This document shows positions 1 to 64,000 of a stretch of DNA of 64,000 nucleotides, piece by piece (positions within the stretch are counted from its first letter, which is position 1; every line of letters starts with the position of its first letter). The stretch comes from Candidatus Poribacteria bacterium. Its GTDB lineage: Bacteria; Poribacteria; WGA-4E; WGA-3G. A model generated the notes under the pieces. That model was not told the origin of the DNA and searched no databases. It saw only the letters and a program-made list of their open reading frames with translations. The translations under genes were made by a program, and so were the position numbers. Location: the NCBI GenBank assembly GCA_007571305.1, contig RKRR01000002.1, positions 1 through 64,000 of the forward strand, read 5' to 3'.

Positions 1-929
1 GTATCATGAATTATATTTTCGTTAAGCCTTAGCCCCGTAAGTTGTGCTAATCCTACAAGCGGAGCAATATTCCTGATTTCGTTACCGCTAAGTTCTAAGC
101 TTGTGAGTTGTGTCAATCCTGTGATCGATGTAATATCTACAATTTGATTGTTACTAACGGATAGGTTTTTCAAATGTTTTAAGCCTGCGAGTGGTTTAAT
201 GTTACTACTAATTTGATTGAAAGAGAGCTCTAAGAAGTAAAGCTTCTCTAATTTACTGAGTGGTTTGATATCGCTGACTTGATTATTGCTGATGGATATG
301 CTTCTCAAATGTTTTAATTCGGTAAGTGGTTTGATGTCGCTGATTTGATTATTACTAAGTCTTAGGGACTGAAGCTGCGTTAGTTTTTCAAGTGGTGTGA
401 TGTCTTTAATCTGATTCCACCGCAGAGATAACGTTGTAAGTTGTGTCAATTTTGTGAGAGGAGTTATATCGTCGATTTTGTTATAGTTCAGATGCAACGC
501 TGTGAGTTTTGTCAATCGAGCAAGCAGTTTGATGTCACTGACTTCGTTATAAGAAAGGTTTAACTTCGTGAGTTTTGTCAATCGAGCAAGTGGTTTGATG
601 TCACTAATTGAATTCTGTACAATCTCTAAATCTCTCAACTGCGTTAATCCGGCAAGCGGCGTAAGGTTCGTAATTTGATTCTGATAGATATATAAACTGG
701 TTAAACCGGTTGCTCTCTCTAACCCTGTTAAGTCTTGGATATCTTGCCCACTGACAGATAGGTGAGTTAATTTTTTCAGTTCCTTCTCCATGATAGGCTC
801 GCTTTCATCTAACTTGAGGGATCCTCGTACTACAGCAGCCAAGTTCGAGTCAGGTATCTCCACGGGTTCAGGCGATGAACAACTTACAAAGACAATCAGT
901 GGGAGAAAAACAAGACAAAAGAGTCTCAT
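1..929 (-). CDS. Leucine-rich-repeat lipoprotein, 3' end outside window
   Basis: The minus strand reads open from an ATG at 929-927 to the window edge, about 309 codons. The N-terminus is a lipoprotein signal: MRLFC, a hydrophobic stretch, then a lipobox ending FVSC-SS, so the protein is probably lipidated at Cys17 and anchored in a membrane facing outward. From about residue 48 onward come about eleven to twelve 22-residue repeats of the internalin type (LxxLxxLxLxxNxIxDIxPLxxL). This family normally forms a curved protein- or glycan-binding surface. A GGAA sequence lies about 10 bases before the ATG. The C-terminus is cut off, so any further domain is unknown. The class is clear; the ligand is not. 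Confidence 0.85.
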   Translation of the reverse strand, partial: MRLFCLVFLPLIVFVSCSSPEPVEIPDSNLAAVVRGSLKLDESEPIMEKELKKLTHLSVSGQDIQDLTGLERATGLTSLYIYQNQITNLTPLAGLTQLRDLEIVQNSISDIKPLARLTKLTKLNLSYNEVSDIKLLARLTKLTALHLNYNKIDDITPLTKLTQLTTLSLRWNQIKDITPLEKLTQLQSLRLSNNQISDIKPLTELKHLRSISISNNQVSDIKPLSKLEKLYFLELSFNQISSNIKPLAGLKHLKNLSVSNNQIVDITSITGLTQLTSLELSGNEIRNIAPLVGLAQLTGLRLNENIIHD

Positions 930-1112
930 TAGGTCAGTTTCCTTCAATTTCGACGAAGAATCTCTGTTAAGATCACAATTTGGACAACATTCATTGGGAG
1001 TATAGCAGTTTCCCTCGTAAATTACCAGTGTTTTCGGAATGCAATTTTTGCATCCGATTCAAGCGAAATCTGTTATAGTAACCTTCAAAAACTGCGGGCC
1101 TCGTGTAGTCCT

Positions 1113-2024
1113 ATGGCATTCATGAATCAGACACTCACCGCAATAGATGGTATCACGGTGGGGCACGCGACCAATTCAACTGCCCGGACAGGGTGTACCG
1201 TTATCCTCTGTCCGGCCGGAGCAACGGCGGGCGTAGATGTGCGCGGGGCTGCCCCCGGTACACGCGAGACAGAAGCACTCCGTCCGGGACGTTTGGTCCA
1301 AAAAGCACATGCTATGCTCCTAACAGGTGGAAGTGCCTTCGGGTTAGACGCGGCAGGTGGTGTCGTTCAGTATCTTGAGGAGCAGAACATCGGTTTTCCC
1401 GCAGGCCCTGTTCGGGTGCCGATTGTTCCTGCTGCTGTGATTTTCGATTTGGAGGTGGGTGATGCAAGGGTACGTCCTGATCGGGAGATGGGGTATCAGG
1501 CGTGTCTCAACGCTACAGATGAACCCGTAGTGATGGGGGCTGTCGGAGCAGGCACAGGGGCAACAGTGGGTAAAACTCCGGGTGTTACGCCTTCTCTGGG
1601 CGGTGTCGGCTCGGCATGTATGCGTCTCGGCTCAGGTTTAATTGTTGCGGCAATTATGGTTGTGAATGCACTTGGGAACGTTGTGCATCCAAGGACGGGT
1701 GAGATTCTGGCAGGTGGAAAAGAAAATGGCGATTTTGTAGACATCACGGGACGGCTCTTGGACGCAGACTTGGTTCAGGGCACCAATACGACTATCGGTG
1801 TTGTGGCTACAAATGCGATACTTTCCTCCGCAGAAGCTCACCGAGTCGCAGAGATGGCACACGACGGAATGGCACGCGCCATTCGTCCGGCGCATACGAT
1901 GTTCGATGGAGATACACTTTTTGCTCTTGCTACAGGACCTCACACTGGAAGCACTGTAAATGCCGTTGGTATTCTCGCTGCAGAAGTAGTCGCAGAAGCG
2001 ATTGTTAACGCAGTGACCATCTAA
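1113..2024 (+). CDS. P1 family (DmpA/NylC-like, S58) aminopeptidase-type hydrolase
   Basis: The 303-residue product has the full-length fold signature of the P1/DmpA family, N-terminal nucleophile hydrolases that cleave themselves into alpha and beta chains. Visible family blocks are DGITVGHAT near residue 12, TGGSAFGLDAAGG near 71, and the autocleavage region GTNTTIGVVATNA, with the expected cut between Asn225 and Thr226, as in NylC. Members hydrolyse N-terminal amino acids, D-esters or beta-peptides; the substrate here cannot be read. No signal peptide is visible, so it is probably cytoplasmic. Met4 is an alternative start, and neither start has a clear ribosome site. Its 3' end overlaps the convergent phosphodiesterase gene by 4 bp. 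Confidence 0.88.
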   Translation: MAFMNQTLTAIDGITVGHATNSTARTGCTVILCPAGATAGVDVRGAAPGTRETEALRPGRLVQKAHAMLLTGGSAFGLDAAGGVVQYLEEQNIGFPAGPVRVPIVPAAVIFDLEVGDARVRPDREMGYQACLNATDEPVVMGAVGAGTGATVGKTPGVTPSLGGVGSACMRLGSGLIVAAIMVVNALGNVVHPRTGEILAGGKENGDFVDITGRLLDADLVQGTNTTIGVVATNAILSSAEAHRVAEMAHDGMARAIRPAHTMFDGDTLFALATGPHTGSTVNAVGILAAEVVAEAIVNAVTI

Positions 2025-3424
2025 ATCGGTTTCCCTTGCATTGCCTCTGGAATTTCAATACCGAATTCGTTCAGCACCGTCGGGGCAATATCGTATATAC
2101 TCTGTGTAGGCATTTTTCCGATGTGTCGCGACCCGGGGGACATTTCTACAGTGGAATCGGATGCAGATTTGAAAATGTAAATTCCCATCTCTGCGTGGTT
2201 GCAATCGTCGGGTCCGGTATCGTTTTCGTAGGTATAAATGCTGTTGTATCCGACGCTTCCAACTGAGCGCCAAAAGAGATTACCGAAGTAGACAATGAGA
2301 TCCGGCGCGATGTTTCGGCATTCTCGATATACCTCTTCGGGTTTGAAGACACGTGTGCCGATGTTATGTCCCTCCTCATCTACGATTGCTTCGAGCTGCT
2401 CCTTCAGTTCATCTCGGACGCTCTCATAATCTTCTGCCCTGACAATTCCGTGAGGTTCCCTACCTTCAATGTTAATAAAAATTCGCGCGTAATACCCACC
2501 TTCTCCCCACGCTTTTGTTTTTTTCCAGTCCACTAAATCCGCTGTCCATCGTGTAATTCCTTCAGGTTCGCATTTAAGTGTCAAATAACCGTGTTGTCGA
2601 AGCCATTCATTGACGCAGATACCCCCATCCATCCGTTTCGCGCCGTGGTCGGAAACAATCATGACCGTAGTGCTTTCGTCTACGCACGTTAATGTCTCTC
2701 CGAGTTCAGTATCGAGAGCGCGATAGTAGTTCCGCATCGTATCTGAAAAGGGCGAGTGCGGTTCGTACTTCGGGTGTGTTTTGTCCCAAAATCGCCAGAA
2801 GGCGTGATGGAGTCGATCCGACCCCATTTCAACCATTGTAAAGAGGTCCCAGTCCTTTGTTTCGAGCAGATAACGTGCGAGTTTGAAACGTTCTGCGGTC
2901 ATTTTGAGGAGTTGTTGCTCCAGTTCGGCGCGCCGATCGGTGCGAAAATTGGGTATATCAATCATGTAGTCGCTTGGGACTTGTGTGATTTCCCGTGTAA
3001 GTCGCCTTGGGAAGGTCCATTGTGAATTGAGATTGGGTGTGAGGAAACTGGTAACCATCCATCCCGGAAACGGTTTTGCTGGGTAGGTGAGCGGCACTCC
3101 CAAAACGACTGATTTCTTTTGCGCCTGCCCCAGCAGGTCCCAGAGAGTCGGCACTTTGATGGCGCGGGAATTGGCGATAGCGAGTGCGTCGTAGGAATAA
3201 TCCGTGCGATTGCGGAAACCATAGATACCGAGTTCACCCGGATCACGGCTGGTCATCATGCACATCCATGCTGGCACGGTGATCGGCGGGATCGTGCTTT
3301 CTAATTCACCATAGATGCCTTCTTCCATCAAACGATGTGTATTGGGCATATCCGCTTTGAAAGCGTCAAAAACAATCTCAGGAGCGGCACAATCCCAACC
3401 GATAATAAGCACGCGTTTTTTCAT
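2021..3424 (-). CDS. Alkaline phosphatase superfamily phosphodiesterase/nucleotide pyrophosphatase-like
   Basis: The 467-residue protein belongs to the type I phosphodiesterase/alkaline phosphatase superfamily. An early metal-ligand Asp is seen in IIGWDCA (Asp11), the likely nucleophile is Thr49 in PPITVPAW, and VSDHGA supplies the second metal site, with a late NHAEMG block. Such enzymes hydrolyse or transfer phosphoryl groups on nucleotides, lipids or glycans; the substrate is unknown. There is no clear signal peptide. It is the last gene of the operon starting near 8044 and begins 17 bp after the STT3-like gene. The family is sometimes found beside glycan and glycosyltransfer genes, which fits the context but proves nothing. 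Confidence 0.85.
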   Translation of the reverse strand: MKKRVLIIGWDCAAPEIVFDAFKADMPNTHRLMEEGIYGELESTIPPITVPAWMCMMTSRDPGELGIYGFRNRTDYSYDALAIANSRAIKVPTLWDLLGQAQKKSVVLGVPLTYPAKPFPGWMVTSFLTPNLNSQWTFPRRLTREITQVPSDYMIDIPNFRTDRRAELEQQLLKMTAERFKLARYLLETKDWDLFTMVEMGSDRLHHAFWRFWDKTHPKYEPHSPFSDTMRNYYRALDTELGETLTCVDESTTVMIVSDHGAKRMDGGICVNEWLRQHGYLTLKCEPEGITRWTADLVDWKKTKAWGEGGYYARIFINIEGREPHGIVRAEDYESVRDELKEQLEAIVDEEGHNIGTRVFKPEEVYRECRNIAPDLIVYFGNLFWRSVGSVGYNSIYTYENDTGPDDCNHAEMGIYIFKSASDSTVEMSPGSRHIGKMPTQSIYDIAPTVLNEFGIEIPEAMQGKPI

Positions 3425-3441
3425 TTTAATACCTTTACCAA

Positions 3442-5448
3442 TTATCTGCGTTTTTCTTCCTCCGTTTGTGTTGCGAGATATTTTAAATCTGGTTTTATGT
3501 CAGGTGGATAGCGAATCTCCCATATCTTAACGCGCGCGTTAGAGAACTCTTGATTCGGATAAATAAGAACGAATGCCTTACTCTGTTGCTGACTTAATAA
3601 CGGGTTACTGTCAAATTGATCACCAATTAACATCAAATGTGTTGCGCCATGCGTTTTTAAGAATTCTAAACATAGCCGTTCCGATTTAACACGCTCCACA
3701 TATTGCTCATAAAGGTATATCCAATTAGGAATATAATGATCAGGATCTGTAATTGTTTTCACACCGCCGAAAACATTCAACTGTGTACCGTAATTCCATT
3801 TTGCTGCGATAACGGCGGTCCGTGGAAGTTCTGTATCTATCCAATGGAATGCTATCATTATCTGGCTGTTACCGGGAATTGGTTTACGCATCTGGGCTGC
3901 GGCAGAAATTGTACGTTTTGCATAGGCACCTAAAGGAGGAAAAAACATGACACTCAGGAGAAGCACACAACATGCGATTGTTTTTGTTAGTCGGGTAATA
4001 GTGTTATATTTCCCGCCCTCTACAGTCGGGAATAGATAGTTCGTTATAAGTTCTATAAACACTGCCGTAAAGAAAGCAAGAGGAACACCGATAAAGAAGT
4101 CATAGCGTTTCCCACCTCTTGAAAGTCCAACCCACAAGAAAAACCATGTGAGCATTGCAAGCGTCACTAATTCGTTTTTTTTCATCCCCCTCCATAAATA
4201 GGCAAGGCTTCCGAGACTTAGGAACACCAATCCTAATGAAATCAAAAAGAGTATATTGCACGTGCCAGCATTTGTCCATCCGCTGATCACGTCTCTAAAG
4301 AAAGTTGTTCCAACAAACAGAAAAATTGAACCAGCGAGAGGGAGGCTTTTCCATTTCCAGAGATGAAAACTAGCGAGGATTGCACCAAGACTGCCGAATA
4401 GAAAAACCGTGCCGTAACGGTTTATCCAGTATCCACTTCGAGGATCTCTAAGTTCCCCAATACTTTTCATGAGTTTGCTTTCACTAAAAGCGAAAGCAGT
4501 TGTCTCAAAGGTATCAAATTGAAAAAAAAAGAAACTGATGCCCGAAATCATGACAATGAGCGTTAATCCCCAAGCAAGTTTTTGGGTATATGGACGGAGC
4601 GGTTGAAAAAAAAGAAGCAATAGGAACTTCATCCCGCGTAGGGAAAATATGACAACCGGAGGGACAAGCATCAGGACAGCAACATGCGTCGAAAAGCCTG
4701 ATCCATTACGGTAAGCTGGACTAATAAGGAATAGCCACGGTATGAACATGGACATCCAAAGGATATATTCCAATAAATTCTCTTCTGTCTCTATGGTACA
4801 GAACTTCCAAAGTTCAATAGCGTGTATGATTAAAAGGAAAGAACCGAATCCCTCCCAAGAAAGTCCTCCTAGGAACACAGTCACGCCAGAGATCACGGTT
4901 GTGAGATATCTTTGCCATCCCGTTATAATTTGTTCTTTCCATAAGTAACTGGTGACGGCAATCGTCCCCGCCATCCAACACCATGCATCTCGGTCGCCAA
5001 AACCGGCAGCACTTCGCTCTATGCTGCCGGGTAGAGTTGCCAAAAGAAGACTGACGAGGGTAGCAAAGAGGAGTCCGTAAGAACGAGTGAAAAATAAGAA
5101 AATAACACTAAGACCCACAGAAAAACAAAGAGGTGGGAGATAGAGTTGTATCTGATATAAAGACCACCACGGAAACGCCTTATAGAAATATGCTATCGCG
5201 TAGGCGTAAAGGGAGAGCAACTGACCATTATCTCTACCAAGAGGCAACCATCGGTGCATATCACGTTCAGGAAGGTGTCCACGTTCAGTAATGATGCCCG
5301 CCTGCCAATAGTAGAGATAGGCATCATGTTCGGTAAATTGCCTTGGTGGAAGGTGCTCTGTGCCTTGAATACGGATCCAGAAAGACAATAGTATAATACC
5401 AATGAATAATACGCCGGTGCAAACGTGACAGAAAAACCTGTTTTCCAT
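3442..5448 (-). CDS. STT3-like oligosaccharyltransferase (membrane)
   Basis: The 668-residue protein has one N-terminal helix, an extracytoplasmic loop, about a dozen membrane segments and a soluble C-terminal domain from about residue 480. This is the architecture of STT3/AglB/PglB, which move a lipid-linked glycan onto Asn. Three STT3 landmarks are visible: FTEHDAYLYY (Asp42, the first-loop acidic motif), AGFGDRDAW (Asp152 and Asp154, the DxD region), and KWNYGTQLNVFGG (W551-N-Y-G), matching the WWDYG sequon-binding motif with Asp changed to Asn. The divergence is large, so a related GT-C enzyme that moves glycan to another acceptor is possible. It starts 21 bp after a small membrane protein gene in the same operon. 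Confidence 0.72.
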   Translation of the reverse strand: MENRFFCHVCTGVLFIGIILLSFWIRIQGTEHLPPRQFTEHDAYLYYWQAGIITERGHLPERDMHRWLPLGRDNGQLLSLYAYAIAYFYKAFPWWSLYQIQLYLPPLCFSVGLSVIFLFFTRSYGLLFATLVSLLLATLPGSIERSAAGFGDRDAWCWMAGTIAVTSYLWKEQIITGWQRYLTTVISGVTVFLGGLSWEGFGSFLLIIHAIELWKFCTIETEENLLEYILWMSMFIPWLFLISPAYRNGSGFSTHVAVLMLVPPVVIFSLRGMKFLLLLFFQPLRPYTQKLAWGLTLIVMISGISFFFFQFDTFETTAFAFSESKLMKSIGELRDPRSGYWINRYGTVFLFGSLGAILASFHLWKWKSLPLAGSIFLFVGTTFFRDVISGWTNAGTCNILFLISLGLVFLSLGSLAYLWRGMKKNELVTLAMLTWFFLWVGLSRGGKRYDFFIGVPLAFFTAVFIELITNYLFPTVEGGKYNTITRLTKTIACCVLLLSVMFFPPLGAYAKRTISAAAQMRKPIPGNSQIMIAFHWIDTELPRTAVIAAKWNYGTQLNVFGGVKTITDPDHYIPNWIYLYEQYVERVKSERLCLEFLKTHGATHLMLIGDQFDSNPLLSQQQSKAFVLIYPNQEFSNARVKIWEIRYPPDIKPDLKYLATQTEEEKRR

Positions 5449-5469
5449 TTCCTATATTGGAGGACACTT

Positions 5470-5736
5470 TCACCTAGTGTTATTCTCATGCCGCCTGCGT
5501 TCTCTCGCCTTCTGAACAAATTCCCGTAGACGTTCCCTGCGCTCCGTACAGCAGTTACAGAACTTCTTTTTAACAGTCAGTGTGTCCTTCGTCTGTGTAG
5601 ATGTGCTTGTTTCCACTTGTGTATTCCTCACCTCTTTCTGCACAGTGGGTGTATGGATCGCATAACTGATAAAATCTACGAGGAGCACAGCAACCGCAAA
5701 GACAGCAACACCGTATAGAAGGTAGATCTTTTTCAT
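5470..5736 (-). CDS. Small single-pass membrane protein with CNCC motif, function unknown
   Basis: The 88-residue protein has one N-terminal membrane segment (residues 4-27), then a Thr/Ser/Gln-rich stretch and a basic tail. A cysteine cluster, FCNCC, lies near residue 60, before an Arg-rich helix. The C-terminus carries NNT, a possible Asn-glycosylation sequon. The start codon overlaps the stop of the upstream gene (ATGA) and has AAGGAG before it, so translation is probably coupled. I do not recognise a family. Its place directly before the STT3-like gene suggests a partner or substrate of that enzyme, as inference only. Confidence 0.7.
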   Translation of the reverse strand: MKKIYLLYGVAVFAVAVLLVDFISYAIHTPTVQKEVRNTQVETSTSTQTKDTLTVKKKFCNCCTERRERLREFVQKARERRRHENNTR

Positions 5737-6755
5737 TTCTCCTTTTCTTCTCCTTGAATGGAACGTTCAATGTACCTCGCGTACTCCGGATCCGATTCTT
5801 TCAGATGGCGAAGTCCCTCCTCGGGTCCATAGCGACTCAACGCTCGCATCGCAGCCTGAAAACGTTTGGGTGAAAAACTTTCAGGCAAACTTTCTTCAAA
5901 TTCAACCAAATCCTTTTCCAGATCAACTTCAGCAGGCAGCTCCGAGGTATCCGAGAGTATCGAATTAAACAATTTTTGGATTTCTGTGTCAATGTCTATA
6001 TCATTTTCGGTGAGAACGTCACGCATCTCAAGAACATTCGACTTTGTGCTTGGTTCTTGCGGGGCCACAGGTGGTTCTACGGTTGGAGAATCGACCACTA
6101 ACTCCTTCTCATGACTTGGGTGTGGCGCGCCGGGGACAGTCTCTTCTGTCTCTGAAACAGGGGGTGTTGCAGCGGGTTGGTGATAATTTTTCAGAATGTC
6201 AAATGCCCATTTACCGAAAGCAGCATCGTCTGTCTCAAAATACAAACTTCCCCAGGCATTGTATCTTTCTTCGGCGACAAATTCCATTGCTACTTGCAAA
6301 TGATCCTCTGCATCGCTTTCCTCAAGGCGGTCAATTAATGCTTGTCGAACCCGTGGCTTGGCTGACTCGGGAGTTTCGTCCGGAAAGTGTTCCCGAAATT
6401 TCTTCTCAAATACCCTAGAAAAGGCACTTTTGTCAACCTCTAACCCTTGTGACTCAAAGAAGTCAAGCGTAGCATACAGACTTGTCGGTTGAGTTTCTAA
6501 AAACGCCTCATACTCCGGAGTATCCATGATGGCTAACTTTTTCCGCCGATAATCGGAAATGGGTTGTCCTTCTATATGACGCTCGCGAGCCATCTGTCTG
6601 AGAAGTTCAGCTTTATTGGAGACTTCAGGTCGCGATTGCTGCTCCTCAACAATGACAGGAATCTGGACAGTATTCTCTTCGCGGTGGGTTCTCCAAAAAA
6701 CATACCCCGCTATCACCGTGAAAAGGGTTCCAAGGATAAGGAAATGTTTCCACAT
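5733..6755 (-). CDS. Membrane-anchored protein of unknown function, acidic
   Basis: The 340-residue protein starts with a short signal-anchor (residues 4-22), followed by a mostly charged, helical soluble part that should face outward. A Pro/Glu-rich linker (about residues 195-240) separates an N-terminal helical domain from an acidic C-terminal segment. The tail includes RYGPEEGLRHLKESDPEYA, which resembles EYGFEEGILIFSAQNPERA in the protein at 45431-46222, so the two may be distant relatives. AGGAGG lies 6 bases before the ATG. It is the third gene of the STT3 operon and overlaps the next gene by 4 bp. No known family is recognised. Confidence 0.75.
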   Translation of the reverse strand: MWKHFLILGTLFTVIAGYVFWRTHREENTVQIPVIVEEQQSRPEVSNKAELLRQMARERHIEGQPISDYRRKKLAIMDTPEYEAFLETQPTSLYATLDFFESQGLEVDKSAFSRVFEKKFREHFPDETPESAKPRVRQALIDRLEESDAEDHLQVAMEFVAEERYNAWGSLYFETDDAAFGKWAFDILKNYHQPAATPPVSETEETVPGAPHPSHEKELVVDSPTVEPPVAPQEPSTKSNVLEMRDVLTENDIDIDTEIQKLFNSILSDTSELPAEVDLEKDLVEFEESLPESFSPKRFQAAMRALSRYGPEEGLRHLKESDPEYARYIERSIQGEEKEK

Positions 6756-6773
6756 AAGCGACCTCCTATCATG

Positions 6774-7631
6774 TCATTTCTCATAATTTGATAATCGACT
6801 CAAAATAAAGGTTTGTTCAACCCACTTCAAAAATAAATCTGTAGTTGGGAAATTCGTGACGATCTCCCCGATGAGTATAGGCTTCTCGATAGCAATCCAT
6901 AGTAGACCATCTGATTGCCCATCTGCCTCAAATCGCGCCTGTATCCAATCTGTGTCCGTCTTTTCGGCTTCTGTCACAAATTTACCATAATGCCGTAAGA
7001 ACTCACGCGTTCCTGCGGAGTCTCCCCGCGCAAACCGGTTATTAAACCACGGTTTTATATGTTCTTGATTAAGAGTAAATGACCAAATACTATCAGGGTC
7101 AACGGTTTCGAGCATTCGCTTTACGCGATTGCTCAAAAAACTGGATGATCGTAACTCTGTGGCAGCAATCCTGTATTTCTGATTTCCTGTCTGCCAAGCG
7201 CACATGCGTATCATACTCGCACGCCGACGAATTAGAGTCAGTTGATGGATGGCTAAAAACGCCTTCTCAGTGGGTTCCCCAAAGTGTTCACGCAAAAAAT
7301 CTCTGTATTTCTCAACGGGCGGGGGCGCAACATTAATAAACTCTTCAAGCGTCTCAAACGGCTTATCTGTCGGATACACCCGCCTGACAAAATCTAAATA
7401 GACTTCAGAACTGATTACCTGCTTAAGGGTTTTGAAGTTTTCATCTAAAATTGGATCTGAAAACATACCTCGTAGTTTCACAAATACTTCTGCACACTGC
7501 AATTTATACGATGATTCTTCGACATGTTCCTCTATACGGGTTACCTCCTGTCCTCCATAAGAAAGAACCGTATAGTTGAATAGGCAGCAAAGGAGAATAG
7601 GGAATATATAAAGCATTAAGCGGTGAACCAT
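6774..7631 (-). CDS. Secreted or anchored protein of unknown function
   Basis: The chosen start gives 285 residues beginning MVHRLMLYIF, with a hydrophobic signal sequence to about residue 25. AGGAG lies 9 bases upstream. The longer open frame to 7706 would add 25 residues without signal character and overlap the upstream gene. The mature part is helical, charged and Arg-rich in the middle, with no motif I can name. It lies 18 bp before the 340-residue gene and 68 bp after the Cys-rich gene, in the same transcription unit. It is probably extracytoplasmic. The function is unknown. Confidence 0.72.
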   Translation of the reverse strand: MVHRLMLYIFPILLCCLFNYTVLSYGGQEVTRIEEHVEESSYKLQCAEVFVKLRGMFSDPILDENFKTLKQVISSEVYLDFVRRVYPTDKPFETLEEFINVAPPPVEKYRDFLREHFGEPTEKAFLAIHQLTLIRRRASMIRMCAWQTGNQKYRIAATELRSSSFLSNRVKRMLETVDPDSIWSFTLNQEHIKPWFNNRFARGDSAGTREFLRHYGKFVTEAEKTDTDWIQARFEADGQSDGLLWIAIEKPILIGEIVTNFPTTDLFLKWVEQTFILSRLSNYEK

Positions 7632-7699
7632 TGCTATATTAACTCCTATTTTTAAATGTGTAAGGTTGTGAAATAAATCACAACCGTTACAGAATTGGG

Positions 7700-7990
7700 T
7701 TAGCAATCACTTGGAACATTAGCACAAACCCCGTCGGCATAGTCGTCAGCGTCTTCACAAGCGTCTGAGTCCGAACCATGCTCCCCACAAATTAAAGAAG
7801 CACGTCCACGCGCAACGGAACATGCCAAAATTGCTGCAGCGCATTCTGGAGCATTGCTACCAGAAGCATAAGCTTCATTTAAATCTTGGTCATTCTGGTA
7901 TGTAACGTATAGACTCATGACAGCAAATAGTGTCAGTAGGCAAACTGCTGCAATGATTCGTTTTGCGTGCTTACGATTAAGTCGAATCAT
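7700..7990 (-). CDS. Small Cys-rich membrane-anchored or secreted peptide
   Basis: From ATG 7990 the product has 96 residues: a basic start (MIRLNRKHAKR), a hydrophobic segment, then a roughly 50-residue C-terminal part with six cysteines, the last being the final residue. The spacing (ECA, ACS, ICG, ACE, VCA, SDC) suggests three disulfides outside the cytoplasm. AAGGAG lies 12 bases before this ATG; an upstream in-frame ATG at 8044 adds 18 residues without signal character. It is the first gene of the operon, just behind a good promoter. It could be a structural or surface peptide or a modified product, but no family is recognised. Confidence 0.65.
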   Translation of the reverse strand: MIRLNRKHAKRIIAAVCLLTLFAVMSLYVTYQNDQDLNEAYASGSNAPECAAAILACSVARGRASLICGEHGSDSDACEDADDYADGVCANVPSDC

Positions 7991-8126
7991 GAGTAATAAT
8001 TTCTCCTTATTTGTATCACCCCTAACGTGATGGAAATCTACCATTTCTGAGAGTGTTGACCAAATAATAATGTGGAAATTGGTAGAAACCCTCTTGACTA
8101 CTCGAAACCCTACATCAATTACAAAA

Positions 8127-8154
8127 ATGATAACAAATTTAGAAAAATAGTCAA
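8127..8154 (-). promoter_or_regulatory. Sigma70-type promoter of the STT3 operon
   Basis: On the minus strand TTGACT (8154-8149) is followed by a 16-bp AT-rich spacer and TATCAT (8132-8127). Both boxes match five of six consensus bases. It points into the Cys-rich peptide gene and is the only strong promoter seen before this tightly packed six-gene unit. Confidence 0.6.
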
Positions 8155-8190
8155 GAAATTAAAAAAATGAAAATTTAGGGATAGGGAAAA

Positions 8191-9543
8191 TTATGCCCAA
8201 CGAGGATTTTTTCCACCGAACCGTTGTTCGCTGATATTCCACAACTCCGATAATCCGAGTTGCCGGATGTGTTCCAGTCCAGACAGACACGGATCGTTAA
8301 CGCGGGTTAACCATCGCTGGAGTTCCACTTCCAGGTCTGCGCGAAGATCTTGCGAGCCTTCATCGTCAATGAGGTTGTTCATCTGGTACGGATCGTTGTC
8401 ATTGTCGTAAAGCAGCCAACCCGCTCCGTCGTAGTGACGTGCATAGGTGTAGCGGTGCGTGCGAATACCGCGCCACTCACGAATCCCGAAGTTAAATCCT
8501 TCACTTCCGTGCAACGGGACTTCAAGCAGAACAGACTGCGGCTCGTCAATTGGGTTTCCGAGCATCGCTTCTGAAAGGTCGATACCCTCCACACCGTTTG
8601 GAATCGGCAGATCGCACAGCGACAGCATTGACGGCATGAAATCGACGAGACTGAGCAAGGTATCGCGGGTAACGTCTGCTGGAATTTTGCGGGGCCAACG
8701 AATCATGAACGGGATACGACTGGATTCGTCCCAGGGGCGTTCTTTTCTGACATGTCCATGGCTACCGAGCATATCACCGTGGTCAGATGTGTAGACGAGA
8801 ATTGTATCGTCAGCGATACCTATTTCGTCGAGTGCAGTCATCAAACGTCCGAGGTTTTCATCCAGAGCTGTGATATGCGCGTAGTAGCCGGATATATCTT
8901 TCCGTGTTTGGGGTGTGTCCACCGCGTTCGGACGCAACTGAATCTGATCTGGTGGATACATCGCTTTGTAACGTTCCGGCACGTGTTCATAAGGATTGTG
9001 TGGTGGTCCCCAACTCATATAAAGACAGAAGGGTTCATCAGCATGCTCTCGGCAGTATTCAATCGCTTTATCGGTCTGAAATTCCGGTTCATAGCCGTCA
9101 ACCTGCATCTGATTCCCATGGGAGTCATGGTAAGGGGCATTGAAATAGTCGTGGTGACAATTCCATCCGATCCAATGATCGAAGCCAAACCGCATCTCAG
9201 GTGTGATGAACTTATCTCTTGGCATACCGCCGAGGTGCCATTTGCCGATGTAACCGGTGGCATAACCTTCTTCTTTGAATACTTCCGCAATGCCCGTTTC
9301 TGTCAAAGGAAGCGGGAGATCGTTGGAAACGGCTTTGTGGTTCAGCGGGTATTTGCCTGTCAGGAGGCACCCACGCGCTGGCACGCATATCGGGACGTTC
9401 GTAAAGGTATTGGGAAAAAACATCCCTTCCTGTGCAAGTTGATCCATCGCAGGTGTTTGCACTTGCGGATTGCCTGCGCATCCGACATCACATTGGCGAT
9501 GCTGGTCGCCGAAAACGAAGATTAAATTGGGTTTACGTTCCAT
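8191..9543 (-). CDS. Sulfatase (Cys-type, formylglycine-dependent)
   Basis: The product has 450 residues from the chosen ATG at 9543, where MERKPNLIFVFGDQHR begins as sulfatases usually do and AGGA lies 7 bases upstream. The open frame extends 13 codons further without homology. The formylglycine signature is CVPAR followed by GCLLTGKYP. GYIGKWHLGG supplies Lys and His, and YTSDHGDMLG the second metal ligands. It should hydrolyse a sulfate ester on a sugar after its Cys is oxidised. No signal peptide is visible. The substrate cannot be read from sequence. It heads the minus-strand sugar-use block. Confidence 0.92.
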   Translation of the reverse strand: MERKPNLIFVFGDQHRQCDVGCAGNPQVQTPAMDQLAQEGMFFPNTFTNVPICVPARGCLLTGKYPLNHKAVSNDLPLPLTETGIAEVFKEEGYATGYIGKWHLGGMPRDKFITPEMRFGFDHWIGWNCHHDYFNAPYHDSHGNQMQVDGYEPEFQTDKAIEYCREHADEPFCLYMSWGPPHNPYEHVPERYKAMYPPDQIQLRPNAVDTPQTRKDISGYYAHITALDENLGRLMTALDEIGIADDTILVYTSDHGDMLGSHGHVRKERPWDESSRIPFMIRWPRKIPADVTRDTLLSLVDFMPSMLSLCDLPIPNGVEGIDLSEAMLGNPIDEPQSVLLEVPLHGSEGFNFGIREWRGIRTHRYTYARHYDGAGWLLYDNDNDPYQMNNLIDDEGSQDLRADLEVELQRWLTRVNDPCLSGLEHIRQLGLSELWNISEQRFGGKNPRWA

Positions 9544-9608
9544 TGCTGTTCCTATGTTGACATTCGCGAGACACGGAAACATTGTCCGACAGATCGGTAA
9601 GCAAATTT

Positions 9609-10619
9609 CTATGACTGCATCCAGGTGTAAATCTGGCGAAGAACGCCCTCACTCTTTGTCCACAACGCCTTTTTCAGCGGCGACATGACTTTTGTGTAAC
9701 TGGCAAAATTTGTCCGGACAGCGCGATACTGTTCCTTATGGGCGATTAAACCGGTGTTCTCTGGAGGAGATGCCCCGAAATCCATCCATTCGTATTGTTC
9801 ACGACACGTTTGTGTGATGATGTAGTGGAAAATCGCGTTGTTCGGACGATATTTCAAGAACGCTGGCACAGATGCTTCACACCATAACGTTACAGTCTTA
9901 TTGAAGTGTAGATAGAGAAGTCCTGCGATAATCGTACCGCGATATGTAGCGATAGCAAGCTTAGCGATTTTCCGTTCCAAGAGCGTTTGCATAAGCCCAC
10001 GCGGTTTTGGAGTCCCGCCTAACCGCTTGACTGTCATGAGATACATGTCGTAAAAGGTGGATAAAGCCTCTTTGCTGTCTGTGTCCGTGACCATCACACC
10101 TGATTTTTCTGCCTTTCTGACGGCACCCCGTACCCGTTTGTTATAGGCATGCCAGAGGGATTCAATATCTCCGTTCATTTTCAAAAGATGCGTGAAGTGA
10201 TCTGTCCGGGCGTAGCCCATTTCAGTGAAAAAATCACCGTCCATCGCGGTCCGGTTGGGTGTGAGGGTCCAACGGATTTCACACCATCCCTGTGCTACCG
10301 CTTCAGTTTCAATATATCTTATCAGTGTCTCAGGATTTATTTGGGGCGATTCGATAAGGTGTATGCCCCCGAACAGGTTCCACGGCATTGAGTGCCAAAG
10401 ACGGATGCCGGGTATCGGTTGAAAAACGAAGGCAGGCAGCCCCCCTATCACTGACTCATCTTGCTTGATAAGTAGGTAAGTTGGGGTGAACTGACGGAAC
10501 GCGCTCGCTAATGCATCCCGCCACGCGAGGCTTTGGAAGGCAGTCGTATCTGGACATAGCCGAAGAATGGCATCCCACTTATCCTGATTTTGAGAGGTTA
10601 GAGGGTCTAAGGTGTACAC
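9609..10619 (-). CDS. FemAB-like GNAT-fold acyltransferase
   Basis: The protein has the double-GNAT look of FemAB/FemX-like proteins (Acetyltransf_6 type). Features are WDAIL near the N-terminus, FQSLAWRDAL, a central basic stretch YNKRVRGAVRKAEKSG, and a late MDFGASPPENTGLIAHKEQYRA block. Such enzymes attach amino acids or acyl groups to peptidoglycan or surface polysaccharide precursors; the acceptor is unknown. Two starts are possible: a GTG at 10619, or a TTG at 10673 that would overlap the upstream gene by 41 bp. Neither has a strong ribosome site, and I prefer 10619 because it lies just after the upstream stop. It is probably cytoplasmic. Confidence 0.8.
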   Translation of the reverse strand: MYTLDPLTSQNQDKWDAILRLCPDTTAFQSLAWRDALASAFRQFTPTYLLIKQDESVIGGLPAFVFQPIPGIRLWHSMPWNLFGGIHLIESPQINPETLIRYIETEAVAQGWCEIRWTLTPNRTAMDGDFFTEMGYARTDHFTHLLKMNGDIESLWHAYNKRVRGAVRKAEKSGVMVTDTDSKEALSTFYDMYLMTVKRLGGTPKPRGLMQTLLERKIAKLAIATYRGTIIAGLLYLHFNKTVTLWCEASVPAFLKYRPNNAIFHYIITQTCREQYEWMDFGASPPENTGLIAHKEQYRAVRTNFASYTKVMSPLKKALWTKSEGVLRQIYTWMQS

Positions 10620-10632
10620 ATGTCCATTAGAG

Positions 10633-11571
10633 TTATGCTGCCAACGCTGCAAACAGTGCCTTGATATAGCCAACAGAGTAGGCTAACCCAACATCGCCTT
10701 CTAATTTCGGGATGTGATCGGCGTTGATGCATCCATCAAACCCGACCTTTTGTAATTCGCGGACGATTTTAAAAGCATTCATATCACCATCGTCAAGCAG
10801 GACTTCCTCAAACGCTCCGGCTGTTGCAAGGCTGCCTCGGACGTTCCGTAGATGAACCATGAAGATACGTCCTTTACGTCCATAGTTGTTGATTTCGTCG
10901 AGGACAATTGCACTACCACCGGCTTCCGCCCGAGTGCCACAACAATAGAGATATCCGACGTTCCTACTTGGGAAGGTATCGGTGACACGGTGGAATCCGA
11001 GACTACCGAGCGGCGTGTCCGGATTCGGCACATCCGATGGATGTATGGCGAGTTTTATGTCGCATTCATCGGCAGTAGGGACGAGTGCTCCGTAGACTTC
11101 GCTAAAACGTTTCCACCATTCGTCGAGGGCTTCCATTGTCGGCGTAGGTGGAGGATTTTGAGTTGCGGCACGACTTTCGCCGCGGGAGGTATAACCGCCC
11201 CTATGTACGGATGAATAACGCGTCATCAGGTAGTCAAATGTATCACCCCAAAACCTTTGGCGTGCAATAGGTACACCAGCTTCCGCGAAAACTCGGAGGG
11301 CATTACACGTGTTCTCTAATTCCTTTTCGCCATCAGGTTGACTCTGCATAAACTTTTCTGTGATATTCGGGAGTGTTACCCGATTGATGTCGAGTCCCCA
11401 GGAACGGATCCGTTTTTTGATTTTCAGTACCGCGTCCAAATCCGGGTAACCCTGTTCCTCGACCCCGGGAAAGGCGTTCCCGCCTCCGAAGTCGATACAG
11501 TCCGCGCCGAGCTGTGTGACCTGTTTGAGATAACTATCGGAAAGTCCGCCATCCCAGACTGAAATTTTCAT
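10633..11571 (-). CDS. Mannonate dehydratase-like TIM-barrel protein
   Basis: The product has 312 residues from the ATG at 11571, which has GGAAAATT before it. It resembles UxuA and related xylose-isomerase-like TIM barrels: LAIHPSDVP, a CCGTRAEAGG block, MVHLRNVRG, LLDDGDMN and GFDGCINADHIPKL match the order of metal-site segments in mannonate dehydratases. Those convert D-mannonate to 2-keto-3-deoxygluconate in uronate breakdown. The protein is shorter than E. coli UxuA, so it may act on another aldonate. The oligogalacturonate lyase-like and Gfo/Idh/MocA genes nearby on the same strand support a uronate role. Confidence 0.75.
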   Translation of the reverse strand: MKISVWDGGLSDSYLKQVTQLGADCIDFGGGNAFPGVEEQGYPDLDAVLKIKKRIRSWGLDINRVTLPNITEKFMQSQPDGEKELENTCNALRVFAEAGVPIARQRFWGDTFDYLMTRYSSVHRGGYTSRGESRAATQNPPPTPTMEALDEWWKRFSEVYGALVPTADECDIKLAIHPSDVPNPDTPLGSLGFHRVTDTFPSRNVGYLYCCGTRAEAGGSAIVLDEINNYGRKGRIFMVHLRNVRGSLATAGAFEEVLLDDGDMNAFKIVRELQKVGFDGCINADHIPKLEGDVGLAYSVGYIKALFAALAA

Positions 11572-11593
11572 TTTTTTAATTTTCCTTTTCCTA

Positions 11594-12601
11594 TTAAAGG
11601 GGTAACGAAACAGGTTGTCCACTCTCAACAGATTGGTATGCAGCTAATGCGATTTCAGCCGCGGCGCGGCCATCTAAACCTGTGATAGGTGGTAGTGTAT
11701 CCTTACGGATTGCTTCTACGAAGATGCGAATCTCTTCTTGAACCGGCGGCGGGACCTTAATATCTGCCACTTTCACCTGTCGCCCTTCACCCTCAAAAGG
11801 TTTGATCTGGATGGCGGCATTCCCTCCCCATATCTGTGGAAAATAGATGGAACCGCCTTCACAATCCACACGTCCGCCATAACCACCAGCAGCGGAGACA
11901 TGACTGGAATGGAGCAAGCCGACTGCTCCGTCTGCAAACTGCAAGGAAGCAAGCACTACATCTGGATAGTCGCTCTTATCTGGCCCGTATTGTCCGCCGG
12001 CGGCATAGACGGATGTTACATCACCACAGGTCCAGCGCATAAAGTCTATTTCGTGAGCGTTGATTTCCATGAGGGTCCCACCAGACTTCGCACGTTCCAG
12101 CCGCCAGGGTGTGTGACTATACCCATTCCGCCACGGGCCGCCGATACGATGCACCATCATACAAGCCGGGGCACCGAGTTCGCCACTCTGAACGATTTCG
12201 CGAACAACGGAATGGGTCCCGTGATAGCGGCATACCAAACCGATGGTAAGTTTGACACCGTTATCCGCTGCGGCGGCAATCATCGCGTCGCAAGCCTCTA
12301 ACGTAGGTGCCATCGGTTTTTCGGAGAAAACGTGTTTTCCTGCGTTCGCGGCATCGACTGCCATCTGTGAGTGCATAAATGGTGGCGATGCAATCAGGAC
12401 AGCTCGAATTCGATCATCGGCGAGTAATTCGTGGTAGTCTAACGTATAGGACACACCAAGGTCTGCAGCAAGTTTTTCAGCCAATGCTTCTTGCACATCA
12501 CTGACGGAGATGACCGCTATACCCTCAACAGCATGTGCACTGGTGGCAAGGCTTCTGCCCATGCCACCGCATCCGATAACACCAACTCCAATCGTTTCCA
12601 T
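11594..12601 (-). CDS. Gfo/Idh/MocA family oxidoreductase
   Basis: The 335-residue NAD(P)-dependent dehydrogenase begins with a Rossmann motif VGVIGCGGMGRS (residues 7-18). The conserved catalytic-lysine motif is EKPMAPT near 94, and the substrate-domain motif is GGTLMEINAHEIDFMRW. The family oxidises or reduces hydroxyl groups on sugars and inositols. It lies 22 bp before the mannonate dehydratase-like gene in the same direction, so the two are probably co-transcribed. The sugar cannot be predicted. Confidence 0.9.
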   Translation of the reverse strand: METIGVGVIGCGGMGRSLATSAHAVEGIAVISVSDVQEALAEKLAADLGVSYTLDYHELLADDRIRAVLIASPPFMHSQMAVDAANAGKHVFSEKPMAPTLEACDAMIAAAADNGVKLTIGLVCRYHGTHSVVREIVQSGELGAPACMMVHRIGGPWRNGYSHTPWRLERAKSGGTLMEINAHEIDFMRWTCGDVTSVYAAGGQYGPDKSDYPDVVLASLQFADGAVGLLHSSHVSAAGGYGGRVDCEGGSIYFPQIWGGNAAIQIKPFEGEGRQVKVADIKVPPPVQEEIRIFVEAIRKDTLPPITGLDGRAAAEIALAAYQSVESGQPVSLPL

Positions 12602-12732
12602 TTTTTAATTTATGGTCTCCTGAGCTGCGCTCCACTTCAGCACGTAGTCCGTAACGTAGTGGAGGAAAAATTAAGAAAGGAACATCAACCGTCAACACCA
12701 CATTCGTTCAATCGTAAGGTAAATTTTAAAAA

Positions 12733-13632
12733 TTACCTCCGTCTGGACTTGATATGCCCCCAGGTAACACTCAGCTTACTCGCAGAAGGACTAACATCAA
12801 GCCCGGTGGCATCCATGTTGTTCTGGACTTCCGCTGCACTCAGAACGCGATCATAGATGCGAAATTCGTCAATATATCCCTGGATTGTATCGCAATCGCA
12901 TCCATCTGATCGGTCTCCGATGCCGAGGAGGAGCCCTCCTTTTGAAATCTTACCGCCCTTCATGGCGTACTTTTTTTCCTGTTTTCCGTTCACATAATAG
13001 TGAACCGTCGCGCCATCATAGGTGCCTACAAGGTGCAGCCACTCCTCAAGTGGAATGTCCTCCAGGACATTGTCCTGTGCTGCCACCGTACTTTTGCCCC
13101 CGGATCTGACGAAGAACCCGTGCTGGTTGTCGTCATCATCGTAATAGAGACTCGCGACCGCGCTGTTCGTTGGCATATCATCAAGTGAGATAATCCGATT
13201 CCAGCTGTCATCCAAGGCATTGATATATACCCAACATTCCAGGGTGATCTCTTCCCAATCACGATCAATTGTCGGTGGATTTGAATCTTCAACGAGGAGG
13301 CGGTCAACACTACCATCAAAAAGGACACACTCACCGACTTTGCAATCGCCGGCAGGAGCAAGTTCGGGGTCCCCATGAACAGCGGCAGCAAGTCCTGACA
13401 AAATATCTACTGCCTCTGTTTTAATTTTTACTGTGTCTTTGTCGAAGGACCAGTAAGCGATTAAACCATCTTCAACGGCACCGATAATCGCTCCGGCGGG
13501 TTGTGCGTTCCATAGGAGGCACGCGAGAAGGAGAAAGGCGAATGCGCGTTTGACATTCGCAAAGACTGTGTAGAGTCGCGAGTTTTTCACAAATTGTCTG
13601 TTCTGAGGATAAACACTATTTTTCAGATGCAT
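12733..13632 (-). CDS. Secreted LamG-like (jellyroll) domain protein
   Basis: The 299-residue protein has a long signal peptide: a basic N-terminus, a hydrophobic core FAFLLLACLLW and probable cleavage after AGA near residue 49. It is followed by one concanavalin A/LamG-like domain (residues 55-270) with DGLIAYWSFD, ITLECWVYIN, WLHLVGTYDG, VHYYVNGK and YIDEFRIYDRVLSAAEV. These are typical strands of this glycan-binding fold. The tail ends KLSVTWGHIKSRRR, a short basic end whose role is unknown. GGAGGG stands about 9 bases before the ATG. It is probably an extracellular carbohydrate- or surface-binding protein. Confidence 0.85.
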   Translation of the reverse strand: MHLKNSVYPQNRQFVKNSRLYTVFANVKRAFAFLLLACLLWNAQPAGAIIGAVEDGLIAYWSFDKDTVKIKTEAVDILSGLAAAVHGDPELAPAGDCKVGECVLFDGSVDRLLVEDSNPPTIDRDWEEITLECWVYINALDDSWNRIISLDDMPTNSAVASLYYDDDDNQHGFFVRSGGKSTVAAQDNVLEDIPLEEWLHLVGTYDGATVHYYVNGKQEKKYAMKGGKISKGGLLLGIGDRSDGCDCDTIQGYIDEFRIYDRVLSAAEVQNNMDATGLDVSPSASKLSVTWGHIKSRRR

Positions 13633-13731
13633 GATTGATTCCCTCCTTCAGGATAGTTGTCAGCAAAGAAAAGAGAGATTTGAACGTTTCATCCGTCTTA
13701 ACTGACGGTTGATAGCTAACAGTGAAAGCCA

Positions 13732-15126
13732 TTAAAACAGGTCGCGCATGGCGCGTCCTCGGCGATCAGCGATTTGACGTTCACGTTCTTCATCAGACAT
13801 TTGATCATGTTGTTCAGCAACGATGGGACGGTATTCAGCAACCTCACTCTTCCGCTTGAACACCCGGAAGAAATCGAAACGACTTAAGGTTGGTGGAATG
13901 TTCCCTGGACATAGTGCGTGTAATCCAACATGCACTGAACGTCCCATGCCGACATTCGTTTGTCCACAACTTTTCCATTCGATGCCATCATCACTGGCGA
14001 AGGCGGAGAATTGGTTTCCTCTGCGTTCCATGCGCAAGAAAAGTTCTCGGACATTTCTGAGCCCGCTGCTGCGTCCGCGTAAATTGAATGAGCGTCCAAC
14101 ATGGCGTTCAAATCGGACATCACCTCTGAAGGCGTGTGGCCCCGAGGTTTTCTCAAGTCTGAGGAATCGGTTCGAATTTTTCCATACTAATAAGCCACCG
14201 TGTTCTTTCAGTTGTGGCGAAATTCGCATGCGAGTTTCAATAGCGAAGTCTCCAGCGACTTCCATGAGGAGACGTGGTGCGCTCATATCGCCACTTCTAC
14301 CATCTGGCCCGTGCCAGAGGTCTTGTCCGGGTTCAGTTCGCATCTCTAAGTAGCCTTGGCGTTCTGCCCAGGAGCCGCCCCCTTTCGGATCATCCCATCG
14401 CCATTCCGGACGCATACGGTTTCCGATGAACTCATCTTCAAATACCATCTCTGTGAACTCACCTGAAGATGCCCACCCTTCGATCTTTACAGCAGAGATA
14501 GAGTCTCCGAAATTTTGGGGGAGTAAATGGAGATTCGGCAATTCTTTTTTATATTCCGACGGTTCCATGCGGATAGGTAAAGGTGCTCCTTCAAAGTCAG
14601 GATGTTCGTAAAAGACTACCTCCGCTCCGTGACGTGGAAAGTCTGGTCCCTTGAAGATGCGGATTGACGAAATTCGATCCTCAAACCAAGTTCTACCTTG
14701 GGCATCTCGTAGATTGGCGATATCGCGCAGGATAGTAATTTTCCTACCTCGAAATTCTACGTGCTCGTAGCAGTCCACAATCAGCGGAATAGTGCCCCAT
14801 TCTGGCCCAACCACTTCCAGTGTGGAACCGAAGTTGATTGATGAAATTCTGTCGGCGAAGTTGTAAGCTGTATCATGGAGGTTTGGATAAAATCCGGGTC
14901 CCAGTGCTAACTTTTGACCCCGGAAGTTACGATGCTGGTAAAAGATAACTTTATAGTTCGGATTTGACGAGAAATTCGGACCCTTATAGACACGAACAGA
15001 AGAGATATTGTCTTGAAATCCGATGTCTCGTGTAAAGGGAACAGGCTCTACAATATATCCCATTCTGCCCCGGAAGTTTGTATGTTGGAACACCTCAACA
15101 ACGAGGCGCGGTATGACAATAGGCAT
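13732..15126 (-). CDS. Beta/gamma-crystallin repeats plus DUF1349-like domain protein
   Basis: From the ATG at 15126 (AAGGAG just upstream) the product has 464 residues. It carries four Greek-key crystallin motifs: VEVFQHTNFRGRMGYI, VIFYQHRNFRGQKLAL, VDCYEHVEFRGRKITI and VVFYEHPDFEGAPLPI. They end in DNISSV, DRISSI, DRISSI and DSISAV, which fit the calcium-binding N/D-N/D-x-x-S/T-S pattern. Together they make two full beta-gamma domains. Residues of about 230-430 resemble DUF1349, a concanavalin-like beta sandwich (HGGLLVWKNSNRFLRLEK, FASDDGIEWKSC). There is no signal peptide, so export is uncertain. It may bind calcium and glycan; its role is unknown. Confidence 0.8.
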   Translation of the reverse strand: MPIVIPRLVVEVFQHTNFRGRMGYIVEPVPFTRDIGFQDNISSVRVYKGPNFSSNPNYKVIFYQHRNFRGQKLALGPGFYPNLHDTAYNFADRISSINFGSTLEVVGPEWGTIPLIVDCYEHVEFRGRKITILRDIANLRDAQGRTWFEDRISSIRIFKGPDFPRHGAEVVFYEHPDFEGAPLPIRMEPSEYKKELPNLHLLPQNFGDSISAVKIEGWASSGEFTEMVFEDEFIGNRMRPEWRWDDPKGGGSWAERQGYLEMRTEPGQDLWHGPDGRSGDMSAPRLLMEVAGDFAIETRMRISPQLKEHGGLLVWKNSNRFLRLEKTSGPHAFRGDVRFERHVGRSFNLRGRSSGLRNVRELFLRMERRGNQFSAFASDDGIEWKSCGQTNVGMGRSVHVGLHALCPGNIPPTLSRFDFFRVFKRKSEVAEYRPIVAEQHDQMSDEERERQIADRRGRAMRDLF

Positions 15127-15229
15127 TTTTTCTCCTTTTATGATGTTGTAAGCGTCGCCTACAAATCCCTTGTATATTTTCCGTTGCAATGTGGGAAACT
15201 GGACAGCAGTTTCCTATGTTTGTTTATTT

Positions 15230-16327
15230 TTATGTATCTCCGAGGGTTGCTTCGTAAATTTGGGCGTATCCACTCCGATCGGATGTGAATACAATCTGCT
15301 TACCATCTGGACTGAAAGATGGATGTGGATGCGTATGCTGTGGTGCATACACCTGAATTGGACCGGCAGCATACGGAAAGGATCCATTCCAATGTTCGCC
15401 AATAGATGAAGCGTTAGGATAACACAACGTCTGGGGTTCGCCGATGCCGTCGCGTGGATCAAAAATTTGGATACCGATATCCGGGAAATTGGTATCTGCT
15501 ACCATGCATGTTCCTGTGGGATTGCTAATAGCGTGCCAGGCATTGACCCTTGTCACTTGTCGAACTATTCCGGTATCAACATTGACACACCTCACACCGC
15601 GGGGCCAATCGACAAAGGCGAGTTCACGCGTCCCTGGGATCCATGTTTCATGTGTAATCCATTCATTCTTTTTTACGTTCTGAGCATAGAGGCGACGATT
15701 CCCGCTTCCGTCGCGATGGATTACCCACACCCGGTCGGTCAAAGGACCTGCGTAATAGAGCAGGTTGGAGTCATCAGGACAGAATTGGAGGTGTCCAATA
15801 CTATCTCTCTGCAAGATTATGTCATGCTTGCCGGTGTTTGTATCTACAATAGCAAGTGCGGATTCTTTGCCGATCTTGAATCTGATAGCCCACCATCGGT
15901 TGTCGTGACTCAAAGCAGTTGTACCCATCGCGGCAGCGACCATGCCTTCATCCTGCATCGCCGTCGCGGCGAAATTGACGAGTTCATGTTCCTCAAGCGT
16001 CTCCAAATCTACTTTCCATCCGCTTGTATTTGCCGTAAAGTAGACTGCTTTTCCATCGCGCGAGGGATGCACCGACCATTCTGATATGTCAGGTCTATCT
16101 GTTAATTGGCGAAGTTCACCTGTCATCCGTTCTTCCGCGAATAACTGTGGTGTCCCTGTTCGGTATGAGACAAATATCAGACGCTGCATTGCGTCATCAT
16201 ACGCGGGTATGATAAAAAAAGGGTGATGGTGCACAGCAGATGTGGTCGTCACCTGCCGAATCTGTGTTCCGGCGCGTTGGTCTATGAAGGATCGAGATTC
16301 TGGTCCGTAAACCGTGCCTTTCGCCAT
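15230..16327 (-). CDS. Oligogalacturonate lyase-like (PL22) beta-propeller protein
   Basis: The product has 365 residues from the ATG at 16327, with AAGGAAAAT upstream. It forms a TolB-like beta-propeller with repeated SxDGKxVYFTA-type strands. Near the C-terminus QHTHPHPSFSPDGKQIVF gives the Q-x-x-H-x-H manganese-binding pattern of oligogalacturonate lyases. That family cleaves di- and oligogalacturonides in the cytoplasm to an unsaturated keto-sugar, and no signal peptide is seen here. The nearby mannonate dehydratase-like gene, isomerase and dehydrogenases fit uronate use. Related TolB-like proteins without activity exist, so activity is not certain. Confidence 0.75.
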   Translation of the reverse strand: MAKGTVYGPESRSFIDQRAGTQIRQVTTTSAVHHHPFFIIPAYDDAMQRLIFVSYRTGTPQLFAEERMTGELRQLTDRPDISEWSVHPSRDGKAVYFTANTSGWKVDLETLEEHELVNFAATAMQDEGMVAAAMGTTALSHDNRWWAIRFKIGKESALAIVDTNTGKHDIILQRDSIGHLQFCPDDSNLLYYAGPLTDRVWVIHRDGSGNRRLYAQNVKKNEWITHETWIPGTRELAFVDWPRGVRCVNVDTGIVRQVTRVNAWHAISNPTGTCMVADTNFPDIGIQIFDPRDGIGEPQTLCYPNASSIGEHWNGSFPYAAGPIQVYAPQHTHPHPSFSPDGKQIVFTSDRSGYAQIYEATLGDT

Positions 16328-16536
16328 TTTTTTAATTTTCCTTGCAGTTAAACGATATAGTTGACCTTTGAGTGTTCTCCTCTTGAATCCGGAGAAACGC
16401 CCAGGCAAAACACCTCGCCTTTTTAGAACGTCTGAGTATCAGTAATTGTAAAATCTACCAGGGTTATCGGTCACCCGTTAAGAGATTTGGTTTAACAAAC
16501 CCTCTTGTAACTGATAACCGACAACTGACGACCAAT

Positions 16537-17535
16537 TTATTCTTCAAATGCCGCATCAAAGGCAACAGCAGAAGGTTCAAAATCATAACCCTTGACAGCA
16601 CTGCACGATTCGCGTGCGCCGTGTTCTCTGTCCATGCCACTGTCTTCCCACTCAATGGAGAGCGGACCGTCGTATTCCATAGTGTTAAGAGCACGAATAA
16701 TTTCTTCGAAGTTAATGTTACCACGACCGATGGAACGGAAGTCCCAATTTCTCCGGGCATCTCCGAAGTTCAGATGTCCGCCGAACACACCGGATAAGCG
16801 GGGTGTATCTGCCCACCAGACATCCTTCATGTGAACATGATAAATCCGATCGCTCAACCGTTCAAGGAACGCTACATAGTCAACGCCTTGATAGCCGAGA
16901 TGGCTGGGGTCATAATTGAATCCGAAAGCTTCCCTGCCGTTGACTGCCTCTATAGCACGTTCTGCGGTGACAATATCAAAGGCGATTTCGGTAGGGTGAA
17001 CTTCAAGCCCAAATTTAACACCGACTTCGTCGAAAATATCGAAAATCGGGTTCCAGCGGTTGGCGAAATCTTCAAAACCAGCATCAATTTGTCCTGGATC
17101 GTTCGGAGGGAAAGAGTACAGAAGATGCCATATCGAACTACCGGTGAAACCGTTGACGACGCTTACGCCAAGCTTTGCGGCTGCGCGTGCGGTGTTTTTC
17201 ATCTCTTCGGCAGCACGTTCTTGAACGCCTGCAGGATCTCCTTCGCCCCAGATCGCCTCTGATAAGATGCCTTGATGTCGGCTGTCAATATTATCGCAGA
17301 CCGCCTGTCCGACAAGGTGATTACTGATTGACCAAACTTTGAGTCCGTATTTTGCAAGTAGATCGTGTCTGCCTTGGCAGTAGTTATCGTCTGCGAGTGC
17401 CTTGTCAACCTCAAAATGGTCGCCCCAACAGGCGAGTTCTAAACCATCATAGCCCCATCCGCTCGCTTTTTCTGCTAATTCTTCTAATGTTAAGTCTGCC
17501 CATTGGCCTGTAAAGAGTGTTACAGGTCTTGCCAT
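16537..17535 (-). CDS. Sugar phosphate isomerase/epimerase-like TIM-barrel protein
   Basis: The 332-residue protein is an AP-endonuclease-2-type TIM barrel. The usual metal ligands appear in order: FGLEVHPTE (Glu), NYDPSHLGY (Asp, His), [10 protein letters not shown] (His), and LSIEWEDSG (Glu). Such proteins isomerise or epimerise sugars or dehydrate inositol derivatives. AAGGAG lies 8 bases before the ATG. It lies between the oligogalacturonate lyase-like gene and a Gfo/Idh/MocA gene on the same strand; isomerase and Gfo pairs are common in sugar pathways. The exact substrate is unknown. Confidence 0.88.
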
Positions 17536-17653
17536 AGTATATCTCCTTTCGAGTTGTCAATTGTCGGTCGTCGTTCGTCAGTTACTCACTTGTAGCAGAG
17601 GTAAGCGTTCGCACCCACCACACGATTAACTGACCTTTGATAACCGATAACCA

Positions 17654-18826
17654 TTACGTTGGTGGTGAGTACCTCGCATCAATCCAAGCGCGTTGCTTAC
17701 CACTGTCTACAGCGGCATTGATGAAGTGTACCCCGCGAGCACCATCTTGAACGGTTGGAAAATCGGTATCAAATTCAGTTGGGGTTTCGCCTGCGATTTT
17801 CGCTGCCATTGTCCGTGCGGCGTTCACATAGATATTTGCGAATGCCTCAATAAAGGCTTCAGGGTGTCCGAAGGGTATCCGCGAGTTGTGTTGAACGACC
17901 TCAGATAGATAGTCGTTGCCGCGTTTGTAGACCTGTTCGGGACCATCGGGGAAGCGAACGTAGAGATAGTTCGGATTCTCCTGATGCCATTCCAGCGACG
18001 CGTCTGTGCCATAGACACGGATACGCAAATTATTCTCTTCACCTACTGAGATTTGGGACGCATAAAGTACTCCACGGACCCCATTCTCATAATGCACGAG
18101 TAGATTTCCATCGTCTTCTAACAAGCGTCCCTCTACGAAAGTGGTCATATCTGCACAGATTTCTTCTATTTCCAACCCTGTGATATAGTGTGCCAAATTC
18201 TCAGCGTGGGAACCGATGTCTCCGATACATGAGGAGGCCCCCGCTTGATTCGGATCTGTGCGCCAGACGGCTTGTTTCGCGCCTTCATTCTCTAAAAATG
18301 TGGCGAGCCAGCCCTGAGGGTATTCAACGACAATTTTGCGGAGCGTTCCGAGTTTTCCCTCTTTCACGAGTTCGCGTGCCTGCTTCACCATCGGATAGCC
18401 TGTGTAGTTGTGTGTGAGTGCGAAAACGACATCGTGTTCTTTGACGAGGTTGCATAACGTTTCAGCATCGGCGACCGTTGTTGTCATCGGCTTATCACAG
18501 ACGACGTGGAACCCGGCTTCGATAAAGGTTTTGGCGACATCAAAATGGACGTGGTTCGGTGTCACGATCGAGACGAAATCAATGCGTTCACCATTGGGAA
18601 GTTGGCTCTCCTTCTCTGCCATTTCTTGGTATGATCCGTAGACCCGGTTTGCGTCGAGAAAGAGTTCGCTCCCTTGTTGACGAGACTTTTCGGGTGACGA
18701 TGAGAACGCGCCAGCAACGAGATCAATTTCTCCATCAAGTGCCGCGGCTTTGCGATGAACGGCACCGATGAATGCATCTGGTCCGCCACCTACCATGCCA
18801 TAACGTATTTTCCTATCCAGTGGCAT
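17654..18826 (-). CDS. Gfo/Idh/MocA family oxidoreductase (long form)
   Basis: The 390-residue dehydrogenase has a Rossmann start YGMVGGGPDAFIGAVHR, the catalytic-lysine motif CDKPMTTTVADAE (Asp in place of the usual Glu before Lys), and CIGDIGSHAENLAHYITG as the substrate-domain motif. NAD(P)-dependent action on a sugar or cyclitol is expected. It is probably linked to the isomerase gene 118 bp downstream on the same strand. The gap holds the GATAACCGACAACTG-type repeat sequence also seen elsewhere. AAGGAG lies upstream of the start. Confidence 0.9.
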   Translation of the reverse strand: MPLDRKIRYGMVGGGPDAFIGAVHRKAAALDGEIDLVAGAFSSSPEKSRQQGSELFLDANRVYGSYQEMAEKESQLPNGERIDFVSIVTPNHVHFDVAKTFIEAGFHVVCDKPMTTTVADAETLCNLVKEHDVVFALTHNYTGYPMVKQARELVKEGKLGTLRKIVVEYPQGWLATFLENEGAKQAVWRTDPNQAGASSCIGDIGSHAENLAHYITGLEIEEICADMTTFVEGRLLEDDGNLLVHYENGVRGVLYASQISVGEENNLRIRVYGTDASLEWHQENPNYLYVRFPDGPEQVYKRGNDYLSEVVQHNSRIPFGHPEAFIEAFANIYVNAARTMAAKIAGETPTEFDTDFPTVQDGARGVHFINAAVDSGKQRAWIDARYSPPT

Positions 18827-19001
18827 CTTGCGTATTTTCTCCTTCGAAAATAAAGTATTTTAATTCCAATTTATATTTTTCCACATTTGATGATTTTTTT
18901 CAAGAATTTTTGTGGGTGCGTAAAATGTTTGACGAAAAATGGGGCAGCGGAGCAGTGGAAGGATGGAAGGAAACGATAGGTGCGCAAATATTTTGGCAAG
19001 T
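18827..19001. other. Intergenic stretch, AT-rich, no gene seen
   Basis: This is the upstream region of the minus-strand Gfo/Idh/MocA gene. It holds A/T-rich tracts but no clear hairpin, promoter pair or coding sequence. The 83-codon open frame across it has no recognisable composition or ribosome site. It ends at the first GCGGATT-type repeat, after which about 110 further bases before the DUF5615 gene also show nothing. Confidence 0.4.
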
Positions 19002-19040
19002 ATCTGAATTGCGGATTTCACAAATGACGCGAATTGACGC
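19002..19040 (+). repeat. GCGGATT-type dispersed repeat, copy 1
   Basis: TCTGAATTGCGGATT is followed by TCACAAATGACGCGAATT. It matches the copies at 19826, 20361 and (inverted) 20509, with several substitutions. Confidence 0.6.
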
Positions 19041-19149
19041 TCTGTAACATCAAGCAATCCGTTAATCGGAGAACTGCATGACTCTATCTGTGCTCTGGAT
19101 GTGTTTTCCAAATGGCGATTTCTCTGTTGGTTGTTGGCGTTTCACCCCA

Positions 19150-19482
19150 TCACCACAGAATAAACAATCCTGCATTTGCGTCCCTTGCAAATTCTTTAAT
19201 ATCAGCGAAGTGCTTTCTCAAATTGTATTCGACAGTGCTTGTAGAACAATTCCCTATCCTGATCCAAATCACTTTTGGGGGATAACCATGAATAACGCTC
19301 CTATTCCTAAAGTCTGTATCCTTTGAAACGATGATATAGCCATTATCACGAGCGTAATCCCATAACTCGGTATCCGTTGCCGTATTTAATCCTATTGTTT
19401 TGACATGGGTAGAATTAGGAAACAGGACCGCCAGCAGTGTCCCCAGTTGGTCGGATAGGTTCTGATCGAATAGAAGTTTCAT
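19150..19482 (-). CDS. DUF5615 PIN-like protein (putative toxin)
   Basis: From the ATG at 19482 the product has 110 residues, starting MKLLFDQNLSDQL. This is the DUF5615/Mut7-C-like start with an early catalytic Asp. VSKDTDFRNR carries the second acidic pair, and TELWDYARDNGYIIV precedes it. The fold is PIN-like, and such proteins are assumed to be RNases partnered with DUF433 proteins. The longer frame to 19530 adds 16 basic residues without homology. Its start lies inside the upstream DUF433 gene (68-bp overlap), so translation is probably coupled. The toxic role is inferred from family and pairing. Confidence 0.82.
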   Translation of the reverse strand: MKLLFDQNLSDQLGTLLAVLFPNSTHVKTIGLNTATDTELWDYARDNGYIIVSKDTDFRNRSVIHGYPPKVIWIRIGNCSTSTVEYNLRKHFADIKEFARDANAGLFILW

Positions 19483-19708
19483 CTGTGTAGACGACCATCT
19501 GCGATTTTTCCTTGTCCGCAGCGTAAGCAAAACAGGCGCGAATATCTGTCTCGGTTAACTCGGGAAAATCGTGGAGGATTTCCACGACTGTCATCCCGGA
19601 TGCAAGGTATTCAAAGACATCGTAAACGGTGATCCGCATTCCCCGAATACACGGCTGCCCGCTGCGTTTCCCCGGTTCAATGGTAATAATGTCTCTATAG
19701 TCGTTCAT
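19415..19708 (-). CDS. DUF433 protein (putative antitoxin)
   Basis: The 97-residue protein has the DUF433 core ITIEPGKRSGQPCIRGMRI, then VYDVFEYLASGM and LTETDIRACFAYAAD, which form a small winged-helix DNA-binding domain. The last 25 residues go past the usual family end and overlap the toxin gene, so this tail may be non-functional. It probably represses its own operon and blocks the DUF5615 partner. Confidence 0.82.
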   Translation of the reverse strand: MNDYRDIITIEPGKRSGQPCIRGMRITVYDVFEYLASGMTVVEILHDFPELTETDIRACFAYAADKEKSQMVVYTDETSIRSEPIRPTGDTAGGPVS

Positions 19709-19825
19709 GGTATTCGTCTCTTTCTAAAAACTATGAAAAAAGTATACCACAACTCGTATCGGTTATCAATTGTTTCATTAGGAGATTTCCAATTGGCAGG
19801 TTAGCGGTTAGCAGTTTTTTATTAT

Positions 19826-19863
19826 TCGAATTGCGGATTACCGTGGATGACGCGGATTTTTGT
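19826..19863 (+). repeat. GCGGATT-type dispersed repeat, copy 2
   Basis: CGAATTGCGGATTACCG is followed by TGGATGACGCGGATTTTTG. It lies between the DUF433 and GxxExxY genes. Just before it (19765-19815) is AT-rich sequence with TATCGGTTATC and GGTTAGCGGTTAGCAG motifs, a second simple-repeat type. Confidence 0.6.
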
Positions 19864-19900
19864 TTTGGGATCTGTTAGGTTCACTTTCTCAAAGTAAGGT

Positions 19901-20308
19901 TCAATTGTGTATCCGGGGATTGGGTTGTGAAAGGATTAATCTTTTGTATTTTAGACTTTTCTCCCCGAAATTGATTAATAAGCCTACTTCCAAACGGTAG
20001 GCTTTCAAATAATTTAAGAGTTGTGCCTCGTGTACATTTTCTAATGCCGTGATAGCCTTCAACTCCACTAATACATTTCCTGCCACGACAAAATCTGCTC
20101 TGCGTCTGCCGATAGGCTCTGGGAAATCCTTGTAGAAAATATCGTGCTCAACCTCACGTGCAAATTCCAGTCCCGCTTTTCTCATCTCAATTGCTAACGC
20201 ACGTTGATAAATCACTTCTTGGAAGCCATTGCCTAAGAATTTATGCACCTCAAATGCTGCTCCGATTATCTTTCCTGTTATGTCTTGGTATTTCAGATTA
20301 GTTTTCAT
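19901..20308 (-). CDS. GxxExxY family protein
   Basis: The 135-residue protein is a clear GxxExxY family member: GNGFQEVIY gives the name motif at about residues 27-35, followed by RRADFVVAGNVLVELKA (Asp and Glu-x-Lys) and QLLNYLKAY. The D-ExK layout resembles a PD-(D/E)XK nuclease core. The function is unproven. AAGGACATCACGAA precedes the ATG. These genes are often strewn among short repeats in environmental genomes, and here GCGGATT-type repeats lie on both sides. Confidence 0.85.
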   Translation of the reverse strand: MKTNLKYQDITGKIIGAAFEVHKFLGNGFQEVIYQRALAIEMRKAGLEFAREVEHDIFYKDFPEPIGRRRADFVVAGNVLVELKAITALENVHEAQLLNYLKAYRLEVGLLINFGEKSLKYKRLILSQPNPRIHN

Positions 20309-20360
20309 TTCGTGATGTCCTTCCTGTAGGAGGTGGTTGAAATTGCATATTATCTTTTTC

Positions 20361-20408
20361 GTCTGAATCGCGGATTATCACAGATTACACGGATTAACGC
20401 GGATTTTA
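20361..20408 (+). repeat. GCGGATT-type dispersed repeat, copy 3
   Basis: TCTGAATCGCGGATTATCAC is followed by AGATTACACGGATT and AACGCGGATTTT. It forms a long imperfect inverted repeat with copy 4, which begins about 100 bp away. Confidence 0.7.
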
Positions 20409-20508
20409 AGGTCTCCGCTGCTGTGAAGTGCCTCACAAGGAAAAACATCAAAGATTGATACGGAAAAACTTGCTGTCATTCCGGAAAATAACTTGTCGAT
20501 ACTAAAGT

Positions 20509-20558
20509 CAAAAATCCGCGTCATCTGTGTCATCCGCGATAATCCGCGATTCAGACAC
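20509..20558 (-). repeat. GCGGATT-type dispersed repeat, copy 4 (inverted)
   Basis: On the minus strand it reads GTCTGAATCGCGGATTATCG, then GATGACACAGATGACGCGG. It runs into the 3' end of the methylase remnant. Confidence 0.7.
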
Positions 20559-20949
20559 TCCCCTCCACAATCGCAATCTCACCGTCGGTTAAGCCATATA
20601 AGGCGTATCCCAGTTGGTCTATCTCTTTTTCAAGGTCGGAAATGTCTGCCTCAGGGTTGGCACACTTGGCATCCAGAATCTTGTCAACTAATGCAATAAT
20701 TGGAGATTGCTGTTCAGGTGATACATCCGGAATAGGTAACTTTTTCCAGTCATCAGGGTAAAAATTTAAATTGCTGCGCCTATTTGCTCGCAAGAAATCA
20801 CGCGCACAACTTGAATTCATTATCCCAATAACATGAGTTTGATTTACATTCATGACAATTCCAGCGGCCGATATGCCTTGTATCATGTGCATTGAGCCCT
20901 CTAACATGTATAGACCCACACTGCGGATATTCTGGTGATCCTTGCCGTA
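20551..20949 (-). pseudogene. C-terminal remnant of a TaqI/Eco57I-like DNA methylase-specificity protein
   Basis: The minus-strand frame after a stop at 20952-20950 reads YGKDHQNIRSVGLYMLEGS, then RANRRSNLNFYPDDWKKLPI and SPIIALVDKILDAK. These match the C-terminal target-recognition region of class I N6-adenine methylases fused to restriction enzymes. The upstream 700-900 residues of such proteins are absent, and no start with a ribosome site is seen. It is best read as debris of a lost restriction-modification gene, in a repeat-rich zone with a TA pair and a GxxExxY gene. Confidence 0.7.
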
Positions 20950-21291
20950 TTAGAACGCTCCAAATACGCTATACAATCCGCATGGATCGGGGAGACATCT
21001 CCATAACTTCCATGAGATGCATCGGAAGACTCCTATTCTAAGTGTTGCTTTTTTCTCATGATCCCTGCTACAATACTCAGATAAACCTGAAGACAAAAAA
21101 ACAACCCGCTTTTTGGGTTCGATAAGGGACTGGCAATCTCCTATTTTACTTATCGAGTATTATATTGTTTTTTGAGAATTAGAAGAAACAAAAGTTCACT
21201 ATCTACAAGGATTCAGAGCGATTTTTTGCAACTTTTTGCGATTCCAAAACGACTAAGTCCGTAAAAATAAGTGATAGGAAATTTAAAAACA
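20950..21291. other. Intergenic region between methylase remnant and ArsA-like gene
   Basis: No complete gene is seen. Up to about 21000 it may still hold decayed methylase sequence. A weak hairpin AACCC-GCTTTTT-GGGTT lies near 21100. The last 100 bases are AT-rich with TTTTTTGCAACTTTTTGCG repeats and probably hold the ArsA-like promoter, but no convincing -35/-10 pair is visible. Confidence 0.4.
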
Positions 21292-22485
21292 GTGCGAATT
21301 ATTCTCTACACAGGCAAAGGAGGTGTCGGCAAAACAACGATCGCCGCCGCTACGGGTATCAAACTCGCAGAACTCGGTTACAAAACGATCGTGATTTCGC
21401 TTGACGTGGCGCATTCGCTGCGAGATGCCTTTGATAACCACGAAAAACTCGTCCATCAGAATGAAAAGAAACAGATCCACATCAAAGACAACCTCTGGAT
21501 ACAAGAAATTAACGTCCAGGAAGCAATTGTCGAATACTGGAACGATGTATATGGCTATATCCGTTCGTTACTGAACCGTTCTGGACTTGATAGCCTCATT
21601 GCTGAAGAGATAGCAGTGTTTCCGGGAATGGAGGAGATTTGTGCGCTCCTGTATATCAACCAATATATCCGCGAAAAAAGCTATGATGTAATTATCCTTG
21701 ATTGTGCACCCACGGGCGAGTCGCTTCGGTTTGTCAGTATCCCTACGACGCTGGAGTGGTACATGAGCCATATTTTCAAATTGGAACGTAATCTTGCGAG
21801 AGTTGCGGGCCCTGTCATAGAACGCGTGAGTTCCGTCCCGATTCCACGAGATAATTACTTCCAGAATATTCAAGATTTATTCGACAAATTGGAAGGGATT
21901 GATGATGTCCTGACAGATCCAAAGATTACGACTGTTCGCTTAGTGACGAATCCGGAAAAAATTGTTATCAAAGAAACGCAGCGGGCGTTTATGTATTTCT
22001 GCCTTTACGGGTTGTGTATTGATGCTGTAATTATCAACCGTATCTTTCCTGATGGCGTTGATGCGACATACTTTGAAGCTTGGAAACGGTCCCAACAGCA
22101 CTACATTGAGGAGGCGATGGATTATTTTTCGGACGTACCAATCTGGAAGGTGAACCTCTTCCAGGAAGAAATCGTGGGAGAATCGGGACTGCACCGGTTA
22201 GCAAATACACTCTATTCAGAGATTGATCCGGCGGATCAGTTCTCTAAAGAACATCCCTATCAATTTAAGAAAATGGGAAATGCCTATCAATTGTCCATGC
22301 GTCTCCCGTTTTTGACCAAAGAGGAAATCGGATTGACAAAACACGGCGATGAGTTAATTGTCACAGTAGGTGGTTTCAAGCAGCATGTCGCACTGCCGCG
22401 AACTCTATCGAACAAAAAAACGACCACAGCGAAACTCACAGGTGATCAACTCGTGATTAAGTTTGAGGGAGAGCATCGGACCTGA
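21292..22485 (+). CDS. ArsA/Get3-family ATPase with C-terminal Hsp20-like domain
   Basis: The product has 397 residues from the GTG at 21292; the in-frame GTG at 21271 would add seven. It opens with the deviant Walker A motif YTGKGGVGKTTIAAATG. ISLDVAHSLRDAF and LDCAPTGESLRF follow as switch and Walker B-type blocks. The end, ELIVTVGGFKQHVALPR to KLTGDQLVIKFEG, matches the ArsA-associated Hsp20-like domain. Family members are soluble dimeric ATPases that handle arsenite or membrane-protein targeting. No arsB or arsR gene is seen, so arsenic resistance is not supported. The next gene begins 5 bp later, suggesting an operon. Confidence 0.88.
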   Translation: MRIILYTGKGGVGKTTIAAATGIKLAELGYKTIVISLDVAHSLRDAFDNHEKLVHQNEKKQIHIKDNLWIQEINVQEAIVEYWNDVYGYIRSLLNRSGLDSLIAEEIAVFPGMEEICALLYINQYIREKSYDVIILDCAPTGESLRFVSIPTTLEWYMSHIFKLERNLARVAGPVIERVSSVPIPRDNYFQNIQDLFDKLEGIDDVLTDPKITTVRLVTNPEKIVIKETQRAFMYFCLYGLCIDAVIINRIFPDGVDATYFEAWKRSQQHYIEEAMDYFSDVPIWKVNLFQEEIVGESGLHRLANTLYSEIDPADQFSKEHPYQFKKMGNAYQLSMRLPFLTKEEIGLTKHGDELIVTVGGFKQHVALPRTLSNKKTTTAKLTGDQLVIKFEGEHRT

Positions 22486-22490
22486 GGCGT

Positions 22491-23222
22491 ATGGGCAGCA
22501 AAACAGACAGAGCAGCTTTCACTGTAACAGTAACGACGCTTTTAACGTTCTTAATAGCAAGCCACATCGGGACTATCTGGACACTATATCCGAACGTATT
22601 CGTGGCAGTTGTTTTGTGTGTCTATTGTATCCGTCAGATTGATGAGGATGCTTCGCTGCTTTTAAGTAGTTCCATTTTTGGGATAGCGACGACCCTGACG
22701 TACGTCCCGATGGACTGGCTATTCTCGCGAAAGGCACACTTAGTCTTTTATCTGCGTTCAGATTTTCTGTCGAATTTGACGACACCGGTTGGAATAATCC
22801 TGAACTGGATAGTGTTTGCGACGCTGGCGGCATACTGTTACCAGCGGCTTGCGATGATTTTCCGAACCCGTTTTGTGTCTGAGACTGGCAATTCGAGAAT
22901 CGGTTTCATGGGAACTGCGATGTTGGCAGCGGGTGTTACCGGCATCGGCGCGGCGGTGGGAAGTAACATAATTTACGCGCTTGGGGAATCGCATCTGTGG
23001 GTGTGGAATGCAACGCAGGTGGATCAGATACCACAAATAGCGTCTGTACCGGTTTTTGTGCCGGTTTCTTTTTTCGCAACTTTTCTGCTGTGTCCTTACT
23101 TTTTCGGGGTAGCTGGCGGTTTCCCAAGGGAGCAACACGCTGGTGTTGCTGGAATACGGTGCGGCATCTTTATGGGAGCACTGCAGTTCCTCGGTTTTCT
23201 TCTGTTTTATGTCTGGAAATAG
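22491..23222 (+). CDS. Polytopic membrane protein, function unknown
   Basis: The 243-residue protein is highly hydrophobic, with six to seven likely membrane segments (about residues 10-33, 36-50, 58-80, 100-120, 140-165, 180-205, 218-240). It carries small-residue-rich segments such as GVTGIGAAVGSN. No catalytic motif or family is recognised. It follows the ArsA-type ATPase gene by 5 bp, so a shared membrane-related task is plausible; a partner membrane protein would fit the ATPase family, but this is inference. Confidence 0.7.
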   Translation: MGSKTDRAAFTVTVTTLLTFLIASHIGTIWTLYPNVFVAVVLCVYCIRQIDEDASLLLSSSIFGIATTLTYVPMDWLFSRKAHLVFYLRSDFLSNLTTPVGIILNWIVFATLAAYCYQRLAMIFRTRFVSETGNSRIGFMGTAMLAAGVTGIGAAVGSNIIYALGESHLWVWNATQVDQIPQIASVPVFVPVSFFATFLLCPYFFGVAGGFPREQHAGVAGIRCGIFMGALQFLGFLLFYVWK

Positions 23223-23351
23223 GGGCGGGTTGATAAGATATAGATTCATTTCATTAATGCCTTACCTTTCGACTTAAAAAACAACGTATAGGATCATCGA
23301 AAACCTGCGCGGAACGGAGTGGACGTGCAGTTCAGGAGCAATACATTAAAA

Positions 23352-23888
23352 ATGCGTATTCGTTCAACAACAATTTTGGCGGTTCGCCGCGACGGTGAGG
23401 TAGCTATTGGCGGTGATGGTCAGGTCACTTTAGGAGATACAGCGATTAAACACGGTGCCCGCAAAGTACGCAAAATTCATAACGACAAGGTCCTGATCGG
23501 TTTCGCGGGTTCTGCATCGGATGCGATCACCCTCTATGAAAATCTGGAGAAGAAACTGGACCAGTACCGTGGAAATCTTCAAAAATCTGCGGTGGAACTT
23601 GCACGAGAATGGCGCAGCGATAGAGTACTCAGACAGGTAGACGCGCTATTAATCGCTGCAGATGCCAGTGATAGTTACCTCATTTCCGGGAGCGGCGATG
23701 TGATTTCTCCGGATGACGATGTCCTCGCAATCGGTTCTGGTGGGTCTATTGCTCTGGCGGCAGCAAAAGCGATGCTTAAATACTCAGATTTGACCCCAAA
23801 AGAGATTATTTCAGAGTCACTCCAACTCACGAGTGAAATCTGTATCTACACGAATGCTAAAATTGAAGTTGATACCATAAAGACTTAA
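23352..23888 (+). CDS. hslV: ATP-dependent protease subunit HslV (ClpQ)
   Basis: The product has 178 residues from the ATG at 23352. After a short propeptide (MRIRS) comes TTILAVRRDGEVAIGGDGQV, whose first Thr is the catalytic nucleophile of this proteasome-like peptidase. HGARKVRKIHNDKVLIGFAG and IGSGGSIALAAAKAML are further HslV signatures. HslV forms a double hexamer that degrades proteins fed by HslU. A GTG at 23319 would add eleven residues and seems less likely. The partner hslU lies 310 bp downstream, beyond a hairpin and an inserted repeat element, which is unusual for this pair. Confidence 0.96.
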   Translation: MRIRSTTILAVRRDGEVAIGGDGQVTLGDTAIKHGARKVRKIHNDKVLIGFAGSASDAITLYENLEKKLDQYRGNLQKSAVELAREWRSDRVLRQVDALLIAADASDSYLISGSGDVISPDDDVLAIGSGGSIALAAAKAMLKYSDLTPKEIISESLQLTSEICIYTNAKIEVDTIKT

Positions 23889-23895
23889 TACACTT

Positions 23896-23925
23896 AATGC
23901 GATGCTATTCGGAGAGCATCGCATT
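23896..23925 (+). terminator. Perfect hairpin after hslV, possible terminator
   Basis: AATGCGATGCT and AGCATCGCATT form an 11-bp perfect stem with an 8-base loop, eight bases after the hslV stop. The tail is only AAATT, so it may be a weak or Rho-assisted terminator or an mRNA-end stabiliser. Confidence 0.55.
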
Positions 23926-23932
23926 AAATTAT

Positions 23933-24085
23933 ACCCAAGTTGCCAGTTTTGTAGCATAACCTGTTAGGTTGTGCAGCTTCGGGCGCAGACTAACAGTCTA
24001 CGCTACGAAATGCTGCGGTCCCTGAGCATTTTTCAATGAAAAATAGCAGATGCACCTCTAAAAGTGTGTCCGTAGCAACTTAGGT
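23933..24085 (+). mobile_element. MITE-like element, copy A (153 bp)
   Basis: The ends are ACCCAAGTTGC and GCAACTTAGGT, imperfect inverted repeats differing at one base. The flanks carry an exact 8-bp direct repeat TAAATTAT, the expected target duplication. It contains the core hairpin GCATAACC-TGTTA-GGTTGTGC and no reading frame. It is related to the copies at 42895 and 55824, and lies between hslV and hslU. Confidence 0.8.
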
Positions 24086-24198
24086 TAAATTATGGATGCC
24101 CCCTCACAGTGAACAGTCGGAGGAGGAATACGGGCTTCTTCTAAACAAAACGGTTATGAAATAATTGATAGGATTGTTAATTTCACGGAGGTTCACAT

Positions 24199-25686
24199 TT
24201 GGACAGATCGAAAGCAAAGCGCGAGAAAAACCCTTTAGCATCCGCCCTCACACCGAGGCAGATTGTTGCGGAATTAGATAAGTACATTGTTGGGCAGTTT
24301 GAAGCGAAACGTTCTGTTGCGATTGCCCTTCGTAACCGCGCGCGGCGACAGATGCTGGAAGAAGACATGCAGAACGAAGTGTCCCCGAAAAACATTATTA
24401 TGATAGGTTCAACGGGTGTGGGAAAAACTGAAATCGCACGTAGACTCGCGAGCCTCGTTGACGCGCCTTTCATCAAAGTAGAGGCATCAAAGTATACCGA
24501 AATCGGGTACGTGGGGCGAGATGTTGAATCCATGATCCGCGATCTCACCGAAACGGCTATCAGCCGTGTCAAAACCGAGCAAACGGAGGCAGTAGAAGAA
24601 AAAGCACAGGAATCAACAGAAGAACGGTTGCTTGATTGCATCTTCCCGGTTCCACGCTCACTCCAGCGACGACCTCTTTCGCAAGATGAAGAGGATCTTG
24701 ACGAGCCGGAAGAAGAGGACGACGGGGTTATGCAACTCCCGTTCGATATGGGGGGCGACACAGAAACCGAAGTTGAAGAAGCCAGAGAGAAGGAGCGCAA
24801 TCGTTATCTCAAAACCCGAGAGAAATTCAGGGAGTGGCTCAGACAAGGTAGACTTGAGGATAAACCCGTTGAAATCAATGTCAAGCATCAGAACATGCCT
24901 TTTGTAGAAATTTTCTCGCCCGGTGGTATAGAGGAGATGGACATCAATTTCAAGGATATGTTCAGTAACATCCTACCGAATCAGACCAAGAAACGCAGAG
25001 TTCCTGTCTCCGAGGCGCGAACTATTTTGATGCAGGAGGAGTCCGAAAAACTGATTGATATGGATGCTGTCACCAACGAATCGATTCAACGGGTTGAAGA
25101 CTCTGGCATCGTTTTTTTAGACGAAATTGACAAAATTGCCGGAAGAGAATCCCGGCACGGCCCCGACATCTCGCGTGAAGGTGTGCAACGGGATATCCTT
25201 CCTATTATCGAAGGTAGCACAGTGGCCTCGAAATATGGAGCGGTGCGTACGCATCACATCTTATTCATCGCTGCCGGCGCGTTCCATGTCTCAAGCCCAT
25301 CTGACCTTATTCCGGAACTACAGGGTCGGTTTCCGATCCGAGTAGAACTCAAAAGCCTGAATAAGGATGACTTTAAATCTATTCTGACGGAACCGAAAAA
25401 CGCGTTGGTGAAACAATACGCAGCACTGCTGAGTACTGAAGGTGTTGAGGCGACTATTACTGAGGATGCTATTGACGAAATCGCTGCTCTTGCTTTCCAA
25501 GTCAACGAATCGGTCGAGGACATCGGCGCACGCCGCCTGCATACCATCATGGAAAAACTTTTTGAGAACCTATTTTTTGACGCACCTAACTTCGAAAACA
25601 AGCACATCACTATTGATGCGGCGTATGTCAGGTCGGAATTGTCAGAAATTGTTAAAGATCAAGATCTGAGTCGGTACATTCTTTAA
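24199..25686 (+). CDS. hslU: ATP-dependent protease ATPase subunit HslU (ClpY)
   Basis: The 495-residue AAA+ unfoldase begins at a TTG; GGAGG eight bases before it decides this start. It shows [17 protein letters not shown], Walker [14 protein letters not shown] (Ser where HslU usually has Pro), the pore loop in [13 protein letters not shown], an acidic I-domain near residues 150-200, Walker [13 protein letters not shown], and the C-terminal [14 protein letters not shown] that inserts into HslV. It unfolds proteins and passes them to HslV in the cytoplasm. Because hairpin 23896 and MITE copy A lie between the genes, hslU may need its own promoter; none is obvious. Confidence 0.97.
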
Positions 25687-25811
25687 TAGCTATCCCTCTT
25701 CAGTTGTCAGTTATCAGTTAAAAGAGAGGGATGTTAAACGAACACCTCTTAACCAAAAACTGATAGGGCATCATAGAAAACCCGTACTGACAACCTACAA
25801 CTATTAAAACC

Positions 25812-27023
25812 GTGAAACAGTACCGAATTTTTATTTTTCTATTCGTCTATACCCTATTCCTACCGAGCAGCTTCGCCGAGGATGTGACGCAATGGCGCGT
25901 GCCTACAGAGAACGAGGCACCCCTCAGCTCAACGGCAATAAATGCCATAACTTTTTCCCCTGATGGTACACGACTCGCTGTCGCAAGCGTAAATGGTATT
26001 GCCGTATATGATACCTATACTGGTGAAGCACTTGCGCTGCTACCCTCGTCAATGAGCCATGTAACAGCGTTGGCACTCTCACCCGACAGCCGCATCGTCG
26101 CGAGCGCGACTGAAAATGCTACCATCCACCTCTGGAACGCGCATACCAGTCAACACATAACAGACTTTACAAACCCTACTGATCCGGTTGTAGCGTTAGC
26201 GTTCTCACCCGATGGTAATACACTCGCTGGTGGAAGTCTCAAAGAAATCCGTTTGTGGGATTTAACCTTGGGACAGATTACCCATGCCGCAGTCCTTCAG
26301 GGACATCGGGATATGGTTACCACGTTGGCATTCTCACCCGATAGCAAGACACTTGCGAGTGCAAGTTTTTACGGCACAATCTTGTTATGGGATTTAAATA
26401 CCTCTCAGCTCCGACACAGGCTCTTCGCATCTACCGACTCAATTCTGGCACTTACATTTTCGTCGGATAATCAGACATTGGCAAGTGGTGGATACTGGAA
26501 CTCGGACGCAGAGAGTACAATTCAGGTGTGGAATACACAGACAGGTCAACTCTTGACAACCTTTGAGAACCACACGACCCCAGTTTTTGCTCTAACGTTT
26601 GCACTGGATGTCTATGGTGTTAATGGGAGCACTCTTGTGAGTGCGGGTTGGGATAACGCTATTCGCATGTGGGATCTGCACACAGGACAATTACAGGCAA
26701 TTTTTGCGGATAGTGCTGTTCCTGTCATCGCTTTAGCATTCCTACCGGACCCCAACGGTTCTGATGAGAAAATACTTGCAAGCGCAAGTCTTGATGGAAC
26801 AATCCAACTGAAACCTCTGACCGCATCTCTCGCGCCTACTCCAAACCAACAGCAGAATGCGCCTGTCGTCCTCCGTGGGGATGTCAATAACGATGGTGTC
26901 GTGAATATCTTGGACATAACCTTTATTGCTTCTCGTTTTGGACAGGAGTCGCCAGATCTCAACAGTGATGGTATTGTCAACGTTTTAGATGTGGTCCTCG
27001 TTGCGCGGCATATTGGAGAATGA
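25812..27023 (+). CDS. Secreted WD40-repeat protein with C-terminal dockerin-like domain
   Basis: The 403-residue protein starts at a GTG and has a signal peptide (FIFLFVYTLFLPSSFA, cut near residue 22). About seven WD40-type repeats follow (FSPDGxxLAxxSxxxxIxLWD), forming a beta-propeller. Residues from about 355 hold two dockerin type I calcium loops, GDVNNDGVVNILDITFIASR and DLNSDGIVNVLDVVLVARH. Dockerins bind cohesins, but in Poribacteria-like genomes such tails also occur without cellulosomes. It is probably extracellular; the partner is unknown. A GTCAGTTATCAGTTA-type repeat fills the gap upstream. Confidence 0.85.
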   Translation: MKQYRIFIFLFVYTLFLPSSFAEDVTQWRVPTENEAPLSSTAINAITFSPDGTRLAVASVNGIAVYDTYTGEALALLPSSMSHVTALALSPDSRIVASATENATIHLWNAHTSQHITDFTNPTDPVVALAFSPDGNTLAGGSLKEIRLWDLTLGQITHAAVLQGHRDMVTTLAFSPDSKTLASASFYGTILLWDLNTSQLRHRLFASTDSILALTFSSDNQTLASGGYWNSDAESTIQVWNTQTGQLLTTFENHTTPVFALTFALDVYGVNGSTLVSAGWDNAIRMWDLHTGQLQAIFADSAVPVIALAFLPDPNGSDEKILASASLDGTIQLKPLTASLAPTPNQQQNAPVVLRGDVNNDGVVNILDITFIASRFGQESPDLNSDGIVNVLDVVLVARHIGE

Positions 27024-27048
27024 GCGGCTGGAATTGATGGATAGACAG

Positions 27049-27174
27049 TTATAGTAGAATCCGAAAATAAATTCACACTTGTAGCAGTGCCTGTGAGGCT
27101 GTGCCATCAGAACATATCACTTCAGCGTTCACACGACGCTACAAGTGTCCAAGTCATTACGGAATCTACTATAA
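27049..27174. repeat. Second palindromic repeat family, copy 1 (126 bp)
   Basis: The ends TTATAGTAGAATCCG and CGGAATCTACTATAA are inverted repeats (14 of 15). Inside are ACACTTGTAGC and GCTACAAGTGT plus a diverged core hairpin at 27081-27104. The same end occurs, inverted, at 45299-45313. No target duplication was found. Confidence 0.65.
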
Positions 27175-27288
27175 GTATGTGCAAGGGCGAGGTTAGAAAC
27201 CTCCTCAGCAAATGGTGTCTTGGTTCGGTGCGTTCTATGCCTCTTCAGACTTTGCTATTAAGTGTGCTGGTGAGAGTGTCTGTCACGT

Positions 27289-27317
27289 TTGACACGATCC
27301 CTGTTTTGTGGTAAAAT
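27289..27317 (+). promoter_or_regulatory. Sigma70-type promoter of sppA
   Basis: TTGACA (27289-27294), a 17-bp spacer and TAAAAT (27312-27317) give a near-consensus promoter about 40 bases before the sppA start codon. Confidence 0.75.
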
Positions 27318-27357
27318 AGCAATGTAAGTTCGAGTGCTGAGAAAGAAGGAGAAACTG

Positions 27358-29178
27358 ATGAGATTCTTACAAAAATATATGTTTCTATTGGCGTTGCTTG
27401 TCCTCGTCTCGCCGGTGCTTGCTGAGGAGCACGAGGCAGAAGAAATCGTTCTTCCCGTTAAAAAATATGTTGAGTTCACACTGGACGGCACCTACACGGA
27501 TACCAAAGCAGTTGGCACCTTTGGTACTTCCTCAACAAAGACACTGCGGGGACTTTTTAAGAAATTAGATACGTTCAAAACAGATGATGAAATCGCTGGA
27601 ATCATCTTCAAAATAGATAACGTCATCGTGGGATGGGCAACGCTCCAAGAAATTCGTAATAAACTTCATGAATTCCGTGAAGCGAAAAAAGAGACAATCG
27701 GATATTTGGAAAGCGGGGGTAATACGGAGTATCTTCTCGCCGCCGCGATGGAACGCGTTGTCTTGATGCCGACTGGAAGCCTTAATTTAACGGGTTTACG
27801 CGCCGAAGTCCTCTTCTATAAAGGATTGCTGGAGAAGTTAGACATCCAAGCGGATATGTTGGCGATGGGAAAATATAAATCTGGTGTCGAGCCTTACATG
27901 CGGGATGGCATGTCTGATGCCTTTCGTGAGTCGATGACTGCATTATTGGATGATCTATACGCCCAGCTGCTGGATCACATCGCTGAGAATCGAGACAGTA
28001 TTACAGTAAAAGGTGCGTCGGATTTGGTTAACCGAGGTCCGTTCACGGCAGAAGAAGCACAGCAGGAGCAATTGGTAGACGCATTGCAATACTACGACGA
28101 ACTCCTTGATACGTTGAAAACAGCATCTCCGGACGAAGATGTTCAGATCGTTAAGCCGGACTATGAGCGCAAACGAAAAGTGCCAGATATGAATAGTTTC
28201 GCTGGACTCATGCAGCTATTCAGTCTGCTAAATCCTCCGCGGCAGGCACGGACCGACACAGCGGAAAATCAAATTGCACTTATCTATGCGAATGGTCCTA
28301 TTTTACCAAATATTGAGTCGTTCTTCGCTTCAATGCCGGTAATTACGCCAGAGACGTTAAAGGAAGCGTTTGATAAAGCACGCACCGATGATTCCGTTCG
28401 GGCGGTCGTGCTGCGTATAGATAGCCCCGGTGGTTCTGCACTCGTCTCGGACCTGATTTGGCGGGAAGTGATGCTCACCCAACGCGAAAAGCCAGTCGTT
28501 GTTTCTATGGGGGATATTGCCGCCTCTGGTGGTTATTACATTGCGATGGCAGCAGGGACAATCGTTGCACATCCAAGCACGTTGACAGGTTCAATCGGTG
28601 TGTTTGGTGGCAAACTGAACATGAAGGGATTCTATAACAAAATCGGTTTAACAAAAGAGATCATTGCACACGGTCAGAACGCCACTCTCTATTCGGACTA
28701 TAGTGGTTTTACACCGACGGAACGGGAACGTGTCGAAAAGATGATGAAAACGATCTATAAAGATTTTGTCAGTAAGGCGGCAGAAGGTAGAGGCAAAACC
28801 TACGCCGAAATCGATGAGATTGCGCAAGGACGTGTCTGGACGGGTAGACAGGCGAAAGCCCTCGGACTCGTTGATGAACTCGGGGGGCTTGATACGGCGT
28901 TGTCTATCGCTAAAGAGCAGGCGGGTTTGGCCGAGGATGACGAAGTTAACCTTATTGTGCTACCGAAGCAGAAACCCTTTTTGGAAGAACTCCTGGAACG
29001 GATGGTTGAGGACATGGAAAGTTCAATTCAGTTACCCTTCGAATTGACAGCGAGTCGTTCTGTGCTATCTATGTTCGGCAATCGATGGCAACATGTCGTC
29101 ACGTGGTTAAGCCTGTTTGGTTTTGAAAGTAGCACACAAGTTCTAACAATTTTACCTTATGAAGTTTTGATTCGGTGA
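27358..29178 (+). CDS. sppA: Signal peptide peptidase SppA, 67K type
   Basis: From the ATG at 27358 (AAGGAG upstream) the product has 606 residues. A signal-anchor MRFLQKYMFLLALLVLVSPV is followed by two tandem SppA domains, as in the E. coli form. The catalytic lysine is expected at Lys174 in GKYKSGVEPYM of the first domain, and the serine at Ser390 in GDIAASGGYYIAMAA of the second. It degrades cleaved signal peptides in the membrane from the outer face. The PhyH-like gene starts 4 bp after its stop, so they probably share a transcript from the promoter at 27289. Confidence 0.93.
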   Translation: MRFLQKYMFLLALLVLVSPVLAEEHEAEEIVLPVKKYVEFTLDGTYTDTKAVGTFGTSSTKTLRGLFKKLDTFKTDDEIAGIIFKIDNVIVGWATLQEIRNKLHEFREAKKETIGYLESGGNTEYLLAAAMERVVLMPTGSLNLTGLRAEVLFYKGLLEKLDIQADMLAMGKYKSGVEPYMRDGMSDAFRESMTALLDDLYAQLLDHIAENRDSITVKGASDLVNRGPFTAEEAQQEQLVDALQYYDELLDTLKTASPDEDVQIVKPDYERKRKVPDMNSFAGLMQLFSLLNPPRQARTDTAENQIALIYANGPILPNIESFFASMPVITPETLKEAFDKARTDDSVRAVVLRIDSPGGSALVSDLIWREVMLTQREKPVVVSMGDIAASGGYYIAMAAGTIVAHPSTLTGSIGVFGGKLNMKGFYNKIGLTKEIIAHGQNATLYSDYSGFTPTERERVEKMMKTIYKDFVSKAAEGRGKTYAEIDEIAQGRVWTGRQAKALGLVDELGGLDTALSIAKEQAGLAEDDEVNLIVLPKQKPFLEELLERMVEDMESSIQLPFELTASRSVLSMFGNRWQHVVTWLSLFGFESSTQVLTILPYEVLIR

Positions 29179-29182
29179 GTTT

Positions 29183-29989
29183 ATGCAAGCCAACAATGAT
29201 TTTCACGTTGATTTAACTGACGAACAGATCGCCTTTTTTCAAGAGAATGGATATCTGAGCATTCCACGCATCACGACAGATAAAGAGGTGGAATGGCTTA
29301 AAGGCATCTACGATGAACTCTTTACCGGACGGACTGGAGAGGCGGAGGGACGATACTTTGATCTTGCCGGTCCACGTGCGCATAACGGACAAGAGACATT
29401 GCCACAAGTCTTAGGTCCAGAGGCACAATTTCCGGAACTCCGTGAGACTGTCTATTTCCGAAATGCGCAATGGCTCGCCGCGAAATTGCTCCGTGTGGCA
29501 ACTGATAAGGTGAGCGGTGGCGGACACATGATTTTGAAGCCCGCACATTACGGCAATGAAACACCTTGGCACCAAGATGAGGCGTATTGGAACCCAGAGG
29601 TGCTGCCGCACAGTTTGAGTATTTGGCTTCCGCTTGATAAGGCGACAGTTGAGAGCGGCTGCCTCCAATTTATCCCGAGATCACACAAAGGAGAGGTGCG
29701 TTGGCATCGCCACATTGACGACGATCCGCTCGTACACGGGTTGGTGACAGATGAGGTTGACGTATCAGAAGCGGTTGCATGTCCCATACCGGCAGGTGGC
29801 GCGACGTTCCATCACTGTCGGACACTGCACTATTCTGCTCCCAACAGGACACCGGCGGCACGTAGAGCGTATATCCTCGTTTTTGGCACATCCCCTAAGA
29901 AATTGAATAAACCGGCGCATCGTCCGTGGCAAACAGAGGAACAGGAAGCACTCGCGGGCCTGAAATCACTGATCGCAGAAAGATCGTAG
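29183..29989 (+). CDS. Phytanoyl-CoA dioxygenase (PhyH) family protein
   Basis: The 268-residue Fe(II)/2-oxoglutarate oxygenase shows the iron-binding HxD in ETPWHQDEAYW, the distal His in CRTLHYSAPN and the 2-oxoglutarate-binding Arg in ARRAYILVFG. The start FFQENGYLSIPRI is typical of the family. Bacterial members hydroxylate varied small molecules; the substrate is unknown. It lies 4 bp after sppA and 8 bp before the next gene, so the three probably form one operon, although their functions have no clear link. Confidence 0.92.
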   Translation: MQANNDFHVDLTDEQIAFFQENGYLSIPRITTDKEVEWLKGIYDELFTGRTGEAEGRYFDLAGPRAHNGQETLPQVLGPEAQFPELRETVYFRNAQWLAAKLLRVATDKVSGGGHMILKPAHYGNETPWHQDEAYWNPEVLPHSLSIWLPLDKATVESGCLQFIPRSHKGEVRWHRHIDDDPLVHGLVTDEVDVSEAVACPIPAGGATFHHCRTLHYSAPNRTPAARRAYILVFGTSPKKLNKPAHRPWQTEEQEALAGLKSLIAERS

Positions 29990-29997
29990 GTCCCCTT

Positions 29998-31020
29998 ATG
30001 AAAATCATTTGTACTGGCATCAGTTGTTCGGGTCGTAAAGAACTGATGGCGAATTTTAAGATACTTTGCATGAGAAGGAAACTGAGCATCGGCTTCTTCA
30101 ATGTTGGTGATGTTATGCACCGGGCTGCTGCGGAAGCGCGTGTCCATTTTACCGACAAGGTGCTCGATTCGGATCCAGCGGTTTTATCTCTGGCACGGCG
30201 CACGGCTTTTTATGAAATAGCGAGGCGCGCCGAAGATTATGAACATGCTGTTATCGGGTTACATGCCTGCTTTCGCTGGCGTGGCAGTCTTATTGAAGGG
30301 TTTTCCTTCAGAGATATTGAAATTCTCCTACCCGACCTCTTGATTAACGTTGTTGACAATATCACCGATATATCGGAACGGATGGAAAAAACATCACAAT
30401 GGGCAGGGATGGGGAAAGCCGCACTCAACGTTTGGTTGGATGAAGAAGAATTTCTGACGAGACAACTCGCACATTTCACAGAGAAGCCGCATTACACGGT
30501 CGCAAGACAACACGACCTCGAAAATTTTTATGAACTCCTCTTTTCACCGAAACCAAAATTTTACCTCAGTTATCCAATTACACTCCTAAGAGACACACCG
30601 AAGGAAATTGAGAAGATCCGCGAGATCGGAGAAAAACTGAGCCGCTCCTTCATTGTCTTCGATCCGCTCACGATCAAGGATATGGAACTCGTTACCCTCA
30701 CGAAAGATGAGAGTGCTGACGCACCGCGTGTGAGTGAAATGGGCGAGGAAGTGATTGAACAGATTCAAACACGGACGATCTCACGGGATTATCAGTTCGT
30801 TCACCAGAGCGATTTTGTGGTTGTCATCTATCCCACGGATAAGTTGTCGCCCGGTGTTCTCAGCGAGATGAATTACGCGACCCGTCACAACAAACCGGTG
30901 TATGCGGTTTATCCTGGGACGCGGAGTATCTTCTTCGAGAACCTATGTGACCGTATTTTTGACACGTATGAGGAGTTAGCAGATTTTCTAACTGCGACGT
31001 ATAAAAGAGATAAGAACTAG
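29998..31020 (+). CDS. Adenylate-kinase-like P-loop domain fused to deoxyribosyltransferase-like domain
   Basis: The product has 340 residues from the ATG at 29998. The start IICTGISCSGRKELM is a Walker A-like loop lacking the usual GKT/S (GRKE instead). NVGDVMHRAAAEA and AVIGLHACFRWRGSL resemble adenylate-kinase-type folds. From about residue 185, KFYLSYPITLLRD, SRDYQFVHQSDFVVVIYPTD and SPGVLSEMNYATRHNKPVYAVYP match the nucleoside 2-deoxyribosyltransferase fold, including the S-x-G-x-x-x-E-M motif. Action on a nucleotide or nucleoside is a fair inference; whether the kinase part is active is doubtful. An alternative ORF start at 29926 overlaps the PhyH gene. Confidence 0.72.
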   Translation: MKIICTGISCSGRKELMANFKILCMRRKLSIGFFNVGDVMHRAAAEARVHFTDKVLDSDPAVLSLARRTAFYEIARRAEDYEHAVIGLHACFRWRGSLIEGFSFRDIEILLPDLLINVVDNITDISERMEKTSQWAGMGKAALNVWLDEEEFLTRQLAHFTEKPHYTVARQHDLENFYELLFSPKPKFYLSYPITLLRDTPKEIEKIREIGEKLSRSFIVFDPLTIKDMELVTLTKDESADAPRVSEMGEEVIEQIQTRTISRDYQFVHQSDFVVVIYPTDKLSPGVLSEMNYATRHNKPVYAVYPGTRSIFFENLCDRIFDTYEELADFLTATYKRDKN

Positions 31021-31143
31021 CTGTTTCTAAATTCCCGCAATTCTATTTGATAGATTTTGATCTACAATGCCGAACTATTACAAACTATTACATGTATATC
31101 TGAAATTGACTTTTCATTTTGACCAACATGGAGTTGAAAGCCT

Positions 31144-32829
31144 ATGCAAGCAAAAGAAACGAGTTTTCTGAAATTATTACAAGGTCCAAACCAGTTCCGT
31201 GTACCCATTTTCCAACGCAGATACAGTTGGAAAGAGCAACATTGTGAACAACTGTGGAACGATGTATTGGATATTGGAAAAAACGATGAGATTCGATCTC
31301 ACTTTCTTGGTTCAATCGTCTACATAGAACCAGGCGGTAGCCAGAATATTTCAGCAGTGTCTGAAATATTAGTTATTGATGGTCAACAGCGATTAACAAC
31401 TTTGTCTCTTTTGCTATTAGCACTCGGCAGAGCTATTGAAAAATCAGGTAGAGAAATATGTATCACACCGAAACAAATTTCAAACTATTATCTCTTCAAT
31501 GCCGATGAAGAGGGTGAGTTACGCTACAAACAGTTGCTCACCCATCATGATAAGGATACTTTGATTCAGTTGTTGGAAAACAGAAAACTCCCTTGTAACG
31601 CTTCACCTCGGTTGGTCGAAAATTATCGCTTCTTTGAAACAAAACTCCAAAACACTAATTTTGCAGAGGTATACGCTGGTATTAGCAAATTAGCAATTGT
31701 AGACATAGCACTGGACCGTCGTTACGATGATCCACAATTAATCTTTGAAAGCCTCAATTCTACTGGTCTCAATCTCTCTCAAGCAGATCTCATACGTAAC
31801 TACGTGCTGATGGGACAAGAACCCAGTTTCCAAAACAGACTTTATGAGGCTTACTGGCTTCCCATGGAGCAACGTTTTGGGGATCAATACGGAGATTCGT
31901 TTGATCGGTTTATCAGGGACTACCTCACATTAAAAACAAGGCAGATTCCGAGGATTGGTGGCGTTTATGAGCGTTTCAAAGTATATATTGAAAAGAGGAT
32001 AAGGTCAGAGGCGTTAGAAACTATAGAGCCTATTATTGAAGACATCTCTCGCTATTCAAAACACTATGTCCGTATTGCATTAGATAAGGAAGAAGATACA
32101 GAGTTACGAGATTGCTTTACCGATATCAATACGCTTGAAGCTACAGTTGCTTTTCCGTTTTTGCTTGAAGTTTATGAAGACTATACGCGGAAAAAGATTA
32201 CAAAATTAGAACTGGTAGAAATTCTTCGGTTGGTAGAAAGTTATGTCTTTCGGCGCGCTATATGTGGAATTCCAACAAATACCTTGAACAGAACCTTTGG
32301 GGCACTGATGACGAGAGTTGTCAAAAGCAGTTATCTCGAAAGTCTAAAGGATGTTTTCCGGCAATTAACATCTACTAGACGCTATCCTTCAAACAGCGAA
32401 TTCAAAGAAGCATTGTTCATTAAAGATGTCTATAACTTTAGTAGGCGGGGTTATCTGCTGCGCAAACTGGAGAATCATGGACGTAGAGAACTAATCTGTG
32501 TCACGGACTACACGACTGAACATGTGATGCCACAAAACCCTGATCTGTCTGAATCATGGCAGCAAGAGTTAGGTGAAAATTGGCAAGCGGTCCAAGAAAA
32601 ATATCTCCACACAATTGGTAATTTGACTCTCACTGGGTATAATTCAAAATTAAGTGATCGCCCCTTCAAGGAAAAACAGGAAATAAAAGGTGGTTTTGGC
32701 GATAGTCCACTTCGTTTGAATCGAAGTCTTGCTCGAGTGGAACGATGGAACGAAGCCGCTATCCGAGGGAGATCGGCAAAACTCACAGAAAAGGCACTCA
32801 AAATCTGGATATATCCACAGTTCTCATGA
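31144..32829 (+). CDS. DUF262/DUF1524 protein, GmrSD-like nuclease
   Basis: The 561-residue protein has an N-terminal DUF262 domain with FRVPIFQRRYSW and the IDGQQRLTT motif (Ile78-Asp79-Gly80-Gln-Gln-Arg83), a ParB-like nucleotide-binding site. It also has a C-terminal DUF1524 His-Asn-His-type domain with EHVMPQN (His460) and TIGNLTLTGYNSKLSD. This is the single-chain layout of GmrSD type IV restriction enzymes, which cut modified phage DNA using a nucleotide. Its stop overlaps the start of a RimK-like gene (ATGA), a pairing I do not know. AT content is higher than that of its neighbours, hinting at transfer. Confidence 0.85.
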   Translation: MQAKETSFLKLLQGPNQFRVPIFQRRYSWKEQHCEQLWNDVLDIGKNDEIRSHFLGSIVYIEPGGSQNISAVSEILVIDGQQRLTTLSLLLLALGRAIEKSGREICITPKQISNYYLFNADEEGELRYKQLLTHHDKDTLIQLLENRKLPCNASPRLVENYRFFETKLQNTNFAEVYAGISKLAIVDIALDRRYDDPQLIFESLNSTGLNLSQADLIRNYVLMGQEPSFQNRLYEAYWLPMEQRFGDQYGDSFDRFIRDYLTLKTRQIPRIGGVYERFKVYIEKRIRSEALETIEPIIEDISRYSKHYVRIALDKEEDTELRDCFTDINTLEATVAFPFLLEVYEDYTRKKITKLELVEILRLVESYVFRRAICGIPTNTLNRTFGALMTRVVKSSYLESLKDVFRQLTSTRRYPSNSEFKEALFIKDVYNFSRRGYLLRKLENHGRRELICVTDYTTEHVMPQNPDLSESWQQELGENWQAVQEKYLHTIGNLTLTGYNSKLSDRPFKEKQEIKGGFGDSPLRLNRSLARVERWNEAAIRGRSAKLTEKALKIWIYPQFS

Positions 32830-33704
32830 AAATCGGTATCCTCTCACGGGGACCTCAGAACCACTCCACACGCAGGCTGAGCGAAACCGCCCTCACTGCA
32901 GGACACGCCGCAGAAATTCTAGATCCCTTCGGTTTCTATCTCTATATCGGTGGTACCGGCAACCGTATTACATATCACGGGAAACCGGCAGAAGACTTTG
33001 ATGTTATCGTGCCACGCCTCAGCCGGACAACAGCACAGTATGGCGAAGAGATTTTGAAGCATTTTGAATGGGTCGGAACTCCTGTGGTTAATCGAGCAAA
33101 AGCGATTGCGGCAGCACGACACAAATTCCACTCTCTGCGCATCCTTGCGCAGCACGGTTTACCTATCCCGTCGAGTCTCACCGTCGGCTCCGCCACGTTT
33201 TTAGAGGACGCTGTGACGGAAGTAGGAGATTATCCGTTTATTTTAAAACCCTTTCACGGCACACACGGCACGGGCGTTATGTTATTAGATACACCTACAT
33301 CGCTCATTTCAGCCGTGGACGCGCTGTGCGACCTTCATCAGGATTATGTAATCCAGTCCTTTATTGCGGAAGCAGGTGGCGTTGACACTCGCGTTCTTGT
33401 CATAGGGGGTGAGGCGGTTGCGGCGATGAAAAGGAGCGCGCCTCACGGTGAATTCCGAGCGAATATTCACCAAGGAGCGTCTGGAGAGGCGATAGCACTG
33501 ACAGACGAATACACGCACTTGGCTATAGAAGCGGCATCAGCACTTGAATTGGAGATAGCAGGTGTCGATCTGCTTCAGACGAATGAGGGACCTGTTGTTC
33601 TGGAAGTCAATCCGTCCCCGGGTTTTGAGGAGTTGGAGTCGGTCACAGGAATCGATATTGCTGGTGTGATTATTGAATTTTTAACGTCGTATTTGATGCC
33701 ATGA
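32826..33704 (+). CDS. RimK-like ATP-grasp ligase
   Basis: The product has 292 residues from the ATG at 32826, which overlaps the DUF262 stop. It is an ATP-grasp ligase of the RimK type: MKIGILSRG start, a pre-ATP domain, DYPFILKPFHGTHGTGVML (ATP-binding loop), VDTRVLVIGGEAVAAMKR, and GVDLLQTNEGPVVLEVNPSPG (metal and ATP ligands). RimK enzymes add glutamate to ribosomal protein S6 or make other peptide-like bonds. The translational overlap with a GmrSD-like gene suggests coupling, but the neighbours may be unrelated in function. Confidence 0.88.
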   Translation: MKIGILSRGPQNHSTRRLSETALTAGHAAEILDPFGFYLYIGGTGNRITYHGKPAEDFDVIVPRLSRTTAQYGEEILKHFEWVGTPVVNRAKAIAAARHKFHSLRILAQHGLPIPSSLTVGSATFLEDAVTEVGDYPFILKPFHGTHGTGVMLLDTPTSLISAVDALCDLHQDYVIQSFIAEAGGVDTRVLVIGGEAVAAMKRSAPHGEFRANIHQGASGEAIALTDEYTHLAIEAASALELEIAGVDLLQTNEGPVVLEVNPSPGFEELESVTGIDIAGVIIEFLTSYLMP

Positions 33705-33814
33705 ATAGCAGTCTCCCACACCGACACAAGGGAGAGCCTAAACTCTGATTTTTCTGCTTTATGCGATTACTATGATCATTCAAAGCGCGTGGCCCGTAAT
33801 GAAATGGAGGGGTT

Positions 33815-35050
33815 TTGCTTGGGTGTTTCTTCAGTTCTACGGGAAGATCCGCTAATATTCAGACTCACCTGACCAAACCGCAAAGACAAATTAAAAAGAA
33901 AAAAATTTTGATGTTCAACCACGAATTTCCACCGATTGGTGGAGGTGGAGGTTGGGTTAGCTATTTCTTAGGCAAACACTTCGCGGCGGCGGGACATGAA
34001 GTACACCTGATTACGTCGCGGTTTCACGATTGTCCGATAGATGAGAAAGTAGAGGGTTTCCACGTGCATCGCGTACGGGCACTTCGGAAGAGCCGTGATG
34101 TGTGTGGAGTCCACGAAATGCTGACTTACGCGGTGAGTTCAAGTCTCTACGGTTTGCGGTTTGCGAGGCAGTTGCAACCTGACATCGTTCAGGTCTTTTT
34201 TGGTATTCCTGCGGGTGGTGGTGCGTATCTTCTACGGAAACTTCGCAACGTGCCGTATGTGGTGTTTTTAGGAGGGCGTGACGTGCCGAGCCGTAATCCA
34301 GATCCGCCCTATTATCGGTGGTTATATCTACTCCTGAAGCCCATCATCCGAGCGATTTGGGGCAACGCATCAGCGGTTGTGGCGTGTAGCGACGGTCTAC
34401 GTGAACTTGCACGAGAGACGGATACGGATGTAAAGATGGATGTAATTCCCGACGGTTTGGATTTAGGACGTTTTGAGCCGGTTCAACGCGATGCCTATCC
34501 CGAAAATGTCCAAGTGCTCACAATCGGGAGACTTATACCGCGCAAAGGGTTCCAATTTTTGATTCGTGCACTTCCACAAATTATCGAAAACGCGACACAC
34601 AACTTTGAAATTGAAATTGTCGGTGATGGACCGTATCACGGTGAACTCCTAAGATTGTCAGAAGACCTCGGTGTATCGTCATATATCCGCTTTGCGGGTT
34701 CAATCCCCTATTCCGAATTACCACAAAAGTATCGTGGTGCTGACGTTTTCATCTTGCCTTCTCTCGCTGAGGGAATGCCGCTTGTCATTTTGGAGGCAAT
34801 GGGGACGGGATTGCCGATCGTTGCCAGCCGCGTTCAAGGTATTGATGAACTCGTAGTAGAGAATGTTAACGGAGCGTTGTTCGACGCGGGGGATGTTGAT
34901 GGACTTGCGCACTCTCTTGTCAAACTGATTAACGCTGGTGAAGGGCGTGTTGAGATGGGCAAAGCGAGTGTTGAACGTGTGAAGCCCTACGATTGGAAAC
35001 ACATCGCCGATGCCTATTTAGCCCTCTATGATGATATTTTGGGGAAATAA
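33815..35050 (+). CDS. Glycosyltransferase family 4 (GT-B)
   Basis: The protein resembles family 4 retaining glycosyltransferases: MFNHEFPPIGGGGGWVSY at the acceptor end, LTIGRLIPRKGFQFLIRAL, and PSLAEGMPLVILEAMGTG with the E-x7-E donor-site motif. It should transfer a sugar from a nucleotide donor to a lipid-linked or surface glycan in the cytoplasm. The start is uncertain: a TTG at 33815 has GGAGG just upstream but gives about 30 odd residues; the next ATG, 33911, begins inside the first strand. No other glycan-biosynthesis gene lies next to it. Confidence 0.87.
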   Translation: MLGCFFSSTGRSANIQTHLTKPQRQIKKKKILMFNHEFPPIGGGGGWVSYFLGKHFAAAGHEVHLITSRFHDCPIDEKVEGFHVHRVRALRKSRDVCGVHEMLTYAVSSSLYGLRFARQLQPDIVQVFFGIPAGGGAYLLRKLRNVPYVVFLGGRDVPSRNPDPPYYRWLYLLLKPIIRAIWGNASAVVACSDGLRELARETDTDVKMDVIPDGLDLGRFEPVQRDAYPENVQVLTIGRLIPRKGFQFLIRALPQIIENATHNFEIEIVGDGPYHGELLRLSEDLGVSSYIRFAGSIPYSELPQKYRGADVFILPSLAEGMPLVILEAMGTGLPIVASRVQGIDELVVENVNGALFDAGDVDGLAHSLVKLINAGEGRVEMGKASVERVKPYDWKHIADAYLALYDDILGK

Positions 35051-35146
35051 CAGAATTTCTCTTTCCTGATAGAAACCGAAAGCGAATAAAATGAACATAC
35101 TGATAGCCAATAGCGAAATAGAAAATGGAGGTTTAAACATAAAAAA

Positions 35147-36604
35147 ATGCTGCCAACGAAAATACTTGCTATCGGGGCGGGTGGTCTACAACGCGCCTTA
35201 ACTCATGAATTTGTACATATCCTGAACCAACGAAATCTCTATGACGGCGGTATCTTTATCGGGCAGCCGCGCGGCACTGAGAAAGCCGATGCCTTCAATC
35301 AACAAGGCGGCGTCTACCATGTTGTCACGTTCGACATGAGCGGTATCCACGACATCCAACAAATCTCAAGCGTCGTTGGTGCGACGACACTTGCGACAGA
35401 GACCGGACGCGAGCGGTTCTATGCACAGACAGAAAATCCGTTGGATCTCCTCCTCATCGGTGTAACTGAAGCGGGAATCGCCAAAGGTGAACTGGCGATG
35501 GATGTATTGGAAGAGACCCTCTATCGCTATTTCTGTCATCACGGTGCGGATGCGACCCTTTGTGTCATCAACACCGATAACCTCCGAAACAACGGCGATG
35601 TTATCCGCGATATTCTCTGTAATGAGTATCCGAGGCGGTCTGATGATTACGCAGGGTGGTTGGAAACAAACGTCGGTTTTCTCAACGAAATGGGAGATCG
35701 GCTTGTGCCGCAGGTCTATGCCGTGCCTGACGAGATTAAAGAAGCGGCACGCGCACAAATCAAGGGTCAAGATGCGTTAATAACCTATGCAGAGGCACCT
35801 CCCACGACGTCACTTATTCTTGAAGACATGGAGAATATGTTACGCGTGCCGTTCAGTGAACTTCAGGACTATGGTGTCGTTGTCAGCCAGGAGAGCATTG
35901 AACCATATCACGACTGGAAATTGCTCTTGGTGAATTCTGTGCACGTGCCGGGGATTACACACAAAGGAACGCTCTCTGGTATTGAATATGTCAACGAAGC
36001 GGCGGCACATCCAACGTTTGCTCCTCACCTCGAACGGCTGATGAATGGATATGCCGAGATTGTGGAAGCAGATATCCCGATAGCTGGGAAAAGTGCACAG
36101 GCATATTCGTTGGAATTTGTTAATCGTATTCGTCGAGTCAAAGACGACAATGCCCGGATTAACATCATTGAAACTGTGAAACTTCGCGAACGCGCCGCCG
36201 ATATCATCCGCTCACCGAACTATGATGCAAGCACAGAACTTTTCAAATCTGACTTCGCGTATTCCTTCGCAACGGTGCTCCGGTTTCTGACCCCACATAC
36301 AGTATCAGGTGCCGACGGTTATAAGGGTGTCACCGACACTGGCGAGACGTATGAAATCCGTGACCCGGACAGGACGATACAGGATGTTCTGAAGGGAGCG
36401 TTTGGCACAAGCCGATCAGATATAGATAAGCGGCTTGCTGCTATTTTCTCAAATGCGGTATTGTGGTCACCCGGTGGGGCTACATCACCAAGCGGTTTGG
36501 ACGGGAATCGGGACTTTATGGCGCGCGTTGGGCAATATTATCACCGTTTGGTTAATGGAGAGACGTGTCTTGGGGTATTAGAAAGTATTGATAAAGAGGA
36601 GTAG
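35147..36604 (+). CDS. Mannitol dehydrogenase family (tagaturonate/fructuronate reductase-like)
   Basis: The 485-residue long-chain polyol dehydrogenase has ILAIGAGGLQRAL (NAD site), CVINTDNLRNNGDV and FLNEMGDRLVPQV. The catalytic segment KLLLVNSVHVPGITHKG carries the family's Lys, Asn and His. Members interconvert mannitol/fructose or tagaturonate and fructuronate with altronate and mannonate. With a mannonate dehydratase-like gene elsewhere in the window, a uronate reductase role is plausible. GGAGG lies somewhat far (about 15 bases) before the ATG. Confidence 0.85.
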   Translation: MLPTKILAIGAGGLQRALTHEFVHILNQRNLYDGGIFIGQPRGTEKADAFNQQGGVYHVVTFDMSGIHDIQQISSVVGATTLATETGRERFYAQTENPLDLLLIGVTEAGIAKGELAMDVLEETLYRYFCHHGADATLCVINTDNLRNNGDVIRDILCNEYPRRSDDYAGWLETNVGFLNEMGDRLVPQVYAVPDEIKEAARAQIKGQDALITYAEAPPTTSLILEDMENMLRVPFSELQDYGVVVSQESIEPYHDWKLLLVNSVHVPGITHKGTLSGIEYVNEAAAHPTFAPHLERLMNGYAEIVEADIPIAGKSAQAYSLEFVNRIRRVKDDNARINIIETVKLRERAADIIRSPNYDASTELFKSDFAYSFATVLRFLTPHTVSGADGYKGVTDTGETYEIRDPDRTIQDVLKGAFGTSRSDIDKRLAAIFSNAVLWSPGGATSPSGLDGNRDFMARVGQYYHRLVNGETCLGVLESIDKEE

Positions 36605-36729
36605 GCACTGTTTTGGGGTTAGAGAATAGCCCATTGGTTCAAGGAAAGTGTCTACAAGCGGAATGATGAAGTGGTTTGCTGACGAAGTTTCCTAACCTCG
36701 CCAGCGAGTTGGGGCAGGTATGGGTCGCG

Positions 36730-37683
36730 CTAATCGACTAAGGAGATAACGCCTTTTTTGCGTTGAAGGACAGCATCATAGAACCGCATTGTGCCAACAC
36801 AATCATGTATACTGGATATCGGCTCTCGATCTTCACGAATAGCATTGACGAACTCAGTAAGACTCACACCGTCACCCGTTAACTCCCCGTTGCGTTGGTC
36901 AGAGAAGTTTGAGGTGAAGGTATTTCCGGATTCCGTGAAGTGTTGCGCACCCCACAATCCGTCCAAAACGATGTATTCGTGTTGTCCGGTAATTTCGATG
37001 TAGTCATAGTTGCGCTGCCATAAACGTTGACTGGTCAACTGCAAACTTCCCACCGCGCCGTTGGTGTATTCTACAGCGACAGCAAAGGCTCCTTGCCCAT
37101 CGACCTCGTTGTGAAAAACGCTAAGCTCCTTCACATCGGCACCGGCGATGTGCCGCGCTAAATCGAAATGGTGGATAGCAAAGTCTAGCAGATAACTTTT
37201 GACTGTCGGATATTTTCCACTACAGAACGAGCAGAAGAGTTGCGTGAGTTGACCGAAGGATTCGGTTTGCATAATCTGCCTTGCCTCTCGCACGCCGAGG
37301 CTGAACCTGCGTTGGAAGTTCACCATTAGAGTCCTGCCGTGCTGCTCTGCGGTTTCCGCCAAAGTGATAGTTTCCGCGAGGGATGGCGCGGGGGGTTTGG
37401 GCACGAAGACGTGGTATCCTGCCTCAAGCGTTTCCAGCACGAGCGGCTGCCGTGGATCAGGCCCCATGCAGACAATGACCGCTTCGAGGTCTTCCTTTTC
37501 AAACATTTCGTGCCGATCGGTGTAATACCTTCCTGTCCCGAATTTACCGGCAGCGTCTTTGGCACGTTCTTCGTCTGCATCGCAAACGGCTTGTAACGCG
37601 ACTGGGGCGAGATGTAATGCGGGATAAATGGTGTGCCTTGCGAAACCGCCGGCACCGAGAAATCCAATCCGAAGAGGTTCCAT
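36730..37683 (-). CDS. Gfo/Idh/MocA family oxidoreductase
   Basis: The 317-residue protein has a Rossmann motif IGFLGAGGFARHTIYPAL, the catalytic-lysine motif VPKPPAPSLAET (Pro-Lys-Pro instead of Glu-Lys-Pro) and SYLLDFAIHHFDLARHIAG in the substrate domain. It is shorter than usual but complete. NAD(P)-linked sugar oxidation or reduction is expected. It is alone on the minus strand, divergent from the MFS transporter gene, with a dispersed repeat as its 5' leader. Confidence 0.9.
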   Translation of the reverse strand: MEPLRIGFLGAGGFARHTIYPALHLAPVALQAVCDADEERAKDAAGKFGTGRYYTDRHEMFEKEDLEAVIVCMGPDPRQPLVLETLEAGYHVFVPKPPAPSLAETITLAETAEQHGRTLMVNFQRRFSLGVREARQIMQTESFGQLTQLFCSFCSGKYPTVKSYLLDFAIHHFDLARHIAGADVKELSVFHNEVDGQGAFAVAVEYTNGAVGSLQLTSQRLWQRNYDYIEITGQHEYIVLDGLWGAQHFTESGNTFTSNFSDQRNGELTGDGVSLTEFVNAIREDREPISSIHDCVGTMRFYDAVLQRKKGVISLVD

Positions 37684-37768
37684 ATTTTTTAATTTTTCCT
37701 TGCTGAAGAACGACGTAGGTTAGAACTTGACGCACCTTTCTCTGGAGTCGCCTGAGCCGTTGTTGCAG
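37684..37768. repeat. TTTTTAATTTTTCCTTGCG-type repeat, copy R1
   Basis: Beginning right at the start codon of the Gfo/Idh/MocA gene, it reads TTTTTAATTTTTCCTTGC and ends GAGCCGTTGTTGCAGGC. On the coding strand its inner part supplies the AAGGAAAAATTAAAAAA leader and ribosome site. Related copies lie at 39404 and 42646, with partial ones before the starts at 11571 and 16327. Confidence 0.55.
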
Positions 37769-38037
37769 GCTTGCGATCTAAAAAAAGATGTTCAAAATAC
37801 GTAACAAACCCGCCTGTAATGTCATAAAAGGCAGGGCGAAAACCTGATAGCGAAAGAAGTTTGTAGGCAATTTAGCACAGCTTTGAGGCACTGTAAAGGA
37901 AATTTTGTTTTGGTATCGGACAGACGACGGAAATTTCAATTCGACCTAATTGCGAAAATTGTGTCAAAAGATAAAGGGAAGGATTTCTAACTGCTGCGGT
38001 TATAACACAAAAAGTTTGGATAGGAACAAAAGAGAGA
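37769..38037. other. Divergent intergenic region before the MFS gene
   Basis: It lies between divergent genes and so should hold promoters for both. AT-rich blocks are present, but no clear -35/-10 pair or operator-like palindrome is seen. Confidence 0.35.
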
Positions 38038-39408
38038 ATGCCTAAAAAAGTAGGGGACCAACGACGAAATTTCCGATTTGCGGTGCTCCAAGGCACCTTC
38101 ATGCGTATCAACTTAGCGTTTGCGGATTCATCGACGGTGCTCCCTGCTTTCATCTATAAATTAAGTGGTTCCGATATTCTAGTGGGTTTAACGGGGTCAA
38201 TGATGACGGCAGGATGGATGTGGCCCCAACTGCTGATGTCAAACTTGCTCGAGCATCGTCCAAGAAAAATGCCGTTCTACGCACTCGGTATGAGTGTTCG
38301 TGTTTTAGCGTGGCTTGCTGTCTTTTTCTGCACTATCACAATTGGTGAGCAAGAGCCGATGCTGCTTGCCGCTTCCTTTCTGTGTCTCTATTTCGTATCT
38401 TCCTCTGCCATGGGAGTTTCGACACTCCCGTACATGGACATCGTCTCTAAAGCGATAGCACCGCAGCAGCGCGCCCGCTTCTTTAGCCTGAGACAACTCT
38501 ACGGTGGCTTTTTCGCGATTTGGGTCGGGTTCTTGGTGCGCGCAGTACTCGGAGACGAATCCGAATTTACCGGTATACTCGGTAGTATTACGCAAACCTT
38601 CAAAACGTTCACGATGTATTTTATCGGTTCGGTTTGCGGTCTGGATACCGATCTTGGATTTCCGTATAACTACGCTTTTCTCTTCGTCTGTTCAGTGGCA
38701 GCAGCGTTCTTTTCTTTCGTGAGTTTCTTGGGTGTGCGCGAGCCTATTCATCCTGTCCATCCGAGGCGGCAACCGATGTGGCAACATCTAAAACACGGGG
38801 CGTACTTCCTACGGACAGACACAAATTATCGGCGTTTTATTCTGTTCCGTGTTTTTGCACACTTTTCTGGCATGGCATCGCCTTTTTATATGCCCTATGC
38901 GTTAAATGAACTCGGGTTTTCAGAGGCAACAATGGGATTTTTCATCGTCTGTTCTGCGTTGAGTGGCGTGGTTTCAAATACATTTTGGGGACATATCGGC
39001 GAAAAATATGGTGTACGATGGTTGCTGATTATTACGGCAGGATTGATGGGTATCCCGCCCGCGCTTGCTTTTTCATCGGGGATACTCCCGACTTCATTAC
39101 AAATGCCTGCCTTCTTCTTGATTTTCATCGTTGGAGGTATTTTAGCGAACGGAATGATGGTAGGGTTTATGGCATACATGTTGAATATCGCCCCACCTCG
39201 AAACCGCCCGAGCTACATCGGTTTCATGAACACGTTACTGATGCCTGTGAGCTTCGGTCCTCTTCTTGCTGGATTTCTTGCCCCTCACATCGGTTATCAA
39301 TGGTTGTTCGCTATATCGGTAGGTATCTGCGTCGCTGCGTTCCGTATTGGAACACAATTAGAAGAAATTATGCACGAAGATGAGATAACGGAAGAAACAG
39401 ATTTTTAA
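38038..39408 (+). CDS. Major facilitator superfamily transporter
   Basis: The 456-residue protein has about twelve hydrophobic segments in two halves with a loop of about 35 residues near the middle (REPIHPVHPRRQPMWQHLKH). SKAIAPQQRARFFSLRQLYGG resembles the MFS loop 2-3/4-5 signature. The paralogue-like ending and long membrane domain fit a sugar or drug exporter or importer; the substrate is unknown. It may take up a sugar used by the Zn dehydrogenase and Gfo/Idh/MocA proteins encoded just downstream. Confidence 0.87.
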   Translation: MPKKVGDQRRNFRFAVLQGTFMRINLAFADSSTVLPAFIYKLSGSDILVGLTGSMMTAGWMWPQLLMSNLLEHRPRKMPFYALGMSVRVLAWLAVFFCTITIGEQEPMLLAASFLCLYFVSSSAMGVSTLPYMDIVSKAIAPQQRARFFSLRQLYGGFFAIWVGFLVRAVLGDESEFTGILGSITQTFKTFTMYFIGSVCGLDTDLGFPYNYAFLFVCSVAAAFFSFVSFLGVREPIHPVHPRRQPMWQHLKHGAYFLRTDTNYRRFILFRVFAHFSGMASPFYMPYALNELGFSEATMGFFIVCSALSGVVSNTFWGHIGEKYGVRWLLIITAGLMGIPPALAFSSGILPTSLQMPAFFLIFIVGGILANGMMVGFMAYMLNIAPPRNRPSYIGFMNTLLMPVSFGPLLAGFLAPHIGYQWLFAISVGICVAAFRIGTQLEEIMHEDEITEETDF

Positions 39409-39487
39409 TTTTTCCTTGCGGAGTAGTGGAGTCGGTTCCACGTTTGATGAGCCTTTCCTCTATCCACCTGAGCCGGTGTTGCAGGCA
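39404..39487. repeat. TTTTTAATTTTTCCTTGCG-type repeat, copy R2
   Basis: It overlaps the last bases of the MFS gene (its stop TAA lies within TTTTTAATTTTTCC) and ends CACCTGAGCCGGTGTTGCAGG. Here the repeat trails a plus-strand gene rather than leading a minus-strand one. Confidence 0.5.
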
Positions 39488-39493
39488 ATGTTT

Positions 39494-39517
39494 TGTAGCA
39501 TAGCCTGTTAGGCTGTG
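39494..39517 (+). repeat. Core hairpin repeat GCATAGCC-TGTTA-GGCTGTGC
   Basis: This is a solo copy of the hairpin found inside the MITE-like elements: an 8-bp stem with one G-T pair and loop TGTTA. Compared with copy A (AACC/GGTT), the stem here reads AGCC/GGCT, a paired change. Confidence 0.65.
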
Positions 39518-39541
39518 CCTTCTTCAAAGACGGAGGTTTGC

Positions 39542-40555
39542 ATGAAAGTCGTTGCAAAATTCGGTCCCGAAAGCGTGGGCTTAATAGATAAACCCGACCC
39601 GGTTGCCAAGGGTGAGTTCGTCGTCGTCAAAATCCATTCGGCCCCCATGTGTACGGAATACAAAGGTTTCAAAACAGAAGGTAAGAGCGAGAGTTTCGGA
39701 CACGAAGCCGCCGGTGAAGTGGTAGAAATCGCACAAGAGGGCACTGTCAAAGTAGGCGCACGCGTTGTCGTGATGCCACACTTCCCATGTGGAAAGTGTT
39801 ATATCTGCTTGGCAGGTGAATATGCTCATTGTGAGGACGACAACAAAATCCTACCCGTTACTGAACAGACGGGTGTGACGGCGACTTTTGCGCAGTACAT
39901 CCTTAAACAGGACTGGCTGCTCGTGCCGATTCCGGACGGGGTCTCCTATCATCACGCTGGAATGGCATGTTGTGGGCTTGGATCGACATCCAATGCCATG
40001 CGATTGATGAATGTTAACGCGTTTGATACCGTTCTGATTACGGGGATGGGACCTATCGGGCTTGGCGGCGTGATTAATGCTGTGCATAGAGGCGCACGCG
40101 TCATCGCTGTTGAGAGCCATCCCTATCGCGCAGCCCTCGCGAAAAAACTCGGTGCAGCGGAAGTTGTTAACCCCCAAGACGAGGATGTCGTCGATCAAAT
40201 TCGGGACTTGACAGGTGGTAGAGGCACAGACAAAGGCGTGGAGTGCTCAGCGGCTTCCGCAGCTGTCCGATTATTGACTGACGTAACACGCCCGAAAGGA
40301 CATATTTCATTGATTGGTGGAATTGGTGAAGTGGCAATCCAGGGGAGTAGTATTATCAATAAAGGCTTGACAATACACGGCACACGGCATTACAATCTCG
40401 TAGACACACCTGACATGATGCGGATGATTCCACAAATGAAGGAGCAACTGGATACGTTCATTACACACATCTTTCCTATGAGCCAGATTCAGGAAGCGTG
40501 GGCGTTACAGTGTACCCATAAATGTGGAAAGGTTGTTCTCGATCCATGGGCGTAA
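39542..40555 (+). CDS. Zinc-dependent alcohol/polyol dehydrogenase (MDR family)
   Basis: The product has 337 residues from the ATG at 39542, decided by GGAGG five bases upstream. The catalytic zinc ligands are in SAPMCTEYKG and GHEAAGEV, and the structural zinc site is CGKCYICLAGEYAHC (four Cys). The cofactor site is LITGMGPIGLGG. It should oxidise a secondary alcohol of a sugar or polyol with NAD(P). The neighbouring Gfo/Idh/MocA gene (46 bp downstream) suggests a shared sugar pathway. Confidence 0.9.
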   Translation: MKVVAKFGPESVGLIDKPDPVAKGEFVVVKIHSAPMCTEYKGFKTEGKSESFGHEAAGEVVEIAQEGTVKVGARVVVMPHFPCGKCYICLAGEYAHCEDDNKILPVTEQTGVTATFAQYILKQDWLLVPIPDGVSYHHAGMACCGLGSTSNAMRLMNVNAFDTVLITGMGPIGLGGVINAVHRGARVIAVESHPYRAALAKKLGAAEVVNPQDEDVVDQIRDLTGGRGTDKGVECSAASAAVRLLTDVTRPKGHISLIGGIGEVAIQGSSIINKGLTIHGTRHYNLVDTPDMMRMIPQMKEQLDTFITHIFPMSQIQEAWALQCTHKCGKVVLDPWA

Positions 40556-40601
40556 AATGGACGACTCATTAACCTAACTTGCTTTGGTGAAAGGGGATTT
40601 C

Positions 40602-41654
40602 ATGAATTCTATGACGAATGATATGCCGCTCTTAACACCGCTGGACATTCGCCGTGGCATTACAAGTGCAGCAGATGTCGCTTTTCCATTACGTTGGGGA
40701 ATCCTCGGTGCTGGTAACATTTCAGCACAGTGGGTAGAGGCTTTACAAGGTTGTGAAGGCGCGACTGTAACCGCTGTGGCGGCACGCGAAATAGACCGAG
40801 CGAAAGATTTCGCGAGACGGTATAGTGTCGTTACTGCTTATGGGAACTACAGAGAAATGGTCACAGCCGATGACGTAGATGTTGTATACATCGGCACGAT
40901 CAACCCGTTACACAAGGAACACACCCTTCTCGCAATTGAAGCAGGCAAGCACGTCCTCTGCGAGAAACCACTCACCGAGACCCTCTCCGATGCGCAAGAG
41001 ATGTATGCAGCAGCTGAAGAGAAGGATGTGATGATGCAGGACGGCATGTGGACCCGTTTTTTTCCTGCGGTGGAGCATGCTCGCGCCGCCATTGAAGCCG
41101 GCACAATTGGGGAGGTTGTGCTCACACAGTCCGATTTCTTCGACCCGATCTATACTATTCAGGCGGCACCGCTCGCCTTCGGCGCGTCGGCTGTACCTAT
41201 AGCGATCACTGCTATGGGTAATAGAGTCGGTGGCGCGATTGTGGACTACGGCGAGGACAAGTACGCGGTATTGACATTTCCGCCGCGCAACTCTGAACTC
41301 CCAGAGGTGACAGAACTCGTCGGCACAGAAGGACGCATTACGCTTGAACGACCCGGACATTGCCCGACGCGTATCTCTATCCGAATCCCACCGCCAAATG
41401 GCGTGCCTTCGCAATACAGGACCCGAAACGCGCCCGCCCCGCTGTATTCCTTCGAGTATCCGTTGCCCGGATCCGTAGCGATGGCGAGATCCTCTCCCAA
41501 TCAACACGGTTTTCTCTATCAAGCTGAAGCAGTCCACCGCTGCCTTGCTGCCGGTTTGCGTCAGTGCCCGCAATACGATAAGGAAGAGTCACTGCACTCT
41601 ATGAACGTGTTGACGGAAATTAACAAGGCAAAACAAACGGCGGCACATCGCTAA
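40602..41654 (+). CDS. Gfo/Idh/MocA family protein, unusual substrate domain
   Basis: The product has 350 residues from the ATG at 40602 (AAAGGGGAT upstream). The NAD(P) half is normal: WGILGAGNISAQWVEAL and CEKPLTETLSDAQ. In the second half the typical GGALLDxGxYPL segment is missing: after TQSDFFDPIYTIQ the sequence jumps to APLAFGASAVPIAITAMG, as if some 15-20 residues around the substrate site were lost. Activity may be altered or lost although the frame is intact. It is closest in pattern to dihydrodiol dehydrogenase-like members. Confidence 0.85.
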   Translation: MNSMTNDMPLLTPLDIRRGITSAADVAFPLRWGILGAGNISAQWVEALQGCEGATVTAVAAREIDRAKDFARRYSVVTAYGNYREMVTADDVDVVYIGTINPLHKEHTLLAIEAGKHVLCEKPLTETLSDAQEMYAAAEEKDVMMQDGMWTRFFPAVEHARAAIEAGTIGEVVLTQSDFFDPIYTIQAAPLAFGASAVPIAITAMGNRVGGAIVDYGEDKYAVLTFPPRNSELPEVTELVGTEGRITLERPGHCPTRISIRIPPPNGVPSQYRTRNAPAPLYSFEYPLPGSVAMARSSPNQHGFLYQAEAVHRCLAAGLRQCPQYDKEESLHSMNVLTEINKAKQTAAHR

Positions 41655-41681
41655 TCGGATATCAATCAGGACTGATGCCGG

Positions 41682-42620
41682 CTACCGCTCTACCCAATCA
41701 GAAACTTTGCTGTCAGTATGGGTTTCAGGTACCTCAGCCTGAAACCTCGCTTTCCTCGCCTCCCGATCAGTGTCCTCATCAAACAAAGCAAGTAAGCGCA
41801 CTTCAATCGTTTCGCGAAGTGGCGCGTCCTCCGGTGTCGTCGGATCGTGTATCGCTCCATGGAAGGCTGTACGCATATTAGACTTTTCTTGGCGAGTGTC
41901 ATATTGCTTGAAAATCAGCGTCTCCTGCGGTGTCATTCGCGGAAAATAATACCAACGTTGGTTCGGATTATGCACAAGCCGTAGGCTAACAAGCCTTCTC
42001 GGCGTTTCGGTCTGGGACCAGGCATCTGCAGCAATTATATCTTCCCCTGCAACCGTCTGCATGTCGCAAATAGCCAGTGGCATAACGAAGATATCCCGCT
42101 TTAAGTCCGTGCTACGCCATACATTATACATCTGAAAGTGTTTGCCCCTGGCAATCTTTTCAAACCCATCCTCGGAATACGGACTGACATCCGAATGTAT
42201 GCCGCCATAAGTCCCTTCGCTGCCGTTTGCTGTCGGTTTGTTGCCGCGCGGATGACCCTCAGGGAGTCCACCAAACCCGTTACGGTATTGATGTTGCAGT
42301 ATCCGTGTCTCACTGCAACCTGTAAGTGCCGTAATGAGGTCAGCACATTCCTGATAGAAATGTGTCGTTACGGTATCCTGATCGTGTAGAGCTCTCACTT
42401 GTGTGTCTGCGTCTACCAACTGGAAGCCGTTCCTCTCAAGATTCGGAGGCGGTTGCAACAACCGTCCGTTGTAGACCTTGATCGATTCCCGGACATACAT
42501 GCTCTTCCGTTCGTCGAGATTTTCAATCCATTCTGGTGGTGGCATGCGGGTGCCGCTGTATCTTGCGTTCGCAAAACTGCCAGTTGATTCCACGAAAGGT
42601 AACATTTCTCGTTGTGCCAT
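41682..42620 (-). CDS. CmcJ/NvfI-family oxidoreductase
   Basis: The 312-residue protein resembles the CmcJ/NvfI (AsaB-like) family of non-haem iron, 2-oxoglutarate-type enzymes. GGIHSDVSPYSEDG carries the HxD-like pair, FQMYNVWRSTDLKRD and PLAICDMQTV follow, and FKQYDTRQEKSNMRTAFHGA holds the distal His and basic residues. Fungal and bacterial relatives modify secondary metabolites (cephem methoxylation, desaturation). The substrate is unknown. GGAG precedes the ATG, and it lies convergent to the Gfo/Idh/MocA gene. Confidence 0.82.
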   Translation of the reverse strand: MAQREMLPFVESTGSFANARYSGTRMPPPEWIENLDERKSMYVRESIKVYNGRLLQPPPNLERNGFQLVDADTQVRALHDQDTVTTHFYQECADLITALTGCSETRILQHQYRNGFGGLPEGHPRGNKPTANGSEGTYGGIHSDVSPYSEDGFEKIARGKHFQMYNVWRSTDLKRDIFVMPLAICDMQTVAGEDIIAADAWSQTETPRRLVSLRLVHNPNQRWYYFPRMTPQETLIFKQYDTRQEKSNMRTAFHGAIHDPTTPEDAPLRETIEVRLLALFDEDTDREARKARFQAEVPETHTDSKVSDWVER

Positions 42621-42645
42621 GGGTACTCTCCTTTGTGCTGGAAGT

Positions 42646-42735
42646 TTTTAATTATACCTTGCGGAAGAACTACGCGATGAGAGATTTAACGGTTCTTTCA
42701 TAGTATCTGCCTGCGTCGTTGTTGTGTGCTTGCGT
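42646..42735. repeat. TTTTTAATTTTTCCTTGCG-type repeat, copy R3
   Basis: It reads TTTTTAATTATACCTTGCGG and ends GTCGTTGTTGTGTGCTTGCG. It leads the minus-strand CmcJ-like gene, as R1 leads its gene. Confidence 0.5.
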
Positions 42736-42852
42736 TTTTGATACCAATTTTTAAGAGATTATCCCGACGCATTTTCTAACATAATACGATAGCCTCAATT
42801 TGCAGTCAACAGCAAATCAGAAGCATTCAACTGAGAAATTCTCTCACTGGGT

Positions 42853-43140
42853 AAAAAAAAGCTAAAGGTTTTGGAAGTCGCTGCATATTATATAACCCAA
42901 GTTGCTACCTATATACTTTCGGATACACGAACACCCTTTTCCACCGAGAATCCTTCATTTTTCCGAAAAATTGGGTGTATTCCGTGTCATTTTCGTGCGA
43001 AGACGCACAGGCTCACGGCCTATGCTACAAGGGGCAACTTAGGTTATATAGCAGTAGGGATTGATATACTTCACAAAGTCGAAATACTCAGGGGCAGGCT
43101 GCCAGCACTAGCTCGAGACGCAGCCCTCCCTGTAAGGATC
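42853..43140 (+). promoter_or_regulatory. Duplicated leader L1, split by a MITE-like element
   Basis: Outside the insertion (42895-43044) this matches leader L2 at 44105-44237 at roughly four of five bases. Shared blocks are AAAAAAAAGCTAAAG, GCATATTATATA, TTGATATAC-TCACAAAGTC and AGGCTGC with GCAGCC, a conserved 6-bp stem with a variable loop. L1 precedes the sigma-like gene by about 330 bp. It may be a promoter/leader RNA unit; the function is unknown. Confidence 0.5.
42895..43044 (-). mobile_element. MITE-like element, copy B (150 bp)
   Basis: The ends are ACCCAAGTTGC and GCAACTTAGGT, flanked by TATATA on both sides. The core hairpin lies at 43005-43027 in inverted orientation compared with copies A and C. 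The uninterrupted counterpart at 44135-44150 has a single TATATA at the same place. Confidence 0.8.
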
Positions 43141-43179
43141 TAGCTATGTTTTGTATAACCAGATTCTATGTAACCTCAT

Positions 43180-43215
43180 AGAGAATCAGCGTCACCCGTG
43201 TGACGCTGATTCTCT
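43180..43215. terminator. Strong 16-bp perfect hairpin before the sigma-like gene
   Basis: AGAGAATCAGCGTCAC pairs perfectly with its complement around the loop CCGT and is followed by TTTACG. The stem is long and GC-balanced, so it could end a transcript from leader L1 or separate the sigma-like gene from upstream. The 260 bases after it are AT-rich and hold TCATATATATAGGA, perhaps a -10 region. Confidence 0.6.
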
Positions 43216-43476
43216 TTACGTCCAGACAAAAATAGAAGACTGACTCACGCTGCCACTCTTGCACATAGAAATTCTTAGAACAAAAGGGACATCTCTCGAG
43301 AAAAAATAGGAAAAACCTTAAAAAATTCGTAAAAAAACTGCATTTTACTCTTAACTTTTCCAGTTTCAGTGTCATATATATAGGACCAGCAAAAAGGAGA
43401 AGATAGGATCGTGTTCGTGAAATCACTCACTTCTTTATCAGACTTCAACTTACCTCTAAATACAAGGAGGGACCCA

Positions 43477-44088
43477 ATGAATGAACATCGGGGGCCACAT
43501 CACTCAGGAAAATGCCCGTTTCATATTGTGCCGGGTCATCCGCTCTCCGCTGAAGCCTCAGTTGATCGCTGTGTTGCCTGCGTCACGCGCTACAATACGC
43601 AATTGGAAAGTCTCTACGAAGATTTTCGCCAAATTGCTTTCCTGACGATCCTGGAAGAAGAACCTAAGTATGACTCAAAGCATCCGAGTCGTGCAAGCTT
43701 CACTACCTTCATGAAGTCGCGTATCTGCAGTCGCCTCTGGTCCGAAAGACGTAATCAACTGAAGTCCCTTCCATTTCCACACCACGAGGAGTACCCGTCA
43801 CAGGGTAATCTGTTAATTCACCATCTGATCGCTGAGACCTGTGCCTGCGAAAGGGAAGAGGACGCGATCGTTCGGGAGATGGAAGTAGAAGAGTTCTGCC
43901 AAGCATTACCCAAACTTTTAACGCACTTATCCGAGAAGGAATGTGAGGTGCTGCGCTTGAAATACTTTGAGGAGTCTAAGGGTGTAGAAATAGCCAAACA
44001 GTTATCAATCTCGGAGGGCAGAGTCAGTCAACTCCTGAAAACCGCACTCACAAAACTGCAAAAAGCCTACCTTTTGGCACAGTTCTAG
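43477..44088 (+). CDS. Sigma-70-like (ECF-type) factor with N-terminal Cys cluster
   Basis: From the ATG at 43477 (perfect AAGGAGG seven bases before it) the product has 203 residues. The end, LSEKECEVLRLKYFEESKG to SISEGRVSQLLKTALTKLQ, is a sigma region 4 helix-turn-helix. The middle (SLYEDFRQIAFLTILEE to RICSRLWSERR) resembles region 2. The N-terminus has CPFH, a spacer of about 15 residues, then CVAC, a possible zinc or redox site. It probably directs RNA polymerase to a small regulon; the repeated leaders L1 and L2 nearby are candidate targets. No anti-sigma gene is obvious. Confidence 0.75.
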   Translation: MNEHRGPHHSGKCPFHIVPGHPLSAEASVDRCVACVTRYNTQLESLYEDFRQIAFLTILEEEPKYDSKHPSRASFTTFMKSRICSRLWSERRNQLKSLPFPHHEEYPSQGNLLIHHLIAETCACEREEDAIVREMEVEEFCQALPKLLTHLSEKECEVLRLKYFEESKGVEIAKQLSISEGRVSQLLKTALTKLQKAYLLAQF

Positions 44089-44104
44089 GAATTTTTGTCA
44101 TCAC

Positions 44105-44237
44105 AAAAAAAAGCTAAAGATTTCAGAAGTCGCCGCATATTATATAGTAGCAGGGCTTGATATACCTCACAAAGTCGAAACACTCAGAGACAGGCTGCTA
44201 TATCTAACACGAGCCGCAGCCATCCCCGTAACAAAGT
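44105..44237 (+). promoter_or_regulatory. Duplicated leader L2, uninterrupted copy
   Basis: This is the paralogue of L1 without the insertion: AAAAAAAAGCTAAAG, GCATATTATATA, GTAGCAGGGCTTGATATACC, TCACAAAGTCGAAACACTC, then GGCTGC and GCAGCC as a stem. It ends just before the ribosome site (GTGGAGG) of the broken membrane-protein gene. It may contain a promoter or a structured leader. Confidence 0.5.
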
Positions 44238-44254
44238 ATAAGTGGAGGTCCAAT

Positions 44255-45030
44255 ATGTTTGCTGATTTATGTGCCACTCGCGCGATCCAAGCAGGTCTCG
44301 TCTTCTTTCTACTCGTTGTTGGACGGAGTTTGCTCTATAGTTGGCATGTTCACCGGACGACAGATGCCGAGTTGGCATACTTGGGGGCGGATCCTGGCGT
44401 GCTTCAGAACGAGCCACAGACGACACAACACACCATTGATACAAGCCCGGTGGACTTTCAATAAGGCGAAACACCCCTTGAAACCTATGAGACACAAACG
44501 ATGGCTGAAACTTCAGAGACGTTGTCAGTAGATGAAGCCTTCGAACTCACGGGCATGGTGGCTGCCTTCGGACCCGATATTTTTACAGCAGCGGAAGAAC
44601 CCGTATATGCACCGAATGGTGTTTCCTCTACGGGTTTGGTCCCTTTCCAGAAATCCCCGCGGATTATCCAGATCAAGGGGTGTGGAGTGAGGAGCGGCTC
44701 CAGACGATGGAACCACGTCATGAGTTGCTGTCAAGAGTCAGAATTCGGTTGTGGAATCAAGGGGTTCACACCGTCGGTTCTGTCTATGATGGCACGTATA
44801 ACCTCATTTATCCGATTAGAGATAACGGAGTCTACATCAAGTGGGCGGATAATCTGGACCCCGATGGGAAGCCATACGTGCAGCGTCTGCTCACATCTCC
44901 AGCCACAGACGATTCGCTAAACCGGAACAGGTATGGGCTTCATAACGGTATATTTCCGTCACATTTAACGGTTTATGAGTTTCCGGATGGGGGTATCGAC
45001 CCCTACAATTTTCTCTATTTACCGAGATAA
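44255..45030 (+). pseudogene. Broken gene for a single-pass membrane protein (in-frame stop plus frameshift)
   Basis: The sequence starts at ATG 44255 (GGAGG upstream) with a membrane segment AIQAGLVFFLLVVGRSLLYS and reads 69 codons to TAA 44462. The same frame continues as acidic sequence GETPLETYETQTMAETSE up to VYAPNGVSSTG near 44640. The match then moves to the -1 frame: GFGPFPEIPADYPDQGVW, ELLSRVRIRLWNQGV, to FPDGGIDPYNFLYLPR at 45030. Together this makes one protein of about 255 residues, so one nonsense and one frameshift mutation are inferred. It could instead be two or three small genes, but the composition and tight continuity favour decay. The function is unknown. Confidence 0.6.
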
Positions 45031-45040
45031 GGAGACTATC

Positions 45041-45271
45041 ATGAAAATCTTGAATGTCTTTTGCGTCCTGCTCTTTTTGTGGATGAGTGCTACACTCGTC
45101 ACGGATGCGGTTTGGGATGGACGGAAACCTCATCTATTTTTAACGCAAGTTGCTACTCACAAGATTTTAGGCATCCGTTCCCATTTTTCACTGAAACGGT
45201 TTCATGCTTCGGAGGCATTTCGTAGCGTAGGAAACCGCTGGTTTCCTGCGTGCTTAATATGCACAGCCTAA
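45041..45271 (+). CDS. Small secreted or membrane protein, C-terminus replaced by repeat element
   Basis: It starts at ATG 45041, with AAGGAG upstream, 10 bp after the broken gene. It begins MKILNVFCVLLFLWMSATLV (signal peptide or anchor) and DAVWDGRKPHLFLTQ. From about residue 36 the reading frame runs into repeat sequence (GCAAGTTGCTAC at 45147), so the last 40 residues come from the inserted element. The original C-terminus is lost, and it is probably not functional. The function is unknown. Confidence 0.45.
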   Translation: MKILNVFCVLLFLWMSATLVTDAVWDGRKPHLFLTQVATHKILGIRSHFSLKRFHASEAFRSVGNRWFPACLICTA

Positions 45272-45313
45272 CAGGCTATGCTACGAGTGTAAATTTATTG
45301 TCGGATTCTACTA
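45145..45313 (-). repeat. Chimeric repeat element (MITE-like end plus second-family end)
   Basis: The left end GCAAGTTGCTAC resembles the ACCCAAGTTGC end of the MITE-like family. The right end CGGATTCTACTATAAGG with TAAATTTATTG matches the second family at 27049. An inverted core hairpin lies at 45261-45284. It interrupts the small gene at 45041. Confidence 0.6.
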
Positions 45314-45430
45314 TAAGGTAAAGTATTATGTCCACCGAGTGCCTAAACCGGATTGCCCCTGCATTGATTTGCTTTGGTTCGCACTCTATAGGGAGAGACT
45401 ACCAAACCCATCTCGAAAGGAATTAAAAAA

Positions 45431-46222
45431 ATGCGCGTTTTGACAAAGATCGCTGCTATTTCCATCGTTTTAATAACTGCTGGAAGCATCTATCTCTATA
45501 TAGACACAAAACGTTTTATTGAGAATCTCAGTGAAACGCAAAAACAATCTGTTTCCCAGAAGGGTTCTGCTGCTGTCGGTCCTCCTTCACCTGAAAAAGA
45601 GGGCAGTGCTCCTACTGCCGACACTTCAGATACACCCTCAAGGGTTCCCACGGAACAAGAAAACGAGACTCATGCGTATGACTGGAGGGAGGATAAAACA
45701 GATCATGGACACACTCAGGTCCATGGCGATCCATGGCAGCAGAATCAGCCCATCGGCGAAAATTCTCATTGGTCAGAAATCACGGACCCCTACGAGCGAG
45801 CGAAAGTTTTCCGTTCCGAACTCCGCGAAGAGTTTGGAGATGCCCCCGAGGTGGATGCTCTTGTAGAGGGATTCTTAAAGGTATGGACACAAAAAACGAT
45901 GGACGCAGATGAACGTTCCCAGTTCTTTAAAGCCTACGTGACCCTTCGGCCAGACAGTGTCGAAAAGACTGAAAGTCTGGAGACGCGCCACACTCACCTC
46001 CGACCGAGTCAGCCATTTCTGAATCTTCGACATCAATTCTCAGACATAGAACCTTTCGTGGCGGAGTATGGATTTGAAGAGGGGATTCTCATATTCTCGG
46101 CGCAGAATCCGGAGAGAGCCCTCGAATTTAAACGAGCTCTCTGGCAAACGGATGAGGTACAAAGTTCACTTGAAAATTTGCCCGAGGAAGCCAGAAATTT
46201 TTTCAAGGAAATAGCACCATAG
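45431..46222 (+). CDS. Membrane-anchored acidic protein of unknown function
   Basis: The 263-residue protein has a signal-anchor (residues 6-27), an S/T/P/E-rich linker to about residue 110 and a helical C-terminal domain (DPYERAKVFRSELREEFGDA to FFKEIAP). The EYGFEEGILIFSAQNPERA segment resembles RYGPEEGLRHLKESDPEYA in the protein at 5733-6755. It has N-x-S/T sites (NLS, NET) in the outer part. AAAGGAATT lies before the start. The family is unknown; a shared origin with the STT3-operon protein is possible. Confidence 0.7.
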   Translation: MRVLTKIAAISIVLITAGSIYLYIDTKRFIENLSETQKQSVSQKGSAAVGPPSPEKEGSAPTADTSDTPSRVPTEQENETHAYDWREDKTDHGHTQVHGDPWQQNQPIGENSHWSEITDPYERAKVFRSELREEFGDAPEVDALVEGFLKVWTQKTMDADERSQFFKAYVTLRPDSVEKTESLETRHTHLRPSQPFLNLRHQFSDIEPFVAEYGFEEGILIFSAQNPERALEFKRALWQTDEVQSSLENLPEEARNFFKEIAP

Positions 46223-46237
46223 ATGTAAATATTTGAA

Positions 46238-46263
46238 AGGGTCCCCTTGTCAAAGGGGACCCT
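46238..46263 (+). terminator. Hairpin after the 45431 gene
   Basis: AGGGTCCCCTT and AAGGGGACCCT form an 11-bp perfect stem with loop GTCA, 16 bases after the stop codon. There is no T tract after it, so it may be a Rho-assisted terminator or a repeat hairpin. Confidence 0.55.
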
Positions 46264-46311
46264 CCTCCTAGCGTAGTACCTGACCCGCCCACTCTGACAT
46301 AAAAAATATTC

Positions 46312-46340
46312 TTGACATTTTTATCCATTTTCTACATACT
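46312..46340 (+). promoter_or_regulatory. Sigma70-type promoter of the 70-residue protein gene
   Basis: TTGACA (46312-46317), a 17-bp spacer and CATACT (46335-46340, four of six) lie about 90 bases before the start codon at 46429. Confidence 0.6.
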
Positions 46341-46428
46341 AAAGTTACACACAACTAACCAGATACGCATTGTTTTTTCGATGGGCTTTCAGTTTCGGTA
46401 GCGTGAGACATTTTTAGGAGGTGTGCGC

Positions 46429-46641
46429 ATGTCAAAAATTTTCGAAACGATAAACGAGGCACAGAGCACTGCGGAATTAACGCAACCCAATCGGTTGCCG
46501 AGACCCAGACGAATATTTGGGGCAATTTTCAGCGAGGAACTCCGAGTTCCTGAAATCGCTTTGCTAAGTGAATCCATGCTTACGCAAGACTGGCACCTTT
46601 TGGAGGAAGATGCTGCTCGGTCACACCTCCAGCCGGAGTAA
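46429..46641 (+). CDS. Small protein of 70 residues, function unknown
   Basis: It starts MSKIFETINEAQS, with AGGAGG eight bases or so upstream and a promoter at 46312, so it is probably a real gene. It is soluble, with a basic Pro-rich centre (NRLPRPRRIFG) and an acidic end. No family is recognised. It lies just before a sulfatase gene in the same direction. Confidence 0.55.
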   Translation: MSKIFETINEAQSTAELTQPNRLPRPRRIFGAIFSEELRVPEIALLSESMLTQDWHLLEEDAARSHLQPE

Positions 46642-46737
46642 ATACCGGCTTATGCAGAAGAGTTCTCGGTAAGTAAAAAGCACCTCTCAGAATTGGAGAA
46701 CTTCTTAAGTTTTCCTAATTTTGTTATGGATGGGAAT

Positions 46738-48066
46738 ATGAGCAAACCAAATATAGTCTACATTCATTCACACGACACAGGGCGATACGTTCAACCTTAC
46801 GGACATGCAATCCCGACACCGAATATCCAGAAACTCGCAGAAGAAGGGGTTGTCTTCCGAAATGCCTTTTGTGCCAATCCAACCTGTTCACCATCCCGTG
46901 CTGCTTTACTCACTGGGCAATACGCTCATAGCTGCGGCATGGGAGGATTAGCAAACCGTGGTTGGAGCCTCCCAGTCCCGGAGCATCTCATCACCTACAC
47001 CTTGAACCGAGCTGGCTATACCACCGCATTGGCTGGGTTCCAGCACGTGGTCAGAGATCTCAAGGAAACGGGATATCAGAGACTTTTATCTCAAGGGCGA
47101 GTGAGCGCAGGTGCTGAAGAACGGGCCCGCGCCTTTATTGCGGAGAAGCATGACGCACCATTTTTCTTAGACGTTGGATTCGGCGAAACACATCGTCGAG
47201 CGAAAGGTTTTGATCCACCTCCCGACGGTGAACCAAAAACTGATCCGCGCTATGTAAAACCACCAGCACCCTTCCCGGACACACCTGTAACCCGACAGGA
47301 TATGGCGGAATACATTGACGCAGCACGCACACTTGATAGAAAAATGGGAGTGGTCTTTGATGCACTGGAGGAAAACGGACTCGCTGAGAATACGCTTGTG
47401 ATATGCACGACTGATCACGGGCTCGCCTTCCCTCGAATGAAATGCCACCTCACCGACCACGGCATCGGTGTGATGTTGATCGTCCGCGGTCCCGGCAGTT
47501 TTACAGGCGGACAGGTCGTGGATGGATTGGTCAGTCAGGTCGATCTCTTCCCCACTATCTGTGAACTGACAGGAATTGAAGCACCCGCCTGGCTGCAAGG
47601 CCATTCCCTTATCCCCTTAGTGAATGGCGAGGTAGAAGATGTTCGAGATGCGATCTTTGCTGAAGTCAACTATCACTGCTGCTATGAACCACAACGCGCT
47701 GTCCGTACGAAACGGTGGAAATATATCAAACGCTACGATGATGCCGAAAAATGGGCACTCCCGAATTGTGACGACAGTATTAGCAAAACCTTTATGATGG
47801 AACACGGTTGGGGTGATGAGCCTGTAGCATCAGAGAGGTTATACGATGTCGTTTTCGACCCATCGGAGGCGCACAACCTCGCTCAAAACCCAGATTATGC
47901 AGACGTTTTAGCAGAAATGCAGGGGCGTTTGGAACAGTGGCGTGCGGAGACAGACGATCCCGTGAGCGAAAACCAGATTATGGAACCACCCGACACTGCT
48001 GTATCAAACGATCCAACAGATATATCACCAGGGGACAAACACTATCCCGCCCGTGAAATGATTTGA
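46738..48066 (+). CDS. Sulfatase, heparan N-sulfatase (sulfamidase)-like
   Basis: The product has 442 residues from the ATG at 46738; an ATG at 46726 and a longer frame to 46693 exist. NIVYIHSHDTGRYVQPYG holds the first metal site, CSPSR (with AALLTGQYAH) the formylglycine site, and CTTDHGLAFPRMK the second metal site. LAGFQHVV stands where other sulfatases have GKWHLG. The layout, including the GMGGL segment after the active site, resembles N-sulfoglucosamine sulfohydrolases. It has no signal peptide. The substrate is a guess, perhaps a glycosaminoglycan-like glycan. Confidence 0.9.
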   Translation: MSKPNIVYIHSHDTGRYVQPYGHAIPTPNIQKLAEEGVVFRNAFCANPTCSPSRAALLTGQYAHSCGMGGLANRGWSLPVPEHLITYTLNRAGYTTALAGFQHVVRDLKETGYQRLLSQGRVSAGAEERARAFIAEKHDAPFFLDVGFGETHRRAKGFDPPPDGEPKTDPRYVKPPAPFPDTPVTRQDMAEYIDAARTLDRKMGVVFDALEENGLAENTLVICTTDHGLAFPRMKCHLTDHGIGVMLIVRGPGSFTGGQVVDGLVSQVDLFPTICELTGIEAPAWLQGHSLIPLVNGEVEDVRDAIFAEVNYHCCYEPQRAVRTKRWKYIKRYDDAEKWALPNCDDSISKTFMMEHGWGDEPVASERLYDVVFDPSEAHNLAQNPDYADVLAEMQGRLEQWRAETDDPVSENQIMEPPDTAVSNDPTDISPGDKHYPAREMI

Positions 48067-48073
48067 TATTTGG

Positions 48074-48096
48074 CAACAACTCGTAGAGGGTTGTTG
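48074..48096 (+). terminator. Hairpin after the sulfatase gene
   Basis: CAACAAC and GTTGTTG form a 7-bp stem around nine bases, 7 bp past the stop. It is a weak terminator candidate, since no T tract follows. Confidence 0.35.
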
Positions 48097-48204
48097 AGTC
48101 TGACAGGGGTTCTGCATGCGGCAGGCCAACGATTTATCACTTGAAGGGAACTTTATTGGATGACTACAATGGTAAGAATCAATTGCTAAATCAGGAGTTA
48201 TATT

Positions 48205-48918
48205 GTGAAAATTTTAAGTCCTATGCTTTTTACTACGCGGTTGGCTGTAACGCTATTGTTAATCTGCCAGTTGCTAATATTCAGTAGTTGTGACGAGTAC
48301 GAAAGATTGACCAACGATCCTCCTGAAATCAATACTTTCACCGTTCCAAAAGAGATTCGATACGGCGAAAGCGTCACACTTAAAGTCAGTGCTTTCGATC
48401 CGGAGAATAACGACTTAACCTACACATGGGACGTATCTGCTGGAATATTAACGAGCGAACAAGGAACAGAGATCCAGTGGACAGCTCCTGAACTCCCTAC
48501 TTCTGAAATCGAACCTGATCAGACGGTTACAGTGCATGTGTCTGTTAGGGACCAGGGTGAAGAAGCCGCTTCGGAGTCCGCATCGATTATCGTCTTTTCA
48601 AAACCATACAGAGTCGCTGAAGCATTCAGTGGTACCTACGAACTTATCCGAACCCAATCAGCCAATGAAACCATTGAAGCATTCGGATCAATGCGACTGA
48701 CAACAACGACATTCACCAGAGAATATCAGAGTAACGGGGCGTTTTTCTTCGGTTCGTATAAATTGATTGAACCGTTTGATGAGAGAAAAGGGACAATTTA
48801 CTGGTTCTCTGATCGGAGTACTGAACCGATTGTGAGTACTTATACATGGGATGGTGAACTATTCGTCATCTTTTGGACAGCGACTTCTACCGGAGACATC
48901 TACCAGAAACTTAATTAA
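48205..48918 (+). CDS. Lipoprotein with Ig/PKD-like domain
   Basis: The 237-residue protein starts at a GTG with AGGAG upstream. It has a lipoprotein signal with lipobox LIFSSC (Cys29). Residues 37-135 form an Ig/PKD-like beta sandwich (PEINTFTVPKEIRYGESVTL, YTWDVSAG, VTVHVSVRDQG). The C-terminal part (FSGTYELIRTQS to DIYQKLN) looks like a lipocalin-style beta domain of unknown role. It is probably anchored in the outer or cytoplasmic membrane. The next gene follows in the same direction. Confidence 0.75.
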   Translation: MKILSPMLFTTRLAVTLLLICQLLIFSSCDEYERLTNDPPEINTFTVPKEIRYGESVTLKVSAFDPENNDLTYTWDVSAGILTSEQGTEIQWTAPELPTSEIEPDQTVTVHVSVRDQGEEAASESASIIVFSKPYRVAEAFSGTYELIRTQSANETIEAFGSMRLTTTTFTREYQSNGAFFFGSYKLIEPFDERKGTIYWFSDRSTEPIVSTYTWDGELFVIFWTATSTGDIYQKLN

Positions 48919-48991
48919 AACTGCGTTGTTTTTTGTGCGTCGAAACGACTACAGTCTTTTGATAGCACGTACATCTAATGGAGACAAGATA

Positions 48992-49501
48992 GTGAAAATA
49001 ACCTCACGTTTCACCTTATATGCCCTGCTAATAACTGCCTTCATCTCTGGAATGCATTCATTAGGTTTTTGTGAAAAACAAGAGCGGATCACCCTGGAAA
49101 CGAATGGTCGCCCAAAACAGTACGACGTTATCGAAACAAAGCGCTATGAGATTGTTGAAGTCGAGGACTCAGTTATTACGCCAGATGTTCTAACATCTGT
49201 TGCGGAGCAAGCGATAGCCGATGCCGAAAAAGATGCAGTGGCACATCTCAATAGGACAATGTGGTTCAGCGCAGGGTGTTTTTTTCCACTCGTCGGCCCC
49301 ATTCTTTCGCAGCGCTACCAGCCTTTCATGCCGACTGCACGCGTGCTCGGTAAATCCCCTCAATATGTCGCCTTCTATTATGATGCCTATAAGGTCAAAA
49401 CAAAGAAAATTCAGTTCACTTGGTCAATGATTGGTTGTTTCGTTGGGTCTCCTATAGGGTCGTATCTAATCCCACTTCTGTACAGGGCAATACGGAATTA
49501 A
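48992..49501 (+). CDS. Secreted or membrane protein of unknown function
   Basis: The product has 169 residues from the GTG at 48992 with GGAGACAAG upstream; the longer frame overlaps the lipoprotein gene and lacks a signal. A signal peptide (residues 5-28) is followed by a charged middle and two hydrophobic segments (MWFSAGCFFPLVGPILSQ, TWSMIGCFVGSPIGSYLI) that may be membrane hairpins. No family is recognised. It may be co-transcribed with the lipoprotein. Confidence 0.6.
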   Translation: MKITSRFTLYALLITAFISGMHSLGFCEKQERITLETNGRPKQYDVIETKRYEIVEVEDSVITPDVLTSVAEQAIADAEKDAVAHLNRTMWFSAGCFFPLVGPILSQRYQPFMPTARVLGKSPQYVAFYYDAYKVKTKKIQFTWSMIGCFVGSPIGSYLIPLLYRAIRN

Positions 49502-49622
49502 ATGTCATCTTGTTGGAGAATACAAAACCATAAAAACTTACGCAAATGCCTCTCAAATTACGAACAAACACAGTCCTACCGGCACACCAAACAGCACCGT
49601 TTCGTTCAACGCAATCCCCTTT

Positions 49623-49646
49623 GTAGCATAATCTGTTAGGGTGTGC
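49623..49646 (+). repeat. Core hairpin repeat, solo copy
   Basis: GTAGCATAATCTGTTAGGGT is followed by GTGC, the same hairpin core as at 39494 with one mismatch. It lies between convergent genes and may act there as a transcript end. Confidence 0.5.
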
Positions 49647-49686
49647 ATATTCCATTTCCCCGCTTACGAGAGGATAAAGCGGGGCG

Positions 49687-50322
49687 TTAAAGCCGATTTC
49701 CAGCCCACAAGGCACCACGGCGAATAACCCTCTGAAAATTCGGATCCTCAAGTACCGCCATATCATGCCCCAGCGCAAAATAGAAAACTCTACCTTCACC
49801 ATACGTATGGTAAAACGCCATGACATGCGTCTCATCTTTCGTGTGGTCGTAAGCCTGCATTAGATGGTGTGAAGCATCAGGGTTATGCTTCAGATAGTAG
49901 AGTTCATCTGTCGCCTCAAAATCTGTTAATCCTTTGGTAATCGGATGGTTAGGCTCACTCACACTTACGCGAAAATCCATATACGGGCTATGTCCGTCGA
50001 AAAACCCGTTGAGCATACTGTGGTAGCCTTCAGACTCCCGAAACGAAGCGGCAGCGGTGTGAAGTCCGAAAAACCCACCACCTGTCCGAATATAGTCGAG
50101 TAGACCTGTCTCTTGCGCCTCTGTGAGTTCCCCGACATCGGTATAAAAAAGCACGGTGTCGTATCCGTTAAGTCCATCGGCAAGCACATCGTAGTCTTGA
50201 GAGAAATCCGCATCAATGTCGCTGCTATCGTTAACCATTGATGTCAAGAACTGCCCATTTCCGGCGTGATCGTGATAAATACCCTCTGTGCCAACAAATA
50301 TAAGCAATTTAAGATTTTCCAT
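49687..50322 (-). CDS. ThuA-like domain protein
   Basis: The product has 211 residues from the ATG at 50322 (MENLKLLIFVGTEGIYHD). It is a class I glutamine-amidotransferase-like ThuA fold: GYDTVLFYTDVGELTEAQ, IRTGGGFFGLHTAAASF, and GRVFYFALGHD are the usual blocks. ThuA proteins belong to trehalose and other sugar-use clusters and are thought to bind or modify sugars. The gene lies next to a Zn dehydrogenase gene on the same strand, 46 bp apart. The biochemical role is unproven. Confidence 0.87.
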   Translation of the reverse strand: MENLKLLIFVGTEGIYHDHAGNGQFLTSMVNDSSDIDADFSQDYDVLADGLNGYDTVLFYTDVGELTEAQETGLLDYIRTGGGFFGLHTAAASFRESEGYHSMLNGFFDGHSPYMDFRVSVSEPNHPITKGLTDFEATDELYYLKHNPDASHHLMQAYDHTKDETHVMAFYHTYGEGRVFYFALGHDMAVLEDPNFQRVIRRGALWAGNRL

Positions 50323-50368
50323 TTTGGCGTAACTTGCAAGCCAAAACTTGCGATACAAGCTTCCTCCA

Positions 50369-51400
50369 TTAGTTGTTCGGTAATACGAGCACTTTGACAG
50401 ATCCGTGTTCATCACGGCCCGCAGCGACGGCAAACGCCTCGTTAATGTCGTTTAAGTCAAACTTGTGCGTAATCAAGGGGTTTGGATCGAGTTTACCAAC
50501 AGCGAGTAGGTCAATAGCGACTTGAAATTCTGTTTTACCGCCATGCCTGCCATAACAAAAAGACCAGATGACTGTGAGTTCTCTACTCCGTGCGAACCGC
50601 TCTGAAAAGGAAAGCGGGGTGCGATGTCCGCCAACCATACAGACTCTGCCGCGTTTTGCCGCGATCTCAGTCGCCTGCCCAAGCGTATTCGCCGTCCCAC
50701 CGACTGCTTCAAAGACAACATCTGCGCCTCTGCCATCACTCCAGTCCATAATCGCTTCAACGGCATCTGTCTTATCCACATTAATAGGCACCGCTCCCAC
50801 AGCATCATGGGCAATCTGTAGAGGGCCGTCAGGCTTTCCAAGCATAGAAATAGAGGTCGCCCCCGCGATATCTGCTACCTGCGCAATCGTCAATCCAACA
50901 GGACCACTTCCGATAATGGCGACACGGTCGCCAGGCGATACCATTGCTCTGTTGACAGCATGAACTGCCACGGCATAGACTTCTGCCAACGCTCCACCTT
51001 CAGCCGAGACGCTTTCTGGAAGAGAATAGATATTTGGGGTCCGCGCGACCATAAATTCCGCAAAGCCACCCCCACCGTGCCGCAAATTCGCACAGATGTT
51101 ATAGTTGCCGTTGTAGCATTCCGGGCAATCGTTACATGGACTAATCGGCTCAATTGCCACACGGTCCCCTGTTCCATACCCTGTAACATTCCTGCCTATG
51201 TCAATAATTTCTCCCATCAACTCATGTCCGCCAATGCGTGGGGGTAAGGGTCTCTCTGGTGTGTGGTGGTATCCGTGTAGATCGCTACCGCAGATTCCAG
51301 CCGCTTCCACTTGTACCAGGACTTGTCCTTCTTCGGGTGTCGGGTCTGGTACCGTTTCAACCCTTATATCTTTTCCACCATAAAATTGCGCTGCTTTCAC
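50369..51400 (-). CDS. Zinc-dependent sugar alcohol dehydrogenase (MDR family)
   Basis: The 343-residue protein resembles sorbitol/threonine dehydrogenases. CGSDLHGYHH gives the catalytic zinc Cys and IGGHELMGEI the His and Glu, CNDCPECYNGNYNIC is the four-Cys structural zinc site, and AIIGSGPVGLTIAQ the NAD site. The start is GTG with GAGGAGG upstream. It oxidises a polyol or sugar alcohol. The ThuA-like gene downstream and the divergent Gfo/Idh/MocA gene make a small sugar-use cluster. Confidence 0.9.
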   Translation of the reverse strand: MKAAQFYGGKDIRVETVPDPTPEEGQVLVQVEAAGICGSDLHGYHHTPERPLPPRIGGHELMGEIIDIGRNVTGYGTGDRVAIEPISPCNDCPECYNGNYNICANLRHGGGGFAEFMVARTPNIYSLPESVSAEGGALAEVYAVAVHAVNRAMVSPGDRVAIIGSGPVGLTIAQVADIAGATSISMLGKPDGPLQIAHDAVGAVPINVDKTDAVEAIMDWSDGRGADVVFEAVGGTANTLGQATEIAAKRGRVCMVGGHRTPLSFSERFARSRELTVIWSFCYGRHGGKTEFQVAIDLLAVGKLDPNPLITHKFDLNDINEAFAVAAGRDEHGSVKVLVLPNN

Positions 51401-51494
51401 GATAGCCTCCTCAATAGATAGTCATCTATTTGGAATATAGCATAGGTTTGGAATTGTGTCAATCACTCTAAAAATTTCGATTCAGGAATTTCCC

Positions 51495-51524
51495 TTGACT
51501 TCCAAGAGACAAATAAGGTAAAAT
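51495..51524 (+). promoter_or_regulatory. Sigma70-type promoter before the Gfo/Idh/MocA gene
   Basis: TTGACT, an 18-bp spacer and TAAAAT end 32 bases before the start codon at 51557. Confidence 0.65.
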
Positions 51525-51556
51525 CAACAAAAATAATACCCAATGAGGAGATGAAA

Positions 51557-52615
51557 ATGAGAACGGTTAAATTAGGTTTGATTGGAGCAGGCGGTATCTC
51601 AGGAGCACACTGCCGAACACTTGCTGAAATTGAAGGTGCTGAAATAGTCGCTGCCGCTGATCTCGTACCAGCAAACCTCGAACGTGCGAAAGAAAATTGG
51701 GGCATCAAGCGGACGTTCACCGATTACAACGAAATGCTCAAAATGGACGAGATTGAGGCGGTCTATGTCTGTACGCCGACAGGTGTGCATGCCGCACCTA
51801 CCGTCGCCGCACTGAACGCAGGGAAACATGTTTTCTGCGAGAAACCGATGGAGGCAACACTGGATGCCGCCGCATCGATGTGGCGCGCAGCAAAAGAGAA
51901 CGATAAAATTTTGATGATTGGGCTCAAACTCCGGTATTCAGCAGAAGTCATTAAGGCAAAGGAAATTGTTGATGCTGGCACCTTAGGTGATATCTATTAC
52001 GTCGAAACCGTTGCTGATCGCCGCCGTGGAAATCCAGGTGGCAGTTTTATCGTAAAAGCGACAGCAGGTTTAGGCGCGTCTGCAGACATAGGCGTTTATG
52101 CCCTTGACACTGCCTTGTACCTCATGGGACATCCGAAACCTGTTGCAGTCTCTGGTATCACCTCTAACTACTTGAGCCTGCACAATACATGGAATCCTGC
52201 TCTTAAAGAGACTGAGGTAGAGGATTTTGGTGTCGGTTGGGTAGTCTTCGAGAATGGCGCGCGTATGGTGTTCAAAACGTGCTGGTGTATGAACATGGAT
52301 TCCCTCGGCGGGACGATCTTTCTCGGCAAAAAAGCCGGGTTACGCCTTGGCATTGGCGAAGTCCGAGGACCGCAGGACGGCGTGCGCGTCTATGGCGACA
52401 AAGACGGTGAAATCTATGACCAAGAGTTCACCAATTTTGAATCTGTAGATGTATTCCTCGCAGAGGATACCGCTTTCGTTGATGCTGTTCGTGAGGGTAG
52501 ACCTTCACCCATTGATCCCTATGGCGTAATGCTCACCAACGTTATCATTCAAGGGGTTATCGATTCCTCAAACGCCGGTGGACGCGAAGTATCGGTGACA
52601 GTACCGACTTTATGA
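51557..52615 (+). CDS. Gfo/Idh/MocA family oxidoreductase
   Basis: The product has 352 residues from the ATG at 51557, which has GAGGAG six bases before it; the ATG at 51551 is too close to that site. LGLIGAGGISGAHCRTL is the NAD(P) site, CEKPMEATLDAA the catalytic-lysine motif, and SADIGVYALDTALYLMG the substrate motif. An insertion-like stretch follows (VVFENGARMVFKTCWCMNMD). It probably dehydrogenates a sugar or inositol, possibly with the divergent Zn dehydrogenase. Confidence 0.9.
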   Translation: MRTVKLGLIGAGGISGAHCRTLAEIEGAEIVAAADLVPANLERAKENWGIKRTFTDYNEMLKMDEIEAVYVCTPTGVHAAPTVAALNAGKHVFCEKPMEATLDAAASMWRAAKENDKILMIGLKLRYSAEVIKAKEIVDAGTLGDIYYVETVADRRRGNPGGSFIVKATAGLGASADIGVYALDTALYLMGHPKPVAVSGITSNYLSLHNTWNPALKETEVEDFGVGWVVFENGARMVFKTCWCMNMDSLGGTIFLGKKAGLRLGIGEVRGPQDGVRVYGDKDGEIYDQEFTNFESVDVFLAEDTAFVDAVREGRPSPIDPYGVMLTNVIIQGVIDSSNAGGREVSVTVPTL

Positions 52616-52620
52616 TTTTT

Positions 52621-52648
52621 TAGGATGGGGTCTGTAGCCCAATCCTAC
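52621..52648 (+). terminator. Imperfect hairpin after the Gfo/Idh/MocA gene
   Basis: TAGGATGGGG and CCCAATCCTA form a stem of about nine pairs with one mismatch around TCTGTAG, just past the stop. The T tract comes before it, not after, so termination is uncertain. Confidence 0.35.
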
Positions 52649-52669
52649 CGCATTGGCGAGGTCTATCCA

Positions 52670-53274
52670 ATGGCTTATAGCAACTTTACTTTAGAATCTG
52701 TTGGGACAACCTTTGAATTAGAAAGAGCTGAGGCCATAGATATCTTTGCTGAAATAGAGCCGATAGCCCCGAGTTCACACTTCGCAACGCAGTTGCAAAA
52801 AAAGTGCCGTTAGCTGTTGCCATAGGTACAGAAAAAGCTCGCTCGGGACTGATTATTACCGATGTTTTATTTGAACTTCGCGAGCACCTCAACCATCGCA
52901 TCAGTCTCTTTTCAGGAGTTGATTTCAACGTTGATACCGAAAATAACTTAACCGGGGTGTGTGACTTTTTGATAAGTTTGTCACCGGAACAATTCTTCGT
53001 AGAGGCACCTGTCATCGCGATCGTAGCGGCAAAAAATGCCGACGTGAAACTCGGGTTGGGGCAGTGCGTCGCTGAGATGATTGCCGCGCAACGTTTTAAT
53101 GCTGAAAAGGAGAATAGTATTCCGTACGTTTATGGCACGACTACTTCCGGGACGGATTGGCTTTTCCTCAAACTGGAGGGCCAAAAATTGCATATTGACA
53201 TGGCTGTCTATACAATTACTCAGTATGACAAGATTCTCGGTATTCTCTCAAGTATGGTGGAGCAAAAAGCCTAA
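52670..53274 (+). pseudogene. Endonuclease-like gene with -1 frameshift at A_AAA_AAG
   Basis: Frame 0 from ATG 52670 (GAGG upstream) reads MAYSNFTLESVGTTFELE and stops at TAG shortly after a seven-A run at 52797-52803. The -1 frame continues as PLAVAIGTEKARSGLI, SLFSGVDFNVDTENNL, CDFLISLSPEQFF and VIAIVAAKNADVKLGLGQC to 53274. The two parts align to one protein of about 200 residues that I know from cyanobacteria-type genomes, with D-x(n)-E/A-x-K spacing hinting at a PD-(D/E)XK nuclease fold (the usual E is A here: VAAK). The slip site in frame is A_AAA_AAG, the dnaX type. It is either programmed frameshifting, a broken gene or a homopolymer sequencing error. Confidence 0.65.
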
Positions 53275-53488
53275 CTCTGTCTTATAACCTTGAGGTTTTT
53301 GCGGTGAAATCTATTCGATTTTTTTCTATCCTTTCTTATTTTATCTGACTCTATATACTCATCGGGAAGCGAGGTATGTCAACTGATATTTAACCGTAAT
53401 CCACACTTCCACTGGGAATTCCCAGAATTTTTCCTTTCAATCGTAACGCGCGAAACACTCCCGATAAGAAGTAGGCAGGTCGTTCAGT

Positions 53489-54673
53489 ATGAAATCTATT
53501 AAAATCGCCGGCAGAGAGTTCACATTAGGATCCCGATTTGCACGGCTGTTTGCATTCTTAATAGATGGAATACTCTTAGCAGGTGTTCTGTCGATTTTAG
53601 TATCTCTTTTTATTGAATTGGGTTCCGGTTTTAGTGCTAGTCTGGTTCGGATTGGATTACTCAGTGTCCTGCTATGGACATTGGGTCCTAAAACTAACGT
53701 AGATGAAGATACTTTCCCTATGGTTCAACTGTCTATAACTGGTCTTTTCGGACCGTGGATGAACTATGCCTCCGATACTTTAATATGGGGCGGAATAGCG
53801 TTAGGAACAGCCCTTCTGCTTTTCATGGACGGCTTCAACAATGGACAGGGCCCCGGCAAAAAACTGATGTCCCTACAAGTGCTCCGATTGAAGGATGGTA
53901 GACCCTGCACTTTTAAAGATTCTTTTATTCGTCGTCTTACAAGCATCTTTCAACCGTTGGATTCTTTCTGGACGTTTGGAAAACAACGGCAACGCATGGG
54001 TGACAAGTTAGCGGATACAATTGTCGTAAAACTTGCTTCTGCGGTGGAGCAAGCAGAAACCGAAACCGAAGCCCCTGAGAAAGTTTTTGAGGATGCTATC
54101 GCAGAGATGAAAACGCGGCTTTTAGAGGCACGCCAGAAGGTTGATGCCTCTGTCGGCGTTGAAAAGCAATTTAAGGATGCTTATGAAAGTGCAGTCGCCC
54201 AAGTGAAAAAATGGCAAGAACGTGCTATTATCGACCTCGAGGCCGGACGTGAAGATTTAGCGCGCGAAGACCTTGAAAAACGAAACGAATACAAACAATT
54301 AGCAGATCAATACAAAAAACAGTGGGAAGAGCAGAATCAAGTTATCCAATCACTCGGAGACCTCCTTGAATATCTTCAACAGAAAATGATAGAGACAGAA
54401 GGAAAAAAAGCAGCGGTCATAGCACAGCACAGAAACGTTGATGCCGAAGCACACCTCCGCGATATCTTGAAAGCAATAGAAAATAATAAGGCATCAGAGA
54501 CACTTATGAAAATGGAACAGAGCACGACTGAGGCAGCAACCTTGGCAAAGGCAGCGGCTGAAACGGATATCGCATATCAAAAAGCAAAAGTAGATCGCGA
54601 ATTTTCAAGGTATGCTGAAGAGGCATTAATTGACGAGGATATCGCTGAATTAAAGGCGAAATTACAGAAGTAG
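53489..54673 (+). CDS. RDD membrane domain fused to PspA/IM30-like coiled coil, copy 1
   Basis: The 394-residue protein has an RDD domain (residues 1-190) with three membrane segments. GSRFARLFAFLIDGIL carries the Arg and Asp, and GPGKKLMSLQVLRLKDGRPC is the second RDD motif. Then comes a long helical region resembling PspA/IM30: MKTRLLEARQKVDASVGVEK, AVAQVKKWQERAIIDLEAGR, EDLAREDLEKR, and later a coiled coil. PspA binds and protects stressed membranes and forms ESCRT-III-like rings. Fusing it to an RDD anchor would tether it permanently. A second copy follows 44 bp downstream. Confidence 0.8.
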   Translation: MKSIKIAGREFTLGSRFARLFAFLIDGILLAGVLSILVSLFIELGSGFSASLVRIGLLSVLLWTLGPKTNVDEDTFPMVQLSITGLFGPWMNYASDTLIWGGIALGTALLLFMDGFNNGQGPGKKLMSLQVLRLKDGRPCTFKDSFIRRLTSIFQPLDSFWTFGKQRQRMGDKLADTIVVKLASAVEQAETETEAPEKVFEDAIAEMKTRLLEARQKVDASVGVEKQFKDAYESAVAQVKKWQERAIIDLEAGREDLAREDLEKRNEYKQLADQYKKQWEEQNQVIQSLGDLLEYLQQKMIETEGKKAAVIAQHRNVDAEAHLRDILKAIENNKASETLMKMEQSTTEAATLAKAAAETDIAYQKAKVDREFSRYAEEALIDEDIAELKAKLQK

Positions 54674-54717
54674 AACACATTGAAATGTGTGTAAGAGAAA
54701 AATAAAAAGATTTCAAG

Positions 54718-55809
54718 ATGAAGTCTATTAAAATCTCGGGTAAGAAATTCCAATTGGGATCTCGACTGGCGCGGTTATACGCGCTTTTCATAGATTTCGC
54801 TTGCTTATCTGTCGCTCAAGTCATTGTGATCTGTTTGATTCGGCTGGTAGCCCCTATTATTTTTCCGCCGATGTGGAATCGTACGGAAGGTGCCTGGCAA
54901 GGTTTCATATTAGGGACTTTCGTTTTTAGTAGCATAGCTATGTGGGTGTTTGGACTGCTGTTTTCTGACGGTTTCAGGAATGGACAGGGGTTAGGAAAGA
55001 AATTGCTGGCCCTACAGGTGGTCCGTTTGAAAGACGGTAAACCGTGTACTTTCAAGGATGCTTTCCTTCGCCGATTTGCAGGTATCTTTCAGCCATTTGA
55101 TTTACTCTGGTTCCTTGGAAGTAGACGACAACGACTCGGAGATAAGTTCGCGGAGACAGTTGTTGTGCAATACGAGCCGGAATTGGAACAGACCGAGGAG
55201 GACACTGAAGATCCGGAAAGTGTTTTAGAGAGTGTGATCGTTGAGATGAAAAGTCGGCTTTCAGAGGCACGGGAGAAGGTTGCCGCCTCTATTGCGGTTG
55301 AAAAACAGTTTCAGGACGCTTATGAAAGTGCGGTTGCTCAAGCAGAACAGTGGCAAGAGCGCGCACTGATTGCTCTTAAAGCCGGGCGCGAGGATGTGGC
55401 ACGCGGAGATTTGGAAAAACGAAACGAATACCGACATTTATCAGATCAATATAGAACACAGTGGGAAGAGCAGAAACAAATCGTCCGAGATCTCAGTGAT
55501 ATCCTTGAACATCTTCAGCAAAAAATGATGGAAGCGGAGGGTAAAAAGACAGCCGTCGTAGCAAAACACCGGAACGTTGATGCTGAAGTTCATCTCCGAG
55601 AGATGCTGAAAGAGATACAGGACAGTAAAGCGTTTGAAGCGTTTACGAAGATGGATCAGGACGCGACTGAAGCAGCGAAATTGGCAAAGATGGCAGCTGA
55701 GGTGGATGTCGCGTATCAGGATGCGAAATTGGAACGTGAATTTTCGAACTATGCTGAGGAGGCATCCCTTGATAAGGACCTCGCTGAATTAAAGGCGAAA
55801 TTACAATAG
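54718..55809 (+). CDS. RDD-PspA fusion protein, copy 2
   Basis: The 363-residue paralogue of the upstream gene has the same order: an RDD domain (SRLARLYALFIDFACL, GLGKKLLALQVVRLKDGKPC) and a PspA-like coiled coil (MKSRLSEAREKVAASIAVEK, WQERALIALKAGREDVARGD). It lacks about 30 residues between the membrane segments of copy 1. The C-terminal halves are more alike than the membrane parts. It may pair with copy 1. No strong ribosome site is seen, so it may rely on coupling to the upstream gene. Confidence 0.8.
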   Translation: MKSIKISGKKFQLGSRLARLYALFIDFACLSVAQVIVICLIRLVAPIIFPPMWNRTEGAWQGFILGTFVFSSIAMWVFGLLFSDGFRNGQGLGKKLLALQVVRLKDGKPCTFKDAFLRRFAGIFQPFDLLWFLGSRRQRLGDKFAETVVVQYEPELEQTEEDTEDPESVLESVIVEMKSRLSEAREKVAASIAVEKQFQDAYESAVAQAEQWQERALIALKAGREDVARGDLEKRNEYRHLSDQYRTQWEEQKQIVRDLSDILEHLQQKMMEAEGKKTAVVAKHRNVDAEVHLREMLKEIQDSKAFEAFTKMDQDATEAAKLAKMAAEVDVAYQDAKLEREFSNYAEEASLDKDLAELKAKLQ

Positions 55810-55823
55810 ATGTGTCTATAATA

Positions 55824-55981
55824 ACCCGAGTTGCCACCCTGTAGCATAACCTGTTAGGGTGTGCATAAATGGACACAGGAAACCCACGGTCTCCTATGCT
55901 ACAAAAACATTCAAATACTGAAGGCTTTTCGCTGAAAAACGACATCTATCTACCTAAAAACGTGTCCGTAGCAACTTGGGT
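55824..55981 (+). mobile_element. MITE-like element, copy C (158 bp)
   Basis: The ends are ACCCGAGTTGC and GCAACTTGGGT, flanked by TATAATA on both sides (7-bp duplication). The core hairpin lies at 55841-55864. ACGTGTCCGTAGCAACTT near the right end matches copy A closely. It sits between the RDD-PspA pair and a sulfatase gene. Confidence 0.8.
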
Positions 55982-56017
55982 TATAATAATCGCTATATCC
56001 TTTACGGAGTAAGGGAA

Positions 56018-57499
56018 ATGAAAAAAATGGATACACAGAGTTCTCCAAATATTGTCTTTATCATGGCAGACGATATGGGATACGGTGATGTCGGCTGCTA
56101 CAATCCCGATTCAAAAATTCCCACCCCGAATATGGATAAACTCGCTCAGGAGGGAATTCGCTTTACCGATGCACACTCTCCCTCTGCAGTCTGTACACCG
56201 ACCCGATATGGTGTCTTAACAGGACGGTATTGCTGGCGAAGTCGTCTCAAACACGGTGTGCTTTATGGGTATGAGCCACCCCTTATCGAACCCCAACGTC
56301 TAACGGTTCCTCGAGTGCTGAAAGATGCGGGTTACAACACTGCATGCGTGGGTAAGTGGCATTTAGGTCTGGAATTCTCGACGGTTCCGGGATACGATTT
56401 CGATTTCCATGCGCCCCTGCCGTGGCAGAATGCAGAACGTGAATTAGAAGAACACATCGATTTCACTGCCCCATTAACCGGTGGTCCAATAGATATTGGC
56501 TTCGACTATTTCTACGGAAACGCCGGTTGTCCGACTTGCCAACCTCCTTACGGCTTTATTGAAAACGATACATTTGTCGAGATTCCGAGCGTCTATCATG
56601 ACGTGCCAGAGTTCACGAGCCGTCGTGGAATGATGGCTCCAGGCTGGGAACATAAGGAAGCCGATCCGATTATCGCGCAGAAGGCAGTTGAATATATTGA
56701 AAGACAATCTGATGCAGATGCCCCCTTCTTCCTCTATTTGACTCCTTCCGCACCACATGAACCTTGTACAGAGGCAGTCGTCCCAGATTTCGCACGTGGG
56801 AAAAGCAGTGCGGGTCCTCGCGGGGATCTGGTGTGGCTTGTTGATTGGATGGTCGGTGAGGTGATGGATGCATTGGCACGTACTGGCAAAACCGATGAGA
56901 CGCTTATTTTTGTCACAAGCGATAACGGTGCCTTACCCGGTGACCGAATCCAAGGCGACAATAGTCCTATGCCGTATCACCTCTACGATCACAAATCCTG
57001 TGGTGACTGGCGCGGTTATAAAGCTCATATTTGGGAAGGCGGACATCGTGAGCCGCTGATTGCGCGATGGCCCGGGGTTATCGCACCAAACACGCAAACT
57101 AACGCATTAACCTGCCTCACGGACCTGATGGCGACGTGTGCGGCTATTGTCGGCACAGAAATTCCTGACGATGCCGGACAGGACAGTTGTAATGTCTTGC
57201 CCGCGCTGTTAGGCGAGGCGATAGAGAGTCCTTTGCGGGAGGCTATCGTGCATCACTCCAGTACTGGTGTTTTTTCTATCCGTCACGACGAGTGGAAATT
57301 GATACTGGGCACACAAGGGTCAGGCGGCTGGCCCCCGCCTCGCGACGGTGCTCCACATCCGGATGTACCTGGGCAATTGTATCAAATTTACGAGGATCCG
57401 AGTGAAACAAACAATCTGTGGCACAAACACCCAGAGATTATAGAACGCCTGACAGGATTGTTGGAGAAGTTTAAACGAGATGGACACAGTCGGATGTAA
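56018..57499 (+). CDS. Sulfatase (arylsulfatase A-like)
   Basis: The product has 493 residues from the ATG at 56018, with GGAG and AAGGGAA upstream. NIVFIMADDMGYGDVGCY is the metal site (DD), CTPTR with YGVLTGRY the formylglycine site, ACVGKWHLGLE gives Lys and His, and FVTSDNGALPGD the second metal pair. WRGYKAHIWEGGHREPLIARW is the typical arylsulfatase end block. It has no signal peptide. It hydrolyses sulfate esters; the substrate is unknown. The MITE-like copy C ends about 35 bp upstream, so its own promoter may lie in or near the element. Confidence 0.93.
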   Translation: MKKMDTQSSPNIVFIMADDMGYGDVGCYNPDSKIPTPNMDKLAQEGIRFTDAHSPSAVCTPTRYGVLTGRYCWRSRLKHGVLYGYEPPLIEPQRLTVPRVLKDAGYNTACVGKWHLGLEFSTVPGYDFDFHAPLPWQNAERELEEHIDFTAPLTGGPIDIGFDYFYGNAGCPTCQPPYGFIENDTFVEIPSVYHDVPEFTSRRGMMAPGWEHKEADPIIAQKAVEYIERQSDADAPFFLYLTPSAPHEPCTEAVVPDFARGKSSAGPRGDLVWLVDWMVGEVMDALARTGKTDETLIFVTSDNGALPGDRIQGDNSPMPYHLYDHKSCGDWRGYKAHIWEGGHREPLIARWPGVIAPNTQTNALTCLTDLMATCAAIVGTEIPDDAGQDSCNVLPALLGEAIESPLREAIVHHSSTGVFSIRHDEWKLILGTQGSGGWPPPRDGAPHPDVPGQLYQIYEDPSETNNLWHKHPEIIERLTGLLEKFKRDGHSRM

Positions 57500-57504
57500 G
57501 TGGA

Positions 57505-57882
57505 CTATGAACTGTCCACTTTGAAGGGGAGTAGACGCACTCGAGTCCGATCCTCGGTTACCGTAAGTAAAGCACCATTTTCTAAGGAGGTTTGGTGTTG
57601 CTGAAGAATTCCTGCTAACCAGGGTCCCAAGTTTTCCGGCAGCGCGTTTTGTATGCGAACCTGAATCACACTGGGTTTTTGAACATAGGTAGTTGCAAGT
57701 AAGGTTCCAAAATCAAGATCTTGGGTGAATACAACATAGCCGTTTTCACGCGCCCACGCCATAATCGTGCTATCTGACGCGTGGAGTTCACCTATATTCC
57801 TCCAATGAACCGCACGCCATCCGTACTGTTCAAGAACGGGAACCCATTTCATAGAAAGGTTCATATCAATTAGCACTTTCAC
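57505..57882 (-). CDS. DUF5615 PIN-like protein (putative toxin)
   Basis: The 125-residue protein has the DUF5615 core: MKVLIDMNLSMKWVPVLEQ at the start, HASDSTIMAWARENGYVVF, and TQDLDFGTLLA with the acidic pair. It begins at a GTG whose G is also the last base of the DUF433 stop codon (TAGTG), so translation is coupled. RNase activity is inferred from the fold only. Confidence 0.85.
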   Translation of the reverse strand: MKVLIDMNLSMKWVPVLEQYGWRAVHWRNIGELHASDSTIMAWARENGYVVFTQDLDFGTLLATTYVQKPSVIQVRIQNALPENLGPWLAGILQQHQTSLENGALLTVTEDRTRVRLLPFKVDSS

Positions 57883-58109
57883 TATGGGCCCACTGGCACT
57901 TCAATTTCTTGAACTCGCCACGCGGCATAGGAAAGAGATTGACGAATATCTTCTTCTTCTAAATAGGGATATGCCTCCAAAATATCAGCATTGGAACAAC
58001 CAGAGGCAACCAAACCAACGATCATTCCGACAGTAACCCGCATGCCACGAATACAAGGCTTACCGCCCATTACATCAGGATTGAATGTTATACGATCGAG
58101 TTTTTGCAT
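57882..58109 (-). CDS. DUF433 protein (putative antitoxin)
   Basis: The product has 75 residues from the ATG at 58109 with AGGAGC upstream. DRITFNPDVMGGKPCIRGMR and TVGMIVGLVASGCSNADILE are the DUF433 core, and LEEEDIRQSLSYAAW the last helix. It is probably the DNA-binding antitoxin and autorepressor of the pair with the DUF5615 gene. Confidence 0.85.
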   Translation of the reverse strand: MQKLDRITFNPDVMGGKPCIRGMRVTVGMIVGLVASGCSNADILEAYPYLEEEDIRQSLSYAAWRVQEIEVPVGP

Positions 58110-58308
58110 TTTTCTTGCTCCTATTGATATCACATAAGCCCTTAAAAATTTTACAACGTTAGAAACTTAAAGAATAGTAGAATTATACCTTACAAATAGG
58201 TAAAAAGTCAAACTGATGTCCGGACATGCAACCAAATCCTTACTTATTGGACAAGGTTCGGTGCCTCAGTTCAGCAAACTTCACAATAGCGTTTAAGGAA
58301 TAAGGACT

Positions 58309-59145
58309 ATGGAAGCCACTACGACACTTGATTCGCTTTTCCGATTACCCGGTCCATCCCAAGCGGATATCGATTCTTTTCACAATGACGGCTACATCGT
58401 ATATCCAGATGTGTTCACGGACGACGGTAGAGAAGGATTGATTGAGGAAATCACGCAGCGTTTTGAACCGGCGCGCCAGTTCATTGAGACGTTGCGTAAC
58501 GGTGAGGAACAGGCACGTTCCTATTTTACGCGTCCATGGAACGATCGCGGTGAATACAGTGATCGACTCATTGACGATCCTTTCATTACGGCACTCATAC
58601 AGGCAACCATTGGCGAGGCATACCATTTCTGCCACTCTGCCCTCAACATCGCACCCCGCGGGATCGGTCCACTTGGATACCATCAGGACCATCACCATTG
58701 GAAACATGAGAACCCTGTTAACCTCGCAGAACGTGATAACTACTATATCCAGATTCTGTACTATCCCAACGGCTTTACACGCGGGGATCGGAACCTCAAA
58801 GTGATCTCCGGCAGCCATAAGGTCGCACCGACGAAAGATGCAACACCCGAACGGATGCTCGCCGGCGATTTTGACAGAGAAGCTGGATGCAAACTGGAAG
58901 AGAAACGGCTGGAATTGCCACCAGGGAGTATGGTCTACATTAATGCCCGCATCTTCCATGCCGTAGAAGCAAAACCTGTGGATTCCTCGCAGCTGTATCG
59001 TATCTTCGCTATTGACATCTTCAAGGAAGCGGGACCCCCGCATCGCTACACGCAGGAGATCCCTGAGGAATGGATGGCAAGCGCGACACCGCTCCGTCAA
59101 AAACTATTTGATCGTGAAGCGTATACAGAAGGGTGTTGGAACTAA
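58309..59145 (+). CDS. Phytanoyl-CoA dioxygenase (PhyH) family protein
   Basis: The 278-residue Fe(II)/2-oxoglutarate oxygenase has FHNDGYIVYPDVF at the start, the iron site HxD in GYHQDHHHW, the distal His in YINARIFHAVEAKP and the Arg of LYRIFAID. GGAATAAGGACT precedes the ATG. It lies 31 bp before a sulfatase gene in the same direction, so the oxygenase and two sulfatases may form one operon. The substrate is unknown. Confidence 0.92.
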   Translation: MEATTTLDSLFRLPGPSQADIDSFHNDGYIVYPDVFTDDGREGLIEEITQRFEPARQFIETLRNGEEQARSYFTRPWNDRGEYSDRLIDDPFITALIQATIGEAYHFCHSALNIAPRGIGPLGYHQDHHHWKHENPVNLAERDNYYIQILYYPNGFTRGDRNLKVISGSHKVAPTKDATPERMLAGDFDREAGCKLEEKRLELPPGSMVYINARIFHAVEAKPVDSSQLYRIFAIDIFKEAGPPHRYTQEIPEEWMASATPLRQKLFDREAYTEGCWN

Positions 59146-59176
59146 AACATTATATCACTGTTAACAGGGAGGAACA

Positions 59177-60781
59177 ATGAGCATACCAGAACGTCCGAAT
59201 ATCCTCTGGATATCTGTAGAGGATACAACGCCGCGTTTCGGTTGTTATGGTGACCTAATCGCCCGCACCCCAAATATTGACCGCCTCGCTGCAGGCGGTT
59301 GTCGGTTTCCAAATGCCTTTTCAACAGCCGGAGTCTGTGCTCCAAGTCGTTCCGCTATTATCACTGGTATGTATCAGACTTCCATCGGAACACATCACCA
59401 TCGGACAACGCATACAGACCAAAGTACACCTGCCCTACCGACGCCGTATTCTGCTGTTCCTCCGCCTTATGTGAAAACCTTCACGGAATACCTGAGAGGG
59501 GCAGGCTATTATTGCACCAACAATAGCAAAACAGATTATCAGTTCACGCCACCTATCACAGCGTGGGATGACAATAGCAATCAAGGACATTGGCGAAATC
59601 GTGCGGAAGGGCAACCCTTCTTTTCCGTTTTTAACCCAATCGTTACACATGAAAGCGGTATGTGGGAAAAGGAAGATCGTCCACTCACCACGAATCCAGA
59701 TGACGTGGAATTACCACCTTACTTACCAGATACACCGAAATCCCGTGCCGCGTTGGCTCGACAGTACGATAACCTCGCCACAGCTGATGCCCGCGTCGGT
59801 GAACTCCTTGACCAATTGGAAGAAGATGGACTTACGGAAAATACTATCGTCTTTCTCTGGAGCGATCACGGCGAAGGACTGCCTCGTGGCAAAAGGTGGC
59901 CCTACGACGCTGGTATCCGCATACCGTTGATTGTGCGCTGGCACGAAGAACTTCATCCAGGGAGTGAAAGTGATCAATTGGTGAGTTTGATTGACCTCGG
60001 TCCCACTGTGCTTTCCCTTTGTGGGGTGCAAGCACCGCAGCACCTACAAGGACAACCCTTCCTTGGACCAGAAAAAGTAGAACGGGAATATATTTTTGCG
60101 ACGCGCGACCGCCTTGATTTATCGTATCATATGTTGCGTGCTGTGCGCGATAAAAAGTATAAATACATCCGAAATTATTATCCTGAAAAGCCGTATCTTC
60201 ACTGGGATCCTTACCGCAACAAACATCCCGTGATGCAGGAGATGTGGCGACTTCATGCCGAAGGCAAATTGGAGGGAGATCAATTGGTCATGTTCCAATC
60301 ACCGTGCCCTACTGAAGAACTCTACGATGTGGAAGATGACAAGTATGAACTCAACAACTTAGCGGAGAATGCAGCACATGCAAATGTGCTGAAACGGATG
60401 CGAGAAGCTTTGACAGCATGGCAATCGGAATTCGGGGATATGGGGAATATATCTGAAGAACAGATGGTGGCGAAGTGGTATCCGAATGGCATACAACCCC
60501 AAACGGCCTCACCACTTTTCATTCCGATTAACGCGTTTAACCCCGGCATGGAGCCTGCTCATGAAAATGGAGAATGGGACGCACCGCTGCTTCTGCAACT
60601 CTACTGTGCAACACAAGGTGCCTCAATTGCGTACACAACCGAACAAGGTCAAGATGTCCGATGGCAGTTGTATACAGAACCTTTGCGTTTACCGAGAGGT
60701 GAAACCGTTCTAAGAGCAAAAGCAATTCGGATCGGTTACAAAGAGAGCGATGAAAAATCTCTAAAATTCACAGTTTCATGA
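59177..60781 (+). CDS. Sulfatase with C-terminal CHB_HEX_C-like domain, copy 1
   Basis: The 534-residue protein has NILWISVEDTTPRFGCYGD (metal site with E-D), CAPSR with SAIITGMYQTS as the formylglycine site and FLWSDHGEGLPRGKRWPYD as the second metal site. From about residue 465 an Ig-like domain of the hexosaminidase C-terminal type follows (LQLYCATQGASIAYTTEQG, YTEPLRLPRGETVLRAKAIR), which may bind or position glycans. GGGAGGAACA precedes the ATG. A close paralogue lies 75 bp downstream. No signal peptide is seen. Confidence 0.92.
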   Translation: MSIPERPNILWISVEDTTPRFGCYGDLIARTPNIDRLAAGGCRFPNAFSTAGVCAPSRSAIITGMYQTSIGTHHHRTTHTDQSTPALPTPYSAVPPPYVKTFTEYLRGAGYYCTNNSKTDYQFTPPITAWDDNSNQGHWRNRAEGQPFFSVFNPIVTHESGMWEKEDRPLTTNPDDVELPPYLPDTPKSRAALARQYDNLATADARVGELLDQLEEDGLTENTIVFLWSDHGEGLPRGKRWPYDAGIRIPLIVRWHEELHPGSESDQLVSLIDLGPTVLSLCGVQAPQHLQGQPFLGPEKVEREYIFATRDRLDLSYHMLRAVRDKKYKYIRNYYPEKPYLHWDPYRNKHPVMQEMWRLHAEGKLEGDQLVMFQSPCPTEELYDVEDDKYELNNLAENAAHANVLKRMREALTAWQSEFGDMGNISEEQMVAKWYPNGIQPQTASPLFIPINAFNPGMEPAHENGEWDAPLLLQLYCATQGASIAYTTEQGQDVRWQLYTEPLRLPRGETVLRAKAIRIGYKESDEKSLKFTVS

Positions 60782-60804
60782 CCCTGAATGCTGAGACGAC
60801 CCTA

Positions 60805-60833
60805 TTGACTTAAACCGCTGTTTGGGGTACAAT
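60805..60833 (+). promoter_or_regulatory. Sigma70-type promoter of the second tandem sulfatase
   Basis: TTGACT, a 17-bp spacer and TACAAT lie 23 bases before the start codon at 60857, in the gap between the two paralogues. Confidence 0.7.
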
Positions 60834-60856
60834 CTTGTTAAAAACAAGGAGACAGA

Positions 60857-62467
60857 ATGAACAGAACAGAACGTCCGAATATTCTTTGGATCTCTGTAGA
60901 GGATACAACCCCGCGCTTCGGTTGTTACGGGGATACGGTCGCACGGACACCAAATATTGACCGACTTGCTGCTGGCGGTTGTCGGTTTCCGAATGCGTTC
61001 TCAACTGCCGGTGTCTGCGCGCCGAGCCGTTCCGCAATCATTACCGGCATGTACCAGACCTCCATTGGGACGCATCACATGCGCACCACCCACACGAACC
61101 AAAATACGCCTGATATGCCGACCCCATATTCTGCAGTGCCACCGCCTTATGTCAAAACCTTTACTGAATATCTCAGGGGTGCAGGTTATTACTGCACGAA
61201 TAACAGCAAGACTGACTATCAGTTCACGCCACCCATCACGGCTTGGGATGAATGTAACAACACTGCCCATTGGCGAAACCGAGAAGTCGGACACCCCTTC
61301 TTCTCTGTCTTCAATCCGACTGTTACGCATGAGAGTGGTATGTGGGAACGGGAGGATCGTCCGTTGACCACAACGACCAATCCAGATGACGTGCAGTTAC
61401 CACCCTATCTACCGGATACACCGAAAGCACGGCAGGCGTTGGCACGTCAATACGATAACCTCGCCACAGCCGATGCCCGCGTCGGTGAACTCCTTGACCA
61501 GTTGGAAGAAGATGGACTTGCGGAGAATACGATCGTCTTTCTCTGGAGCGATCACGGCGAAGGACTGCCTCGTGGCAAAAGGTGGCCCTACGACGCTGGT
61601 ATCCGCATACCGTTGATTGTGCGCTGGCCCGGTTCGCTTTCTGCTGGGAGCGTCAGTGAGCAGCTCGTGAGTTTGATTGATCTCGGTCCCACTGTGCTTT
61701 CCCTTTGCGGGGTGCAAGCACCGGAACATCTACAGGGCCAACCCTTCCTCGGATCCGAGAAGATAGAACGCGATTATATTTTCGCGACCCGCGACCGCTA
61801 TGACGAATCTTACGATATGGTCCGTGCTGTGCGTGACAAGCGGTATAAATACATCAGAAATTACTATCCTGAAAAACCATATCTCCTCTGGATTCCCTAT
61901 CGCAACCGGCACCCGATCATGCAGGAGATGTGGCGGTTGTACGCCGCAGGCGAATTGGAGGGGGATCAAGCGGTGATGTTCCGTTACCCCCGTCCGCCTG
62001 AAGAACTCTACGATGTGGAAAATGACAGGTATGAACTCAACAATTTGGCGGGTGATACCGGACACAGCAACGTTCTGGAAAGAATGCGTAGCGCACTGAC
62101 ACAGTGGCAATCGGAATTCGGGGACATGGGAGATACACCAGAAGAGCAGATGGTCGCGACGTGGTACCCTAATGGCATACAACCTCAAACGGCGGCTCCA
62201 ATTTTCATTCCGATTAATGCCGAACATCCCGGTACGGAGGTCGCCCATGAAGGAGGCGAATGGACAGCCCCTGTCATTTTGCAACTCCACTGTTCTACCC
62301 AAGGAGCGTCAATTGCTTATACAACGGAGCAGAGCGATGACGCGCGTTGGAAACTGTATACCGGTCCATTGCGTCTATCAAAAGGCGAAACCACCGTGCG
62401 TGCAAAAGCAATCCGCATCGGCTATCGTGAAAGCGAAGAGAAAACGATTCATCTCGAAGTTTCATAA
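60857..62467 (+). CDS. Sulfatase with C-terminal CHB_HEX_C-like domain, copy 2
   Basis: The 536-residue paralogue of the upstream sulfatase has the same order of parts: NILWISVEDTTPRFGCYGD, CAPSR, FLWSDHGEGLPRGKRWPYD and a C-terminal Ig-like domain from about 467. Most of the gene differs at many silent sites from copy 1, yet 97 bases (61532-61628) are identical to 59846-59942. AAGGAGACAG precedes the ATG, and it has its own promoter. Substrate specificity may have diverged. Confidence 0.92.
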   Translation: MNRTERPNILWISVEDTTPRFGCYGDTVARTPNIDRLAAGGCRFPNAFSTAGVCAPSRSAIITGMYQTSIGTHHMRTTHTNQNTPDMPTPYSAVPPPYVKTFTEYLRGAGYYCTNNSKTDYQFTPPITAWDECNNTAHWRNREVGHPFFSVFNPTVTHESGMWEREDRPLTTTTNPDDVQLPPYLPDTPKARQALARQYDNLATADARVGELLDQLEEDGLAENTIVFLWSDHGEGLPRGKRWPYDAGIRIPLIVRWPGSLSAGSVSEQLVSLIDLGPTVLSLCGVQAPEHLQGQPFLGSEKIERDYIFATRDRYDESYDMVRAVRDKRYKYIRNYYPEKPYLLWIPYRNRHPIMQEMWRLYAAGELEGDQAVMFRYPRPPEELYDVENDRYELNNLAGDTGHSNVLERMRSALTQWQSEFGDMGDTPEEQMVATWYPNGIQPQTAAPIFIPINAEHPGTEVAHEGGEWTAPVILQLHCSTQGASIAYTTEQSDDARWKLYTGPLRLSKGETTVRAKAIRIGYRESEEKTIHLEVS

Positions 62468-62481
62468 GGAGATTATTAATA

Positions 62482-63576
62482 ATGGAGCAACAAAAGAGCC
62501 AAGACTACTTCGTTTATGTCGGCACCTATACGCAAGGGGACAGCGAAGGAATTTACGTCTATCGCTTAGACGGATCGACCGGAGCCTTGGAATACAGCAG
62601 CAAGATAACAGGCGTTGAGAATCCGTCGTTTTTAGAGATACATCCGAGTGGACAGTATCTCTTTGCTGTCAACGAACTGGGTGAGTTTGAGGGTGAAGAC
62701 AGCGGCGCAGTCACAGCGTTTTACATTCATAAAGAAACAGGGGAACTGAGTTACCTCAACCAACGTGCTACCGGTGGTGGTGCCCCGTGCCATCTGAGTG
62801 CAGACGCTACCGGTAAATGCCTGCTCGTGGCGAATTACGGTGGTGGGAGCGTTACGGCTTTCCCCATAGGATCGGATGGTAGGCTCGGTGACACCTCCGA
62901 TTTTGTGCAACATGAAGGATCCAGCATCAATCCGCAACGGCAGATGGAACCTCATGCACATGCAATTATGATTGACCCGGGCAATCGTTACGCCTTTTCA
63001 CCTGACCTGGGCCTCGATAAAGTTCTCATCTATCAATTAGATGCCGAAAACGGAACACTCACACCCAACACGCAACCGTGGGTACGCGTGCAACCCGGTG
63101 CGGGACCGCGACATTTCGATTTCCATCCGAGCCGCCCGTACGCATACGTGATTAACGAGATAGACTCTACTTTCACTGCTTTTCGGTACGACGCGAGCGC
63201 GGGCACCTTGGCTGAATTTCAGACGGTTTCCACGCTTCCTGAGGATTACGATGGCACCAGCCATTGTGCCGATATCCACGTTCATCCTTCTGGGAAATTT
63301 TTGTACGGATCGAACCGCGGGCATGATAGCATCGCGATTTGCACGATTGATTCAGAGACAGGAACGCTGAGGCCCATCGGTTATGAATCGACACAAGGAC
63401 AAACACCGCGGAACTTCGGATTGAATCCAGAAGGAACGTTCCTCTTTGCCGCTAATCAGCAGACTGATACGGTTGTTACGTTCGCAATCGACACCGAAAC
63501 CGGTGAGTTGGATGCGACAGGAGACGGAGCAGAAGTGCCAACACCGGTCTGCTTGAAGATGCTTCCTTGTGCTTAG
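62482..63576 (+). CDS. Lactonase family protein (6-phosphogluconolactonase YbhE/Pgl type)
   Basis: The 364-residue seven-bladed propeller has repeated xxIHPSGQYLFAVNE-type strands. YVGTYTQGDSEGIYVYRLD is the start, LVANYGGGSVTAFPI, EPHAHAIMIDPGNRYAFSPD and GPRHFDFHPSRPYAYVINE are the Pgl landmarks, and RNFGLNPEGTFLFAANQ lies near the end. It hydrolyses sugar lactones such as 6-phosphogluconolactone in the cytoplasm. AAGGAG lies before the ATG, and it starts 14 bp after the sulfatase. It may process lactones made by the Gfo/Idh/MocA or Zn dehydrogenases. Confidence 0.92.
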   Translation: MEQQKSQDYFVYVGTYTQGDSEGIYVYRLDGSTGALEYSSKITGVENPSFLEIHPSGQYLFAVNELGEFEGEDSGAVTAFYIHKETGELSYLNQRATGGGAPCHLSADATGKCLLVANYGGGSVTAFPIGSDGRLGDTSDFVQHEGSSINPQRQMEPHAHAIMIDPGNRYAFSPDLGLDKVLIYQLDAENGTLTPNTQPWVRVQPGAGPRHFDFHPSRPYAYVINEIDSTFTAFRYDASAGTLAEFQTVSTLPEDYDGTSHCADIHVHPSGKFLYGSNRGHDSIAICTIDSETGTLRPIGYESTQGQTPRNFGLNPEGTFLFAANQQTDTVVTFAIDTETGELDATGDGAEVPTPVCLKMLPCA

Positions 63577-63589
63577 TTTTTCATGACGA

Positions 63590-63612
63590 CGGGCGGGTAC
63601 AGAACCCGCCCG
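63590..63612. terminator. Bidirectional hairpin between lactonase and sulfatase genes
   Basis: CGGGCGGGT and ACCCGCCCG form a 9-bp GC-rich perfect stem around ACAGA, between two convergent genes. T-rich sequence lies before it (usable in the minus direction). A shared terminator is likely. Confidence 0.6.
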
Positions 63613-63634
63613 AACAGGGACACAGTTTTTGACA

Positions 63635-64000
63635 CTATTGGCGTTGCTGTCTCCGTTTTTCTTGGAGCCGGTCCCACGGATAGATGAAACAGCGATCCGC
63701 CCAGTCTCGGTAAAGCCCAACAAGTTCCTTTAACTTCTGTGGATGCTTGGCAGCGAGATCATTGATTTCTGTTCGCTCGGCTTGCACGTCGTAGAGCTCC
63801 CAATCGCCGGGGAACTTACAAACCAGTTTCCATTTATCTTGACGGACTGCACAATTGCCTTCGTGTTCCCAATAAAGAACGTCCTTACCGTTATCTTTTC
63901 CATCGAAAATCGGCACTAAACTGGTTCCCTCTAACGGCAAAATCGGTTTTCCGTTATGTTCTTCAGGGTAGGTTGCCCCTGAGACGTCGAGGCATGTTGC
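63635..64000 (-). CDS. Sulfatase, C-terminal part (5' end outside window)
   Basis: The minus-strand frame is open to the window edge. It reads ATCLDVSGATYPEEHNGKPI, then PLEGTSLVPIFDGKDNG, VLYWEHEGNCAVRQDKWKLV and FPGDWELYDVQAERTEINDL. These are the end blocks of arylsulfatases, including the W-K-L-V and ELYD strands. The active-site half lies beyond 64000. A basic Gln-rich tail (EKRRQQRQ) ends it. Confidence 0.9.
   Translation of the reverse strand, partial: ATCLDVSGATYPEEHNGKPILPLEGTSLVPIFDGKDNGKDVLYWEHEGNCAVRQDKWKLVCKFPGDWELYDVQAERTEINDLAAKHPQKLKELVGLYRDWADRCFIYPWDRLQEKRRQQRQ

Follow-up and report, generated by a model that had tools for sequence, protein, structure and literature searches.

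In a 64,000-nucleotide stretch of DNA from Candidatus Poribacteria (contig RKRR01000002.1, positions 1 to 64,000; hereafter the window), two related leader sequences, referred to as L1 and L2, are found 1.3 kb apart on either side of a sigma-factor gene, and L1 contains a 150-bp element between two copies of TATATA. This arrangement raises the question of whether the two leaders record the sequence before and after an insertion, what was inserted, and what the leaders themselves are. We consider it highly probable that a MITE of the IS982 type was inserted just after the -10 box of L1 with a 6-bp TATATA duplication, and that L2 is an unfilled promoter of the same class. In the proposed mechanism, an IS982-family transposase would have moved a non-autonomous MITE with IS982-type ends into L1 just past the -10 box, and the six bases TATATA would have been duplicated in the process. 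L1 would be a promoter upstream of the alternative sigma gene and L2, directly past the end of that gene, another promoter of this class, and therefore L2 would display the unfilled state.

After removal of the element and one TATATA, L1 (42853-42894 joined to 43051-43135) and L2 (44105-44231) were aligned over 127 columns without a gap, and 107 of these columns (84%) are identical; the alignment score is 154, whereas none of 1000 shuffles scored above 26. When L2 was searched against its own 4.8-Mb genome, it matched only its own position and, in two parts, L1 (E 1.8e-20 and 1.3e-9). The earlier note had read L2 as the pre-insertion form and L1 as the post-insertion form, had called for this pairwise alignment, and had named a lapse of similarity past the element as the outcome that would speak against this reading. 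The likeness picks up directly past the element, and the reading is supported by the alignment, by family-wide target-site duplications (TSDs), and by parental IS982 elements, which together also bear out a 150-bp element between two TATATA copies. The L1 remainder beyond the element, a putative 5′-UTR (43051-43135, + strand), is homologous to the corresponding L2 5′-UTR (44147-44231, + strand), with 83% identity over 92 bp. It had further been claimed that the pair fixes the limits of the element and its duplication; the site and the TATATA repeat are given by the pair, whereas the exact ends are not. Every 156-bp cut starting from 42888 to 42895 yields an identical joined L1 and the top score against L2, and thus from L1 and L2 alone the limits are open within the 7-base direct repeat TTATATA. 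The ends are settled by other family copies and by complete parental IS copies, and the element is consequently defined as ACCC...GGT at 42895-43044 (150 bp). It is flanked by a left TATATA at 42889-42894, in direct repeat with the right TATATA at 43045-43050; the former agrees with the TSD statistics of the family and the latter additionally with the L1/L2 alignment and the cut test. A coding function of the two leaders was considered and rejected: frame 0 is open in both, yet 9 of the 20 differences fall at second codon positions, 13 of the 16 changed codons are non-synonymous, and there is no common start. A known structured RNA was also rejected, as no Rfam family matched at an E-value of 1 or below, and the predicted folding of the L2 UTR is on a par with that of its shuffles (z 0.23).

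The element, referred to as copy B (ACCCAAGTTGC...GCAACTTAGGT, + strand), is crossed by one open frame from outside and encodes no transposase, its 150 bp being shorter than about 300 bp. A search of its own genome with the element listed 42 matches out of 363 first-look candidates, of which 40 span nearly the whole element, and the family end motif ACCYAASTTGCYR occurs 302 times in this genome, versus 5 times for the reversed control. The family is thus a high-copy one, with about 260-300 terminal inverted repeat (TIR) ends in the Candidatus Poribacteria home genome; a count of MITE ends gave 261 in this genome versus 9 to 138 across 23 sampled congeners. TSDs were analysed in 30 copies with flanks, anchored at the element ends. 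Exact flanking duplications of 6-9 bp were found in 14 of the 30 (7 bp in seven, 8 bp in three, 6 bp in two, and 9 bp in two); they are mostly of the TA...TA form, and in these 14 TA is nearly always present on the element side. A mismatch-penalised flank score of at least 5 was reached by 47% of true pairs versus 1.5% of mismatched pairs. The duplication at copy B is 6 bp, against a family mode of 7. Two further copies in the window show exact duplications by eye, namely TATAATA for a copy on the minus strand ending near 55826 and 55981, and TAAATTAT for a copy at about 23933-24084. Identity of the copies to the consensus is 82-91%, and any two of the 30 sampled copies share at most 90% identity; the spread of the family is therefore probably old. 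Other repeats were observed in the window. A short hairpin repeat, TTTGTAGCATAACCTGTTAGGTTGTGC, occurs within MITEs and also by itself in intergenic positions (39492-39524, 49620-49652, 23948-23980, and 55838-55870). A composite repeat at 45138-45319 joins the left end of the IS982-type MITE (TAACGCAAGTTGCTAC) to a right end (CGGATTCTACTATAA) from a different repeat family, a full copy of which lies at 27049-27174.

Parental elements were sought in relatives with the NCBIfam IS982 transposase model, followed by an end scan and a DNA search with the IS982 element of one congener (G016). The ends of the G016 element are ACCCAAGTTGCTACC, and its transposase matches NF033520 above the cut-off (E 1.1e-54). 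Complete IS982 elements in three congeners (G044, G022, and G041) are flanked by exact 7-bp duplications, TATCTTA, TATTATA, and TATATAA, respectively, and complete copies (L105, L108, and L109) carry at both ends ACCCAAGTTGC, the terminal inverted repeats of the MITE. Three sister species accordingly contain intact parents with 7-bp duplications of the TANNNTA type, and a fourth parental element lies at the end of a contig. In the home genome, assembled in 200 contigs, the search for an intact parent returned broken copies only, e.g., C40:21745-22242 (L122), inside which a second, unrelated MITE-like repeat of the TTATAGTAGATTCCG type was observed. Two other candidates for the parent were discarded: none of the PF01609 transposases of the home genome has these TIRs, and the TIRs near locus L086 belong to other elements.

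IS982-family elements have direct repeats of 2-10 bp and ends of the form AC(N)6T(N)5TT (PMC7335449). Copy B and the parental elements resemble the family in that their ends start with AC, with T at position 9, and in their direct repeats of variable length, which at multiple MITE copies fall within the 2-10 bp range; the TT at positions 15-16 is matched by half, being CT in both copy B and the parental IS. The parents are about 920 bp in length with one transposase, whereas the MITE lacks the gene. The closest known counterparts are MITECca01/02, IS982-derived MITEs of Cardinium cOegib (PMC9769881), which are likewise short, transposase-free, high-copy elements with the ends of an IS982 parent in a symbiont genome. 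Unlike these elements of about 240 bp, the poribacterial MITE is 150 bp in length, its copies are old and diverged, and its parents are only broken in the home genome and intact in congeners. By its ends, the family is thus an IS982-derived one, of a kind already known. As judged by titles and abstracts, nothing specific on MITEs or IS in Poribacteria was found in the open-access literature; the locus, from a sponge-associated genome, offers a clean comparison of filled and unfilled sites for a MITE family of an uncultured phylum, with IS982 named as the parent.

The duplicated sequences had been described as leaders, and the duplication stands; they appear to comprise more than a leader, namely, a sigma-factor-specific promoter plus a 5′-UTR. 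Their first 42 bp constitute a promoter motif consisting of an A-tract, CTAAASNTTT, 11 bp, and GNATAT. In L1 (42853-42894, + strand), the A-tract is at 42853-42860, the -35-like CTAAAGGTTT at 42862-42871, followed by the 11-bp spacer, GCATAT at 42883-42888, and the -10-like TATTAT at 42886-42891; in the unfilled L2 (44105-44146, + strand), the -35-like element is at 44114-44123, GCATAT at 44135-44140, and TATTAT at 44138-44143. The motif was found at 14 distinct sites in 423 kb of poribacterial DNA, all 14 at loci of the lineage of the sigma factor in the window. A stricter pattern gave 21 sites in 8 genomes when 60 whole genomes were searched, with none for the control, and 20 of the 21 share their contig with a close homologue of this sigma factor (identity of about 47% or above). 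The sole exception, G046:C219:6241-6274, belongs to a genome that yielded no such homologue. A variant pattern that tolerates as many as 2 mismatches recovered L1 and L2 only in the home genome, and at sister loci the promoter core precedes the sigma gene and further cluster genes, with no MITE.

The gene between the two leaders (43477-44088, + strand) encodes an alternative sigma-70-family factor of 203 aa with a Pfam Sigma70_r4 domain, and family membership is indicated by TIGR02937 (67.5 versus a cut-off of 42.9 bits). Among named subfamilies, FliA/WhiG is the best for sigma region 4, below its cut-off; TIGR02479 matched region 4 only, with 57.3 versus 189.6 bits, and the protein is not assigned to that subfamily. 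It may nevertheless work in the manner of FliA/WhiG. The -35 half of the motif matches the FliA consensus TAAAGTTT-n11-GCCGATAA (PMC2859248), and the promoters resemble those of FliA/sigma-28 in their TAAAGTTT-like -35 and 11-bp spacing (PMC2859248), whereas the poribacterial -10 is GNATAT(A)nT rather than GCCGATAA and an A-tract stands in front; the sigma factor itself scores far below the cut-off of the FliA model. The named sister records of the sigma locus are Candidatus Poribacteria. The likeliest reading of the motif distribution is that the sigma factor whose gene is flanked by L1 and L2 recognizes promoters of their type, including one before its own gene. The recognition sequence of a sigma factor would then be readable from genomes alone, through a motif that recurs across species along with one sigma lineage, and this sigma/promoter pairing is the more useful by-product of the analysis.

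The status of L2 as a natural empty site, as claimed in the earlier note, can now be specified. L2 has the unfilled form; as a diverged paralogue (84%), it is an empty site related to L1 and not an empty allele of it. The sister check proposed there was performed: the extended leader (promoter plus UTR) is absent from all 37 other genus genomes examined, and the promoter core is present in congeners without the element. Because of this absence, no allelic unfilled L1 can be read among the 37 congeners, and the related promoters of congeners, together with L2, count on these comparisons as unfilled sites of a paralogous or homologous kind. The origin of L1 and L2 in the duplication of one sequence would also suit the alternative that both promoters once held the MITE, that it was precisely excised from L2, and that L1 is the older state. 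However, L2 contains no footprint and no second TATATA, and the element is absent at that position from all other related promoters examined. We also know of no exact site restoration by an IS982-type transposase, and excision from L2 is regarded as very improbable.

With insertion into L1 as the preferred reading, the position of the element bears on transcription. The MITE starts at 42895, 3 bp past the -10-like hexamer TATTAT, and leaves the -35/-10 core of L1 intact. As transcription usually starts 6-8 nt past the hexamer, the start site of L1 is predicted within the first bases of the element, and because the first transcribed bases are now inside the MITE, an L1 transcript would carry the 150-nt hairpin element at its 5′ end. 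The element RNA is highly structured (-51.5 kcal/mol, z -5.5; z -5.5 and -6.5 on the two strands). This structure and the intact core would suit a recruitment of the MITE, in which the L1 transcript starts within it and the hairpin or a second promoter now sets sigma expression; a Correia element just past a promoter, that of mtrCDE, is a known regulatory case (PMC10969869). The likeness lies in a MITE directly downstream of a promoter; the Correia element is unrelated to the present one, and its regulatory effect was experimentally shown, whereas that of the poribacterial element is putative. Recruitment nevertheless appears improbable, since the insertion is conserved in no other genus genome examined, copy B lies 10% from the consensus as do the other copies, and the gene downstream of L2 is decayed. 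The latter (44255-45030, + strand) has a stop at 44462 and frame changes, with 55-60% tblastn identity to L054, in which a whole homologue is present.

The distance between L1 and the sigma gene suggests another alternative. The interval from L1 to the sigma ATG is 583 bp (427 bp without the MITE), whereas the motif in relatives lies about 90-175 bp before the sigma gene (about 110 bp before the ATG in G017). A perfect 16-bp hairpin with a 4-nt loop and a weak T tail (43180-43215), possibly an attenuator or terminator, lies in between; it was not called as a canonical terminator by a consensus scan. Also ahead of the sigma gene is a second promoter-like block, TTAACTTTT...CATATATATAGG (43301-43390, + strand); its DNA is 78-82% identical to blocks in sigma loci L038 and L053, and it may be recognized by another sigma factor. 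Given this distance and the intervening hairpin and block, L1 might not drive the sigma gene. L1 may instead be the promoter of a lost gene copy, the promoter and UTR of the L2 gene having been duplicated upstream, the gene having decayed, and the MITE having landed in a dead promoter. The 85-bp UTR common to L1 and L2 and absent elsewhere in the genus favors this alternative, as does the separation of L1 from the sigma gene. By contrast, the sigma gene of relatives is preceded by a motif of the same class, and GGTTTTGG is common to L1 and the G017 sigma promoter, whereas GATTT is found in L2 and in the target site of G017. We regard a lost-gene promoter as a serious possibility, somewhat short of an even chance. 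More tentatively, and rather unlikely, the MITE may have cut or rewired a self-activating loop of the sigma factor: L1, once the sigma gene's own promoter, would now give RNA that starts in the hairpin, the second promoter would have assumed its role, and this lineage would be losing the regulon, to which the decayed L2 gene would belong.

Two features of the relatives' sigma clusters were also observed. A gene for an anti-sigma-factor antagonist (STAS) is present in L054 (8323-8712) and in L134 of G017, and the surroundings of the sigma gene in the window showed none. In two sister genomes, furthermore, CRISPR-like repeats (CTTCTAATCGAACCAGTTTGGAATTGAAAC; L054 4450-4690 and L055 4780-4870) stop a short way before the sigma promoter.
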